From assembly GCA_026991575.1 (NCBI GenBank), contig JALXBF010000133.1, positions 1-47,272 of the forward strand: a stretch of 47,272 nt of DNA, read 5' to 3'. Every line of letters begins with the position of its first letter. Position 1 is the stretch's first letter. The notes under the pieces were generated by a model. The model saw only the letters and a program-made list of their open reading frames with translations, did not search any database and was not told the origin of the DNA. The translations under genes were made by a program, and so were the position numbers. The DNA comes from Planctomycetota bacterium. GTDB taxonomy: Bacteria; Planctomycetota; Planctomycetia; JALXBF01. Below, in pieces: positions 1 through 47,272 of the stretch.

Positions 1-3
1 GCC

Positions 4-1176
4 TTAAGGCTCGAGGTCCTGGCCAAGAAGCTGCTTGTACAAGGCTTCTACGAAGTAGTACTCCCCCCAGGCAACCGACTCGTCAACCCCCAAGCCCTTC
101 GGCAAGTGGTAGACACCGTGTTTGAGGATACCTTCCCAAGCCGGGTCCTCGACCGCCAGGTATTGGGGAGCGCACAGCGCGGCCGTCAGTTGCGCGGCTG
201 CCGTCCGGTAGCGTGCTGCCAAGTCTCCAGCGACGAGATTGGCCAGGGTGTACAGCCCACTGGCCGCGATGGCTGCAGCGCTACTGTCCTTTGGCTCGTC
301 CGGTCGGTCTACCACTGCGAAATCCCACGGCGGAACCTGATCAGGGGGCAGATGGTTCAAGAAGTAGTCCGCGCAGCGACAGGCTACGTCCAGGAACTCT
401 GACTGCTCGCTGAGTCGGTAGCAGCGGGCAAAGCCGTACAGAGCCCACGCCTGCCCCCGGCTCCAGCAACTGTCCTCAGCGGCGCCTTGGTGCGTGCTGT
501 GCCGCACGAATTGACCGGTTTCCGGGTTAAACACCGCTTCGTGTGCGGTGGATCCATCGTCACGCACGAGATAGCGAGCCGAGGTGCGGCAGTGTTGTAG
601 CGCCCGCCGCCACAGCTCGTCAGCAGCCGCGGTCGGATCCATACCGGCGACGAACGTGCGTTCCGCTCCTCGGGGCAACCGTCCCTCGGACCGCAGCCAC
701 CGTGCTGCTGCAAAGACAATTGGTACATTCATCATGATGTCGATGAACAGCGAGTGAGCTCCGATGAACGAGGGGATGTAGCCCCCCTGAGACCGGTACC
801 TGCTGGCCAGGGTGATGCCGGCTACCACGGCACAGTCCGGCATGCGCCGCTGGTCCAACTGGGCCCAGCGCACGAAAGTTGGAATGAAGATGAACCCGAG
901 GTCGTGGACGGTGTCGTCGTACTGACGCTCACTGAGCGGTTCAGTGTAGCGGATGGCCAGCTCGCGCCAGCGCTCCCCGGCCCCGCCCGCGACAAACAAC
1001 CACATCATTCCGGGCAGGAACCCCTCACACCACCGCGTCCATGCTTCCGGTTCCTGCCCCCACCGACCGTCCACCGTGTACATGGGATAGTAGCCGGGCA
1101 GGCGTTCGACCAGGCGGAGGACCTGTTGCTGGGCGAATTGCCATGCCCGCTGCAGCGGTTCGCCCGACCCGTTCAT
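4..1176 (-). CDS. Unsaturated glucuronyl hydrolase, glycoside hydrolase family 88
   Basis: This 390-residue protein looks like a complete family GH88 enzyme, which removes the 4,5-unsaturated uronic acid that polysaccharide lyases leave at the non-reducing end of oligosaccharides (from pectin, ulvan or glycosaminoglycans). Visible family features are the HDLGF motif with Asp92 and the SLFIDIMMN motif with Asp146, at the spacing of the two catalytic Asp residues of Bacillus UGL (88 and 149), the WSRGQAWALYGFA segment and the late DSSAAAIAASG segment, all in an alpha/alpha-barrel length of about 390. The ATG has a GAGG box about 9 bases upstream. No signal peptide is evident, so it probably acts in the cytoplasm on imported oligosaccharides. 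The stop lies at the window edge, so downstream partners are not visible. The family is clear; the substrate is not. Confidence 0.88.
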   Translation of the reverse strand: MNGSGEPLQRAWQFAQQQVLRLVERLPGYYPMYTVDGRWGQEPEAWTRWCEGFLPGMMWLFVAGGAGERWRELAIRYTEPLSERQYDDTVHDLGFIFIPTFVRWAQLDQRRMPDCAVVAGITLASRYRSQGGYIPSFIGAHSLFIDIMMNVPIVFAAARWLRSEGRLPRGAERTFVAGMDPTAAADELWRRALQHCRTSARYLVRDDGSTAHEAVFNPETGQFVRHSTHQGAAEDSCWSRGQAWALYGFARCYRLSEQSEFLDVACRCADYFLNHLPPDQVPPWDFAVVDRPDEPKDSSAAAIAASGLYTLANLVAGDLAARYRTAAAQLTAALCAPQYLAVEDPAWEGILKHGVYHLPKGLGVDESVAWGEYYFVEALYKQLLGQDLEP

Positions 1177-2100
1177 CGCTTCTAGCCTCGCAACAAGACG
1201 ATGCAGCCAGCTCCTCTTACACTGATGCGACTAATGGTACACGGTATGGCACAGTCGCACGTCAGATGATTGCTGCCCGGGGAGCGGTGCGTGCTGACGT
1301 CATGTGATCTGCCGGCTTCGTCCAGCGAGCTCCGAGCGCGGCAACAGTTACTTGCCTGTCCCAACCGTGTGCTCGGGCTCGTGGATCGTTAGCGGGGCCG
1401 TGCCCCAGCCCCCGCTGCTCGACGCCCACTAGGAGCTGAGCCCGACGCACTCTGCCGGCGTGTACGGAACGCGGTCCGTCGCGCTCGTTGCGTGAGCACC
1501 GCGCGGATGCGGGGGCCCGACACAGCCTGGCTGCAGCGGCGCACTGCGGGGCGTCAGCCCGGAGGAGTTCGGGCTGGCGGTCCGGGCTCCCGTCCCGCGG
1601 TGGTCCGTCAAACCTTCGTACCTCCAGCACAGTGCCGCAGCGGTCCCGACGGCCGCGCTGAGCTTTCTGACCCCGATGAGCAGACACCAGCGCCCACGGC
1701 CTCCGTCCCACCCACCGGCGGTCCGCTGCTTCAACCTCACAGTCGCAACACGACGACAATCCGTGGCAAAGCCATGCGGAACGTGGTCGATCCGGTGCCA
1801 AGGCGCCGGTTGATGAGATCGCGAGCCGTTTCGACCGGGCCTCGTACGCTCAATCGCGCACCGAAATCCGATGCTGCCATGTAACCGCACCAAGGCCGCG
1901 AAACAGCCGTTCGTTCTCCCCAGTTCTCAACGGGGGCTGGCCCTCGATGATGAGAACGCCACGGTCGCGCGGGCCGGACACGCCGTTTCCGGGTTCCTAT
2001 GGACTCCGGCGGGGCGGCGCGGCTGGCGTGGCTGTCCCGCCGGACAGGGCTCCGGACTAGCGGAGGTGTTTCCTTACGGACGTAGGCGGCGGCAGCTCGC
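1177..2100. other. Gene-free stretch of about 0.9 kb
   Basis: Open frames exist on both strands here but read as low-complexity Arg/Pro/Gly-rich shadows with no recognisable family, no good ribosome site and no typical codon pattern. There are two simple stem-loops: 1555-1576 (7 bp CAGCCCG/CGGGCTG closing an eight-base loop GAGGAGTT) and 2032-2047 (6 bp CTGTCC/GGACAG, four-base loop). The second lies just past the stop of the minus-strand gene ending at 2101 and could serve as a transcript end, though no T run follows. No tRNA, RNase P RNA or tmRNA signature was seen. It may hold decayed genes. Confidence 0.5.
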
Positions 2101-3384
2101 TCAGCGGCGATACCCGGAAGGGGTAACTTTTTCGTCTGCTTTGACGTCGGCCGACACGACTGGGGCAGGCGCGACGACGACGATCAGCCCCGTGGCGTTT
2201 TCGTCCGTTCGGTCGCCAGGCCCTCCGACATAAGCCAGATAGCTGTGGTCCGGACTGCCAAGGGCAAGCTCTTCCTCGTCCCGGATCCGAAGGCTCAGTT
2301 GCTTGGTATCCATGCGCACGATGACCCCGTTGTTCTTCTCCAAATCGCCGGCTGGAGAGATGGTGCCGTCCGGAGCAACGGCCAGCTGGACCGCGTCGTT
2401 GCCGTCCTGGAGCGCTACGTCACGAGCCTGGACGCTGGCGAGCAGCCCGAGGCCGGTGAGTGCTTCGACACAACCATCGATCTCGCTGATCGCGAATGCC
2501 TGCGCCCCGGCAGCTCCGAGCCAGTTACGAATGGCGGCAACACATGCGTTGGCACTGGCCAGGTTTGCCAGTTCGGGTTTGTCGAGGAAGCCGGCGGCTA
2601 CGCGGTACGTCCTGAGCACGACCCGCACAGGCATAGTGCGGTCTTCATCCTCCTGATGTGCCACTGCCGGCACGGCCCGCGGAGTGTCGTCGGTCTGCTG
2701 CCGGTCCTCGGCGGCATGCTGCTCGAGGCGCTGTTGTTGTGCTACGGGCGCCGGCGCAGGCGTGGCGATCGCCACAGGGGGGGCCGGCGCTACGGACAGC
2801 GCCCTGGCTCGAGGCTCAGCAGGCTGTTCGCCCGTCTCGGCAAGCTCATGCTCAACGGACGGCACATCCAACTGTTCGACCAGGTAAGCGATAGCTCGTA
2901 GGGCGTCGCCCGAGCCGGCGGCTATCAATGTCCCGGTTGCCTGGTCCGCCTTGAGCTCAGCCGGCACCAACTCCAGCAGCTCGATAAGCGTGTGCACGTC
3001 CCTGTGTCGCACCCTGAACACGGCGACATACCGGTCTGCGGCCAGCCGCACCCACGGTTCGTCTGGCGGCGTCTGAACGGCTGGCTGACTGGCCGGCTCG
3101 GTTTGGTCCGGCTGCTCGGCGCCGACAGACGCGGTGTGGACGGGGACAACGGCAACCGGAGCGTCGGCCGGCTGAAGTGTCCCGACAATCTGGTGCGTGT
3201 CAGACTCACTGTTCTGCTGCGCCTGGCCTTCCGCTACAGGCTCCGGTGCGGGGGCCGGGCCGGCGAGCAGTTCCGGGTCGATGGGTTGCGGCGGTGTGGC
3301 ACGAGCCGATAGGAAGATGACATAGCCGATCAGCAGAAGGGCCAACATGGCTGCGATCGGGGCGAGCCGTTTGAGCAAGCGCAT
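2101..3384 (-). CDS. Single-pass membrane protein with a NolW/secretin-N-like domain
   Basis: This 427-residue protein starts with a short basic tip and one membrane helix (about residues 6-25), followed by a Pro/Ala/Glu-rich linker of about 100 residues. A module at about 110-185 (from VRLAADRYV to VEQLDVPS) has the beta-alpha-beta pattern of the NolW/secretin N domain, including a typical TLIAAGSGDAL turn where secretins read 'TLIV.GTPE'. A second Ala/Pro-rich linker and a C-terminal region of about 170 residues follow; I do not recognise the latter. The start was set at 3384 because GGAGG lies six bases upstream; a longer frame to 3636 would run into the neighbouring gene and is Arg-rich. 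It probably faces the periplasm and may belong to an envelope assembly together with the barrel lipoprotein upstream. The exact function is unknown. Confidence 0.6.
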   Translation of the reverse strand: MRLLKRLAPIAAMLALLLIGYVIFLSARATPPQPIDPELLAGPAPAPEPVAEGQAQQNSESDTHQIVGTLQPADAPVAVVPVHTASVGAEQPDQTEPASQPAVQTPPDEPWVRLAADRYVAVFRVRHRDVHTLIELLELVPAELKADQATGTLIAAGSGDALRAIAYLVEQLDVPSVEHELAETGEQPAEPRARALSVAPAPPVAIATPAPAPVAQQQRLEQHAAEDRQQTDDTPRAVPAVAHQEDEDRTMPVRVVLRTYRVAAGFLDKPELANLASANACVAAIRNWLGAAGAQAFAISEIDGCVEALTGLGLLASVQARDVALQDGNDAVQLAVAPDGTISPAGDLEKNNGVIVRMDTKQLSLRIRDEEELALGSPDHSYLAYVGGPGDRTDENATGLIVVVAPAPVVSADVKADEKVTPSGYRR

Positions 3385-3455
3385 CCTAAGCCTCCAACGG
3401 CGGTCTGCTGTTGGGGGGCACGCAGCCGGCCGCGGCGGTTCTGGGGCAAGCAGAA

Positions 3456-4679
3456 TCACTTGGGCTCGATGGCGAGCGTCATCGTGCTGTTGTCCGCCAC
3501 CGGAAACAGGGGCGCGTGCCGGTTCTGACCGAGGAAGCGTTGCCGCGCCCGCCCGCCGAGATTCCACTGGACCCCGGCCCACACGTTCCAGGTATCCGAC
3601 TCGAACGCGCTGTGACCGCCCACGGCGACGGTCCACGCGTCTGTCACGGGGTAAACCAGCCGCGCGCCGATTGCCGCACCCGACTGACTATTGCTTTCAT
3701 CGGCGTCGCTTTGACCGTCCCGCCAGCCGACCCACAGTTCGCTATCCAGGCCGACGTTCCAAAGGTGACGCCAGAAAATGTTCACCTGATTGGCAGTCTC
3801 CGCACGCGTTGCCGCGTTGATGTCGTCGTCCGAAACCCCGCCACTTCCCCAAACTCCCAGCTCGTTGCGAAAGTCCACCGTGTATGACACCTTGCCCCGC
3901 ACTTGAACGACCTGCACGTCGTAGAAACCGTCGTGCAGGAAGTCGGCAACGGCGCCGACGTTCCAGGCGGCACCCAGCTGCATGTCGCCGCGGTAGAAGA
4001 CACCGGCCGTGACGAAGATCTGCTCCTGATCCTCTGTTACCGATCCCGATGCCCCCGCCTGAACCCCTAAACCGACGTAATCGCTGACCAGAGGCGATGC
4101 CCAGTTAATCCCAAAGCGACCCGCATTGCGGAAGTCGTTCGCCGGCAACTCGAAGCCGTCGTAGTAGGCAAAGGCCCACGTGTTTGCAAACGGCACATAT
4201 TCGATCGGAAATGTCCCCGGCGCGCAGCGGCCGTCGTAACTGATGACCGGGCCGCAAGCCGATACGGCGGGCCGCAGCAGTCCACCGAGCCAGTGGTGCC
4301 ACGGCGGCTCTTCACTGCTGTAGTTCGGTCCAGTGGGGCCTGCAGCGAGCGGCGGACCAGATGGCGGTGGCGGCACAGTGGCCGAATCAGCCGGCGGTGA
4401 CGGCAGCGTCGCCGCGCCCGGTCGATCGGGCGCTTGCCTGGCTGGCCACTCCAGTAGGCCTGGGTCCGGTGCGTCCAAGCTCTGGAAACCGTACTCCGGG
4501 TCCTGGCCACGGATGAGCGTTTCGTCGGAGGGAGCCTCCGGGTACGGGGGCGGCGGCAATGCTTCATCACTGAGACGAATCGTTCGATGTGTCGTGCAGC
4601 CGGGCAGGAAAGCTGCCGATAAGAACGATACGGCGAGGAAGAGCCGAGCAAGCTGCCTGCCGCTGATGCGTCCCTGCAT
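3456..4679 (-). CDS. Outer-membrane beta-barrel-like lipoprotein
   Basis: This 407-residue protein begins with a lipoprotein signal (basic tip, hydrophobic run, lipobox LPGC with Cys at about 28). A Pro-rich linker of about 100 residues follows, then about 250 residues of alternating amphipathic strands rich in Gly, Asn, Trp and Tyr (for example AGRFGINWASP, VGLGVQAGAS, WNVWAGVQWNLGG). This is the look of planctomycete DUF6666-like surface proteins that probably form a small outer-membrane barrel. AGGGAG sits eight bases before the ATG, and a good promoter lies 57 bases further up. The next gene starts 71 bases past its stop, so both are probably one transcript. The last residues do not end in the usual aromatic barrel signal, so membrane insertion is inferred. 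Confidence 0.6.
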   Translation of the reverse strand: MQGRISGRQLARLFLAVSFLSAAFLPGCTTHRTIRLSDEALPPPPYPEAPSDETLIRGQDPEYGFQSLDAPDPGLLEWPARQAPDRPGAATLPSPPADSATVPPPPSGPPLAAGPTGPNYSSEEPPWHHWLGGLLRPAVSACGPVISYDGRCAPGTFPIEYVPFANTWAFAYYDGFELPANDFRNAGRFGINWASPLVSDYVGLGVQAGASGSVTEDQEQIFVTAGVFYRGDMQLGAAWNVGAVADFLHDGFYDVQVVQVRGKVSYTVDFRNELGVWGSGGVSDDDINAATRAETANQVNIFWRHLWNVGLDSELWVGWRDGQSDADESNSQSGAAIGARLVYPVTDAWTVAVGGHSAFESDTWNVWAGVQWNLGGRARQRFLGQNRHAPLFPVADNSTMTLAIEPK

Positions 4680-4735
4680 AAACGCTGCTCCCTATCAATG
4701 CCCGCTTGCGAGCGTAGTCGCTTGTGGTCAGTGCG

Positions 4736-4763
4736 ATTATGGTCGCGAGCCGGCAAGCGTCAA
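4736..4763 (-). promoter_or_regulatory. Sigma70-type promoter for the barrel lipoprotein gene
   Basis: On the minus strand TTGACG (4763-4758) and CATAAT (4741-4736) are 16 bases apart, each five of six to consensus. The -10 box ends 57 bases before the ATG at 4679. This is the best sigma70-like promoter I saw in the window. The rest of the 283-base gap up to 4962 shows nothing else clear. Confidence 0.5.
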
Positions 4764-4962
4764 TGCCAATCCGGCTTCAGCTGCGACAGCAAACGGCCTT
4801 CGGCGCGGACCCACGCGGCAGGCTCATGATGTTGGCGATGCGCGCGCCACGCTACGCAGGAGCGCCGGACCATTGACCTGCCCGGAGGAATCCCTGTGGG
4901 AGCGGCACCACGGTCTCGTGCGGCGAACGCGTACGTCAGGCGGCGGCTGCCGGTTGGCGGGC

Positions 4963-5244
4963 TCAGCAGCAGTCTCTCGCACTGCGGGTGTCCTCCTCCC
5001 CTTGCCCGCCGGCCATTGGCGGGAAGATCGACAGCGTCTGGCCTTCGCTAAGCGGCTGGTCCAATTGTGGGCAGTGCTCGCCATCGATCATCACAATGCG
5101 AGCCATCTCCTCGGGGACCTGCAACTGCTTCAGCACGTCGCGCACGGTCGCCCCTTCGGGCAGTTCCAGTGTGGCCTGGCTGCCCGCGGCCCCTTCGGGC
5201 AGATACTTCCGTAGCGAGGCAAACAGCTTCACCTTCACCTGCAC
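4963..5244 (-). CDS. aorD: MoaD/ThiS-like sulfur carrier of the aldehyde oxidoreductase operon (AorD)
   Basis: This 93-residue protein has the ubiquitin-like MoaD fold pattern: VKVKLFASLRKYLP at the start, a LPEGATVRDVL helix and the SEGQTLSIFPPMAGG end. MoaD family proteins carry sulfur as a C-terminal thiocarboxylate on a terminal Gly-Gly to build molybdopterin, here presumably the tungstopterin of AorB. Unusually the Gly-Gly is not terminal: 13 residues follow (QGEEDTRSARDCC). It is the last gene of the aor operon, 50 bases after aorC, matching aorD of Aromatoleum. A MoeA-like aorE is not present next to it. Whether the tail must be clipped, as for CysO or QbsE, is open. Confidence 0.85.
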   Translation of the reverse strand: MQVKVKLFASLRKYLPEGAAGSQATLELPEGATVRDVLKQLQVPEEMARIVMIDGEHCPQLDQPLSEGQTLSIFPPMAGGQGEEDTRSARDCC

Positions 5245-5294
5245 AGCGGGCCTCCTGTTGTTTTGACTGAGTCGCGCGCCTGTGGAAGCGGTCG

Positions 5295-6695
5295 CTAGCT
5301 GTGCCCGAATACTTTCCGGTAGGCCTCCACGAATACCTTGTGGTGGGGGCCCTTATCCGTCTCGACGTCTGGCTCAGCCGGCAGGGGCCGCACACGTGGA
5401 TCGTCCGACGGCAACGGCAGCAACGTCCGCTTGAGCAGTCTTGTTGCCACTCCCAAGGCGACGTAAGGACGGCGCAGGTCCAGCGGATGAGTCTCCTTCA
5501 GGTAGGTCTTCCACTCACCCATGGCGATACCGGTTTGCACGAGCCCTTTGACCATACCGATGTCGGTCAAATTCATGATGTCGCCGGTTGGTCCCATGAG
5601 GATGCCGCCTACCATGCGGTCGCCGTCAAAGACGTACTTTCGATACAGAGGTCGCGCTGGATTCGCGAGCCGCACGATGTCGTCCTCACCATCCCAGCGG
5701 CCGAAGCTGGCGATTTGAAGGCCGCAAACGTCCAGCACGTTCATTGACAGCGACCCGTCGTAGCGGACGTCCTGGCCAGCCATGTTGGCTCCGGCCACGC
5801 GGCCGTGGTCGATTGCCGTGGGTTGGATTGCATGTACCTCCTTGCCTCCCAGCACACTCGGTCCCTGAGCGCAATCGCCCGCGGCGTAAATGAACGGGTA
5901 ATTGGTTTGCAGCCGCTCGTTAACCACAATGCCCTCGTCAACTTCAACGCCGCTGCCACGGACAAAGGCCACGTTGGGCCGAACGCCGGCGGCGATCACG
6001 ACGCAGTCGGCCGGGATCCGATCGCCTGCTGTTAGCTCCACGGCAAGCGCACCGTCATGTTGCAGAATCCGTGCTGCCTGGGTGCCACAGCGTACGTCGA
6101 CGCCGCGTTTTGCTAACCAGTCGGTGGCGAGCCGGGCGGCTTCGGCATCGAGCATGCGCGGCAGGATCTGGTCCATCATCTCGATGACCGTTAGCGAACA
6201 GCCCCGTTTGTACAGGGCGTTGAGCACGATCATGCCCACGAACCCGGCTCCGATAAACACCACTCGCTTGCCTTGGCCGGTGTGCTCGATCAGGCGGCGT
6301 GCATCCTCGATGGTCCAGAGGTTGGTCACGCCAGGCAGATCAAGCCCTTCGATAGGCGGTCGAACGGGCGACGAACCGGTGGCGATCAACAGCGTGTCGA
6401 AGTGGAGCGTCGTGCCGTCGGACAGCGTGACCGTCTTGCCGTCCGGATCGATCCGCTCGGCCCGCACGCCGATGTGCGGCGTCACGCCGAACTTCTGGAA
6501 CACATCGTCACCCCCAGTGTAAACGTGGCTCTCGGGGACATCGCCACAGATGTAGTAGGGCAGCACCATGCGAGCGTATGGGGGTTCGTCGCAGACCAGA
6601 TGGATCTCCGATCCTTCGGGCTCGAACCGCCGGATCGTCTCGATCGCGTGCATGCCGGCAGGCCCGGCTCCCACGATAACATGACGCTTGGCCAT
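5295..6695 (-). CDS. aorC: FAD/NAD(P)-dependent oxidoreductase subunit of aldehyde oxidoreductase (AorC)
   Basis: This 466-residue flavoprotein has the two-dinucleotide-binding-domain fold: the FAD site VIVGAGPAGMHA at about 6-17, the TLLIATGSSP turn, a second Rossmann motif VVFIGAGFVGM near 150, and the FAD-closing IYAAGDCAQ near 290. In the Aromatoleum AorABC enzyme the matching subunit passes electrons between the iron-sulfur chain and NAD. GGGAGAGGAC precedes the ATG by about six bases, and aorB ends 17 bases upstream, so the genes are co-transcribed. The C-terminal 110 residues resemble the dimerisation region of nitrite- or rubredoxin-reductase-like enzymes. The NAD(P) choice cannot be read with certainty. 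The family is secure; the role as AorC rests on context. Confidence 0.85.
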   Translation of the reverse strand: MAKRHVIVGAGPAGMHAIETIRRFEPEGSEIHLVCDEPPYARMVLPYYICGDVPESHVYTGGDDVFQKFGVTPHIGVRAERIDPDGKTVTLSDGTTLHFDTLLIATGSSPVRPPIEGLDLPGVTNLWTIEDARRLIEHTGQGKRVVFIGAGFVGMIVLNALYKRGCSLTVIEMMDQILPRMLDAEAARLATDWLAKRGVDVRCGTQAARILQHDGALAVELTAGDRIPADCVVIAAGVRPNVAFVRGSGVEVDEGIVVNERLQTNYPFIYAAGDCAQGPSVLGGKEVHAIQPTAIDHGRVAGANMAGQDVRYDGSLSMNVLDVCGLQIASFGRWDGEDDIVRLANPARPLYRKYVFDGDRMVGGILMGPTGDIMNLTDIGMVKGLVQTGIAMGEWKTYLKETHPLDLRRPYVALGVATRLLKRTLLPLPSDDPRVRPLPAEPDVETDKGPHHKVFVEAYRKVFGHS

Positions 6696-6712
6696 GATGC
6701 TGTCCTCTCCCG

Positions 6713-8584
6713 TTAGCCAAAGACTTCTTCCAGATTCAGTTCACTCACCTTCGCGCTGGTTGGCGTGCCGGTTTCGTCCCAGCCGCGTAGCCGGTAGTAC
6801 TCCGGCAGCATCTCGTGCAATCGGTTGACCTGCCCTCTGCTCGGCCCGGCCGGAATCGGCGCGCGCAGCAGGCGGTCCGGCAGGGTGTCATCGGCGCCAG
6901 TGAAGCCGGCGCGCAGCAGCCAGAGCCGTTCCAGGTTGAAGATTCGCTCGCCGGCCCGAATCACTTCCTCCAGCGTGTAGTCCACGCCGGTGGCTGCGGC
7001 GAGCATGGGCACAAGGTCTTCCAGCTCGGCCCCGAACGACACGAACAGGCAGATACCGCTGGCGTCGATGCTGCTGGTTGCGTCTTGAAGCTTTTTCTGC
7101 AACGCTGCCTTGCCGGCCGTGGTGCGAGGATTCAGTTTCTCGGGGACGCCAAGGATTTCAGCCTTCACCGAGTATCCCTTCAGGTGGCAGCCGCCTCGAT
7201 TTGAGGTAGCGTAGCCGAGCCCCATGCCCTGAATGGCGCGAGCGTCGTAGGCGGGGAACTCCATTCCCTTGCTGCCCATAAACAGCTCTGGATGTCCGTA
7301 CCGTTCACACAAGCGTTTAGCTCCCTCGGCAAGCTGGTCGCCGAACCCGCGGCGCAAGGCAGTTGCCTCAGTGAATGCCACCAGTGCATCGGCATCGCCG
7401 AAGCAGAGCGGGCGCCCGGTGACGGAATCGTCCAGGTAGCCGCGCTCGTATAACTCCATGGCCGCCGCCAGTGTCGCGCCGAAGCTGATCGGGTCCATGC
7501 CGTAGTCGTTGCACAGGAAACTGGCCTTGAGCACCGCGTCCATGTCGTCGACGTTCGTATCGGCACCCAGCGCCCAGATGTTCTCGTACTCGGGCCCCTC
7601 CTCGGCAGCCCGCCAGTTCCGGGGCGACGTCAACACGGCGTGACGAACCCGGCCATCCTCTGAGACGCGGGTCACGCGGCCGCAGGCAATCGTGCAGGCA
7701 AAGCATGCTTTGTTCCGCAACGTGTAGCGTGCCTTCAGGGTCTCGCCGCTGATGCGCTCCGCGTCACTGCCGGTCTCGTCGGGAGCCATGTGCGCGAATT
7801 GCCAGTTCTTTACCGGCAGCGCGCCGGATTCATTGATCACGTGCACCAGCACAGCTGTCCCGAAACCAGGCAGCCCCTCGCCGGTCACCGGGCTGGCACG
7901 CAGCTTCTGGCGGAAACGCCACTGGGCGGCAAGGAACTCGGCCGGCCGAGCAATGGGCACCCCCCGTGTGCCCCAAACCGCAATCGCCTTCAGCCGCTTT
8001 GCGCCCATGACCGCACCGACCCCGTTGCGTCCAGCGGCGCGGTGGAGGTCGTTCATAATGGCGGCGAAACGAACAAGGTTCTCGCCCGCCTGGCCAATGC
8101 TTGCGATCCGGACCCCTGGCAGGCCCACCTCCTCCCGGATTCGCTCCTCAGTTTCCCAGACCCCCTTGCCCCAGAGATGCTCCGCGGATCGGACTTGGAC
8201 CTGGTCGTCGACGATCAGCAGGTACACGGGCCGCTGGGCCTGTCCCTCGATGATTAGCAGATCGTAGCCGGCGAACTTCAGGGCCGGTCCCCAGTGGCCG
8301 CCGGAATTGGACGTTGTGATCGTGCCGTTGAGCGGGGCCTTGGTGATCACCATGTAGCGGGCGCCGCAGGAGGCGCTGGTCCCCGTCAGCGGACCCGTGG
8401 CGAAGATAAGTTTGTTGTGCGGGCTGAATGGATCGATTGTCGGGTCAACTTCGGCACAGAAGTATCGGGCGCCCAAGCCCCGACCGCCGATGAACGCGCG
8501 GGCCCAATCCATGCGGAGCGGTTCCACCGTGCAGGAACCGTCTGAGAGGTTGACGCGCAGTAGCCGCCCGGCCCAACCACCCAT
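6713..8584 (-). CDS. aorB: Tungsten-containing aldehyde:ferredoxin oxidoreductase (AorB)
   Basis: This 623-residue protein is a full-length AOR family enzyme, which interconverts aldehydes and carboxylic acids at a bis-tungstopterin. The N-terminal domain shows the family run ATGPLTGTSASCGARY at about 62-77, GRNGVGAVMGAKRLKAI at about 185-201 and a 4Fe-4S motif CxxCxxxC at Cys294, 297 and 301, with the fourth ligand at Cys512 in DASGIC. The GPEYE segment (330-334) and the GLGYATSNRGGCHLKGY segment near 455-471 match cofactor and active-site parts of the family. AGGAG lies nine bases before the ATG. It sits between aorA (21 bases upstream) and aorC (17 bases downstream), as in the AorABC complex. 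The substrate cannot be told from sequence; AOR enzymes of this type take many aliphatic and aromatic aldehydes. Confidence 0.93.
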   Translation of the reverse strand: MGGWAGRLLRVNLSDGSCTVEPLRMDWARAFIGGRGLGARYFCAEVDPTIDPFSPHNKLIFATGPLTGTSASCGARYMVITKAPLNGTITTSNSGGHWGPALKFAGYDLLIIEGQAQRPVYLLIVDDQVQVRSAEHLWGKGVWETEERIREEVGLPGVRIASIGQAGENLVRFAAIMNDLHRAAGRNGVGAVMGAKRLKAIAVWGTRGVPIARPAEFLAAQWRFRQKLRASPVTGEGLPGFGTAVLVHVINESGALPVKNWQFAHMAPDETGSDAERISGETLKARYTLRNKACFACTIACGRVTRVSEDGRVRHAVLTSPRNWRAAEEGPEYENIWALGADTNVDDMDAVLKASFLCNDYGMDPISFGATLAAAMELYERGYLDDSVTGRPLCFGDADALVAFTEATALRRGFGDQLAEGAKRLCERYGHPELFMGSKGMEFPAYDARAIQGMGLGYATSNRGGCHLKGYSVKAEILGVPEKLNPRTTAGKAALQKKLQDATSSIDASGICLFVSFGAELEDLVPMLAAATGVDYTLEEVIRAGERIFNLERLWLLRAGFTGADDTLPDRLLRAPIPAGPSRGQVNRLHEMLPEYYRLRGWDETGTPTSAKVSELNLEEVFG

Positions 8585-8605
8585 GGCGATCCGCTCCTGA
8601 GCTTC

Positions 8606-9091
8606 TCAGGCTACGCCTTCGAGCATCTCCCGGAAACGCGCCGAGACTTGCTCGGCTAGCCGGCCGGTCCACTCTTCGCCGTTGGACGTTTCACCCACCG
8701 TGATGCACTCCGTGGGGCACGCCAGTGCACAGGCCGGCTCGCCACCGCACAGGTCACACTTGGTCGCTTTGTGGTCAGGCCGCAAGAACGCCGTCCCAAA
8801 CGGACATGCGATCACGCACAACGCACAGCCGACACAGACCTGCTCCAGAACAACCTTTGCTCCGGTAACAGGGTTGATCGCAATCGCATTCACCGGGCAG
8901 ACCGTCATGCACCACGCTTCGTTGCACTGGAAGCAGGTGTACGGCGTGTAGGCGGCTTGCTCGTCAAAGATGTGTACCTTGATCAGGGACGCAGCTGGAT
9001 TGAACCGCCCCGTTTGCACCCAGGAGCATGCCAGCTCGCACTGCATACAACCAGTACATTTATCCGGGTCGATTCGCAACGCTGTAGCCAT
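8606..9091 (-). CDS. aorA: Polyferredoxin subunit with four 4Fe-4S clusters (AorA)
   Basis: This 161-residue protein holds four Cys groups: CTGCMQCELAC, CFQCNEAWCMTVCP, CVGCALCVIACP and CDLCGGEPACALACP. They fit four 4Fe-4S clusters of the DmsB/HycB-like type. It has no signal peptide, so it is cytoplasmic. In Aromatoleum the AorA subunit stacks into filaments that bind several AorB units and wire them to one AorC; the length and cluster number here match. The start at 9091 was chosen because AGGAGGA lies about nine bases upstream; the longer frame to 9154 would overlap the previous gene and adds an Arg-rich tip. It transfers electrons between AorB and AorC, or an outside ferredoxin. Confidence 0.88.
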   Translation of the reverse strand: MATALRIDPDKCTGCMQCELACSWVQTGRFNPAASLIKVHIFDEQAAYTPYTCFQCNEAWCMTVCPVNAIAINPVTGAKVVLEQVCVGCALCVIACPFGTAFLRPDHKATKCDLCGGEPACALACPTECITVGETSNGEEWTGRLAEQVSARFREMLEGVA

Positions 9092-9119
9092 CGCGCCGAG
9101 CTCCTCCTGGAGTTCCGGT

Positions 9120-9389
9120 TCATGGTGCCGACGAGCCCGAATCGGCCGCTTCACCCGAGGAAGCAGACTGCTGCGGTTCCTCGGGCAGCGTAACGAAGCG
9201 GTCGGTAAACTGCAACCAGTAGCGACCGTCCACGAGCTTCAGCATGAGCTTCATGCCGTGGCATCGGGCGCATTCGTAGCCGGTCATGCCGTGCTCCATC
9301 GGCCCGCTGTAGCCGCAATCCGCACAACGGCCGAGTACTTTCTTGGCCTTCTTTTCGAAGTCGTGGTACGAAGGTACCGAGCCGATCAT
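9120..9389 (-). CDS. Small zinc-ribbon protein leading the aor operon
   Basis: This 89-residue soluble protein has a Lys-rich helix (10-18), then CADC (22-25) and CARC (40-43) separated by 14 residues, the layout of a zinc ribbon, and an acidic, Ser-rich tail. It lacks a signal peptide, so the CARCH string is more likely zinc-binding than heme-binding. The ATG at 9389 has CAGGAGA seven bases upstream; a frame to 9431 would start inside the promoter. aorA begins 28 bases after its stop. No family function is known to me. As first gene of the operon it may be a maturation or regulatory factor, which is inference. Confidence 0.65.
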   Translation of the reverse strand: MIGSVPSYHDFEKKAKKVLGRCADCGYSGPMEHGMTGYECARCHGMKLMLKLVDGRYWLQFTDRFVTLPEEPQQSASSGEAADSGSSAP

Positions 9390-9431
9390 CGGCGGTCTCC
9401 TGGATCGATGCCGCTCGCGCAGCAGTAGCAC

Positions 9432-9460
9432 AGTGTACCGGAAGGACGCCTTGGTTTAAA
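9432..9460 (-). promoter_or_regulatory. Promoter of the aor operon
   Basis: On the minus strand TTTAAA (9460-9455) and TACACT (9437-9432) are 17 bases apart, each four of six to sigma70 consensus. An AT-richer patch (ATATC) lies just upstream. The -10 box ends 43 bases before the ATG of the zinc-ribbon gene at 9389. No clear operator dyad was seen. Confidence 0.4.
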
Positions 9461-9524
9461 GATATGGGGCGCGCGGGCGAAGGGGGAACCGGGACGGGCA
9501 GTTGGCAACGGCACACGCCGCGGC

Positions 9525-10676
9525 TCATGCTGCAAGCCGACCAGCGGCGCGGCGGCCGGCAAATTCAAGGATTTCGCGGGCCGTTGCCATGGTTGCGCCG
9601 CGCCGCGCGAACAGTGCCCGGATCCGCCGGATCTCGCGGCAAATGGCGTCATGAGCTGCAGGATCGGTAAGCCAGGGAATCAGGTGCGCGAGCATCCAGT
9701 CGGTCGCCTCTGCCCAGCTGACCAACTCCGGATAGACCATGCGTCCGGCTGCGATGTTCGGCAGCGAGATGTAGCGCACCCTGGCAATGCCGGTCGCCAG
9801 GCCGAATCGGTAGATGCCATACTCTGCGCGCGGCACGCGGTAATAGATCACCGCCGGCTTAGCGAACCAGAGCAGCTCCATGGTGATCGAGCCGGACTTT
9901 GCCACGCAGCAGTGTGCGGAGGCAATCGCCTGAGGGGTCTGACCGACCACGCACTGTAGCGGCACCCCTGCCTTGCGCGCCTGTGCGCGCACCCAAGCGG
10001 CATGTTCGGCCGTACGGCATGCTGCCACGAATTCAACGTCAGCAACTCGCTTCCGCACCGCGGCCGCGGTCCGGATCATGGGCCGGGTCATCCGACGCAC
10101 CTCACTGCCGCGGCTTCCCGGCAGCAGCACGACACGGCGTACCCCGGGTGCCGGCGGGGCCAACGGCTGAACGTTCGCCAGCTCATCAAAGTACGGGTGT
10201 CCCACATAGCGAGCGTCGACCCCGCGTTGACGGTACCATGGCTCTTCAAACGGATACGCGCAGAGCACACGGTCGACGAGCCGACGCATCTTGCGCACGC
10301 GCCACGAGCCCCAGGCCCACAGCTGAGGCGCCAGGAAGTACAGAACCGGCACGCCCGCAGCCCGCGCCGCTCGTGCCACCCACCAATTGAAACCGGGGTA
10401 GTCAACCAGCACAACCGCATCCGGCCGGGTCGTGCGCAGCACGTCGCGGACCCGCTGGTAAAGGCCCCAGAAAAACGGCACACTCCGTACGGCTTCCAAC
10501 ACCCCGATCACCGGCCGATCAACCAGCCGGTACAGCAGGTCGCAACCAGCCGCCTCCATGGCCGGCCCCCCCAGTCCGAAGAAGGTCGTCTGCGGATTGA
10601 GCCTTCGGATGGCCCGCAGCACACGCGCGGTGTGAATGTCGCCGCTTGGATCGCCTGCCGAAAAGAATAGCCGCAT
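9525..10676 (-). CDS. lpxB: Lipid-A-disaccharide synthase
   Basis: This 383-residue protein matches LpxB, a family GT19 enzyme of the inner membrane face that joins UDP-diacylglucosamine and lipid X into the lipid A disaccharide. It shows the N-terminal SAGDPSGDIH motif at about 6-15, the GLGGPAM segment, the VDYPGFNWWVA helix, APQLWAWG, the VGHPYFDEL linker into the second Rossmann domain, LLPGSRGSEV and the late KSGSITMEL sugar-nucleotide site. Its length equals that of E. coli LpxB (382). The start at 10676 has GGAGTG upstream; an in-frame extension to 10772 is Arg/Gly-rich and not conserved. It shows that the host makes lipid A or a relative. No other lpx gene is close by. Confidence 0.93.
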   Translation of the reverse strand: MRLFFSAGDPSGDIHTARVLRAIRRLNPQTTFFGLGGPAMEAAGCDLLYRLVDRPVIGVLEAVRSVPFFWGLYQRVRDVLRTTRPDAVVLVDYPGFNWWVARAARAAGVPVLYFLAPQLWAWGSWRVRKMRRLVDRVLCAYPFEEPWYRQRGVDARYVGHPYFDELANVQPLAPPAPGVRRVVLLPGSRGSEVRRMTRPMIRTAAAVRKRVADVEFVAACRTAEHAAWVRAQARKAGVPLQCVVGQTPQAIASAHCCVAKSGSITMELLWFAKPAVIYYRVPRAEYGIYRFGLATGIARVRYISLPNIAAGRMVYPELVSWAEATDWMLAHLIPWLTDPAAHDAICREIRRIRALFARRGATMATAREILEFAGRRAAGRLAA

Positions 10677-10832
10677 CGGTTGCACTCCACGAAATCGCTC
10701 GCCCCCTAGTCTTGCCGCGGCGCCGCTCGCTGTGAAGGGCGATCCGTTGCGTCCACTCCATCCTCCGCACACGCCGCGCCCGCAGACAGCGCGGCAAGAG
10801 GTGTCGCCGATCGGCCTGCACGGAAGGCAGGC

Positions 10833-10838
10833 TACAAT
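10833..10838 (+). promoter_or_regulatory. Possible -10 box for the small membrane protein
   Basis: TACAAT, five of six to the -10 consensus, lies 45 bases before the ATG at 10883. The -35 position 17 bases upstream is poor. A small inverted pair, CCTGC and GCAGG, fills the spacer. Confidence 0.22.
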
Positions 10839-10882
10839 AAGCGTGAGTCATCTTCCTGGTTGCCCGCCCCGGGAGAACCGTC

Positions 10883-11203
10883 ATGGAACCAGGTCTGCAG
10901 GGGCAGATCTTCGGCTGGGTGGGCGCCGTGCTCGGGACGGCAGTGGGCGTAGCCGGAGGAGCGATCGGGACCTACCTGGCGATCGCAAACACCTCCGGGC
11001 CACGGGAACGTGCCTTCGCGCTCAAGGCGGCTGCGGCTTGCTGGGGGCTAGTGGCGTTGTACATCCTCGCCCTGTTCGTGGTACCGCCCCCCTTCCGACA
11101 TTTCCTGTGGGCTCCCTACGGACTAGTCCTGACCGGTTGCATTCTGTGGTGGAACCGGCGTCAGGCAAGCATTCGGCGGTCGGAGCGCGAAACTAGCCCG
11201 TAG
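10883..11203 (+). CDS. Small integral membrane protein of unknown function
   Basis: This 106-residue protein has a Gly/Ala-rich helix (about 10-33), then two hydrophobic helices (about 50-67 and 73-90) and a basic Arg-rich tail. CGGGAGA precedes the ATG by about six bases. It is divergent from lpxB and convergent with the HD hydrolase gene. I do not recognise a family; the hydrophobic pattern and ribosome site support a real gene. Confidence 0.6.
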   Translation: MEPGLQGQIFGWVGAVLGTAVGVAGGAIGTYLAIANTSGPRERAFALKAAAACWGLVALYILALFVVPPPFRHFLWAPYGLVLTGCILWWNRRQASIRRSERETSP

Positions 11204-11258
11204 CAGCAGCTGGGCTTACGGCTTTCCCCCCGCAGGCCGCAAGCACTGATACCGGTCC

Positions 11259-11273
11259 GGCCTGCTGCAGGCC
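11259..11273. terminator. Hairpin between convergent genes
   Basis: GGCCTGC and GCAGGCC surround one central T, giving a stem of at least five G/C-rich pairs in RNA on either strand. It lies in the 272-base gap between the convergent genes ending at 11203 and 11476. No T run follows, so a terminator role is only possible. The rest of the gap shows nothing clear. Confidence 0.2.
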
Positions 11274-11475
11274 AAGCTACGAACGATCAACCCGAACTCG
11301 CGGCCGCGGACCCGGGCCGCGTTAGCTGGTAGGCTTGCTGTACCACCTTTCCCGTCCGCCACGTTTCCCGCCCGATCCGGTTGCGGTTTCGGCTCGGCTG
11401 CGGCAGGGCGCACCGGGCACGATGCCGGACTGGACTTCTGTTGGTTCGTGACCGCAGCGATGGCGATTGGGGGGA

Positions 11476-12081
11476 CTATTTCGAAGCGGTCGACGGTGTG
11501 TGCTCGCCCTCCGATCCGGGGCCTTGGCGGCCGGTAAGCCCAAGTTGCTCGGCGATCGGCTTCATTGCATCGATCACGAACTGGATGTGTTCCTTCAAGT
11601 CGACCCCCAACGCCTCGGCTCCACGCCGGATGTCGTCGCGGTTCACGCCGGCCGCGAACGACTTCTGCTTCAACTTCTTGATCACGCTCTTGGCCGTCAG
11701 GTCGAGAATTCCGTTGGGCCGCATCAACGCGACCGCCGTGATGAAACCAGCCAGCTCATCACAGGCGTACAGTGCCTTGTCCATCAGCGAGATCCGCGGA
11801 CAGTCCAGATAGTCGGCATGGGACTTGATGGCATAGATTACGTCCTCGGGGTAGCCGCGCTGGCGAAGGATCTCTGCACCTTTCAGCGGGTGGTCGGGCG
11901 GGTTAGGCCAACGCTCGTAGTCGAAGTCGTGCAAGAGCCCCACGATGCCCCACTTCTCCTCATCCTCACCGAACTTGCGTGCATAGGCGCGCATAGCCGC
12001 CTCGACCGCCAACATGTGTCGCCGCAGGCTCTCACTCTTCGTGTACTCACAGACCAGCTGCCACGCCTCGTCTCGATTCAT
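11476..12081 (-). CDS. HD-domain (HDIG type) hydrolase
   Basis: This 201-residue protein has the metal-binding HD set: His22 in the first helix, His51-Asp52 in VGLLHDFDYE, His64, His88 in IKSHADY and a later Asp in ACDELAG. Such stand-alone HD proteins are metal-dependent phosphohydrolases of nucleotides or similar phosphate esters; the substrate is unknown. After the HD core comes a Lys-rich region (SVIKKLKQKSF) and an acidic tail. It is divergent from the sirtuin gene. The family call is secure; the role is not. Confidence 0.75.
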   Translation of the reverse strand: MNRDEAWQLVCEYTKSESLRRHMLAVEAAMRAYARKFGEDEEKWGIVGLLHDFDYERWPNPPDHPLKGAEILRQRGYPEDVIYAIKSHADYLDCPRISLMDKALYACDELAGFITAVALMRPNGILDLTAKSVIKKLKQKSFAAGVNRDDIRRGAEALGVDLKEHIQFVIDAMKPIAEQLGLTGRQGPGSEGEHTPSTASK

Positions 12082-12106
12082 CGCTTCGCGCGCTCCACGC
12101 TGTGGT

Positions 12107-12135
12107 TTCCTAGCTCTGGTCGGTTCGTCTAGAAT
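12107..12135 (+). promoter_or_regulatory. Candidate promoter of the sirtuin gene
   Basis: TTCCTA (12107-12112) and TAGAAT (12130-12135) are 17 bases apart. The -10 box is five of six to consensus, the -35 box is weak. It ends 55 bases before the GTG start at 12191. Confidence 0.3.
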
Positions 12136-12190
12136 CGTTGCGACGAATCCAAGAGAGTCAATTGCAGTGCTCTGTCGACGGGGAGAAATC

Positions 12191-12940
12191 GTGGCCGACG
12201 AAGCCCAACTGCGTCATGCGGCCGAGTTGCTGGCAGCCTCCCAGCGACCTGCCGCGTTCACGGGAGCGGGTATCTCCGCTGAAAGCGGCATCCCCACGTA
12301 CCGGGACCTGGGCGGCCTCTGGCAGCAGTACAGCATCGAGGAGGTGGCAACACCTCAAGGCTTCGAGCGAGATCCGCGGAAGGTCTGGGAGTTCTACAAC
12401 GCGCGCCGTAACCAGCTCTGGGAGATCGAACCCAACCGGGGTCACTACGCACTGGCCGAGCTGCAGGAGCTGTTCCCTGATTTCGTCATCATTACCCAGA
12501 ACGTGGACCGGTTGCACCAGAAGGCAGGCAGCAAACGCGTCATCGAACTGCATGGCAACCTGCATGAGGTGCGGTGCGTCGATTGCGGTGCCACGTTCGA
12601 CAAAGTCGGCGAGTCGCTTGATCCGTTGCCACGGTGTGAGCGGTGCAGTGGCCTGCTGCGACCGAACGTGGTCTGGTTCGGTGAGCCGCTTCCGGAAGAG
12701 GCCTGGAAAGCAGCAACCGAGACAGTCCGTCGATGCGATTGTCTTCTGGTCGTCGGCACGAGCGCCCAGGTGTACCCGGCGGCCAGCCTGGTTGACATGG
12801 CTCGTGCTTCAGGGGCCCGGGTCCTGGAGTTCAACCTTGACCGGACCCCGGTCAGTGACGTTGCCGACGTGGCACTGTCGGGTAAAGCGGGTGAGTTGCT
12901 GCCGCAAGTGGTAACCTTGTGCCGGCAGCTCAAGCGATGA
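12191..12940 (+). CDS. cobB: NAD-dependent protein deacylase, sirtuin class III type
   Basis: This 249-residue protein is a Sir2 enzyme that removes acyl groups from lysines, using NAD. It shows GAGISAESGIP (25-35), TQNVDRLH (102-109), the catalytic His121 in ELHGNLHEVRC and a zinc site from Cys129, Cys132, Cys149 and Cys152. Tyr69 and Arg72 (FYNARR) form the YxxR pair that in SIRT5 and E. coli CobB binds negatively charged acyl groups, so desuccinylase or demalonylase activity is likely besides deacetylation. The GTG start at 12191 was chosen because GGGGAGA lies just upstream; the frame is open to 12014 but that part lies in the divergent gene and is not sirtuin-like. Confidence 0.9.
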   Translation: MADEAQLRHAAELLAASQRPAAFTGAGISAESGIPTYRDLGGLWQQYSIEEVATPQGFERDPRKVWEFYNARRNQLWEIEPNRGHYALAELQELFPDFVIITQNVDRLHQKAGSKRVIELHGNLHEVRCVDCGATFDKVGESLDPLPRCERCSGLLRPNVVWFGEPLPEEAWKAATETVRRCDCLLVVGTSAQVYPAASLVDMARASGARVLEFNLDRTPVSDVADVALSGKAGELLPQVVTLCRQLKR

Positions 12941-12974
12941 GGTCCCGGCGGGCTGCGTCGGTTTGCAAAGTTAC

Positions 12975-13220
12975 TCAGGGGTGGGTCGGCAGGCTCGCCG
13001 GACGTACATAGCCTGTGGCTGCAACCCGCTCGGGCGGCGTTGCTTTCGGTAGCGCTTCGGTTTGCGGCGGCGTAGAAGCCATTGGCGGGCGGTAGCCAAC
13101 CTGGGCGTCAGCCGGGCATGTTGGCCGTCTCGGCACCGCGTTCGCACGGCGCTTTTCCGCGCCCCCCTTACTCAGCCCGTGCGCACCGTCCGGCAAGCCG
13201 GCATGCGGTGCGGTGATCAC
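12975..13220 (-). CDS. Possible small Pro/Ala-rich protein coupled to the HD (p)ppGpp hydrolase
   Basis: This 81-codon frame begins with a GTG that overlaps the stop of the upstream gene in a GTGA arrangement, which suggests translational coupling. The product is rich in Pro, Ala, Thr and Arg, with no domain, signal or membrane segment. Pro codons favour CCG as in the neighbours. It may be a real small protein or a chance frame; the flanking part of the 276-base gap holds nothing else. Confidence 0.3.
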   Translation of the reverse strand: MITAPHAGLPDGAHGLSKGGAEKRRANAVPRRPTCPADAQVGYRPPMASTPPQTEALPKATPPERVAATGYVRPASLPTHP

Positions 13221-13780
13221 TGGTGCTCAGGCTCGTCGGTGGCAGTGGCCGTCATGGTACGGAGCAGTTCGTCGAGTTCCCGCTCCAGCTCTGGACAGGT
13301 GCCTTCGAGCACGGCGAGCACCCGTCGGCTTTCCTCGACGAATCGCTCTCGCCGCGCCCTATCGAAGGACGCGCCCAGGTGTCTGAGGTTATCGATACGA
13401 TCCGCAAGCTTGATCAGTCGAGCCTCGGTCGACGCGGAAGCCAGTCGCTGGAACATCTCCTCATGCCGCCGGCTCTTGGGGAGACGGCTATCGTTGGTCA
13501 GTTCGGCAACGATCCGTGCAACGCGCGGACCACATGCTCGCTCGACTTCGTCGAACCGCGCGCCAGAGTCCTCGATGACATCATGCAATAGCGCGGCGGC
13601 GATGAGTTCCGGGTCGTCGTCGCCCACGGTCCGGCGCACCAGCTCGGCCACCCGGAATGGGTGGAGCACATACGGCACGGTCCCGTCCGGTTCACCGCGC
13701 TGCTGCCCATGATGCGACTGGATTGCCAGATGGAGGGCTCGGGCCAGAAGCTCGATCGCTGCGGCGCGAGCGTCGTTCAT
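13217..13780 (-). CDS. Stand-alone HD hydrolase of the SpoT/MESH1 (small alarmone hydrolase) type
   Basis: This 187-residue protein matches the hydrolase half of RelA/SpoT. It shows His40 in YVLHPFRVAELV, His66-Asp67 in ALLHDVIEDS with Glu70 and Asp71, and Asp127 and Asn131 in KLADRIDN, the Mn-binding and catalytic set of MESH1 proteins. There is no synthetase, TGS or ACT domain. Such proteins cleave the pyrophosphate from (p)ppGpp, or from NADPH in some cases. It follows the ACT gene by 15 bases and so is probably in the folD-ACT transcript. The alarmone synthetase is not in this window. Confidence 0.82.
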   Translation of the reverse strand: MNDARAAAIELLARALHLAIQSHHGQQRGEPDGTVPYVLHPFRVAELVRRTVGDDDPELIAAALLHDVIEDSGARFDEVERACGPRVARIVAELTNDSRLPKSRRHEEMFQRLASASTEARLIKLADRIDNLRHLGASFDRARRERFVEESRRVLAVLEGTCPELERELDELLRTMTATATDEPEHQ

Positions 13781-13795
13781 GCGATCGCTCCCCGA

Positions 13796-14293
13796 CTAGA
13801 GGACCGGCCCTGATAGGAGATCTGCCTCGGTCAGCACTTCGAAGCCCTCTCGCCTCAGCACGTCTACGGCCATTTCGTGGTCGTCCACGTGCAGGGCGAT
13901 AGCCGCGCGGCCATGGGGGTGGAAGATGAGCGGGTAGGCGTAGTGGATGTTGATCTCCGCTCGCAGCAGCGCCGTGCAGATCTCGCCCAATGGCTGGTGA
14001 CTGCGTGGTAACGCGACGGCGATGAGGTCACTTTCGGCGATCGGATAGCCGGCGCGCTCCAGAATCTCCCTGCCCTGCTCCGGATGACTGAGCACCATGC
14101 GCACGATGGCGCAGTCCACCGAGTCGATGATGCTCAGCGCGACGATACGCACCTTGCTTCCCTCGAAGCGTCGGACCAGGTCGTGCAGTTGGCCGACACG
14201 GTTCTCCAGGAACACAGAATACTGACGGATACTGGGCCAGTCGCGGCCGCGCTCCGTCTTGAATCCGCTTCGTGCTTCTCCACCGTAGCTCAT
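13796..14293 (-). CDS. Tandem ACT-domain protein
   Basis: This 165-residue protein has two ACT-like beta-alpha-beta modules: the first from about residue 24 (QYSVFLENRVGQLHDLV) with the Gly-containing ligand turn, the second from about 90 (IAVALPRSHQPLGEICTALL). ACT domains bind amino acids. The closest look-alikes are small stand-alone ACT proteins and regulatory subunits related to acetolactate synthase, but no such enzyme lies nearby. It could sense amino acid supply, fitting the (p)ppGpp-hydrolase gene 15 bases downstream. The gap to folD upstream is 120 bases. The ligand is unknown. Confidence 0.72.
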   Translation of the reverse strand: MSYGGEARSGFKTERGRDWPSIRQYSVFLENRVGQLHDLVRRFEGSKVRIVALSIIDSVDCAIVRMVLSHPEQGREILERAGYPIAESDLIAVALPRSHQPLGEICTALLRAEINIHYAYPLIFHPHGRAAIALHVDDHEMAVDVLRREGFEVLTEADLLSGPVL

Positions 14294-14413
14294 CGCGACG
14301 TGCCTCTTTCAGGCGCCCCCGGGTCGGTGTGCGCCGGGCCGGGGGGTTGGCCCTATCGAACACCTTGCACAGAAACCAGTTGCCGCATTCCCCGCGCCAG
14401 CCTCTCAACCATT

Positions 14414-15283
14414 TTATCGGCCGTTCAACCGCCACTCCGCAGCCATGACCGTGTTGGCCAACAACATCGCGACCGTCATCGGCCCGACCCCGCCGGGCAC
14501 GGGCGTGATCGCACCCGCCACGGCCGCCACTTCCTCGTATGCCACATCCCCCACAAGCCGACCATCGAAACGGTTGATGCCTACGTCGATGACTACTGCC
14601 CCGGGCGACACCATGTCCGCCCGCAGGAAGCCCGCTCGGCCGATGGCCACCACGACGATGTCGGCTGCCCGCGTGATCCTGGCCAGCTCGCGCGTGCGGC
14701 TGTGGCAGACCGTCACCGTGGCATCTCCCCCTTCACCTTTGCGCAGCAGCAGCAGCGCCAGTGGCCGACCCACGAGATTGCTGCGACCGACGATGACCAC
14801 GTGCCGTCCGGCAATTGGGATGTCGTAGTACTGGAGCAGCCGCTGGATGCCCAGCGGGGTGCACGGTACAAAGCGCGGTCGGCCGGCGGCCAGCAGGCCG
14901 TAATTGTGCGGATGAAAGCCATCCACGTCTTTGGCCGGGTCAATGGCATCGATCACTGCCCGTTGGTCAATGCCGTTGGGCAGCGGAAGTTGAACCAGGA
15001 TGCCGTCTACGTCGTCTGCACGGTTCAGCCGACCGATCAGGGCAAGCACATCTGCGGTTGTCGCCGTCCCGGGCAACTGATGCAACCAACTGGCAATGCC
15101 CACCTTTTCGCATGCTCGCCGCTTGTTCCGCACATACACGTGGCTGGCCGGGTCATCGCCCACCAGCACGGCCGCCAGACCGGGTGGCCGGCCATGCTGT
15201 TGCCGGATGCGCGCCGCATCGGCGGCGACCTGACGGCGCACTGCCGCCGCCACCTCTTTGCCGTCCAGAATTCGTGCGGCCAC
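14414..15283 (-). CDS. folD: Methylenetetrahydrofolate dehydrogenase/cyclohydrolase
   Basis: This 289-residue protein is FolD, which oxidises 5,10-methylene-THF with NADP and hydrolyses the methenyl form to 10-formyl-THF. It shows the YVRNKRRACEKVGI motif with Tyr50 and catalytic Lys54, the GILVQLPLP signature, the KDVDGFHPHN segment, GRSNLVGRPLA in the NADP-binding Rossmann part and the PVPGGVGPMTVAML C-terminal signature. Its length is typical. It begins 11 bases after the ktrA-like gene ends, so it may be co-transcribed with potassium uptake genes, an unusual pairing without evident meaning. Confidence 0.95.
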   Translation of the reverse strand: MAARILDGKEVAAAVRRQVAADAARIRQQHGRPPGLAAVLVGDDPASHVYVRNKRRACEKVGIASWLHQLPGTATTADVLALIGRLNRADDVDGILVQLPLPNGIDQRAVIDAIDPAKDVDGFHPHNYGLLAAGRPRFVPCTPLGIQRLLQYYDIPIAGRHVVIVGRSNLVGRPLALLLLRKGEGGDATVTVCHSRTRELARITRAADIVVVAIGRAGFLRADMVSPGAVVIDVGINRFDGRLVGDVAYEEVAAVAGAITPVPGGVGPMTVAMLLANTVMAAEWRLNGR

Positions 15284-15294
15284 GAGCGCTCCCC

Positions 15295-15960
15295 CTAGTC
15301 TGTTACCCTGAACTTCTCGATTGCTTCCGGGGTTCCGACCACCAGCAATACCTGCTCCTCGCGCAGCTCCGTCTGGGGATCGGGGTTGAAGCGAAAGTCG
15401 GTATCGAAGACGGTGTCTTTCACGGCGATGACGTTGATCCCGTACCGCCGACGGAGGTCGGCCTGCTGGAGGGTCTTACCCTCGAGCGACTTCGGCACGG
15501 TGATCTGCGCAAGCATGTGGCCAGCTCCGAGCATGAGCTGTTGCAGGACATTTGGCCAGGCGATCTCGTCGGCCAGGCTGCGGGCACGTTCCACTTCGGG
15601 AAAGACCGTCTTGTCCACGCCCAGCCGTTTCAGAATCTTCTCGTGATCCCGGCTGATTGCCTTGCAGATCACACGTCGGGCCTTCATCTCCTTCAGATGC
15701 AGGCACGCGAGGATGCTGGCCGTGAAGTCCTCACCCAGACTCACCACCACGGCATCGGCCTTGTCCACGGGCAGCTGTTCCAGCGTCCTGCGGTCGGTCG
15801 CGTCCGCGACCAGTGCTTCGTAGAGCGTGTCCTGGAGCTCGGCAACGCGCTCTTCGTCCGAGTCCACGCCGGTTACCCGTACCTTGTCCACGGCTAACCG
15901 CTCAGCAACGGCAGCACCAAACGTTCCGAGCCCCAGGCAGATCACGTGGCGTGCTTGCAT
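15295..15960 (-). CDS. ktrA: Potassium uptake regulatory subunit (KtrA/TrkA, RCK domains)
   Basis: This 221-residue cytoplasmic protein has an RCK-N Rossmann domain with GLGTFG (10-15), an acidic residue in VTGVDSDEE at the end of the second strand, the VADATD and VVVSLGEDFTAS segments, and an RCK-C domain from about 140 to the end. Such proteins gate the KtrB/TrkH channel in response to ATP/ADP or NADH. It starts five bases after the channel gene ends, so the two form one unit. The length equals that of B. subtilis KtrA (222). Confidence 0.9.
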   Translation of the reverse strand: MQARHVICLGLGTFGAAVAERLAVDKVRVTGVDSDEERVAELQDTLYEALVADATDRRTLEQLPVDKADAVVVSLGEDFTASILACLHLKEMKARRVICKAISRDHEKILKRLGVDKTVFPEVERARSLADEIAWPNVLQQLMLGAGHMLAQITVPKSLEGKTLQQADLRRRYGINVIAVKDTVFDTDFRFNPDPQTELREEQVLLVVGTPEAIEKFRVTD

Positions 15961-15965
15961 GGCTG

Positions 15966-17348
15966 TTATCCGATGTAGACGGGTTCTACAGGGTACTCCA
16001 CAAACCTTCGCTGCGGACGGTGCGAAAGGGCGACGAACACCGTGATTGGGCCCAGCCGCCCGATCAGCATCGCGACGATCAGCAGCAACTTGGCCGGCGT
16101 GCTTAGTGAGGGCGTTACGCCGGTGCTGAGGCCAACCGTGCCGAGCGCGGAGATCGTTTCAAAGAAGGCGTCCAGGAAGAAGGCATGCTCTTCGGAGGGC
16201 GACAGGCTTGCCTGCTCGGCAATCAGCACGGCCGCCAACATCACCATACCGATCACGGCAAACAGCAAGCTGGTCGCGATCGCTCGATTCACGGTTTCCG
16301 AACTGATGGTGCGGCGAAAAGCGAACACATGCTCGTGCCCGCCCAGCCGGCGCCAGGCGACCAGGACCAGCACCATCAGGGTCGATACCTTGAACCCCCC
16401 CGCTGTCGAGCACGGCCCCGCCCCCACCGACATCAACATGGTCGAGATCCACAGCGACGCGCTGCGCAGCTCGTCGGTGGGCACCGTGTTGAAACCGGCT
16501 GTCCGGCAGGTGACCGCTTGAAACAGGGCCGCGAGCAGTTTCACGGGCAGCGTGTCGGCCTGGAGCGTGTTGTGCCACTCCAACGCCAGGAACGCAAGCC
16601 AGCTTATCGCCAACAGTGCCCCCGTGCCCGCCAGCATCAGTTTACTGTGCAGTGACAGTCGCCACGGCTCTCGCCGGTATGCCCGTACCGCCGCACGGCC
16701 AAGATCGGCCAGCACCGGGAACCCAAGTCCGCCGAAAACAACCAAAACCATGATCGTGCCGCTGTACCACAGATCGCCGCGAAAGCGTTCGAGGCTGTCG
16801 TCATACAGCGAGAAGCCGGCATTGCAAAAAGCGGAAATCGAATGGAACAGAGCCCCCCAGAGTCCCTCATCGGGCCCCGTTCCCATCACCAGCGCATGAC
16901 CGGCAAGCGATAAGAACCCGGCGAACTCAAAGCCAAGGATCAGGGCCAGGATGCGGCCGAGCAGGCCAGCCAGGTGACGGCCGGGCTCCGAGCCCAGCGC
17001 TTCGGCAGCCGCCACGCGCTGGTGCATCGTGTCGCCACGACCGGTGGCCAGGGTCACAAAGGTCGTTACGGTCACGATTCCGATGCCACCGAGCTGAATG
17101 AGGCCGAGAATCACCAGTTGGCCCGCAAAGGAGTAGTCGTGCCCGGTTGATCGGACAGTCAGCCCTGTGACGCAGAGCGCACTTGTGGCAGTAAACAGCG
17201 CGTCCACCAGGCTGACCGGCCGGCTGCTGTCGTTGACGCTCCAGGGCATCATCAACAGCACCGTGCCCAGGGCGATGACCAACATGTAGGCGATGAACGC
17301 GAACCGGGCCGGGTACTGCTGTAATGCCCCGACGACTCGAGTGGCCAT
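15966..17348 (-). CDS. ktrB: Potassium transporter membrane subunit (KtrB/TrkH)
   Basis: This 460-residue inner-membrane protein has the four-repeat TrkH/KtrB layout. The four selectivity filter loops with their key Gly can be seen: LCVTGLTVRS, AFCNAGFSLY, CRTAGFNTV and ALGTVGLSTG. Each is flanked by two hydrophobic helices. The C-terminal LIGRLGPITVFVAL helix is typical. With the RCK subunit encoded five bases downstream it forms a K+ (or Na+-coupled K+) uptake system used in osmotic adaptation. The ATG at 17348 is followed directly by the cytoplasmic tip and first helix. The 184-base gap upstream holds no gene. Confidence 0.92.
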   Translation of the reverse strand: MATRVVGALQQYPARFAFIAYMLVIALGTVLLMMPWSVNDSSRPVSLVDALFTATSALCVTGLTVRSTGHDYSFAGQLVILGLIQLGGIGIVTVTTFVTLATGRGDTMHQRVAAAEALGSEPGRHLAGLLGRILALILGFEFAGFLSLAGHALVMGTGPDEGLWGALFHSISAFCNAGFSLYDDSLERFRGDLWYSGTIMVLVVFGGLGFPVLADLGRAAVRAYRREPWRLSLHSKLMLAGTGALLAISWLAFLALEWHNTLQADTLPVKLLAALFQAVTCRTAGFNTVPTDELRSASLWISTMLMSVGAGPCSTAGGFKVSTLMVLVLVAWRRLGGHEHVFAFRRTISSETVNRAIATSLLFAVIGMVMLAAVLIAEQASLSPSEEHAFFLDAFFETISALGTVGLSTGVTPSLSTPAKLLLIVAMLIGRLGPITVFVALSHRPQRRFVEYPVEPVYIG

Positions 17349-17532
17349 CGACGTCGCTCACTCGGCGAGGACCACAACCTCCAGCATCAGGCAAGCTGTT
17401 GCACCAGTGCCCGCGGGGAACACGGCGGCTATAGGGAAACTCACCCGCTGTCTGCGGTACCGGGCACTGTGGCCGTGCGGCGTTCCCGACCGCCGAATGG
17501 ACGCGGAGCAAGCCGTGGCTTCGGTGAGGGCA

Positions 17533-18243
17533 CTAGTCGTGAAGGCATTCTAATAGGGTCGTCAACGAGGAAACCGTCCACCCGGGACACTCTTTCTGGA
17601 ACCGATCAGATCGATCCACCAGGACCGCCGTCAGCCCTGCGGCACGCGCACCGAGCAGGTCGTTCACGTAGCTGTCCCCCACGTACAGTACGCGGTCCGC
17701 CGGACAGCGACAGGTCTCAACGAGCGCATCAAAGAACCGTTGGTGCGGCTTGCGGTAGCCCACCAGCGACGACACCACGCAGCCACGCAGCTGCTCATCG
17801 AGCCGCAATCCGCGACAGACAGCCAACAGCCTGCGGTCAAAATTGGAAGCCAGCACAACAGGCATGCCGAGCGCCGTGGCGGCCTGCAGAAGCTGCCGGG
17901 CGTCGTCGTAGAGCTGCCATGCGTCGGCACGGGCGAAATGCCCAAAGAGCCGCTCGAAGCAGGCGTTGCGCGCTGTCTCGGGCAGCTCAGCAAAGACGCT
18001 GTGGACGATTCGCCGCCAGCGCGCGTGTTCGCGGTCTTCATCGGTGCGCAGCAAGCCGCTGCCGAGGTCGTGGCCTTCCTCGGCCAGGTACGCGGCGCGC
18101 AATCTCCGAGCTGCCTCCTCCACGCTCAGCCGTGCACCGAACTCCTGGCCCACGCGGTGATAGGCAACCGCCGCAGCCGGCTGCGGACGCAGCACGGTAC
18201 CGACCGCATCCAGGGCCAAGCAGGAAAACTTACCGGGCAACAT
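17533..18243 (-). CDS. HAD-family hydrolase (phosphatase-like)
   Basis: This 236-residue protein has HAD motif I ALDAVGTVL (nucleophile Asp about 12), a helical cap, motif II in VLASNFDRR, motif III Lys in the GYRKPHQRFF segment and motif IV YVGDSYVNDLLGARAAG. It belongs to the HAD-IA class of phosphoglycolate phosphatase-like enzymes; the substrate is unknown. Motif I has Val-Gly where many members have x-Asp-Gly, so the usual second (acid/base) Asp is replaced, which is seen in some dehalogenase- or HDHD3-like members. Its start overlaps the end of the PVC heme protein gene by 14 bases, showing translational coupling. Confidence 0.82.
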   Translation of the reverse strand: MLPGKFSCLALDAVGTVLRPQPAAAVAYHRVGQEFGARLSVEEAARRLRAAYLAEEGHDLGSGLLRTDEDREHARWRRIVHSVFAELPETARNACFERLFGHFARADAWQLYDDARQLLQAATALGMPVVLASNFDRRLLAVCRGLRLDEQLRGCVVSSLVGYRKPHQRFFDALVETCRCPADRVLYVGDSYVNDLLGARAAGLTAVLVDRSDRFQKECPGWTVSSLTTLLECLHD

Positions 18244-21200
18244 CCTCAGCAGGCCCAGACAGCAGGTAGGCGATCAGATCCGCGATGTCCTTTGGTCGAA
18301 GCTGTTCTTCGAACCCCTCGGGCATCAGAGACTGACCCGAGGCAGCAATCTGCTCAATGTTGCTTCTGAGCACTGTCTCGGTCGACCCGTCCGCTTTACC
18401 CAGGGTGATTGCCGTGGCACTCTCAGAGACGATCCTGCCGTTCAGCACACGCCCATCGCGCAGGAGCACGTTGTAGGTCAGGAATTCGGGCGCGACCTCA
18501 CGGTTCGGATCGAGAATCGCGATCAGCAACGCTTCAGGATCACGGTTTCGCACGGTGTTGAGGTCCGGGCCGACCGCCCCGCCTTCGCCCCGCACCGCGT
18601 GACACTTTTCGCAGTGTTGCTTGTACAGGTCCGCGCCACGGCGAGCGTCTCCTTTGCCGATCGCGCCGGCCGCCACGTAGCGCTTCACCAACGCAGCGCG
18701 GTCCGAGCTGGTCAGGGCTGCCCCGAGCACCTGCTTAGCCCGCGCACGCACCACCGCGTCTCGAGCAGACCGCAGCCGGTTGCGCACGTCGGGGTCAAGG
18801 TCGTGAATCGTAAGTTGGCCGGAGGCTATTCCGTCCAGCAGTGCCAGGGCCCCTTCGCGCCGCGCCAGTAAACTCTCAGCCAGGGCACGCCTCACGGCCG
18901 GCGTCAGTCCGCGCCACAACGGCAGCACCGCTGCATACCAACGGTCCCGACGCACCTGGCCAGCCACCCGCACGAAATGCTGCTGAATCACGGACGGCAC
19001 CTGAGGCTGGAAGATTGCCTCTACTACGTCCGCAAGCCGCTCCGAGGGTGCATGAGCCAACAGCGTGACCTCTAGCCCACGGCCCCGGCCCTTCAGCACG
19101 CTGTCAGCTGCCAACTCCAGGAGCTGCTCCCACACAGCTAGCGCCCGCTTGCCCCCGGCCGTGCTTTCCAGGAACCGGTCCAGCGTACGGCCGCGGCGGG
19201 CGGCACCGTCGGCCAAACCTACCGCCAGCGCGTAGGATAACGCGTCAGGGGCCCGGTCGGCCAGCTCGGCCAGCAGCCGGGCCGCTTCCTTGCTGCGGTT
19301 GGCCGCAGCAAGCATCTCGGCCAGCTGCCGCGTGGACGCAACGGCAGCTTCGCTTGCGTTCCCAGAGCGCACGAGCACGGTTAGCACAGACGCCGCTCTG
19401 CTCAGCCCCGTGGTTGTGAGCTGTTCGGTCGGTGAGCAGGACGAAAGCGTGGCCGTTCTCAGCCAGCTGTCCGCTGACCCGTCGGCGAGCAGGGCGGCCA
19501 ACGCCCGGATGGCCGGTTGCGAATCGACCTGGCCAAGGCCGTAGGCGGCGTATAAACGGACGCGCGGTGCGCGATCACGTGCCGCGTCCACGAACAGCTT
19601 TGCGATGGCCGGCGAGACGGGTAGCTGCAGAGCGGCCCGCACGGCTTGTTCCCGCACTTCGGGCACGGGACATCGCGCTAGTTTCGCCAGCAGGCTCTCG
19701 TCGGCTGCGTCAAAACGGACCAGCAGCCACAGCGCCGCGACGCGCGCGGCGGGCGGCTGAGCGTCACTCAGGCACAGGCTACGCAACGGACCGGCGACGT
19801 CGCGCGCGTTGCGCTCGAAGAGCAATCGTTGAGCCGTGTCGCGCACCCAGCCCCGCGGTGATGCCAGCAGCTCGACCAGCTCGCGATTGCTTGCTCGGTC
19901 CAACCGCACAGCTCCCCCCGTAGCGGACGGCCTGGCTCGTGCCCGCACCCGCCAGATCCGGCCGCGATCTCGACCACTGGTCAGGTTCATGTGGCGCTTC
20001 ATGAACTCGGGGATCGAGGCCGGGTGTTCGACGACCTCGCGGTACATGTCGCAGATGTACAACGCGCCGTCCGGACCGTTGGCGAAGTTGACCGGTCGGA
20101 ACCAAAGGTCCTCACAGGCAAGGAACTCGCGTCCCTGCTCGACCCGCCGTGCCCGGAACGTGGTACCGAACGGCTCCAGCCGCTTGCGGTGGACGAGATT
20201 GCCCGCAACGTCACCGACGAACAGGTTCCCATAGAAGCCGTCACCGAGGGCGTCGCCACGGTAGACGGTGATGCCGGTTGCCGAGGTGAAGTAGCCGACT
20301 GCTTTGCCACCGTGTTCGATCGGGCCGGGCACGAGGCCAGCAACACGGAGCCGCGTGCGGATGACGCGCCAGGCCTCAGGGGGACTGATCCGATAAACAA
20401 CGGCCGACGCCCCTTCGACAGCGATCGAATCGACCGCACGGGTTACACGCAGGTATTGGTTCCTTGCTAGATAAGCGCGCTCCAAGACCACGAACCGCGC
20501 GTGATCTGAGTTGTTGCACACGAAGCGTCGCCCGTAATCGTCGACGCTGTGGCCAAACTGGCCGCCGCCGGTGGTGAGCTCGAACACGTCCGGGGGCATC
20601 ATGCGCACGTCGTTGCCCCCCAAGCCAATCGGTTCCCGGAACCGGAACCACCGCTGTGCACGCACCTGGCCCCCGTTTCGGCCGTTGGCGAAGTACAGCC
20701 GGCAGTCGACCGACCAGAGCAGCCCGTTGGCGAGCGCTTGGACATTCTGCGTACCAAGGCCTGTCAGCACTCGCTCACGAACCTCGGCACGGTCATCTCC
20801 GTCGCGGTCTGCGAGGAACCAGAGGTCCGGGGGGGCCAGCACGAGGATGCCATCGCGCCAGGGCTGCACGGACGTCGGCCAGTGCAGCCGGTCGGCGAAG
20901 ACCGTGGCAGTCTCATACAGGCCGTCGCCGTCGCGATCGCGGAGCAGTCGGATACGGCCAGCCTCCTCAGGGTCATCTGCCCCGAATGGATAGTCGCGCA
21001 TCTCGACGACAAAGAGTCGCCCTGCGGCGTCGAACGCAAGGTCAACGGGGTCGACGACGTTCGGCTCGGCGGCCACAAGCTCGACGACAAGTCCGTCGGC
21101 CACCTGCATCGCACGCCGCTGCTGTGCCGGGGTACGCGGCGGGATCGGTTTCAACTGCTGCGCCAACTCCTGGGCCGTCGGAAGCCGGCCTTGCTGCTGC

Positions 21201-21289
21201 TGCTGTGGCAGGTCTTGCCCCGTAGCGATGCTGCTCGGAACACGGCAAACCAGGAGAGTCACCAGGACCAGGTTCAGGCGGTAGGACAT
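18230..21289 (-). CDS. Exported PVC-type protein: beta-propeller, HEAT repeats and cytochrome c domain
   Basis: This 1019-residue protein starts with a signal peptide (residues 1 to about 23), then a Gln-rich stretch. A six-bladed propeller of the putative membrane-bound dehydrogenase type follows (VDPVDLAFDAAGRLFVVEMRDYP, DRDGDGLYE, LANGLLWSVD). From about 490 to 800 there are Ala/Leu/Arg-rich helical HEAT repeats. The C-terminal cytochrome c domain carries CEKCH at about 893-897 with a possible Met ligand in SLMPEGFEE, and GAVGPDLN after it. These multi-domain proteins are abundant in Planctomycetes and Verrucomicrobia and are thought to oxidise sugars in the periplasm; this is unproven. 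The start at 21289 was chosen since the signal peptide begins there; a frame to 21349 adds 20 polar residues. Confidence 0.85.
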   Translation of the reverse strand: MSYRLNLVLVTLLVCRVPSSIATGQDLPQQQQQGRLPTAQELAQQLKPIPPRTPAQQRRAMQVADGLVVELVAAEPNVVDPVDLAFDAAGRLFVVEMRDYPFGADDPEEAGRIRLLRDRDGDGLYETATVFADRLHWPTSVQPWRDGILVLAPPDLWFLADRDGDDRAEVRERVLTGLGTQNVQALANGLLWSVDCRLYFANGRNGGQVRAQRWFRFREPIGLGGNDVRMMPPDVFELTTGGGQFGHSVDDYGRRFVCNNSDHARFVVLERAYLARNQYLRVTRAVDSIAVEGASAVVYRISPPEAWRVIRTRLRVAGLVPGPIEHGGKAVGYFTSATGITVYRGDALGDGFYGNLFVGDVAGNLVHRKRLEPFGTTFRARRVEQGREFLACEDLWFRPVNFANGPDGALYICDMYREVVEHPASIPEFMKRHMNLTSGRDRGRIWRVRARARPSATGGAVRLDRASNRELVELLASPRGWVRDTAQRLLFERNARDVAGPLRSLCLSDAQPPAARVAALWLLVRFDAADESLLAKLARCPVPEVREQAVRAALQLPVSPAIAKLFVDAARDRAPRVRLYAAYGLGQVDSQPAIRALAALLADGSADSWLRTATLSSCSPTEQLTTTGLSRAASVLTVLVRSGNASEAAVASTRQLAEMLAAANRSKEAARLLAELADRAPDALSYALAVGLADGAARRGRTLDRFLESTAGGKRALAVWEQLLELAADSVLKGRGRGLEVTLLAHAPSERLADVVEAIFQPQVPSVIQQHFVRVAGQVRRDRWYAAVLPLWRGLTPAVRRALAESLLARREGALALLDGIASGQLTIHDLDPDVRNRLRSARDAVVRARAKQVLGAALTSSDRAALVKRYVAAGAIGKGDARRGADLYKQHCEKCHAVRGEGGAVGPDLNTVRNRDPEALLIAILDPNREVAPEFLTYNVLLRDGRVLNGRIVSESATAITLGKADGSTETVLRSNIEQIAASGQSLMPEGFEEQLRPKDIADLIAYLLSGPAEDVAR

Positions 21290-21592
21290 CGGAGGGATCT
21301 CACACCACTTTCCGTCAGTCGATTGGTCAGTGCTTCGGCCAGTGCCCAACTAGTCATCCTACTGCGGGCAACGCAACGAACGCCATACCGGGGTGCATCG
21401 GTCACCGAACGTTTGAGCCAGCCCGATGGCAGGTCAGGCCCGGTCGGCGTTGGGCGAGCCCCGTGCCTGTTTAGGTAAGATCGGGCAGCTGCGCAGTTGG
21501 TCCCCTGGCCGCGCGGACGGGCGCTCTGGCCCGCAGGGGACACCGACAGCTGCAAGAAATCCCAGGGGCCGATTGGGACGAGAGGTGTAGCC
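21290..21592. promoter_or_regulatory. Divergent intergenic region between heme protein and enolase-superfamily genes
   Basis: This 303-base region must hold promoters in both directions. A TAAGAT box about 110 bases before the ATG at 21593 resembles a -10 element, but no well-spaced -35 box was found. No clear dyad operator was seen. Confidence 0.3.
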
Positions 21593-22795
21593 ATGCAGCG
21601 GACGATGACACGCCGCCAGATGCTGCGTTTTATCGGCCAGGGTGCAGCCGCTGCCGCGCTGGCAGCTCTGCATGATCCGGCCGAAGCCATCGGCGACAAT
21701 GGCCTGGCGAGGCGGCTGAAGGTCAAGCAGATCAAGACATACGTGCTGCGCACCGGTCACACGGTCGTCGAGGTCGTGACGGATCGGGGCATACGCGGTT
21801 GGGGCGAGTGCAGTCCGATGGTGCACGGGTCGGTCTTCGCGCGGCTGATAGAGCACGCCATTGCCCCGCGTGTGATCGGTCGCAATCCGTTCGACGTGGA
21901 ACGCATCTGGCGGTCGGTGTTCTTCGGCCGTTACAAGCTTGGGCCCATGGGGGTGTACCTTGAGGCGATTGCTGGCGTGGACATCGCCCTGTGGGACATC
22001 ATGGGCAAGGCTCTGGACCTGCCGTGCTACATGCTGTTGGGTGGCAAGCTACGTGACCAAGTCCCGCTCTATGCCAGCGCCATGCGGATGCGCCGCACGC
22101 CCGAGCAGGAGGTCGAGTTCCTAAGAGGTTGGTACGAACGTGGCTTCCGTGCCGCAAAGATCCACCCGTATGAGCGATGGGCATTCAACCAGGGACGAGA
22201 CGACACGCTGGAGGTCGCCCGCGCGGTACGCGAAGCACTGCCCGGGATGGCCCTGATGGTCGACGTCAACAACGCGTACACCGTGGATCGTGCGCTGGCC
22301 GTTGGTCGGGCACTCGAGGAGCTGGGCTGCGTGCTGTTCGAAGAGCCGATCGCTGCCTACGACTACGACGGTTACGCTCGTCTTTGCGACGCGCTGGAGA
22401 TCCCCGTCGGGGCCGGCGAACAGGAGTACACGGTCTGGCAGCACAAGGACCTGATCCTGCGCGGGCGCATTGATGTGATTCAGCCCGACGTGGTCAAGTG
22501 CGGCGGTTTGACCGAGCTACGCAAGATCGGCACCCTGGCGATTGCCTTCAACCGACCGATCCGCTGCCACAACACCCAGCCCACCATCGGCACGGCTGCC
22601 CACTATCACTTCTGGGTCTCCGCGCCGATGTGCATCGTGGAGCAGGAATACCCGGCCGACTTCCACCCGCTACGCGACCGCTACCAACTGCTCACTGAAC
22701 CGCTGCCGATCAAGAACGGCAGCTTGCGGATGCCGGATCGAGCGGGCATCGGTGTGGAGCTCAACCGCAAGGTGCTAGCCGAGCTGACCGTCTAG
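21593..22795 (+). CDS. Tat-exported enolase-superfamily enzyme, mandelate racemase group
   Basis: This 400-residue protein begins with a twin-arginine signal (MTRRQMLRF then an Ala-rich hydrophobic run to about 30). The mature part has the enolase fold: Lys189 in AAKIH, metal ligands Asp224 (VDVNNAY), Glu250 (FEEP) and Glu276 (GAGE), Asp299 in QPD, His326 in CHNTQ and Glu350, the set of the mandelate racemase subgroup. Members are mostly acid-sugar dehydratases or racemases; the substrate here is unknown, and export to the periplasm points to sugar acids met outside the cytoplasm. Start 21593 was chosen because the Tat signal begins there; an upstream frame is open to 21497. It ends four bases into the convergent response regulator gene. 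Confidence 0.87.
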   Translation: MQRTMTRRQMLRFIGQGAAAAALAALHDPAEAIGDNGLARRLKVKQIKTYVLRTGHTVVEVVTDRGIRGWGECSPMVHGSVFARLIEHAIAPRVIGRNPFDVERIWRSVFFGRYKLGPMGVYLEAIAGVDIALWDIMGKALDLPCYMLLGGKLRDQVPLYASAMRMRRTPEQEVEFLRGWYERGFRAAKIHPYERWAFNQGRDDTLEVARAVREALPGMALMVDVNNAYTVDRALAVGRALEELGCVLFEEPIAAYDYDGYARLCDALEIPVGAGEQEYTVWQHKDLILRGRIDVIQPDVVKCGGLTELRKIGTLAIAFNRPIRCHNTQPTIGTAAHYHFWVSAPMCIVEQEYPADFHPLRDRYQLLTEPLPIKNGSLRMPDRAGIGVELNRKVLAELTV

Positions 22796-23292
22796 CTGTC
22801 GTCGGTCGTTTTCTTGCGCCGCCGGGTCGTCCGCTTCTTCTTGGGGGTCTCCTCGGCCCCAGCCTCGTCGGCCTCCGCCGGGTCCTGCTCCGCATCGGAG
22901 GCCGACTCAGTTGGTTGGTCTTGTTCGGCGAAGATGCGGTCGATGCTTTCGAGCAACCGCTCCATGGCAAACGGTTTGCGAATGTAGTCGCGCACCCCAA
23001 GCATCTCGGCATACGCCTTGTGGCGGCTGCCTTCGTTAGCCGTGATCATGATGATTGGGGGGGCATCGGGGCGCCGCGCCATGCTCTCCAACACCGGGAA
23101 CCCGCCCCGCTTGGGCATCATCATGTCCAGGATGATCAAGTCGGGCGGATGCTGTTCGGCGATGACCTGTCCCTGGTAACCGTTCGCGGCGCAGAAAACC
23201 TCATAGCCTCGTCCTTCTAGCACGGTACGGATTGCGCCGACGATCTCCGGATCGTCATCCACTACCAGGATGCGCTTCGTTGTCATCGACAT
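22792..23292 (-). CDS. Response regulator with acidic and Lys/Arg-rich C-terminal tail
   Basis: This 166-residue protein has a full receiver domain (about 6-122): Asp12-Asp13, phospho-acceptor Asp56 in DLIILDMMMP, Thr in MITANEG and Lys in YIRKPF. Instead of an output domain there is a 45-residue disordered tail: first acidic (Asp/Glu/Ala), then a basic block KKKRTTRRRKK. Basic tails of this kind resemble histone H1-like tails and might bind DNA, RNA or membranes. No kinase gene is near. The stop overlaps the convergent enolase gene stop by four bases. Confidence 0.85.
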   Translation of the reverse strand: MSMTTKRILVVDDDPEIVGAIRTVLEGRGYEVFCAANGYQGQVIAEQHPPDLIILDMMMPKRGGFPVLESMARRPDAPPIIMITANEGSRHKAYAEMLGVRDYIRKPFAMERLLESIDRIFAEQDQPTESASDAEQDPAEADEAGAEETPKKKRTTRRRKKTTDDS

Positions 23293-23503
23293 CGCTCACC
23301 TCACCAAGGCCACTTGCCGCTGTCCTGCTTAATCCTACTGGAGTTTGCCCAATTGTCCACGCGATCGCATGCAGTCTCGCCTGCCGATCCATGCACCCGT
23401 CCGGGGCGACCGCCCACAGGAACCCCAAAGGCCTGCTGCCAGTGGACGGCCGCAGGGTGCAGGTCGCGGTGGGCCGGTTACACGGATTTTGACGAAAGTG
23501 CCG

Positions 23504-23520
23504 ATCGGTCATCGACCGAT
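23504..23520. promoter_or_regulatory. Operator-like dyad before the SMC-like ATPase gene
   Basis: ATCGGTC and GACCGAT form a perfect 7 bp inverted repeat around three bases. TTGACG (23490-23495) lies nine bases upstream and could be a -35 box, placing the dyad in the promoter spacer. It sits in the 321-base divergent gap between the response regulator and the ATPase. The binding protein is unknown. Confidence 0.35.
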
Positions 23521-23613
23521 ACCGTTAGCAGGAGTCTCCTGCCGTCGCCAGTGCCGGCCCCACTTGCCCGAGAGGCGCATGCCGATGACCCGAATCGCTG
23601 GCGAACAGATCCG

Positions 23614-26600
23614 GTGACCGAGCGCGCCGAGGATGCTGCACACATCGTTCGCTACCACCGCCTGACGCTCGCCGGGTTCGGCCGCTACGAGCGGCCTACT
23701 CGGTTCGAGTTGGGGGGGCGATCGCGGGTATTCACCGCCAATAACGAGCGGGGCAAGACGACCTTCGTCAAGGGCCTGCACTACACACTGTTCGGGTCAC
23801 CGCCGGGCAAGAAGCGCGAGACATTTCGACGCAAGTACTGGCACTGGTCCAAGCCGAAGCAGTTCTGGGGTGAACTGGAGTTTACCGTCGGGACCACCGT
23901 CTGGCGCCTGCGACGCGATTTCCGGCGCGACACGGTTTGGGTTTACCGGCTTGAGAACCAGAAGGCGGAGCCTGTACTCGACGGTGTCAAGCACCGGCAG
24001 AAGACGCGCCCCGAACCGGAACACCCCTACGCGACGCTGCTCCGCGAGTGGTTTGGGCTGGACAATCCCGAACTGTTCGACGCACTCTTCTGCATCAACC
24101 AGCACTCGGCCGTGCTCCTGCGAGCCCAGATCGACGAACGGCTCTGGCAGCACGTGTACGGCAACGCAGCCCGGGAACTGGAAGCCAGACGTGAGGTGCT
24201 CTTCCAGCAATTCCGCCAGCTCACGTGTCGGACGCGCGATTTCGGCATCAGCCTCGGCAGTCGCGGTGGTCGTAACGGCCGCAACCAGGGGCGCATCGAG
24301 GAGCTGGAAGGCGAGCTGGGGCAGCTGCGGCGCGAGCTGTCTGAGTTAGACGAGCAGCACCAGCAGTTGCAGGCCCGGGTGAACGAGCTGAGTGACCGGC
24401 TTGCTCGGCTGCAGGCGTCCCGCACCGCGGCCGAACAACTACCCGGGTGGCGCCGCTGGTTGGAGCTTCAGCAAGCGCTGGTCGCCGAGGTTGCGCGCTT
24501 GGAAAAAGCCGCGCCGCTACGCGCGCACCTGGCCCAGCAGCCCGACGGTGGGCACCTGGCCTGCCAACTGGCAGAACTACTGGACGAATTGGGGTTAAGC
24601 CACGAGGACCCAGCCACGCTCGCCCATGCGGTCGACCGCTATGCGAGCTGGCGACAGGAACGCGAAGCGCTCGAAGTTGAGCTGGAGCGGCTCCAGCAAC
24701 AACGACGTTCGCTAGCAGCGGAGCTGGAGCAGCTTCGCCGCGAGTGTGAGCGGCTCAGCGATGTGGCCGGGCGTCCGGAGTTGCCCGAACAGCTGAGCCG
24801 CCTTCGCGAGCTCTCCGCCGAGCTACGGCGGCTCGAGGCCTTGCACCGCGAACTGGCTGCCCAGGCCACCGAACGCGATCGGATGGAGCAGCAGCAACGC
24901 GAAACCCTGCTGAAGAGCCTGCGCAAGTACCGGGACGCGGCCCGCCGCATCGCTGCACTGGACGAGCGGCGCCAGCAGCTGAAGACACACCTGGAAGAGC
25001 TCACCTGCCAGCTGGCCAAGTGGCAAGATGCCCTTCACCGCGCGCAAGAGGCCCACGAACGGGCAATGCAAATGCTACAAGACAACGAGGCGGCGCTCCG
25101 CTCGGCTCAAGAGGAACGCGACCAGGAACGGCGTCACCTCAGCGAACTGGAGCAGGAACTGAAGAGGCGGTTTCCCCTGCTCTGCGAGGCGCCTCCAGAA
25201 CTGCCTAAACTCTGGGACCGGCTGAGGGCCCTGCACCAGGAGCGGGAACAGATCGATCGCAGCCAGCAGCGGCTGGACGTCCAGCTCCGCGTCGCGCGGT
25301 CTCGGTTGAAGTGGCGTCGAGGATTGCTGGCTGCCGGGTCGCTGACGACACTGGCCATCGCGTGCGTCGGCCGCGACCTGATCGACTGGTCCTGCGCCGC
25401 AATTGCCCTTGCCCTGACCCGGGCCTCGGCCGGCGCCTTTCCCGTACCCAGGATCGCGATGCTCGAAGAGCAGACGGCCGAGCTGCGCCAGCAGCGGCGA
25501 ACCGTTGAACGGGAGATCGCATCGATAACCGCCATGCTCGGCGAAAGGTTCCGGCCAACTCGGGAACTGGAGACCGAAGTGCGTGCTAGCTGGGAAGATT
25601 ACCGCCGCATGGTGCAGCAGATCGAACAGCTTCGCCAGTCGATCGCACGGCGGAAGTCGTTGGCTGCCACAGAGGAACATGCCGCCTCGGTACGCCGTGA
25701 ACTGGAAGAGACGGCGGCCAGCGCCGCGGAAGAAGCTGCGGCAGCCCGCCAGCGCATCGAGGCCCTGACCGAAGAAGCCGGCCAGTGCAGGCAGGAGCTT
25801 GAACGACTGGAAGCAGAACGGCAGGACGCCGTCGGCATTTTCGGGGACGGGCGGGTCAGGACTCATGCGGCCGAACTACTCGACCAGTCCGCCGGTGCAG
25901 TCCTCTTCGAGGCAGGTTTGATTAGCCCGGACGACGACCTGGATGGTGTCATTTCAGCGCTGGCCACCATCGATGACGCGACCCTGGAGGACCTTGTCGG
26001 AAAAGCGACCGAGAAGGCAGACACCGAACTGGCGGCGACCGTTCAGTGGCGCCGAGAAGTGTGGTGGAGCTGGGTGAATCTCGGGTTCGACCGTGCTGGT
26101 TCAGACCCGGCGTCAGATCCGCCGGAGCAATTCGACGCGGATGACGCCGTCGAGGAGCTACGTCGCAGACGGGCTCAGCTTGCTGAGGCCGTGGCCCCAT
26201 TCGACGAGACAACTGACGAGGCCGACCTGCGCAAGCAGCTGGAGGAGTACGAGGCGACACGTGAGCTGGTCGCGGAGGCCGAGCGGGAGCTGCATCAGCT
26301 CGACGAGCGGATCGCCGAAACCCAGGCGCGCCTGCAAGAGTGCCTCGCAGAGTGCCCCGGGGAGGCTGACCGGCTGGAGCGGTTGCTGAACGAGTACGGC
26401 AACAGCGTCGCCGTCTTTGCCGACCATTGTGAACGACTGCAACAGTGGCGGGCCTGGTCGCAGGAGCTGGAGCGACTTGCTGACGAAGCGAAACTGACGG
26501 CAGACGAGAACTTACCCCAGCAACTGGAAGCGCTTGAGGAAACCGTTGAGCACCTTCGCGCACGGTCGCGAGCACTGCTGGAGCAGTTCCCGTTTCTGGC

Positions 26601-27267
26601 GGAAGCGCTCCAGCAGCCGCTCGACTTTGCCGAGCGTCGCGTCCGCGAGCTCGAGGAGCTTGTCGCCGGGGTGGACACGGACATGGCCGAGCAGCAAGCA
26701 GAGCTGGACCGATTACGCCAGGAGCTTGCCGACGTCACGGCCCGGCGCAACGCCCTGAACGACCGGATCCGGGCCGCGGAACGGGAGTTGGCTGCCTTGC
26801 AGGATCAGTGTGCGGCGGTGGTAGCAGCATTTCGCGAGACGAGCGATCGACTCGAAGAACTCCAGGCAGCAAAGCGACGCGAGCTGGAGGAGGCGATCAG
26901 TCGGTATTTTGCTCGGTTCAGTTGTCATCCCGAGCGTCGTGTCGTGCTGGACGAAGCGTTTCGGATTCAGATCAAAGAAGGTCCCGATCGCGTGTACTAT
27001 CCGGCCCACCTGAGTCACGGTGCCCGGGATCAGCTGTGTTTGAGTGTGTACCTTGCGCTGGCCGGCAGCCTGGATTTGCCTTTTCTTTTCGATGATCCGT
27101 TCGTGAACTGCGATCGGGAACGCCTCGAGGCGATAGCCGTGTGCTGGCAACAGCTCAGCTCCGAGCGTCAGTTCATCTTGCTGTCACACTCGGAGCAGTT
27201 TTCCGATTGGGCCGAGCCGATTGGGATTTCAGAACTCGGCGCCGGCTCGTTGCGACCGGCCGCATGA
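23614..27267 (+). CDS. Large SMC/Rad50-like coiled-coil ATPase, YhaN/AAA_27 type
   Basis: This 1217-residue protein has the head-coil-head build of Rad50/SbcC relatives. At the N-terminus RLTLAGFGRYE leads into a P-loop TANNERGKTTF (41-51), a variant of the usual GPNEAGKST. Then about 900 residues of Glu/Arg/Gln-rich coiled coil follow, broken near 570-605 by two hydrophobic stretches (LLAAGSLTTLAIACVG and SCAAIALALT) that look like a membrane hairpin, as reported for YhaN-like ATPases. At the C-terminus are the signature LSHGARDQL and Walker B PFLFDDPF, then the SHSEQF switch His. The GTG at 23614 was chosen because coding quality drops upstream, where the frame (open to 23314) is of mixed composition. 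It probably works at DNA ends or membranes, with an SbcD-like nuclease partner that is not in this window. Confidence 0.85.
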   Translation: MTERAEDAAHIVRYHRLTLAGFGRYERPTRFELGGRSRVFTANNERGKTTFVKGLHYTLFGSPPGKKRETFRRKYWHWSKPKQFWGELEFTVGTTVWRLRRDFRRDTVWVYRLENQKAEPVLDGVKHRQKTRPEPEHPYATLLREWFGLDNPELFDALFCINQHSAVLLRAQIDERLWQHVYGNAARELEARREVLFQQFRQLTCRTRDFGISLGSRGGRNGRNQGRIEELEGELGQLRRELSELDEQHQQLQARVNELSDRLARLQASRTAAEQLPGWRRWLELQQALVAEVARLEKAAPLRAHLAQQPDGGHLACQLAELLDELGLSHEDPATLAHAVDRYASWRQEREALEVELERLQQQRRSLAAELEQLRRECERLSDVAGRPELPEQLSRLRELSAELRRLEALHRELAAQATERDRMEQQQRETLLKSLRKYRDAARRIAALDERRQQLKTHLEELTCQLAKWQDALHRAQEAHERAMQMLQDNEAALRSAQEERDQERRHLSELEQELKRRFPLLCEAPPELPKLWDRLRALHQEREQIDRSQQRLDVQLRVARSRLKWRRGLLAAGSLTTLAIACVGRDLIDWSCAAIALALTRASAGAFPVPRIAMLEEQTAELRQQRRTVEREIASITAMLGERFRPTRELETEVRASWEDYRRMVQQIEQLRQSIARRKSLAATEEHAASVRRELEETAASAAEEAAAARQRIEALTEEAGQCRQELERLEAERQDAVGIFGDGRVRTHAAELLDQSAGAVLFEAGLISPDDDLDGVISALATIDDATLEDLVGKATEKADTELAATVQWRREVWWSWVNLGFDRAGSDPASDPPEQFDADDAVEELRRRRAQLAEAVAPFDETTDEADLRKQLEEYEATRELVAEAERELHQLDERIAETQARLQECLAECPGEADRLERLLNEYGNSVAVFADHCERLQQWRAWSQELERLADEAKLTADENLPQQLEALEETVEHLRARSRALLEQFPFLAEALQQPLDFAERRVRELEELVAGVDTDMAEQQAELDRLRQELADVTARRNALNDRIRAAERELAALQDQCAAVVAAFRETSDRLEELQAAKRRELEEAISRYFARFSCHPERRVVLDEAFRIQIKEGPDRVYYPAHLSHGARDQLCLSVYLALAGSLDLPFLFDDPFVNCDRERLEAIAVCWQQLSSERQFILLSHSEQFSDWAEPIGISELGAGSLRPAA

Positions 27268-27412
27268 GCTTGTCTCTCTGGGCTCCGTGGTCAGGAGCGC
27301 GCAAGCTGCTCTGGACGGGCGTGCCTTCGGTAGGTATCCTCCCGCTGTGCAGCAGCAAGAAAGAACATGTCGCGGCTGCACAGGCCACGTTGCAGACGGC
27401 ACGGAGGCACGT

Positions 27413-28636
27413 ATGGCGTTCCTTTCCTGGGCAAAGCAGCTCGGCCAGCTAGCGGCTTTGACCGTTTCGGCGGTCGCTCTATCCTGCTCGCTCTGGACGG
27501 CCGCGACAGCGGCAGCAGGCAGTGGACGGCCCACCGTCTGGAAGCCAGCTCCGCCGAAGGGAACCAGGGCGTACGCGCCGCACTTCCGCTGGAGTGGTGC
27601 TCGCCAGGAACCCCCCGCAGCCGTCTCCCCTCGGTTCCACTACACCTCGTTCCGCGACGATGGTTCTGGCGGGCCCCCGGCGGCAGCAGCGCGGGGGGCA
27701 CCGGTCGTGTGGCGCAAGCATGACATCGGACCGGCGGTGCAACGGCTGGATGCCACGGCCGACAGGGATCTGCTTGCCGTGTGGGTTCATGAATTTGCGG
27801 CACTGGAACTCTCCAGTGCGCGTTCGGCGAAAGTTGTGGTCGACGGCGACAAGCTCCTGGTTCGTGGCACGCCCGCCGTACAGCGCGTTGTGGAACGCCT
27901 GGTCAGTCAACTGAATCGATCGCCTGCTGACCACGTTGTCGTGCACCTTCAGATTACCGATGCGGTCGACCCGTCCTGGCGGCGGAGCCTGCTGCGCGAT
28001 ATTGGCCTGCCACGCACCGGACCGGACGGGCAGATGTTGTGGCAGATGACGACGGGGCAGAGCAACGTGCTCCGCGCGGAGCTAGCCGCGCAGCGTCGGC
28101 GGACGGCCGACATCGTCGCGGGCAGTTACCAGCTTCGCCACGGGGTACCGGCCGTGATCGAGTACACACTACCCGTCCCATATGTGAAAGGGATCCAACC
28201 CGACAGGTCCGCCACACTGCCCGGCTACGCGCCGGTCATGGACCAGGTGGAGCAGGGGTTGAAGCTGGTGCTCTTGCCCGTGTGGCGCGACGACCTGACA
28301 GGCGTGGACCTCCTGTGCCGGGCGGAGCTGCGCTCTGTGCGTAGGATCACCTCGGTGAACACCACGCTTCAGGTGCCGGGTGGCGCCCAACCGGTCAGCG
28401 TGCACGTGCCCGAGGTTCAGTCGGTCCGCTGGCAAGTCGCTATTCCGTGGCGGGCTGCGCGCACGGTGGTCATGAGTCTGGGCATCCACCCCTCGCTGCA
28501 AACTTCACCGCCGACCGGTTCGCTCCCTGCGCTCACTCGCCCAGCCGGCGAGGTGCTGGTCATAGCAAGTCTGCGGCCCCCGCTCCAGACTGCTCGACGC
28601 GTTCAGCCATCGGCAGGCGGCTGGCGCCGCCGCTAG
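27413..28636 (+). CDS. Secreted secretin-like protein of unknown function
   Basis: This 407-residue protein has a signal peptide (about residues 1-34, ending ATAAAG). A module near 110-165 (VVDGDKLLVRGTPAVQRVVERLVSQLN) has the pattern of a secretin N/NolW domain. The second half resembles the core of type II/III secretins (VEQGLKLVLLPVWRDD, later VQSVRWQVAIPWRAARTVVM) but is short. Such shortened secretin-like proteins are common in Planctomycetes and may be pore parts or periplasmic binding modules. GGAGG lies six bases before the ATG; the frame is open to 27221, which overlaps the ATPase gene. It follows the ATPase stop by 145 bases. The function is not known. Confidence 0.6.
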   Translation: MAFLSWAKQLGQLAALTVSAVALSCSLWTAATAAAGSGRPTVWKPAPPKGTRAYAPHFRWSGARQEPPAAVSPRFHYTSFRDDGSGGPPAAAARGAPVVWRKHDIGPAVQRLDATADRDLLAVWVHEFAALELSSARSAKVVVDGDKLLVRGTPAVQRVVERLVSQLNRSPADHVVVHLQITDAVDPSWRRSLLRDIGLPRTGPDGQMLWQMTTGQSNVLRAELAAQRRRTADIVAGSYQLRHGVPAVIEYTLPVPYVKGIQPDRSATLPGYAPVMDQVEQGLKLVLLPVWRDDLTGVDLLCRAELRSVRRITSVNTTLQVPGGAQPVSVHVPEVQSVRWQVAIPWRAARTVVMSLGIHPSLQTSPPTGSLPALTRPAGEVLVIASLRPPLQTARRVQPSAGGWRRR

Positions 28637-28745
28637 TGCCCGTCGAGCCGCTTGCGCGGGACCCAGGCCCCTTGCAGAGCCGGTCCTTACTTCTGGCCCG
28701 CCCGGCCCAGCCCCCCCTGCCGCTACGCCGCCAGTCGCGAGCCGG

Positions 28746-30974
28746 TCACTTCCGGCGCCAGAGCCTCCGAGGTGGCAGTAGGCCGCGTTCCAGATCACGC
28801 ACCCAGGCCTGCAGGGCGCGCTCCTGGGGCATGTCCGGGTTGTAACCGTGGTCTTCGCCGGTGAGTTCCTTCAGGGTCATGATGGCTAATTGCCGCACGG
28901 AGAGGTCAACGTCGGGTTGAAGCAGCTCAATCAGCGCGGCGTACAGCTCCCGGTCCCGAGCCGCCGCGTCCGGGACGCCATTGAGCAACATGACAACCGC
29001 ACCAGCCTTGCCGACACGAAGCTGATCCAGGGCTCCCGTGGGCTTTCCCTGTCCGTCCGCCTGGTCCGCAGGCGGCCGTCCGACGAACACCCGATAGACA
29101 CTTTCTGCAAGGTGGGCGTACTCGGCCGGACCAAGCGCCAGGTACCAGCGGAGCCAGCGGATTGCCTCCAGCCGCAGGAAGACCGACTCGGTGCTGTTCA
29201 GCATGCGCACGACCGGATCCAGTCGTCCGAGTGCCACGAGCGAACGAAGGGCCAGCGCACGGACATTCTCATCTTGCTCCGCGTCGTGCAGGATCTCCAG
29301 CAGTCGCGGCGGTAGTCGCCCTTCGCGAGGCAACTGCTTGAGAAACTGCCGCAGAGAACGTCGCTGTGCGGCAGGCAGTGCTCGGCCACTGATCCATTCC
29401 GGCTCACCCTCCCCGAGCCGATCACGTAGCACGATGGTTCCACGGTCGGAGCGGTAGATAACGTCCTTGCCCGGATCTAACTTGACAGTCTCCTTCGCCT
29501 CATAGCTCACCGAGATCTCGAGCGTCTGCTCCGCCTCTTGCTGCTGCGCCCCTCCACCGTCAGCATCCGGCTTGTGTCCCTGCTGCGCGTCGGCCGCCGG
29601 TTCGACGTTCGGTTCCAGTACCGTCAGCACGACACTGCCGCTGACCGGCACGAACACGGCCTCCAGGGCATGCGGGCCTCCGGGCACGTAGACCGGTTGG
29701 AACCGCATCGCCAGTCGGGTATCGGTCGCCCGGGCGTCAATCAGGAACGCCACGCCAGCAGGGGTGGTGACCAACAATTTGGCCGGCACCGACTCAGCCC
29801 GTAGCAGGACCTGACCGAAGCCAAGGTCAAGCGTGCGGACACCGGCTGGTAGCGCTCCCCCGGGCGACGTTCCCCATATCCAGCCGGTCAGGTCGACGGC
29901 ATCGGCGATCCAGGGCCTGACGACCAGCCGCGTTCGCACGCCCTCCAGGTTGACCATGGGCGTGGTTGGTGGCACGGGGCTTTCTCGAGAAACGGCAACC
30001 CAGTCGCCCACCGTCTCGTCGTAAACGACGGCGATGTGCGTGCTGCCGGCCAGCATGGCAAACGCCCGCTCCGAGCGGGACGCAGCGGAAGGGGTGGCCG
30101 CAGGAGCGGTCGCTGCGCCGGCGCGCGCGCTTTCGGCAGCATCGGCACGGGCCTCCGACACGTCGCCGGCTTCGGGTTCACCGGCTGGCCTGGCCGGTTC
30201 GTCGCCGCCGACCGTGGGCTGCATGGGGGAGTCAGAACCGGCCGGCTGCCTGGCCTGCCGCTTAGCGTCGCCCTCGTCCGCTTCCTCGTCCACGGACGGA
30301 GGCGTTGGTTCGGTCTTCGCCGCCGCCGCCGCCGACTCAGGCGTCTCCGTCTTCTTGGCCGACGCGGCCGCACGGCCGGAATCGGCCACGGCCTCCCGGT
30401 CGACCTTCTGAGCCTGCGCTATCGCTTCCGGTGGACGAGCCGTTCCGTAGAACCGGTCGTAGGCTACCTTGCCCACAAAAAACGCCGCCACGAGCAGCAT
30501 GCCAGTGATGAGGACCCAGGGCAACAGCCGCGGCTGCTGGAAGGTCATCGGGGGACTAACGCTCGGCAGCCGCTCGGCCTCCTCACGAAGCTCTAGCTCG
30601 TTGAGGACAAGCCTGGTCAGGCGCAACTTCGTCTCTTCGCTGACATGAGCCGGCTGCCCCAGCATGGTCAGGATCTGATGGCAGGCGGCCACCTCGGCCA
30701 GCTCTCGGTCAGAGCGAAGGCATTCCGCCTCAAATGCGGCAACTGTTTCCTTCTCGAGTACGTTGTCCAAGTATTCCGCAACGACGTTCGCGTCGACTGT
30801 CGTGCTCAGTGGTCGCGGTGCAGACAGCCGCCGGGTTCGGATCACGCGGCGGATCCGTTCGATGAGATCCTGGGCAAAGTCGCTCTCGTCGACCTTCTGA
30901 CCGATATCCCGCGCGGTCTGGGCGTCGAGCGTGTCGTCGATGTACGCCAGGAGCGTTCTAAGCGTTAGCCGCAT
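28746..30974 (-). CDS. Membrane-anchored protein with anti-sigma-like N-terminus and HEAT-type repeats
   Basis: This 742-residue protein starts with about 120 cytoplasmic residues in two short modules (LRTLLAYIDDTLDAQ and VVAEYLDNVLEKE), a pattern seen in planctomycete anti-sigma-like proteins, but without the zinc His/Cys set. One membrane helix (about 150-170, LLPWVLITGMLLVAAFFVG) follows. The outside part begins with an Ala/Glu/Pro-rich linker, then beta-rich domains at about 290-500 and, from about 520, helical Leu/Arg-rich repeats like HEAT. The start at 30974 was chosen because TGAGGAG lies eight bases upstream; a GTG three codons earlier sits on that box. No sigma factor gene is adjacent. 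It may link envelope state to gene expression, which is inference. Confidence 0.6.
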   Translation of the reverse strand: MRLTLRTLLAYIDDTLDAQTARDIGQKVDESDFAQDLIERIRRVIRTRRLSAPRPLSTTVDANVVAEYLDNVLEKETVAAFEAECLRSDRELAEVAACHQILTMLGQPAHVSEETKLRLTRLVLNELELREEAERLPSVSPPMTFQQPRLLPWVLITGMLLVAAFFVGKVAYDRFYGTARPPEAIAQAQKVDREAVADSGRAAASAKKTETPESAAAAAKTEPTPPSVDEEADEGDAKRQARQPAGSDSPMQPTVGGDEPARPAGEPEAGDVSEARADAAESARAGAATAPAATPSAASRSERAFAMLAGSTHIAVVYDETVGDWVAVSRESPVPPTTPMVNLEGVRTRLVVRPWIADAVDLTGWIWGTSPGGALPAGVRTLDLGFGQVLLRAESVPAKLLVTTPAGVAFLIDARATDTRLAMRFQPVYVPGGPHALEAVFVPVSGSVVLTVLEPNVEPAADAQQGHKPDADGGGAQQQEAEQTLEISVSYEAKETVKLDPGKDVIYRSDRGTIVLRDRLGEGEPEWISGRALPAAQRRSLRQFLKQLPREGRLPPRLLEILHDAEQDENVRALALRSLVALGRLDPVVRMLNSTESVFLRLEAIRWLRWYLALGPAEYAHLAESVYRVFVGRPPADQADGQGKPTGALDQLRVGKAGAVVMLLNGVPDAAARDRELYAALIELLQPDVDLSVRQLAIMTLKELTGEDHGYNPDMPQERALQAWVRDLERGLLPPRRLWRRK

Positions 30975-31058
30975 GAGGTTCACTCCTCAGGAGCAGGCTC
31001 TGGCCCCTCGTTAGGATTAGTGCAGCGCGGGAGCCCGCTTCGTACACGCAGTCGAGAA

Positions 31059-33197
31059 ATGGCCGGAACACTCTCTGTCTGGTGCCAGGCGTCAGCTCTA
31101 CTTCTGCCGCTTCTGATCGGGGCCTGGCTGCTTGCCCGGCGCCTCTGTCCGCTTGCCTGTTGGCCGCTACGGACGGCGGTCGGCGCCGTCTGGACGCTCT
31201 GCTGGATCGTGCTGGTTCCCCAGCTGGCAACCATCACCGGCGTGTGCTTTGACTACCGCCTTGCACTGACTGCCGCCTGGTTCTGGGCAGCCGCGGCCGC
31301 CGTGGCCTACCGGCTCAAGCACCCGGCGGGCCGACGTCCTCGGGGTCGGTCGGCTCGCCTTGCGCCGAGCGTGGCGGTAGCCGTAGCTGCTGGGGCCGTG
31401 ATCGCGGTCTTTTATTTGTGCAAGGCCGTCTGTGAGCCGGTGTACGTGGCCAGCGACGCCCCGATTTACCACCTGCCGTTCGCCATCGAGTGGGTTCAAC
31501 AGGGCCGGATCGTGTTGGTCCCGACCCCGTTCGGCGAGCAGGCTGCGACCTACTTTCCGGCGAACATTTCGCTCTGGTACGCCTGGCTTATCCTGGCCAC
31601 TGGCAATGAGTACCTGGCCAAAGCCGGTCAGTGGCCCTTTCTGTTGCTGGGTGCCATCGCACTGTACGGTGCCGCCAGATTGCTTGGCCACCGCAGCGAC
31701 GCCGCGGCGACGGCCGCGCTAGCCTGGTCGCTCGCGCCCCACGGGCTCTTCTTCAGTGCCATAGCTATCGCGGACGTTGCCGTGGCGGGGTTGTACCTCA
31801 GTGCGGTTGCCCTTCTGCTGGCCTGGCGCCGGTATCGCCGGTTCGTGTTCCTGGTAACGGGTGGCTTGGCACTTGGGCTGGCAACCGGGTCGAAGCTGAT
31901 TGCACTGCTGTTCACGGGACCGTTGGCTGCCGCCACCCTCTGGCAACTGTTCGTCCGCCCCGGGGCCCGGTTCACGCGGGCGTGCCTGTTTTTGTTAGCG
32001 CTGGCAGTCCCGTGCGCGTACTGGTTCGCGCGCAACTGGTTGCTGACGGGCAACCCGGTTTACCCCACGCACGTAGCGCTGTTCGGCACAGTCATCTTCC
32101 AGGGCTGGTACGACCGTGCGGCGCTTGCCACAAGCCGCTATCACATCGATCCGGGCAACTGGGTGGCCGCGGTGGCGATCCTGGCGCGTCTGGTGCGGTG
32201 GTGGTTGCTGCCAGTCTTGCTGGCGGCCTGGATGTGGATGCTGATGCGGAGACGCCAGGCGGAATGGCTGGCGCACTGGATTGTCGCCGCGTTGCTGTTC
32301 TGGTTCGTGAATCCGTATCAGACGCAGGAGCGCTTCCTGCTCGGGCCGCTGGGATTGGCGTACTTGCCGCTTGCCGCGCTGCTGGATCGCTGGCGGTGGT
32401 TGGCACCAGTGGTGGCCTGGGCAAGCATCCTGCAGACGGCGCTGCCCCAGCTGGACGTATGGCAGGTGCTGGGCAGGCCCGATCTGGTGCTCTTCCCGCC
32501 GTTCCCGCCACTGATCACGGTCGGCTGGTTAATGACTGGGCCGGTGGCTACGGCCGGGGTTATCGCCGTGCTGCTTGTGTTGGCCTGGGGCGTGGGGCGT
32601 TGGCATTTGACGGTGGCTGGCGCTAGTGTCGTTGCCGTCGGTCTGGCGATCGCTCTGCTGCCCGATCCACTGGTTCGTTTCGTCCGGTCATCACGTCCGC
32701 TGCGGTTCTATCCGGTCTGGGATCATACGGATGGATGGTGGGCCTTGGAACGGGCCAGTCCGCCGGAGGGACGCACGGTGGCGTACGCGGGCACCAACCT
32801 GCGGTACTACTTGTACGGCATAGGATTTCGCAATCGTGTCGTGTATGTGAACGTGAACCGATGGCGTGGTTTCTTGATGCATCGATTTCACCGATTGGTT
32901 GCGGAGCGGGGCGAGCCCCTGGCCGATGGTACCCGTCCTGACTGGGACCGGCGTGAACCGGATCGTGCCGCGTGGTTGGCGAACCTATCGGCGGCCGGCG
33001 TGGAGCTGTTGTTTGTCACGACGGTGAACGTGCGCGGTGGCCTGCACTATGTCCACGATCGGGAGGGATTTCCAATAGAACGAAGCTGGGCAGACGGTAT
33101 GCCCGACCGGTTTCAGCGGCTGGCGTGGGGCCGTGACTGGGTGTTGTATCGGGTGCTTGTGCCGGTCGGGGAGGCCAGGGGGGAGTCACGACCATGA
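31059..33197 (+). CDS. GT-C type membrane glycosyltransferase-like protein
   Basis: This 712-residue protein has about 12 hydrophobic segments and one extended loop after the third or fourth helix with ASDAPIYHLPFA, which fits the acidic, His-containing first loop of lipid-phosphate-sugar-dependent transferases (ArnT/PMT/GT39-like). A 180-residue soluble C-terminal domain follows the last helix (from about 530). Such enzymes move sugars from polyprenyl phosphates to proteins or lipids on the outer face of the inner membrane. The start is not certain: ATG 31059 has no good ribosome site, and a GTG at 31020 is possible. The last four bases overlap the ZIP gene (ATGA), so the two are coupled. 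The substrate is unknown. Confidence 0.65.
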   Translation: MAGTLSVWCQASALLLPLLIGAWLLARRLCPLACWPLRTAVGAVWTLCWIVLVPQLATITGVCFDYRLALTAAWFWAAAAAVAYRLKHPAGRRPRGRSARLAPSVAVAVAAGAVIAVFYLCKAVCEPVYVASDAPIYHLPFAIEWVQQGRIVLVPTPFGEQAATYFPANISLWYAWLILATGNEYLAKAGQWPFLLLGAIALYGAARLLGHRSDAAATAALAWSLAPHGLFFSAIAIADVAVAGLYLSAVALLLAWRRYRRFVFLVTGGLALGLATGSKLIALLFTGPLAAATLWQLFVRPGARFTRACLFLLALAVPCAYWFARNWLLTGNPVYPTHVALFGTVIFQGWYDRAALATSRYHIDPGNWVAAVAILARLVRWWLLPVLLAAWMWMLMRRRQAEWLAHWIVAALLFWFVNPYQTQERFLLGPLGLAYLPLAALLDRWRWLAPVVAWASILQTALPQLDVWQVLGRPDLVLFPPFPPLITVGWLMTGPVATAGVIAVLLVLAWGVGRWHLTVAGASVVAVGLAIALLPDPLVRFVRSSRPLRFYPVWDHTDGWWALERASPPEGRTVAYAGTNLRYYLYGIGFRNRVVYVNVNRWRGFLMHRFHRLVAERGEPLADGTRPDWDRREPDRAAWLANLSAAGVELLFVTTVNVRGGLHYVHDREGFPIERSWADGMPDRFQRLAWGRDWVLYRVLVPVGEARGESRP

Positions 33198-34054
33198 CCA
33201 TCCGAAGTGCTGAGTCCGCGCTGGTGCTGGCGGGCTATTGTGTTGCGATTGCGATCGCGTCGTTAGTTGGTGGCTGGGTGCCGCTGCTGCGGCGCACGAC
33301 CCATATGCGGCTGCAGGGGTATTTGAGTTTCAGCGCGGGCGTGATGCTCGGAGCCGCGTTAGGCCACATGTTACCCGAGGCATACGAGGCGGTAGGGTCG
33401 GCTGCCAGCATGTGGGCGTTGGTCGGAGTTCTGGGCCTGGTGGTGGTGGAGCGGTTTCTGGCGTTTCATCGCCATGAGTTCGGTGCATCGGAACTTGGCT
33501 ACGAAGGGGGTGAAGGCCGGCGGTTTTCACCAGCCCAGGCGTTGGCCCGTTGGACGCCGGACTTTTCTGGGGAGCGACCAGCGGTGCTGGCGACGACTGC
33601 TGTGGCGGGTCTGACGTTGCACACGCTTTCGGCTGGTATTGCGTTGGCCAGCGCTGCAGCGGCTGCCGGCGATGCGCGCAGCGCGGAGGCTTTCTCGGTG
33701 TTCCTGGCTCTTTTGGTGCACAAACCGGCCGATTCGATGACGATTGCGACGTTGCTGTTGTGCGGTGGCCGGTCACGAGCAACGGTTCATTTGGTGAATC
33801 TGGCGTACGCGTCGGTGGTGCCGGTTGGCGTGGTCGGGTTCTATCTGGTGCGCGCTCTGGCGCTGCCGCTCGTACGGCAGGCTGCATTCACGGGGATTGT
33901 GCTGGCGGTATCGGCCGGTTCGTTTCTGGTAATTGCGCTGGCGGACCTGCTGCCTGAGCTTCAGTTTCATGGGCACAATCGGTTTCGGCTGACCTTGTTG
34001 CTCTTGGCCGGGGTTGGCACGATGGTGCTGCCGGCGCTGCTGGGCCATGGTTGA
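33194..34054 (+). CDS. ZIP-family metal transporter
   Basis: This 286-residue inner-membrane protein has eight predicted helices and a charged loop of about 40 residues after helix 3. ZIP features are HTLSAGIALAS in the fourth helix and LLVHKPADSM in the fifth. Canonical motifs are HNxxDG and HExxHE; here Asn, Asp and the Glu/His of the second motif are replaced (HKPADS), so metal choice may differ or the protein may be less selective. Relatives import Zn, Fe or Mn. It overlaps the transferase gene by four bases. Codon third positions are very G/T-rich compared with genes 5 kb further on. Confidence 0.8.
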   Translation: MTIRSAESALVLAGYCVAIAIASLVGGWVPLLRRTTHMRLQGYLSFSAGVMLGAALGHMLPEAYEAVGSAASMWALVGVLGLVVVERFLAFHRHEFGASELGYEGGEGRRFSPAQALARWTPDFSGERPAVLATTAVAGLTLHTLSAGIALASAAAAAGDARSAEAFSVFLALLVHKPADSMTIATLLLCGGRSRATVHLVNLAYASVVPVGVVGFYLVRALALPLVRQAAFTGIVLAVSAGSFLVIALADLLPELQFHGHNRFRLTLLLLAGVGTMVLPALLGHG

Positions 34055-34228
34055 GCCTTGGCTGGTGGCGGTGTTTGGCCGGCTGCCGCGGTGGTGACGT
34101 GGGGGATAGAATTCGCGTTGCCGCGGCGTCGAGAGCTGGTGTGTCGGGGCGTGGCGGCGGTGCTAAGGTTAGGCAGAGTGGTTCGTTGGCGATTGGCTGA
34201 GCAGGCCCGTGTTAGAGGAGTGGCACGC

Positions 34229-34534
34229 GTGAACATTTTGATCACAGCCCGTCACGGAACGCTTCGCGAGGACTTGCGCACGCGCGTCGAGGAGCGGATC
34301 CAGCGGCTGTTGCGCCTGTACCAGAAGGTGACCAAGATTGAGGTGGTTTTTGATCACGAGCGGGCGGACACAAAGGTTGAAGTGATTGTGCATGCGGATC
34401 ACAAGCATCTGTTTGTGGTCAGTGAGCGGCACCCGGATCCGAAGGTAGCGGCGGACCAGGCGGTGAAGGTGGCTGAGGAGCGGCTGCGGCGGTACAAGAC
34501 CAAGTTGCGCGATTGGCAGCACGGTCAGTTGTGA
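34229..34534 (+). CDS. hpf: Ribosome hibernation promoting factor (short form)
   Basis: This 101-residue protein matches the HPF/YfiA family: NILITARHGTLREDLRTRVEERI at the start, KIEVVFDHERADTKVEVIVHAD in the centre and the helix AADQAVKVAEERLRRYKTKLRDW at the end (conserved Lys/Arg). HPF binds the 30S decoding region and idles ribosomes in stationary phase. There is no C-terminal dimerisation domain as in long HPF. The GTG at 34229 was chosen because GAGGAG lies nine bases upstream; the frame is open to 34058 but that part is not conserved. The 174-base gap upstream and the PTS genes after it suggest a stress-regulated group, as hpf-ptsN in rpoN operons of Proteobacteria. Confidence 0.9.
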   Translation: MNILITARHGTLREDLRTRVEERIQRLLRLYQKVTKIEVVFDHERADTKVEVIVHADHKHLFVVSERHPDPKVAADQAVKVAEERLRRYKTKLRDWQHGQL

Positions 34535-34624
34535 TGGCCCGTCGCGCGCGCAGCGCAGGCAGAGCAATCGGCAAGTGGCGTGACCATGAAGAGTAATGAC
34601 ACGTATGTAGCAGGAGAGTCTTGG

Positions 34625-35101
34625 ATGAAGCTGTCCGACTTCGTGGTACCGGACGCGATTATTCCTCGCTTGAAAGCTTCCACGAAGGAGGCGGCGGTTC
34701 GAGAGATCATCGAGAGTCTGCAGGCGGCGGGCTCGATCCCGGCGAAAGAGGTCAACAGCGTTGTGCAGGCGATCATGCGACGGGAGGAGCTCGGCTCGAC
34801 GGGCATTGGCCACGGCGTGGCCCTGCCGCACACCCGTCATTCGGCGGTGAAGCGGCCGGTGGGCACGGTGGCGATCAGTGAGGAAGGGGTTGAGTTTGAT
34901 GCGATTGATGGTGAGCCGGTGTACATTATTTTCCTTGTCGTATCGCCGGTTGACCGTCCCGGTGATCACCTGCGCGCGCTGGACCGGGCATCGCGGCAAC
35001 TCCGCAACGAAATGTTCCGCCGTTTCCTGAGGCAGGCGAAGTCGAAGGAAGAGATTCTGGAGCTGATCGAGGAAGCGGACGAACAGGAATTCCCGGGCTG
35101 A
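34625..35101 (+). CDS. ptsN: PTS EIIA protein of the nitrogen/fructose type
   Basis: This 158-residue protein is an EIIA(Ntr)/EIIA(Fru) domain: MKLSDFVVPDAI at the start, STGIGHGVALPHTRH with phospho-acceptor His69 and the LVVSPVDRPGDHLRAL segment. It accepts phosphate from HPr. As no EIIB or EIIC is encoded here, it is likely a regulatory protein that controls targets such as potassium transport or kinases, as PtsN does in E. coli. AGGAGA lies about eight bases before the ATG at 34625; an earlier ATG (34580) is less likely. HPr follows after 10 bases. Confidence 0.9.
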   Translation: MKLSDFVVPDAIIPRLKASTKEAAVREIIESLQAAGSIPAKEVNSVVQAIMRREELGSTGIGHGVALPHTRHSAVKRPVGTVAISEEGVEFDAIDGEPVYIIFLVVSPVDRPGDHLRALDRASRQLRNEMFRRFLRQAKSKEEILELIEEADEQEFPG

Positions 35102-35111
35102 ACATGGGGAA

Positions 35112-35453
35112 ATGCAGCGAAGCAACGTGAACGAACCGCGCCCAATCCGCATGCCGGACCGCACGGTACGGAGGCAATTACGTGTGCACGATCCAGCCGG
35201 ACTGCATATTCGTCCGGCAGCTGCCGTGGCCCAGGCGGCGGCGGCGTATGCCTCGGACGTGCGGTTCTGCTACGGTGGGCGGGAAGTGGACGGCAAGAGC
35301 GTGCTGGACCTGCTCACGCTCGGAGCGGCACCAGGGACGACGGTCGAACTGGTCGTCATCGGTGCCGACGCGGAAGAGGCAGCCGATCATATTGCGCGCG
35401 TCTGGCACGAGGTGCTGGGTGCTTCACCCGGCTCAGCCAACGACGAGCTCTAA
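35112..35453 (+). CDS. ptsH: Phosphocarrier protein HPr
   Basis: This 113-residue protein holds the HPr domain: DPAGLHIRPAA with the phospho-His32, and the REVDGKSVLDLLTLGA segment with Ser63 at the place of the regulatory Ser46 of Gram-positive HPr. It passes phosphate from enzyme I to EIIA. The N-terminal extension of about 20 residues before the first strand is longer than usual. The ATG at 35112 has GGGGA only two bases away, and a GTG at 35175 has a good GGAGG but would lose the first strand, so the true start is uncertain. It is followed by a 170-base C-rich gap before ptsI. Confidence 0.85.
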   Translation: MQRSNVNEPRPIRMPDRTVRRQLRVHDPAGLHIRPAAAVAQAAAAYASDVRFCYGGREVDGKSVLDLLTLGAAPGTTVELVVIGADAEEAADHIARVWHEVLGASPGSANDEL

Positions 35454-35623
35454 GCCGGTAACGCTCGCTTGCATGCCAGTGTTTGGCCCGCGGAACCGGT
35501 AAGTTTGGAGCTGCTCGGCTGGCTCGCAACCGCCAGCGTCCCCTGCCCTGCTGGCCGGCACCGGCTCAACTCCCCCGTCCCTGCGCCCCGCTCCAGCCGA
35601 CGGTGAACAAACCAGGATCAACG

Positions 35624-37375
35624 ATGAACAAACAGATGCGGGTACTGCGGGGCATTCCGGTATCGCCCGGCGTCACCATCGGGCCTGCGATGATCCTGGA
35701 CGTCACGGGCCTGCGGATCCCCCCGCGCCGCGTATCCGAAGCGGAGGTCGACCGTGAGCTGGAACGGTTCCGGCAAGCGGTTGAGGCGGCGGTGCATGAG
35801 GTGAACCGCCAGAAAGAACTGGTCACGGCCAAGCTCGGCCCTGAAAGTGCCAGCATCTTCGCCGCCCACATCGTCATGCTCCGCGACCCGGGCTTTTCCA
35901 ACCGGGTCGAGCGCCTGATCCGAGACGAGCGCTACACGGCAGAGTATGCCGTCAGCCACACGATCCAGCGGTTCATCGAAGTGCTGCAGCAGCTCAAGAC
36001 GCCGCTTACATCCCGTGTCGGTGACCTGCGCGACATTGGCAATGAACTGCTTCGCCACCTCATCGGCTCACAGCGCCAGGAACTGAAGCACCTTGAACAG
36101 CCGGTCGTCATCCTCGCCGCCGACCTCTCACCAGCAGAAACCGCCCGGCTCGATACGTCCCGCGTGCTCGGCTTTGCCACCGAGCTTGGTGGCCGTACCA
36201 GCCACACGGCCATCGTGGCCGGCAGTCTTGAGATTCCTGCGGTGGTTGGCGTCGAGGGGCTGTTGGCCCATGTGCTTCCCGGTGATCAGGTGATCATCGA
36301 CGGCAACCAGGGTGTGGTGGTGATCAACCCGGACCAGCCCACGCTGGAACGCTACGAAAGAGCGCTGCGTCGGTTCAAGCTCTTTACCGAATCGCTCGCC
36401 ACCCTGCGCTCATTGCCCGCAGAGACCAAGGACGGCACTCGGATCGCCCTGTTGGGCAACATTGAGTTTCCACGGGAAGTGCACTACAGCCTGCGACAGG
36501 GTGCGGAGGGCATCGGCCTGTACCGCACCGAGTTTCTGTTCTTGGAACGGGATACCCCCCCGACCGAGGAAGACCACTACGAGGCGTATTGCGAGGTGAT
36601 CCGGGCGGTTGGTGGCCGGCCGGTTGTGATCCGCACCCTGGACCTCGGCGCGGACAAGCTCCCGGGCAGCACGGACGAGCAGCGTGAGCGGAACCCGTTC
36701 CTTGGGCTGCGCAGTATCCGCTTGTGCCTGCGCCGGTTGGAGCTGTTCAAGACCCAGCTCCGCGCAATCCTGCGGGCAAGTATGGAAGGGCCGGTGAGCT
36801 TGATGTTCCCGATGGTGAGCACGTTGCTGGAGCTGCGTCAGGCCAAGCTGGTGCTTGCCGAAGTCATGGAGGACTTGGCCGAGCAGGGTGTGCCCTACCG
36901 ACGCGACATCAAGGTTGGCATCATGGTCGAGGTGCCGTCCACAGCGATCATGGCGGACTATTATGCGCGCGAGGTGGACTTTTTCTCACTCGGGACCAAC
37001 GACCTGACCCAGTACGTGCTCGCGGTGGACCGAGGCAACGAAAAGGTGGCAAACCTGTACAGTCCGGTCGACCCGGCCGTCCTGCGGTTGATCCGCCGCA
37101 CGATCATCGTGTCGCGGCGGCGCGGGATCCCGATCAATATCTGCGGCGAGATGTGTGGTGATCCACTGTACACGATGTTGCTCATCGGACTCGGCGTGCG
37201 CAGCATGAGTGCCGCGCCGCACAGCCTTCCGGAACTGAAGCAGACCATCCGATCCGTGTCGGTGGAGGAATGCGAGAAGATCACACGGCGTGTGATGCTC
37301 ATGGAAAATGCGCGTGACGTGGAGGCGTACCTGCGGGGCATCGCCCGCGAGAAGTTACCGGAGCTCTTCGAGTGA
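35624..37375 (+). CDS. ptsI: PTS enzyme I (phosphoenolpyruvate-protein phosphotransferase)
   Basis: This 583-residue protein is full-length enzyme I, which takes phosphate from PEP and passes it to HPr. It shows the start VLRGIPVSPGVTIG, phospho-acceptor His194 in ELGGRTSHTAIVAG, EGIGLYRTEFLF, the PEP-binding LDLGADK and NPFLGLRSIRLCL segments, FFSLGTNDLTQY and the active-site Cys in ICGEMCGDP. There is no GAF domain, so it resembles the sugar-type EI by build rather than PtsP. The ATG at 35624 was chosen (AGGA seven bases upstream, family start); the open frame upstream is not conserved. Its stop overlaps the next gene (GTGA). Confidence 0.95.
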   Translation: MNKQMRVLRGIPVSPGVTIGPAMILDVTGLRIPPRRVSEAEVDRELERFRQAVEAAVHEVNRQKELVTAKLGPESASIFAAHIVMLRDPGFSNRVERLIRDERYTAEYAVSHTIQRFIEVLQQLKTPLTSRVGDLRDIGNELLRHLIGSQRQELKHLEQPVVILAADLSPAETARLDTSRVLGFATELGGRTSHTAIVAGSLEIPAVVGVEGLLAHVLPGDQVIIDGNQGVVVINPDQPTLERYERALRRFKLFTESLATLRSLPAETKDGTRIALLGNIEFPREVHYSLRQGAEGIGLYRTEFLFLERDTPPTEEDHYEAYCEVIRAVGGRPVVIRTLDLGADKLPGSTDEQRERNPFLGLRSIRLCLRRLELFKTQLRAILRASMEGPVSLMFPMVSTLLELRQAKLVLAEVMEDLAEQGVPYRRDIKVGIMVEVPSTAIMADYYAREVDFFSLGTNDLTQYVLAVDRGNEKVANLYSPVDPAVLRLIRRTIIVSRRRGIPINICGEMCGDPLYTMLLIGLGVRSMSAAPHSLPELKQTIRSVSVEECEKITRRVMLMENARDVEAYLRGIAREKLPELFE

Positions 37376-38055
37376 GCGCGCCGCAGGCCAGCCATTACCG
37401 GTACCGTATCCGTTTCGCCAAGAAGGGTCTGATGCGGTTTGTCGGCCACCAGGAACTGATGCGGGTCTTCGAACGAGCGCTGCGGCGGTGCGGCTTCCGG
37501 ATCAGGCCGCGGGAAGGCTTTCGCACCAAGGTCCGGCTCTCCTTCCCCCTGTCGCTAGCACTCGGCTTCGAAGCCGACGAGGAGGTCTTTCAGGTGGACC
37601 TGCAGGAGCCGGTCGCCGCCGAAACACTGGCCGCTTCGCTCCAGGCCGAGTTGCCCGAAGGGCTCCGTGTGGTCCGGGTACAACAAGTCGAACCGTACCA
37701 GCGCGCCCGCGTCATCGCCACCGAATACCGCTTGACGGTGCCGCCAGAGCGGCTTGAAGCAACCGCCGCACGAGTAGCCGCCTGGGAAGCCGGTGCGCCG
37801 GTGGAGGTGGTCCGTGAGCAGAAGGGTGTGGCCCGCACCGTCAATCTCCGCCCGGCACTACAGCAGGTGACGCTGACTGGCAACGAGCTGACATTCCGCA
37901 TCGCCACAGACCAACCTGCCACGGCTCGGCCGCTGGACGTGCTAAAGTGGCTTGATTTGGAGGGTCTGTTGCGTGAGGGGCTGATCGTGACGCGGACCCG
38001 GGTCATCCTGGAAGACGAAACGGACCGTACTGAGCAGCCCGGAAGCAACCTATGA
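37372..38055 (+). CDS. DUF2344/TIGR03936 protein, radical-SAM partner type
   Basis: This 227-residue protein matches the TIGR03936 family: YRYRIRFAKKGLMRFVGHQELMRVF near the start, the RCGFRIRPREGF segment and FPLSLALGFEADEE. In most bacteria it is encoded next to, or fused with, a TIGR03960 radical-SAM protein and before RNase E/G; here the radical-SAM gene is absent and enzyme I takes its place. The biochemical role is unknown but the constant link to RNase E/G suggests RNA or ribosome modification. The GTG start overlaps the ptsI stop, and its stop overlaps the RNase start (ATGA), so all three are translationally coupled. Confidence 0.82.
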   Translation: MSAPQASHYRYRIRFAKKGLMRFVGHQELMRVFERALRRCGFRIRPREGFRTKVRLSFPLSLALGFEADEEVFQVDLQEPVAAETLAASLQAELPEGLRVVRVQQVEPYQRARVIATEYRLTVPPERLEATAARVAAWEAGAPVEVVREQKGVARTVNLRPALQQVTLTGNELTFRIATDQPATARPLDVLKWLDLEGLLREGLIVTRTRVILEDETDRTEQPGSNL

Positions 38056-40199
38056 AAACGATCATGCTCATCAACGTGGTGCCGCCTGAGGAATGTCGGG
38101 TGGCCATTCTGGAAGGCGGTGTGCTGGAGGAGCTTTACGTCGAGCGTACCACGAAAGAGAGCTACGTTGGCAATATCTACAAGGGCCGCATCGTCAACAT
38201 CGAACCCGGCATCCAGGCAGCCTTCGTTGACTTCGGCGTGGGCCGTAACGGCTTCCTGCATATCTCCGACGTCGATCCCCAGTACTTCCCGAAGCAGCGT
38301 ACCGGCAGCTCCAACAACGGCCGCCGCGGTCGGCTCAAACCCCCCATCCAGACGGTCTTCCGCAAGGGCCAGGAAGTCGTGGTCCAGGTGACCAAAGAGA
38401 GCGTTGGGCACAAGGGGCCGACCTTAAGCACCTACATCAGCATCCCCGGCCGCTACCTCGTGCTCATGCCCTGCCTGCATCGGCTGGGCGTCTCCAAGAA
38501 GATCACCGACGATGCGCTTCGCCGCCGCCTCCGCGACCTGCTCCGGCAGCTCAACCCCCCCAAGAACCTCGGCTTCATTGTGCGCACCGCCGGCGCGGAC
38601 CGCAGCAAGAAAGAACTCGAGCGTGACCTGAACTATCTGAAGCGGGTCTGGACCGTCGTCCAGCGGAGAATCAAGAAACAACGTGCCCCGGCCCTCATCT
38701 ACCAGGAAAGCGATATGGTGATCCGGACCATTCGCGACATGTTCACCGCGGATATCGACCTGGTACTCATCGACGATCCGGACGCGTACGAGCGGGCCAA
38801 GGAGTTCATCTCGGGAGTGATGCCGCGCTACAGCAATCGCTTCCGCCTCTACTCCGACCCCGAGCCATTGTTCCACAAGTTTGGCATCGAAGCCGAAATC
38901 GAGAAGATCCATCAGCGTCAGGTTCCGCTACCTGGCGGCGGCTCGATCGTCATTGAGCCGACCGAGGCGCTGGTCGCGATCGACGTCAACAGCGGCAACG
39001 TGCGGGTCCAGGACGACGCCGAACAGACCGCGCTGCGCGTGAACCTGGTGGCTGCCCGCGAGATCGCCCGGCAGCTGCGCCTGCGTGACCTGGGCGGCAT
39101 GATCGTCAACGACTTCATCGACATGCGCGAGGAGAAACACCGCCGGCAGGTGGAGCGGGCTCTGCGCGAGGCGGTCCGCCGGGACCGCGCGAAGATCAAG
39201 GTGCTCCGCATGTCGGCGTTCGGCACGATCGAGATGACACGCCAGCGGATCCGGCCATCATTGCAACGCAGCCTCTTCGATCCCTGCCCACTCTGCCATG
39301 GACTCGGCCATATCAAGAACGAAGAAACGCTTGCCATTCAGGCCTACCGCGAACTGCTTATCCGCAGCCGCCGGCCCGAAGTGCGGCGAATCCGCGTCGT
39401 TGCCGCCGCTAAGACCGCCAACTACCTCTCCAACCACTTCCGCCGCCAGCTCCAGCAATTGCACGAAGAAACCGGGGTCACCATCGAAGTCGTTGCCCAG
39501 ACCGACGTTCCCATGGATCACCTGGAGGTGCAGTGCTTCGACCGCCAGGACGCCGAGATCCCGCCAGACTACTGGACTCCGCGTACCGTCAGCCCCGAGA
39601 CGATCGAACACTACGTCAAGAAGCTCCTTGCCGAAACCGACGGTAAGCCCCGCAGTCGCTCTCAGCAGAAGCGCACCCAGAGCACAAGGGCCGAAGCAAC
39701 CACCGGCTCAGCCGCAACAGCAGTTGCCGCCGGCGATCATGCGGAATCCAGCAGTGCCCAGCCGGAAAAGGCCAAGACGAGCACCAGAACTCGTTCACGC
39801 CGCTCCACCGCGAGCAGCTCCTCGCGCAGCCGCTCCGGAACCCGGCGCGATCAGAAGGCCGCAGCCGCCGGCGACGAGGCCTCCAGCCAGGCCGCTGACA
39901 CGTCGACCGCCGAAGCATCCCAGCCCGCGGAGCAACAGGCAGAACCGGCCGAGCCAGAAACATCGCAACGTTCCACCGTTTCCCCTACGGAATCCCAGCC
40001 GCCCGCCAACACCGAACCGACCCCACAGTCTGCCGGCTCGCCCGAACCCGTCGAGCGACTCGTGGAACGGCTCGGGCCCCTGCGTGATGAAGACATCGAC
40101 CGAGTGCGAGAGTCGCTGTTTGAAGGAATCGAGGAGATCTTCTCGGACGAAGCTGTACGATTGGACGAGCAGGACGACAGCGGGGAGCAGCCTTCCTAG
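38052..40199 (+). CDS. rng: Ribonuclease E/G family endoribonuclease with disordered tail
   Basis: This 715-residue protein has the RNase E/G catalytic core: an S1 domain at about 37-130 (YVGNIYKGRIVNIEPGIQAA), the DNase-I-like part with metal ligands Asp311 (AIDVNSG) and Asp354 (MIVNDFIDM), the SAFGTIEMTRQR segment and the zinc-link CPLCHGLGH with Cys412 and Cys415. From about residue 535 there is a 180-residue tail, first Ser/Thr/Arg-rich (SRSQQKR, RSRRSTASSSS), then Pro/Glu/Gln-rich, ending in an amphipathic helix (EDIDRVRESLFEGIEEI). The tail might bind RNA and scaffold degradosome partners as in E. coli RNase E, but no known partner motif is visible. The start overlaps the DUF2344 gene by four bases. 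Confidence 0.93.
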   Translation: MKTIMLINVVPPEECRVAILEGGVLEELYVERTTKESYVGNIYKGRIVNIEPGIQAAFVDFGVGRNGFLHISDVDPQYFPKQRTGSSNNGRRGRLKPPIQTVFRKGQEVVVQVTKESVGHKGPTLSTYISIPGRYLVLMPCLHRLGVSKKITDDALRRRLRDLLRQLNPPKNLGFIVRTAGADRSKKELERDLNYLKRVWTVVQRRIKKQRAPALIYQESDMVIRTIRDMFTADIDLVLIDDPDAYERAKEFISGVMPRYSNRFRLYSDPEPLFHKFGIEAEIEKIHQRQVPLPGGGSIVIEPTEALVAIDVNSGNVRVQDDAEQTALRVNLVAAREIARQLRLRDLGGMIVNDFIDMREEKHRRQVERALREAVRRDRAKIKVLRMSAFGTIEMTRQRIRPSLQRSLFDPCPLCHGLGHIKNEETLAIQAYRELLIRSRRPEVRRIRVVAAAKTANYLSNHFRRQLQQLHEETGVTIEVVAQTDVPMDHLEVQCFDRQDAEIPPDYWTPRTVSPETIEHYVKKLLAETDGKPRSRSQQKRTQSTRAEATTGSAATAVAAGDHAESSSAQPEKAKTSTRTRSRRSTASSSSRSRSGTRRDQKAAAAGDEASSQAADTSTAEASQPAEQQAEPAEPETSQRSTVSPTESQPPANTEPTPQSAGSPEPVERLVERLGPLRDEDIDRVRESLFEGIEEIFSDEAVRLDEQDDSGEQPS

Positions 40200-40226
40200 A
40201 ATTGGGTGATCCCCACCCACAGAGCC

Positions 40227-41453
40227 ATGTCACAGCCCCCTGGAGCCACAAATTGCCGTTCGATCGACCTCCGCAGTGGTCCGGTGGACTGGGAGATCCG
40301 CGTTGCCACTGAGCGGCTCGTGGCAGAGTGTCGACCGCGACCCTCCCCGCCGATCGCCGACCTGGCTGCTGCCGTCACGCGGGCAATCGAGCAGCCCCTG
40401 GACTTTCCGCCGCTGGCTCAGGCGATCTACGAAGGCGACCGGGTCGTGATCGCCGTGGATGGTTCCCCATGGGCGTACCGAGCTGTCTTGCTGCCGCTGA
40501 TCGAGCTTGCCCGCAGACGCGGCGCCCGAGCCGATGCGATCACCGTGGTCGCTCCATGGCGGGCACGCGAAGTGGCACACCGGTTGGGCTCCTTCCCCGC
40601 CCGGGTACTGTTCCATAACCCGGATGACCAGCAACAGCTCAGCTACCTGGCGAGCACCGAAGAGGGAGAACGCATCTACTTGAACCGCACGGTCGTGGAC
40701 GCTGATGTGCTGATTCTCGTCGGGACCGTGCGGTACGATCCCGTGCTCGGCTACCGGGGCACGGCCAGCGCGGTGTTTCCGGCGCTGTCCACTCGCGACT
40801 CGTTCCGCCGGTTTGTCTCTTCCTTTACCGGTCGGCGCGTTGGCCACCATCCGAAGTGGGCACGCAACTACGTCGACCAGGTCGGTTGGTTGCTGGGAGC
40901 CCAGTTCAGCGTTCAGCTTGTCCAAGGCCCCGGTGGCTCCATCGTTGCCGTGTTGGCAGGGAATGCGGCCAAAGTGCAGGAAGCGGCACAGCAAAAGCTC
41001 GACGAACTGCTCTCGTTCCGCGTACCGCGCCAGGCCGATCTCGTGCTCGCAACGCTCGGTCGCGGCGGCCGCCAGAGTGCTGCCGAGCTAGCCCGTGCCG
41101 CATTCACGGCCCAGCGCGTGGTTCGCAAAGGTGGCCGCATCGCGTTGTTGTCGGCAGTTGAACAGATCGACGGGCCAACCATGGAACGGGTCCGTAAGGC
41201 GGACGAAATCGACGAAGTACTCGGTTTCTTGCGAAACGAAACGCCTCCGGACGCCGTCACCGGCTTCATGCACGCGACCGCTTGCCAACGGGCCCGGGTG
41301 TTTCTGCACAGCGGGCTGGCAGACGAGCTAGTCGAGGAGTTGTTCATGTTCCCGCTACACACGCAGCAACAGCTTCAGCGGCTCGTGGACCAGGCCGCCA
41401 GCGTGATCGTACTGCACGAAGCCAACTGCTTGCAGGTAACGGTCCAGGACTGA
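40227..41453 (+). CDS. LarA-like (DUF2088) protein, probably without lactate racemase activity
   Basis: This 408-residue protein resembles the LarA/DUF2088 family: DRVVIAVDGSPWAYRAVL in the N-terminal Rossmann-like domain, the DADVLILVGTVRYDP strand, GYRGTASAVFPAL, and the later GGRIALLSAVEQ strand. Lactate racemase binds its nickel pincer cofactor through Lys184 in a GFSGGxK-type loop and has His108 and His174; here the loop reads GYRGTASAVFP, with no Lys, and the His before it is replaced by Tyr-Asp. It may be a non-racemase relative. The ATG at 40227 is weakly supported, and GTG 40206 is possible. It lies 27 bases after the RNase gene and 18 bases before ygfZ. Confidence 0.72.
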   Translation: MSQPPGATNCRSIDLRSGPVDWEIRVATERLVAECRPRPSPPIADLAAAVTRAIEQPLDFPPLAQAIYEGDRVVIAVDGSPWAYRAVLLPLIELARRRGARADAITVVAPWRAREVAHRLGSFPARVLFHNPDDQQQLSYLASTEEGERIYLNRTVVDADVLILVGTVRYDPVLGYRGTASAVFPALSTRDSFRRFVSSFTGRRVGHHPKWARNYVDQVGWLLGAQFSVQLVQGPGGSIVAVLAGNAAKVQEAAQQKLDELLSFRVPRQADLVLATLGRGGRQSAAELARAAFTAQRVVRKGGRIALLSAVEQIDGPTMERVRKADEIDEVLGFLRNETPPDAVTGFMHATACQRARVFLHSGLADELVEELFMFPLHTQQQLQRLVDQAASVIVLHEANCLQVTVQD

Positions 41454-41471
41454 TGAGGTGGAGGCTTCGCG

Positions 41472-42368
41472 GTGGCCGGTTGTGAGTTTCCCGAGCGCGC
41501 GTGGGCCGATGTCACAGCCCGACGGCAGCTCGTCCACCTGCGTGGTCCTGATGCCCAGCGCTTCCTGCACAACTTCTGCACAAACGACATCAAAGCACTT
41601 GCTCCGGGCCGGGGCTGTGAAGCATTTCTGACCACGGACCAGGGGCGAACGTTGGCCTTCGCATTCGTTATGTGCACGGCCGATGGCATCCTTCTCGATG
41701 TAGGCCGCACGCCGGCTAGTGATGTCATCGAACATTTGCACCGCTACTGGATCACTGAGAAGATTGAACTGATCGATGCCACCCGTCGGTTCCGGCACTT
41801 TGTGTGGCTGGGCTGCGAGCTGCCCGAGCGTGTGACTGGCCACGCTGTGGCCTACGTGGAGGGCGGCTTCCCAGGAACCGACCCCTGCGGCCAGCTGCTC
41901 GTGCCGGTCGACGCCGGTGCGGAGGTGATGCGTGCGCTCACCGAGCACTTCGGCCCCCCGCTTGACCTCGACCGGCTCGAACGGCTTCGGATCGCTTCGT
42001 TCTGGCCCGAATCAGGGATCGAAGTCAACACGGACCACTTCCCGCAGGAGTTCCGCCGGGATGACCGCGCAATCAGCTTCACAAAAGGCTGCTATCTGGG
42101 ACAGGAGACCGTGGCGCGAATCCACACCTACGGCCACGTTAACCGTTACCTCGTGCTGCTGTCGCTCAGCGATCCACCCGCGTCGGGTGCCGGTCCCATC
42201 GAGCTGACCTCTGACCAGCAGGCCGTGGGCCACATCACATCCATCGCGAGCGATGAGGACGGGCCACAACTCGCATTGGGGTTTGTGCGCCGCGGGTTTG
42301 AGCAAGTGGGCACGCTTCTGCGGTGGCGCAGCGGCCCGGCCCAGGGTGAGGCTGAGGTCATCCGATGA
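41472..42368 (+). CDS. ygfZ: Folate-binding YgfZ/GcvT-like protein
   Basis: This 298-residue protein has the YgfZ signature KGCYLGQE (205-212) with Cys207, then TVARIHTYGHVNR, within a GcvT-like three-domain fold that begins with LVHLRGPDAQRFLHNFCTNDI. YgfZ uses tetrahydrofolate to help in making or repairing iron-sulfur clusters, for example in MiaB and other Fe-S enzymes; this could support the many clusters of AorA/AorB, though the genes are far apart. The start is a GTG at 41472 with GGTGGAGG about eight bases upstream. It is 18 bases after the LarA-like gene. No GcvT-specific aminomethyl residues were checked. Confidence 0.88.
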   Translation: MAGCEFPERAWADVTARRQLVHLRGPDAQRFLHNFCTNDIKALAPGRGCEAFLTTDQGRTLAFAFVMCTADGILLDVGRTPASDVIEHLHRYWITEKIELIDATRRFRHFVWLGCELPERVTGHAVAYVEGGFPGTDPCGQLLVPVDAGAEVMRALTEHFGPPLDLDRLERLRIASFWPESGIEVNTDHFPQEFRRDDRAISFTKGCYLGQETVARIHTYGHVNRYLVLLSLSDPPASGAGPIELTSDQQAVGHITSIASDEDGPQLALGFVRRGFEQVGTLLRWRSGPAQGEAEVIR

Positions 42369-42601
42369 GCCCGTCGCCCGGGCTGGTCACTACGGCTCGT
42401 CGCGCCGCCCATTCGATTGCCCGCGACCTCAACCAGGAAACACCCGCCAAAGCACGCAACACCGCTTGCGCTTCGCCTGGTTAGTCCTCCCGCGGTATTG
42501 TGGGGCGCCACACGGCGGCACGTGCCGGATGGGGTACCATAGGGGGGGTGGCGTGACACCGGCAACCACGATGAAGCAGGACCAAACGGAGGATGACGTT
42601 G

Positions 42602-43369
42602 ATGCACCGCCGCGACTTCCTGTGGCTCAGCAGCCTCGTCGCAGCCGGGCTGCCATTCGGGCTGCATGCCGACGATGCTCGTCCCGCTCAGTTCATCGAG
42701 TGGTGGCGGTTCCGGATGCTTCCGGGCCGGAGTCGAAGTCGGCTCACACGCTTCGTGGCCGACGCGCTCGTTCCGGCACTGAACCGCCAGGGGATCCAGC
42801 CAGTGGGCGTCTTCCGCGCGCGCTACGGTGAGGACAGTCTGACGCTACGCTTGCTGCTGCCGCACCCGAACCTGGCCTCCGTGGCAACGGTCACCGACCG
42901 ACTGGTTGAGGACGCCGAGTTCCGTGACGCAGGCAAGGACGTGCTAGCAGCCCCCATGTCGCAACTGGCCTACGTGCGATTGGAGCGGGAGTTGATGGTG
43001 GCGTTCCGAGACTTTCCCCAAGTAGTGGTGCCGAAGAAACGGGGAGTGTTTGAGCTGCGCAAGTACGAGAGCCATTCGCTCGTGGCAGGCAAGAAGAAGA
43101 TCGAGATGTTCAATGAAGGCAAGGAGATCCCGATCTTTCTGAAGACCGGCTTCGAGCCCGTGTTCTTTGCCGAAACGGTCGTTGGGCCGCAGTTGCCGAA
43201 CCTGCAGTACATGGTGGCTTTCGAGGACCTGGCGGCGCGCGATGCGGCCTGGCAGCGGTTCATCCGTCATCCGGACTGGATCAAACTCAGCGCCGACCCT
43301 CAGTATAAGGACACGGTCTCAAACATCCACGACACGATCCTCTTGCCGCTGCCCTGCTCACAGATCTGA
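42602..43369 (+). CDS. Exported NIPSNAP-family protein
   Basis: This 255-residue protein begins with HRRDFLWLSSLVAAGLPFG, a Tat-like or Sec signal peptide with an Arg pair, with cleavage near LHA/DD. The mature part holds two copies of the NIPSNAP ferredoxin-like fold: FIEWWRFRMLPG and GVFELRKYESHS with the conserved ELRKY. The NIPSNAP function in bacteria is unknown; exported forms are common in Planctomycetes. Start 42602 was chosen because GGAGG lies nine bases upstream; the ATG at 42593 sits right on that box. The 233-base gap before it shows no other gene. Confidence 0.82.
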   Translation: MHRRDFLWLSSLVAAGLPFGLHADDARPAQFIEWWRFRMLPGRSRSRLTRFVADALVPALNRQGIQPVGVFRARYGEDSLTLRLLLPHPNLASVATVTDRLVEDAEFRDAGKDVLAAPMSQLAYVRLERELMVAFRDFPQVVVPKKRGVFELRKYESHSLVAGKKKIEMFNEGKEIPIFLKTGFEPVFFAETVVGPQLPNLQYMVAFEDLAARDAAWQRFIRHPDWIKLSADPQYKDTVSNIHDTILLPLPCSQI

Positions 43370-43389
43370 CGTCGTCGCGCACGACCTAC

Positions 43390-43419
43390 GCGCGGGTCTC
43401 GCCACCGCGGGACCCGCGC
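43390..43419 (+). terminator. Strong stem-loop after the NIPSNAP gene
   Basis: GCGCGGGTC and GACCCGCGC form a perfect 9 bp stem closing a 12-base loop, 20 bases after the stop at 43369. No T run follows, but G/C-rich stems without T tracts often end transcripts in such genomes. Confidence 0.45.
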
Positions 43420-44358
43420 TGCAGTGCGTGCTCCCCGGGTTGCCTCCGTCACTTTCTTCCGGGAATACGGCGCGTTGCGGCCCACTGCACGGGTGCCGAC
43501 TGTAGGGGCTCGTTCCAGAACGACCCGCAGCACCGGGCAGGTCGTTCAGCCGCCGCCCACGCATTCCTATCCCAGGAGGCATTCATTGCAGACAATCCCG
43601 TTGCCATGTGCCGGCTCAACCACGCGGTACGGGCACGCACGGACGCTGATCCGGTCCCCCGGCCGCCGTTCACCCAGCGGTAGCCACAGCGTTCCGACAC
43701 GCCTCTCCCACAGTGCGCTCCAGCCACGTTCCGACTACGCGCACCTTCCCCACAGAAGGAACCGCACTTCGGCACGCTCTACTTCTCGGTCTCGGCATCG
43801 CCAGTCCCGGGACAGGTCTAGCGGCTGCTCTGCAAGGATCACCGTTCGGTGTTGCCCCTGGCCGGAAGGATCGTTCAGTCAGCATAGTTCTGCCTGCGGT
43901 GTAAACAGCCGCACTTCAGCGGGCGCCGTGCGGCCTGGTCGTAACTGACCAGCCGACCGTCCTGCTCAGCGCAGAGAACAGTGCCGCGGTGCGGGCTGTA
44001 GGCCAGTCCCATCGCAAGGCCGCCTGACTTGGCCGTCACCGCGGAGCACACCAAAAGCATATCCGTCAACCGTGGCCCGACCCGTGTCCACTCGAACAGC
44101 ACGCATCCCTTTTTAATCCCTGCAACCTCCTCCGTCCCAAACGGCTAACAGCATCGACCCTCACGGACTGCTCCGGCGGCGATCACGAAGCACAGCGTTT
44201 CACCAGCATCTGAACGCGCCGCTGCCTTGCGTGCTCTCAGCGTGGAATCGGGCATGCGGTGCGGTGTCTGGAGCGGGCAGAGTGTCGACTGGTTTCGCGC
44301 TCTGGATAGTCGCCGCCGATGTGCACAAGGGTGGTGTTGGGCACTGCTGCTGCAGACG
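43420..44358. other. About 0.9 kb with no intact gene
   Basis: Between the stem-loop and the CRISPR effector gene there is no frame with a recognisable product, apart from the propeller-like piece at 43875-44102. Open frames on the plus strand are Arg/Ser-rich shadows. I looked for CRISPR repeats, tRNA and SRP or tmRNA signatures and saw none. Confidence 0.5.
43875..44102 (-). pseudogene. Possible remnant of a beta-propeller (WD40-like) gene
   Basis: This 75-codon minus-strand frame (GTG start) holds MGLAYSPHRGTVLCAEQDG followed by RLVSYDQA, which has the look of one WD40-type blade (SP..GTVL...DGRLVSYD). The frame opens just after a TAG about 54 bases upstream and ends in a Cys/Arg-rich tail. 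It may be the decayed end of a larger WD40 gene. An alternative is a chance frame. Confidence 0.25.
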
Positions 44359-46833
44359 TCATCGGCTCGAAACGCCTTCGCCGTCGTCGTCGCCGGCTTC
44401 CATCTCACAGCGTTGCGCCCGTGCGCAGGCATCGATCAGGGCTTTGACCGCGTAAGCCCATAGCTCCCCTCGCAGACACGCTTCCGGGTCGTCAGTCAAC
44501 CGCGGCCACTTGTCGCACTTGCCGCCCAGCACCTGCCACACGGTCGCGGGCTCCTGGAAGAGGGCCATGCATCGCTTCAGTGCGTCGCATTCGGCTGCGT
44601 GCCAGGTTCGTCGTCTACGAGGGGTCTCAGTCACGCGCTTCAGCCATCCGCGCACCAGGGCGGCGTCGTCGAAGGTGCTCACCCGGTGAACCACTGCGCG
44701 AAACGCCAGGATCTCGCTCATCGCCGGCACACTTCGCCGGCCAACAATCTGCCAGCCAAGAACGCGGCGGCGCTCGGCCGGGTCCGCAGCCAAAGCGCGA
44801 GCAGCACGGTCGACGAGCGAGCGCCACGCCTCCCGCTCGATTAGACGGGCAAAGCGGTAGCCGTCGCTGTCCTTACTCAGCCGAGCCCGTTGTTGGGTAC
44901 TGTCGGCTCCGGACGGAAGCCGCTCCGTCAATTGCCAGCTCCGGCCCGACCGCGTCAGGATCGGATCGTTGAACCGAACGTCCCCGAAGCCTTCGGCAGT
45001 TCGCTCCCCTAGCCCCATGATCGTCAACTGCGCCAGGCGCTGCCGATCGACCTTGCCCGCAGTCACCTCAAACATGGCGCACGAACCCGCGCGCAGCGCC
45101 ACCAGAGACGGCCGGGGCAACCGCCAGCCGGTATGCCACGTCTCGTGACGACGCACCCGCAGCCGACTCTTCACCGCGCGAAGCTCCACGCCCAGTGCCT
45201 GCTCCAGCGCCCGCTGCAGCCCGCCCAGTGTTGCGTCGTAGCCGAGTCGGTCGTTGCGAACGAGCAGGTCCGAGACGAGCCAGACAGCGAGTCGCTTTCG
45301 TCGGCAGCCTGGGACGGTCGGCAAGCCGTCAACCGGTGGATCTGCCGATACGTACGCCGCCCCATGGTCCTGCTGCTTTGACCGACCCAGCCAGATTGGG
45401 CCGCTGAACGCCTGCCACCAGTCCGTTCGTGCGCGCTGCAATCGATCCGCAAGTTCGCCGGGCAGAACCAGCTCGCTCCGCAGCACGGTCCGCGAGCCGC
45501 CGGCACCGGGTGCGATTGCTTCGAAAAAGCCGACGGTCGTTGGGCCGATGGCTTGTTCGTCGTCATCCACACCGAGTGAAGCTGCCGTGCAGATCGTCAT
45601 GGGCACGCGGCGGTACTCTAGCCGGCGTTTATCGACGTAGGCCACGTAACCTTGTTCGATCGGTTCAGTGAGGATGTCGCTGGCCGAGTCCGCCACCTCC
45701 CGGTCGTCGACGAACGCATTGCGTAGGCGGCACGGCAGGTTCGCGCAGCCCGCCCTCTCGTTGCACGCTTCAATCGCCAGCGGAGCCGGTAGTCCGCGTT
45801 GGCCGGCGACGTCCACAGTGGCGTTCAGAACGCGGATCCGGCCCGCGGCAACTTCCGGGAACAGCTCCCATGGTGCAATGCCCAGCGAGCGCAGCACGCG
45901 CGTGACGTGTGGCAAGAGGCAGTAGCCGGGGACATAGTCCAGCGATCTGTCAATCCCCCCTGCCTTGGCGAAGCAGACTGCGACCGTGCTCTCGAGTGTG
46001 ACCGTCAGCGGAACTCGGACGGGCGTATTCCGGTCGCGCCGCTGCAGCACAGGTACAAGCAAAGGCTGCTTGGGTCCACAAGCTGCCTGTTCCCAGTCGG
46101 GAGGTGCTGTTCTGAGAAGCTCGCACACCCGGTCGATGGACATCAGCTCAGCGTTGTGACCTGAACCGTCCTCGGCAAAGACGGTGACGTGGCAGATCCC
46201 AGCATGCTGACCTGACGAGCGGTCGGAACCGAGCCGGGTCAGCAGCCAACTGCCCGCGACGAGGAGTGCCACCGCATGGTCGCGGATGGTGGCGGGCACG
46301 CGCAGCGTGGCACTGGCCCAGAGCTCGCTGCCTGCTCGCGCGTACTCGAGGCTCCCTCGGCAGCCGCGGTCCAAGCTGCCTGGTCCTGATGGCTGCCCAT
46401 CGGCAGTCCATTTGATGAACGTCGTCGCTCTCCGAGCGATCTCGTCATGTGTCAGGACTGCCCGCAACGCTACAGGGTAGCGCGCTGCTCGGACCTCCAG
46501 CACTGACTGGCCTGACAGGACGATGTGCCCGTCTGGCAAGCACCGAGACGTCCCGTTGCTTCGGCAGTGGAAAAGGCACGCGGCCAGTCGCGACCACGGG
46601 CCATCGTGGCGACCGCGGTCCAGTGCGCGGGCGACCAGCATGCACGCTTCGCGCCACAGGGAACGGAGAAGCTTGCCGGGCACGTAAGGCAGACCGTCTG
46701 GGTCTCGAGCAATGACGCCGTCGTGCTGCGGAGAGCGGTTGCTGGGCGCCGCGGTGCGCCACTCCGAGCGCATCACCAGGCGGATCGCCATCGAAACGGT
46801 CACAAGCTGGTTGCTGCCGTTCGAACCGCTCAC
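44359..46833 (-). CDS. Type III CRISPR effector protein: Cas7-like RAMP domain fused to Csx10-like module
   Basis: This 824-residue protein holds two RAMP units. Unit one (about 10-220) resembles Csm3/Cas7: HDGVIARDPDGLPYVPG (37-53), where Asp38 lies at the position of the target-cleaving Asp33 of Csm3, and a Gly-rich loop LGSDRSSGQHAG (201-212). Unit two (about 273-630) resembles Csx10: LDYVPG near 298-303, GFFEAIAPG (435-443), WLGRSKQQDHG and the terminal Gly-rich loop GLGERTAEGFG (607-617). A helical C-terminal part of about 190 residues follows. Csx10 is the Cas5-like subunit of type III-D complexes that bind crRNA and cut RNA. The start is GTG, overlapping the stop of a small ORF upstream. 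No cas10, cas6, cas1/cas2 or array is in the window; such genes may lie to the right. Confidence 0.8.
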   Translation of the reverse strand: MSGSNGSNQLVTVSMAIRLVMRSEWRTAAPSNRSPQHDGVIARDPDGLPYVPGKLLRSLWREACMLVARALDRGRHDGPWSRLAACLFHCRSNGTSRCLPDGHIVLSGQSVLEVRAARYPVALRAVLTHDEIARRATTFIKWTADGQPSGPGSLDRGCRGSLEYARAGSELWASATLRVPATIRDHAVALLVAGSWLLTRLGSDRSSGQHAGICHVTVFAEDGSGHNAELMSIDRVCELLRTAPPDWEQAACGPKQPLLVPVLQRRDRNTPVRVPLTVTLESTVAVCFAKAGGIDRSLDYVPGYCLLPHVTRVLRSLGIAPWELFPEVAAGRIRVLNATVDVAGQRGLPAPLAIEACNERAGCANLPCRLRNAFVDDREVADSASDILTEPIEQGYVAYVDKRRLEYRRVPMTICTAASLGVDDDEQAIGPTTVGFFEAIAPGAGGSRTVLRSELVLPGELADRLQRARTDWWQAFSGPIWLGRSKQQDHGAAYVSADPPVDGLPTVPGCRRKRLAVWLVSDLLVRNDRLGYDATLGGLQRALEQALGVELRAVKSRLRVRRHETWHTGWRLPRPSLVALRAGSCAMFEVTAGKVDRQRLAQLTIMGLGERTAEGFGDVRFNDPILTRSGRSWQLTERLPSGADSTQQRARLSKDSDGYRFARLIEREAWRSLVDRAARALAADPAERRRVLGWQIVGRRSVPAMSEILAFRAVVHRVSTFDDAALVRGWLKRVTETPRRRRTWHAAECDALKRCMALFQEPATVWQVLGGKCDKWPRLTDDPEACLRGELWAYAVKALIDACARAQRCEMEAGDDDGEGVSSR

Positions 46834-46964
46834 CCCACTGCCCCCTGTGCTCGACCCTCATCTTGCCGGCCGCTCTGCCGGATCGCTCGGCCCGCCGACA
46901 CGACCGCGGCCAGTTCCATGACATCCAGCAGGTGCGTCACCCGCGGGCGCGGCTGCCCAGCCAC
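46830..46964 (-). CDS. Small ORF coupled to the Cas7-Csx10 gene
   Basis: This 44-codon frame (GTG start, TGA stop) encodes a small protein with a predicted helix VTHLLDVMELAAVVSAGRA and a polar Gln/Arg/Gly tail. Its stop shares four bases (GTGA) with the GTG start of the effector gene, the usual sign of coupled translation, and GGGAG lies six bases before its start. The frame is closed by a TAA 51 bases upstream of the start. It may be a real small subunit-like protein, or the frameshifted end of a larger cas gene: another minus-strand frame at 46858-47067 reads NVRYRLVRALLSQRYMFG just upstream. I do not recognise either. Confidence 0.35.
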   Translation of the reverse strand: MAGQPRPRVTHLLDVMELAAVVSAGRAIRQSGRQDEGRAQGAVG

Positions 46965-47185
46965 GCGCGCTCCCGAACATATAACGCTGACTTAGTAGGG
47001 CACGCACCAGACGATAACGCACATTGGCGGCTCTGCGCACCAGCGGCGGCGTGTTGCCGCGTTCCACTCTGCCTGACCTCTCGCGGGCAACTTCCGGAAA
47101 CTCCCATCACCCTATGCTAGAACCATAGCTGCGGGTAGTTGCTGGCAGAATCGTGGCACGGGCGTGCCTTTGCGGGGCGGTGTGG

Positions 47186-47256
47186 CGGTGACAGCAAGCG
47201 TCTGGAAAGCGGATCGCTTGAATGGTCGGGCTGGGAAAGCCAGGCAGCTGTCACCG
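47186..47256. ncRNA. Candidate three-stem structured element at the right edge
   Basis: CGGTGACAGC (47186-47195) and GCTGTCACCG (47247-47256) form a perfect 10 bp stem. Inside it lie two smaller hairpins: AAGCG/CGCTT (47196-47200 with 47215-47219) and CTGG/CCAG (47231-47234 with 47240-47243, loop GAAAG). This folds as a three-way junction on either strand. It matches no riboswitch or ribozyme that I know. The rest of the gap from 46965 holds no clear gene; a weak promoter-like pair (TTCTGC, TATGGT, 17 bases apart, minus strand 47150-47122) precedes the small ORF. Confidence 0.25.
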
Positions 47257-47272
47257 TCCAGTGCCATCAGGG

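Follow-up and report, generated by a model that had tools for sequence, protein, structure and literature searches.

A predicted class III tungsten aldehyde oxidoreductase operon of Planctomycetota belongs to a clade that has two AorB lines

The window analyzed here, a stretch of 47,272 nucleotides from a Planctomycetota bacterium (assembly GCA_026991575.1, contig JALXBF010000133.1), carries an operon that very probably encodes a cytoplasmic three-subunit class III tungsten aldehyde oxidoreductase (AOR) of the Aromatoleum AorABC kind, with electrons passed to NAD. The operon would extend this kind of AOR to Planctomycetota, inside a clade with an AorB duplication. The operon itself is an added class III member; new here is that its clade has two AorB lines, of which no description was found in the open-access papers searched. 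The conserved A-B1-B2-C operon of this clade lets one ask whether an enzymatic nanowire mixes two catalytic heads and what AorB2 oxidizes, a question that bears on using AOR filaments for acid reduction and for electron wiring.

Five genes run on the minus strand from 9389 to 4963 (Table 1), in the order zinc-ribbon, aorA, aorB, aorC, and aorD. The intergenic gaps are 28, 21, 17, and 50 bases, respectively, and a purine-rich Shine-Dalgarno-like stretch lies 5' of every one of the five starts. In Pfam searches, AorB matched AFOR_N (3e-82) and AFOR_C (1e-138), AorC matched Pyr_redox_2 (9e-61), AorD matched ThiS (7e-13), and AorA carried four ferredoxin clusters; these family assignments are far above chance. 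The five tightly spaced genes of the original prediction were therefore all located and their families confirmed. Its extent of 4963-9460 was right at the 4963 end, but the first gene starts at 9389 and not at 9460. A single promoter, also claimed, was not borne out: the promoter scan gave no sigma-70-like site 5' of the zinc-ribbon gene, and lpxB, encoded in the same direction, precedes that gene with a gap of 135 bases. The operon is flanked by lpxB and the gene of a DUF6666 protein, with no WorABC bifurcating module alongside. AorA most likely starts at the ATG at 9091; an alternative longer GTG frame runs into the zinc-ribbon gene.

Table 1. Genes of the predicted AOR operon, in operon order
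Product	Coordinates	Strand	Remark
Zinc-ribbon protein, 89 aa, two CxxC pairs	9120..9389	-	First gene of the run
AorA / WorS polyferredoxin, 16 Cys for four [4Fe-4S], C-terminal tail ~137-161	8606..9091	-	
AorB (AorB1 line) / WorL, tungsten bis-pterin and one [4Fe-4S] catalytic subunit	6713..8584	-	
AorC / WorN, FAD- and NAD-binding subunit	5295..6695	-	
AorD / WorX, MoaD/ThiS-like carrier	4963..5244	-	

The zinc-ribbon gene is an orphan. The matches of its product to C1_1 and Anti-TRAP were weak and under the cut-off, neither Pfam nor NCBIfam gave a family, and its fold model was poor (pLDDT 54.9). No relatives were found among 392 genomes of the phylum, a search of the 59 nearest genomes returned chance-level matches only, and no such gene was seen upstream of aorA at related loci. 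A role as conserved operon partner was rejected, the gene being absent from the other phylum genomes and from the aorA upstream regions of the relatives. Rfam and tRNA scans of the window gave no matches. Elsewhere in the window, the ORFs at 23314-27267, 28746-30983, 31020-33197, and 44359-46833 encode one 1317-aa AAA_23/SMC-like protein and three proteins of 725-824 aa without a Pfam match.

Compared with solved structures, AorB scored 712 bits against 9mqx, 694 against Aromatoleum 8c0z, and 663 against Pyrococcus furiosus 1aor (55%, 53.6%, and 53.7% identity, respectively). Judged by its subunits, 9mqx would be WOR1 of Acetomicrobium mobile. AorB thus scores slightly higher against a bifurcating WOR1 than against the Aromatoleum enzyme, but tree and insert favor Aromatoleum. 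The residue roles of AorB and AorC were taken from PMC10413684. In pairwise alignment with Aromatoleum AorB, R75, N92, G94, R181, and A182 are kept, as are the cluster cysteines 295, 298, 302, and 509 and the residues E331, D361, Y443, H464, Y468, D504, F511, and F514. The aromatic substrate clamp Tyr468/Phe511/Phe514 (Aromatoleum numbering) is therefore intact. His484, which one sentence of PMC10413684 names, is replaced by Arg; this was not taken as a mark against activity because other passages of that paper name His464, which is conserved here. Between cluster C301 and catalytic E334 (Aromatoleum C302-E331), AorB has the insert that marks three-subunit AORs and that is missing from 1aor, 9g7j, and 9mqx in the alignment.

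The best solved relatives of AorA and AorC are both chains of the Aromatoleum structure, 8c0z_C (9.6e-48) and 8c0z_E (3e-85, 43% identity), respectively. Across 12 relatives, none of the 16 AorA cluster cysteines varies. The FAD/NAD-site residues R42, M43, R180, and Q291 of AorC correspond to Aromatoleum R41, M42, R179, and Q294, all kept, and the C terminus of AorC is about 40-50 residues longer than in Aromatoleum. In NCBIfam, AorC scored best against PadH (epsilon) and AorA about equally best against PadI (beta); the likeness to these subunits of NADH-dependent phenylglyoxylate dehydrogenase is far under the curated cut-offs, and the catalytic enzyme differs. AorD has a GG followed by a 13-residue extension. 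The same arrangement was seen in MoaD-like proteins at L022 9746-10093 and L112 1175-1906, and most relatives end at GG. The extension suggests processing or loss of thiocarboxylation.

AorB trees were built with IQ-TREE from 61 and 40 rows. In both, AorB fell in the group of three-subunit AORs (97/96 with 22 rows and 99/98 with 28 rows), which takes in Aromatoleum and Campylobacterota and is apart from Pyrococcus AOR, 9g7j, and 9mqx. An inner clade (100/98) holds the window AorB with rows of Planctomycetota, Armatimonadota, Zixibacteria, Latescibacterota, Binatota, Myxococcota, and Chloroflexota. The AorA tree recovered the same organism set (96/97), and the AorC tree, weakly resolved, was compatible. 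The pattern that the original prediction named as its refutation, AorB grouping with archaeal single-subunit AORs while AorA and AorC group with unrelated enzymes, was hence not seen; 8c0z is also the best solved relative of both AorA and AorC. Because AorA groups with the same organisms as AorB and AorC is consistent with this, the operon appears to have been inherited as a unit.

Class III WORs (WorLSN) are defined in PMC13328260 (Putumbaka 2026). Here, WorL combines the two AFOR domains with a single [4Fe-4S] site, a WorS with four [4Fe-4S] clusters is encoded 21 bases upstream of worL, the gene of a WorN with FAD/NAD(P) domains adjoins worL, and no WorABC module lies alongside. By its sequence, the operon is placed in class III (WorLSN, NAD-type) as a new member, in Planctomycetota, which are not mentioned in the main text of PMC13328260 or PMC12096430. 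Among 392 planctomycete genomes, 12 had AorB relatives at E < 1e-130, and only five of those, this genome included, exceeded 700 bits; the enzyme is therefore rare in the phylum.

The closest known system is AorABC of Aromatoleum aromaticum EbN1 (PDB 8c0z), which shares the three subunits, their order, the cofactor ligands, the FAD/NAD residues, the insert after the cluster cysteines, and a MoaD-like gene downstream. It differs in sequence (53.6% identity for AorB, 43% for AorC), in the shorter tail of AorC, and in the AorA tail, which is divergent in the window. The Aromatoleum operon is aorABCDE, with no zinc-ribbon gene listed (PMC6365974); the aorABCD order claimed in the original prediction agrees, whereas aorE is absent from the window and a zinc-ribbon gene is extra. 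Unlike Aromatoleum, the window genome has a second class III AorB at another locus. The bifurcating class IV enzyme WOR1 of Acetomicrobium mobile, a nanowire of WorLS units, has homologs of AorB and AorA, but it has a WorABC bifurcating end module in place of the single FAD/NAD subunit and lacks the AorB insert. Pyrococcus furiosus AOR (PDB 1aor, class I) shares the catalytic fold and active site; in contrast, it has a single subunit type, is ferredoxin-linked, and lies on a separate tree branch.

The subunit set, gene order, complete cofactor ligands, and tree position are established at the level of sequence, and the AorABCD-like tungsten AOR assignment of the original prediction holds at that level. 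With subunit and cluster roles as in Aromatoleum (PMC10413684, PMC6365974), the tungsten bis-pterin of AorB would be the site where an aldehyde, as its hydrate, is oxidized to the acid. The electrons would then travel via the [4Fe-4S] cluster of AorB and all four AorA clusters to the AorC FAD and on to NAD+, the presumed acceptor. AorD probably serves in pterin sulfur transfer during cofactor assembly. The intact aromatic clamp argues for a broad aldehyde range.

The genome contains five AFOR-family genes: the operon AorB, a second AorB (AorB2), and those on C28, C105, and C130. Six matches were obtained, but those on C76 and C31 are halves of one gene, since they share an exact 127-base end. 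This gene, AorB2 (G000 C76:1-1565 and C31:24799-25205; L048, L051), encodes 614 aa, is 57% identical to the window AorB, and is split by the contig break; no aorA or aorC lies beside it. In the tree, it falls in a group of its own (99/96) together with the second AorB copies of Zixibacteria and Latescibacterota operons, unlinked copies of two other planctomycetes (G061, G130), and the only AorB of each of two A-B-C operons from planctomycetes (L016, G315).

In the phylum-level group of the Zixibacteria genome, AorB occurs in 16/16 genomes and two AorB in 15/16. All 13 further regions fetched from this group (L147-L159) have A-B1-B2-C on one strand, the arrangement also found at L011 6001-9696; at L014 3-3277, B1-B2-C is cut by the contig end. 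At L012 216-3461 (Chloroflexota), aorA is followed by two AorB, of which the second has no secure position within the B2 line. As a control, only two of 301 genomes of the group of that Chloroflexota genome gave a match at E < 1e-180. The only Zixibacteria-group genome with a single AorB (L122, G446:C996) has one in-frame TAA in AorB1, either a pseudogene or an assembly error.

Within one genome, B1 and B2 are 57-62% identical, about the B1 distance between phyla, and the AorB2 of this genome shares more identity with Zixibacteria B2 (64%) than with its own B1 (57%). Both observations point to an old duplication in this clade. Residues of 23 B1 and 20 B2 rows were compared in Aromatoleum numbering. 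In 20/20 B2 rows, Tyr468 is Trp, Asp498 is Asn, Asn248 is Asp, Val470 is Pro, and there is a deletion at Pro478. Phe514 is replaced by a smaller residue in most B2 rows (Ala in 18 in the final alignment); this change is weaker than that at 468 because the column hinges on the gap placement by a one-residue insertion, and the AorB2 of this genome has Phe in another alignment. B2 keeps all tested cofactor and catalytic residues and the class III insert. Since Tyr468 and Phe514 hold the aromatic ring of the substrate in Aromatoleum (PMC10413684), B2 should, judging from these replacements, differ from B1 in substrate.

It is quite possible, if short of an even chance, that one AorA wire capped by AorC bears both AorB1 and AorB2 and pools the electrons of two aldehyde classes, the second head being encoded at a distant locus in the planctomycete studied here. 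Either two kinds of aldehyde would be oxidized, or one compound would be oxidized while another is reduced. The tandem A-B1-B2-C operons of the 13 fetched regions and L011, along with L014 and L012, favor such an enzyme, as do the cofactor ligands, class III insert, and altered pocket of B2. B2 is presumably able to use AorA, since it occurs alone with A and C in L016 and G315, and each of the three planctomycetes whose B1 falls in the window subclade (this genome, G061, G130) also has B2. However, B2 is unlinked to aorA and aorC in these same three genomes, where it may act alone, and the second copy of L012 lacks a firm B2 placement. The missing AorA and AorC neighbors are also what speaks for AorB2 as a class I AOR in its own right, single-subunit and ferredoxin-linked, beside a single-headed AorABC. 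We consider this possible but less likely than not, the B2 line elsewhere sitting in A-B1-B2-C or A-B2-C operons. The AorB2 of this genome may instead share AorA and AorC with the window operon.

The filament determinant of the Aromatoleum enzyme is the AorA tail: removing AorA residues from 138 onward abolished polymerization there, and the helix-deletion variant still assembled AorABC (PMC10413684). An NAD-linked AorABC that does not polymerize and exists as discrete units of AorABC or Aor(AB)2C composition is accordingly conceivable, though we lean against it. The window AorA tail is poorly conserved past the equivalent position, where W-T-G is common to both proteins and the remainder is divergent, but its length is similar to that of Aromatoleum. 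The AorA fold model was poor (pLDDT 41.7), with a helix at 139-159 at low confidence. Since class IV WOR1, a more distant relative, builds a nanowire too (PMC13328260), a divergent tail need not exclude filaments, and AorAB units of the predicted NAD-linked AorABC may stack as in Aromatoleum.

Tungsten is the probable metal of this enzyme. Family searches of the genome found MoaA, three MoeA genes, MobA, and a TupA-like tungstate-binding protein (207 bits, the sole family match, below the 400-bit cut-off); of these, the TupA-like protein and the MoeA genes are consistent with a tungsten enzyme. Molybdenum is very improbable even though MobA suggests that Mo cofactor is made, because TupABC occurs in virtually all class I-IV WOR carriers (PMC13328260), a TupA-like protein is present here, and the Aromatoleum enzyme contains tungsten and no molybdenum (PMC6365974).

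Of the remaining AFOR-family genes of the genome, those on C105, directly before mobA, and C130 are more distant (loci L049 4731-7274 and L050 5634-7460). The C28 gene adjoins a ferredoxin-NADP reductase-like gene. At L047 4908-7858, an AOR-family gene, with a close relative at L067, is followed or overlapped by a ferredoxin-NADP reductase-like gene, with no polyferredoxin; this pair may be another NAD(P)-linked arrangement. At L082 1054-5225, a tandem moeA pair, one member of which is fused to a PBP-like domain, adjoins a formylmethanofuran--H4MPT formyltransferase gene of the C1 pathway.
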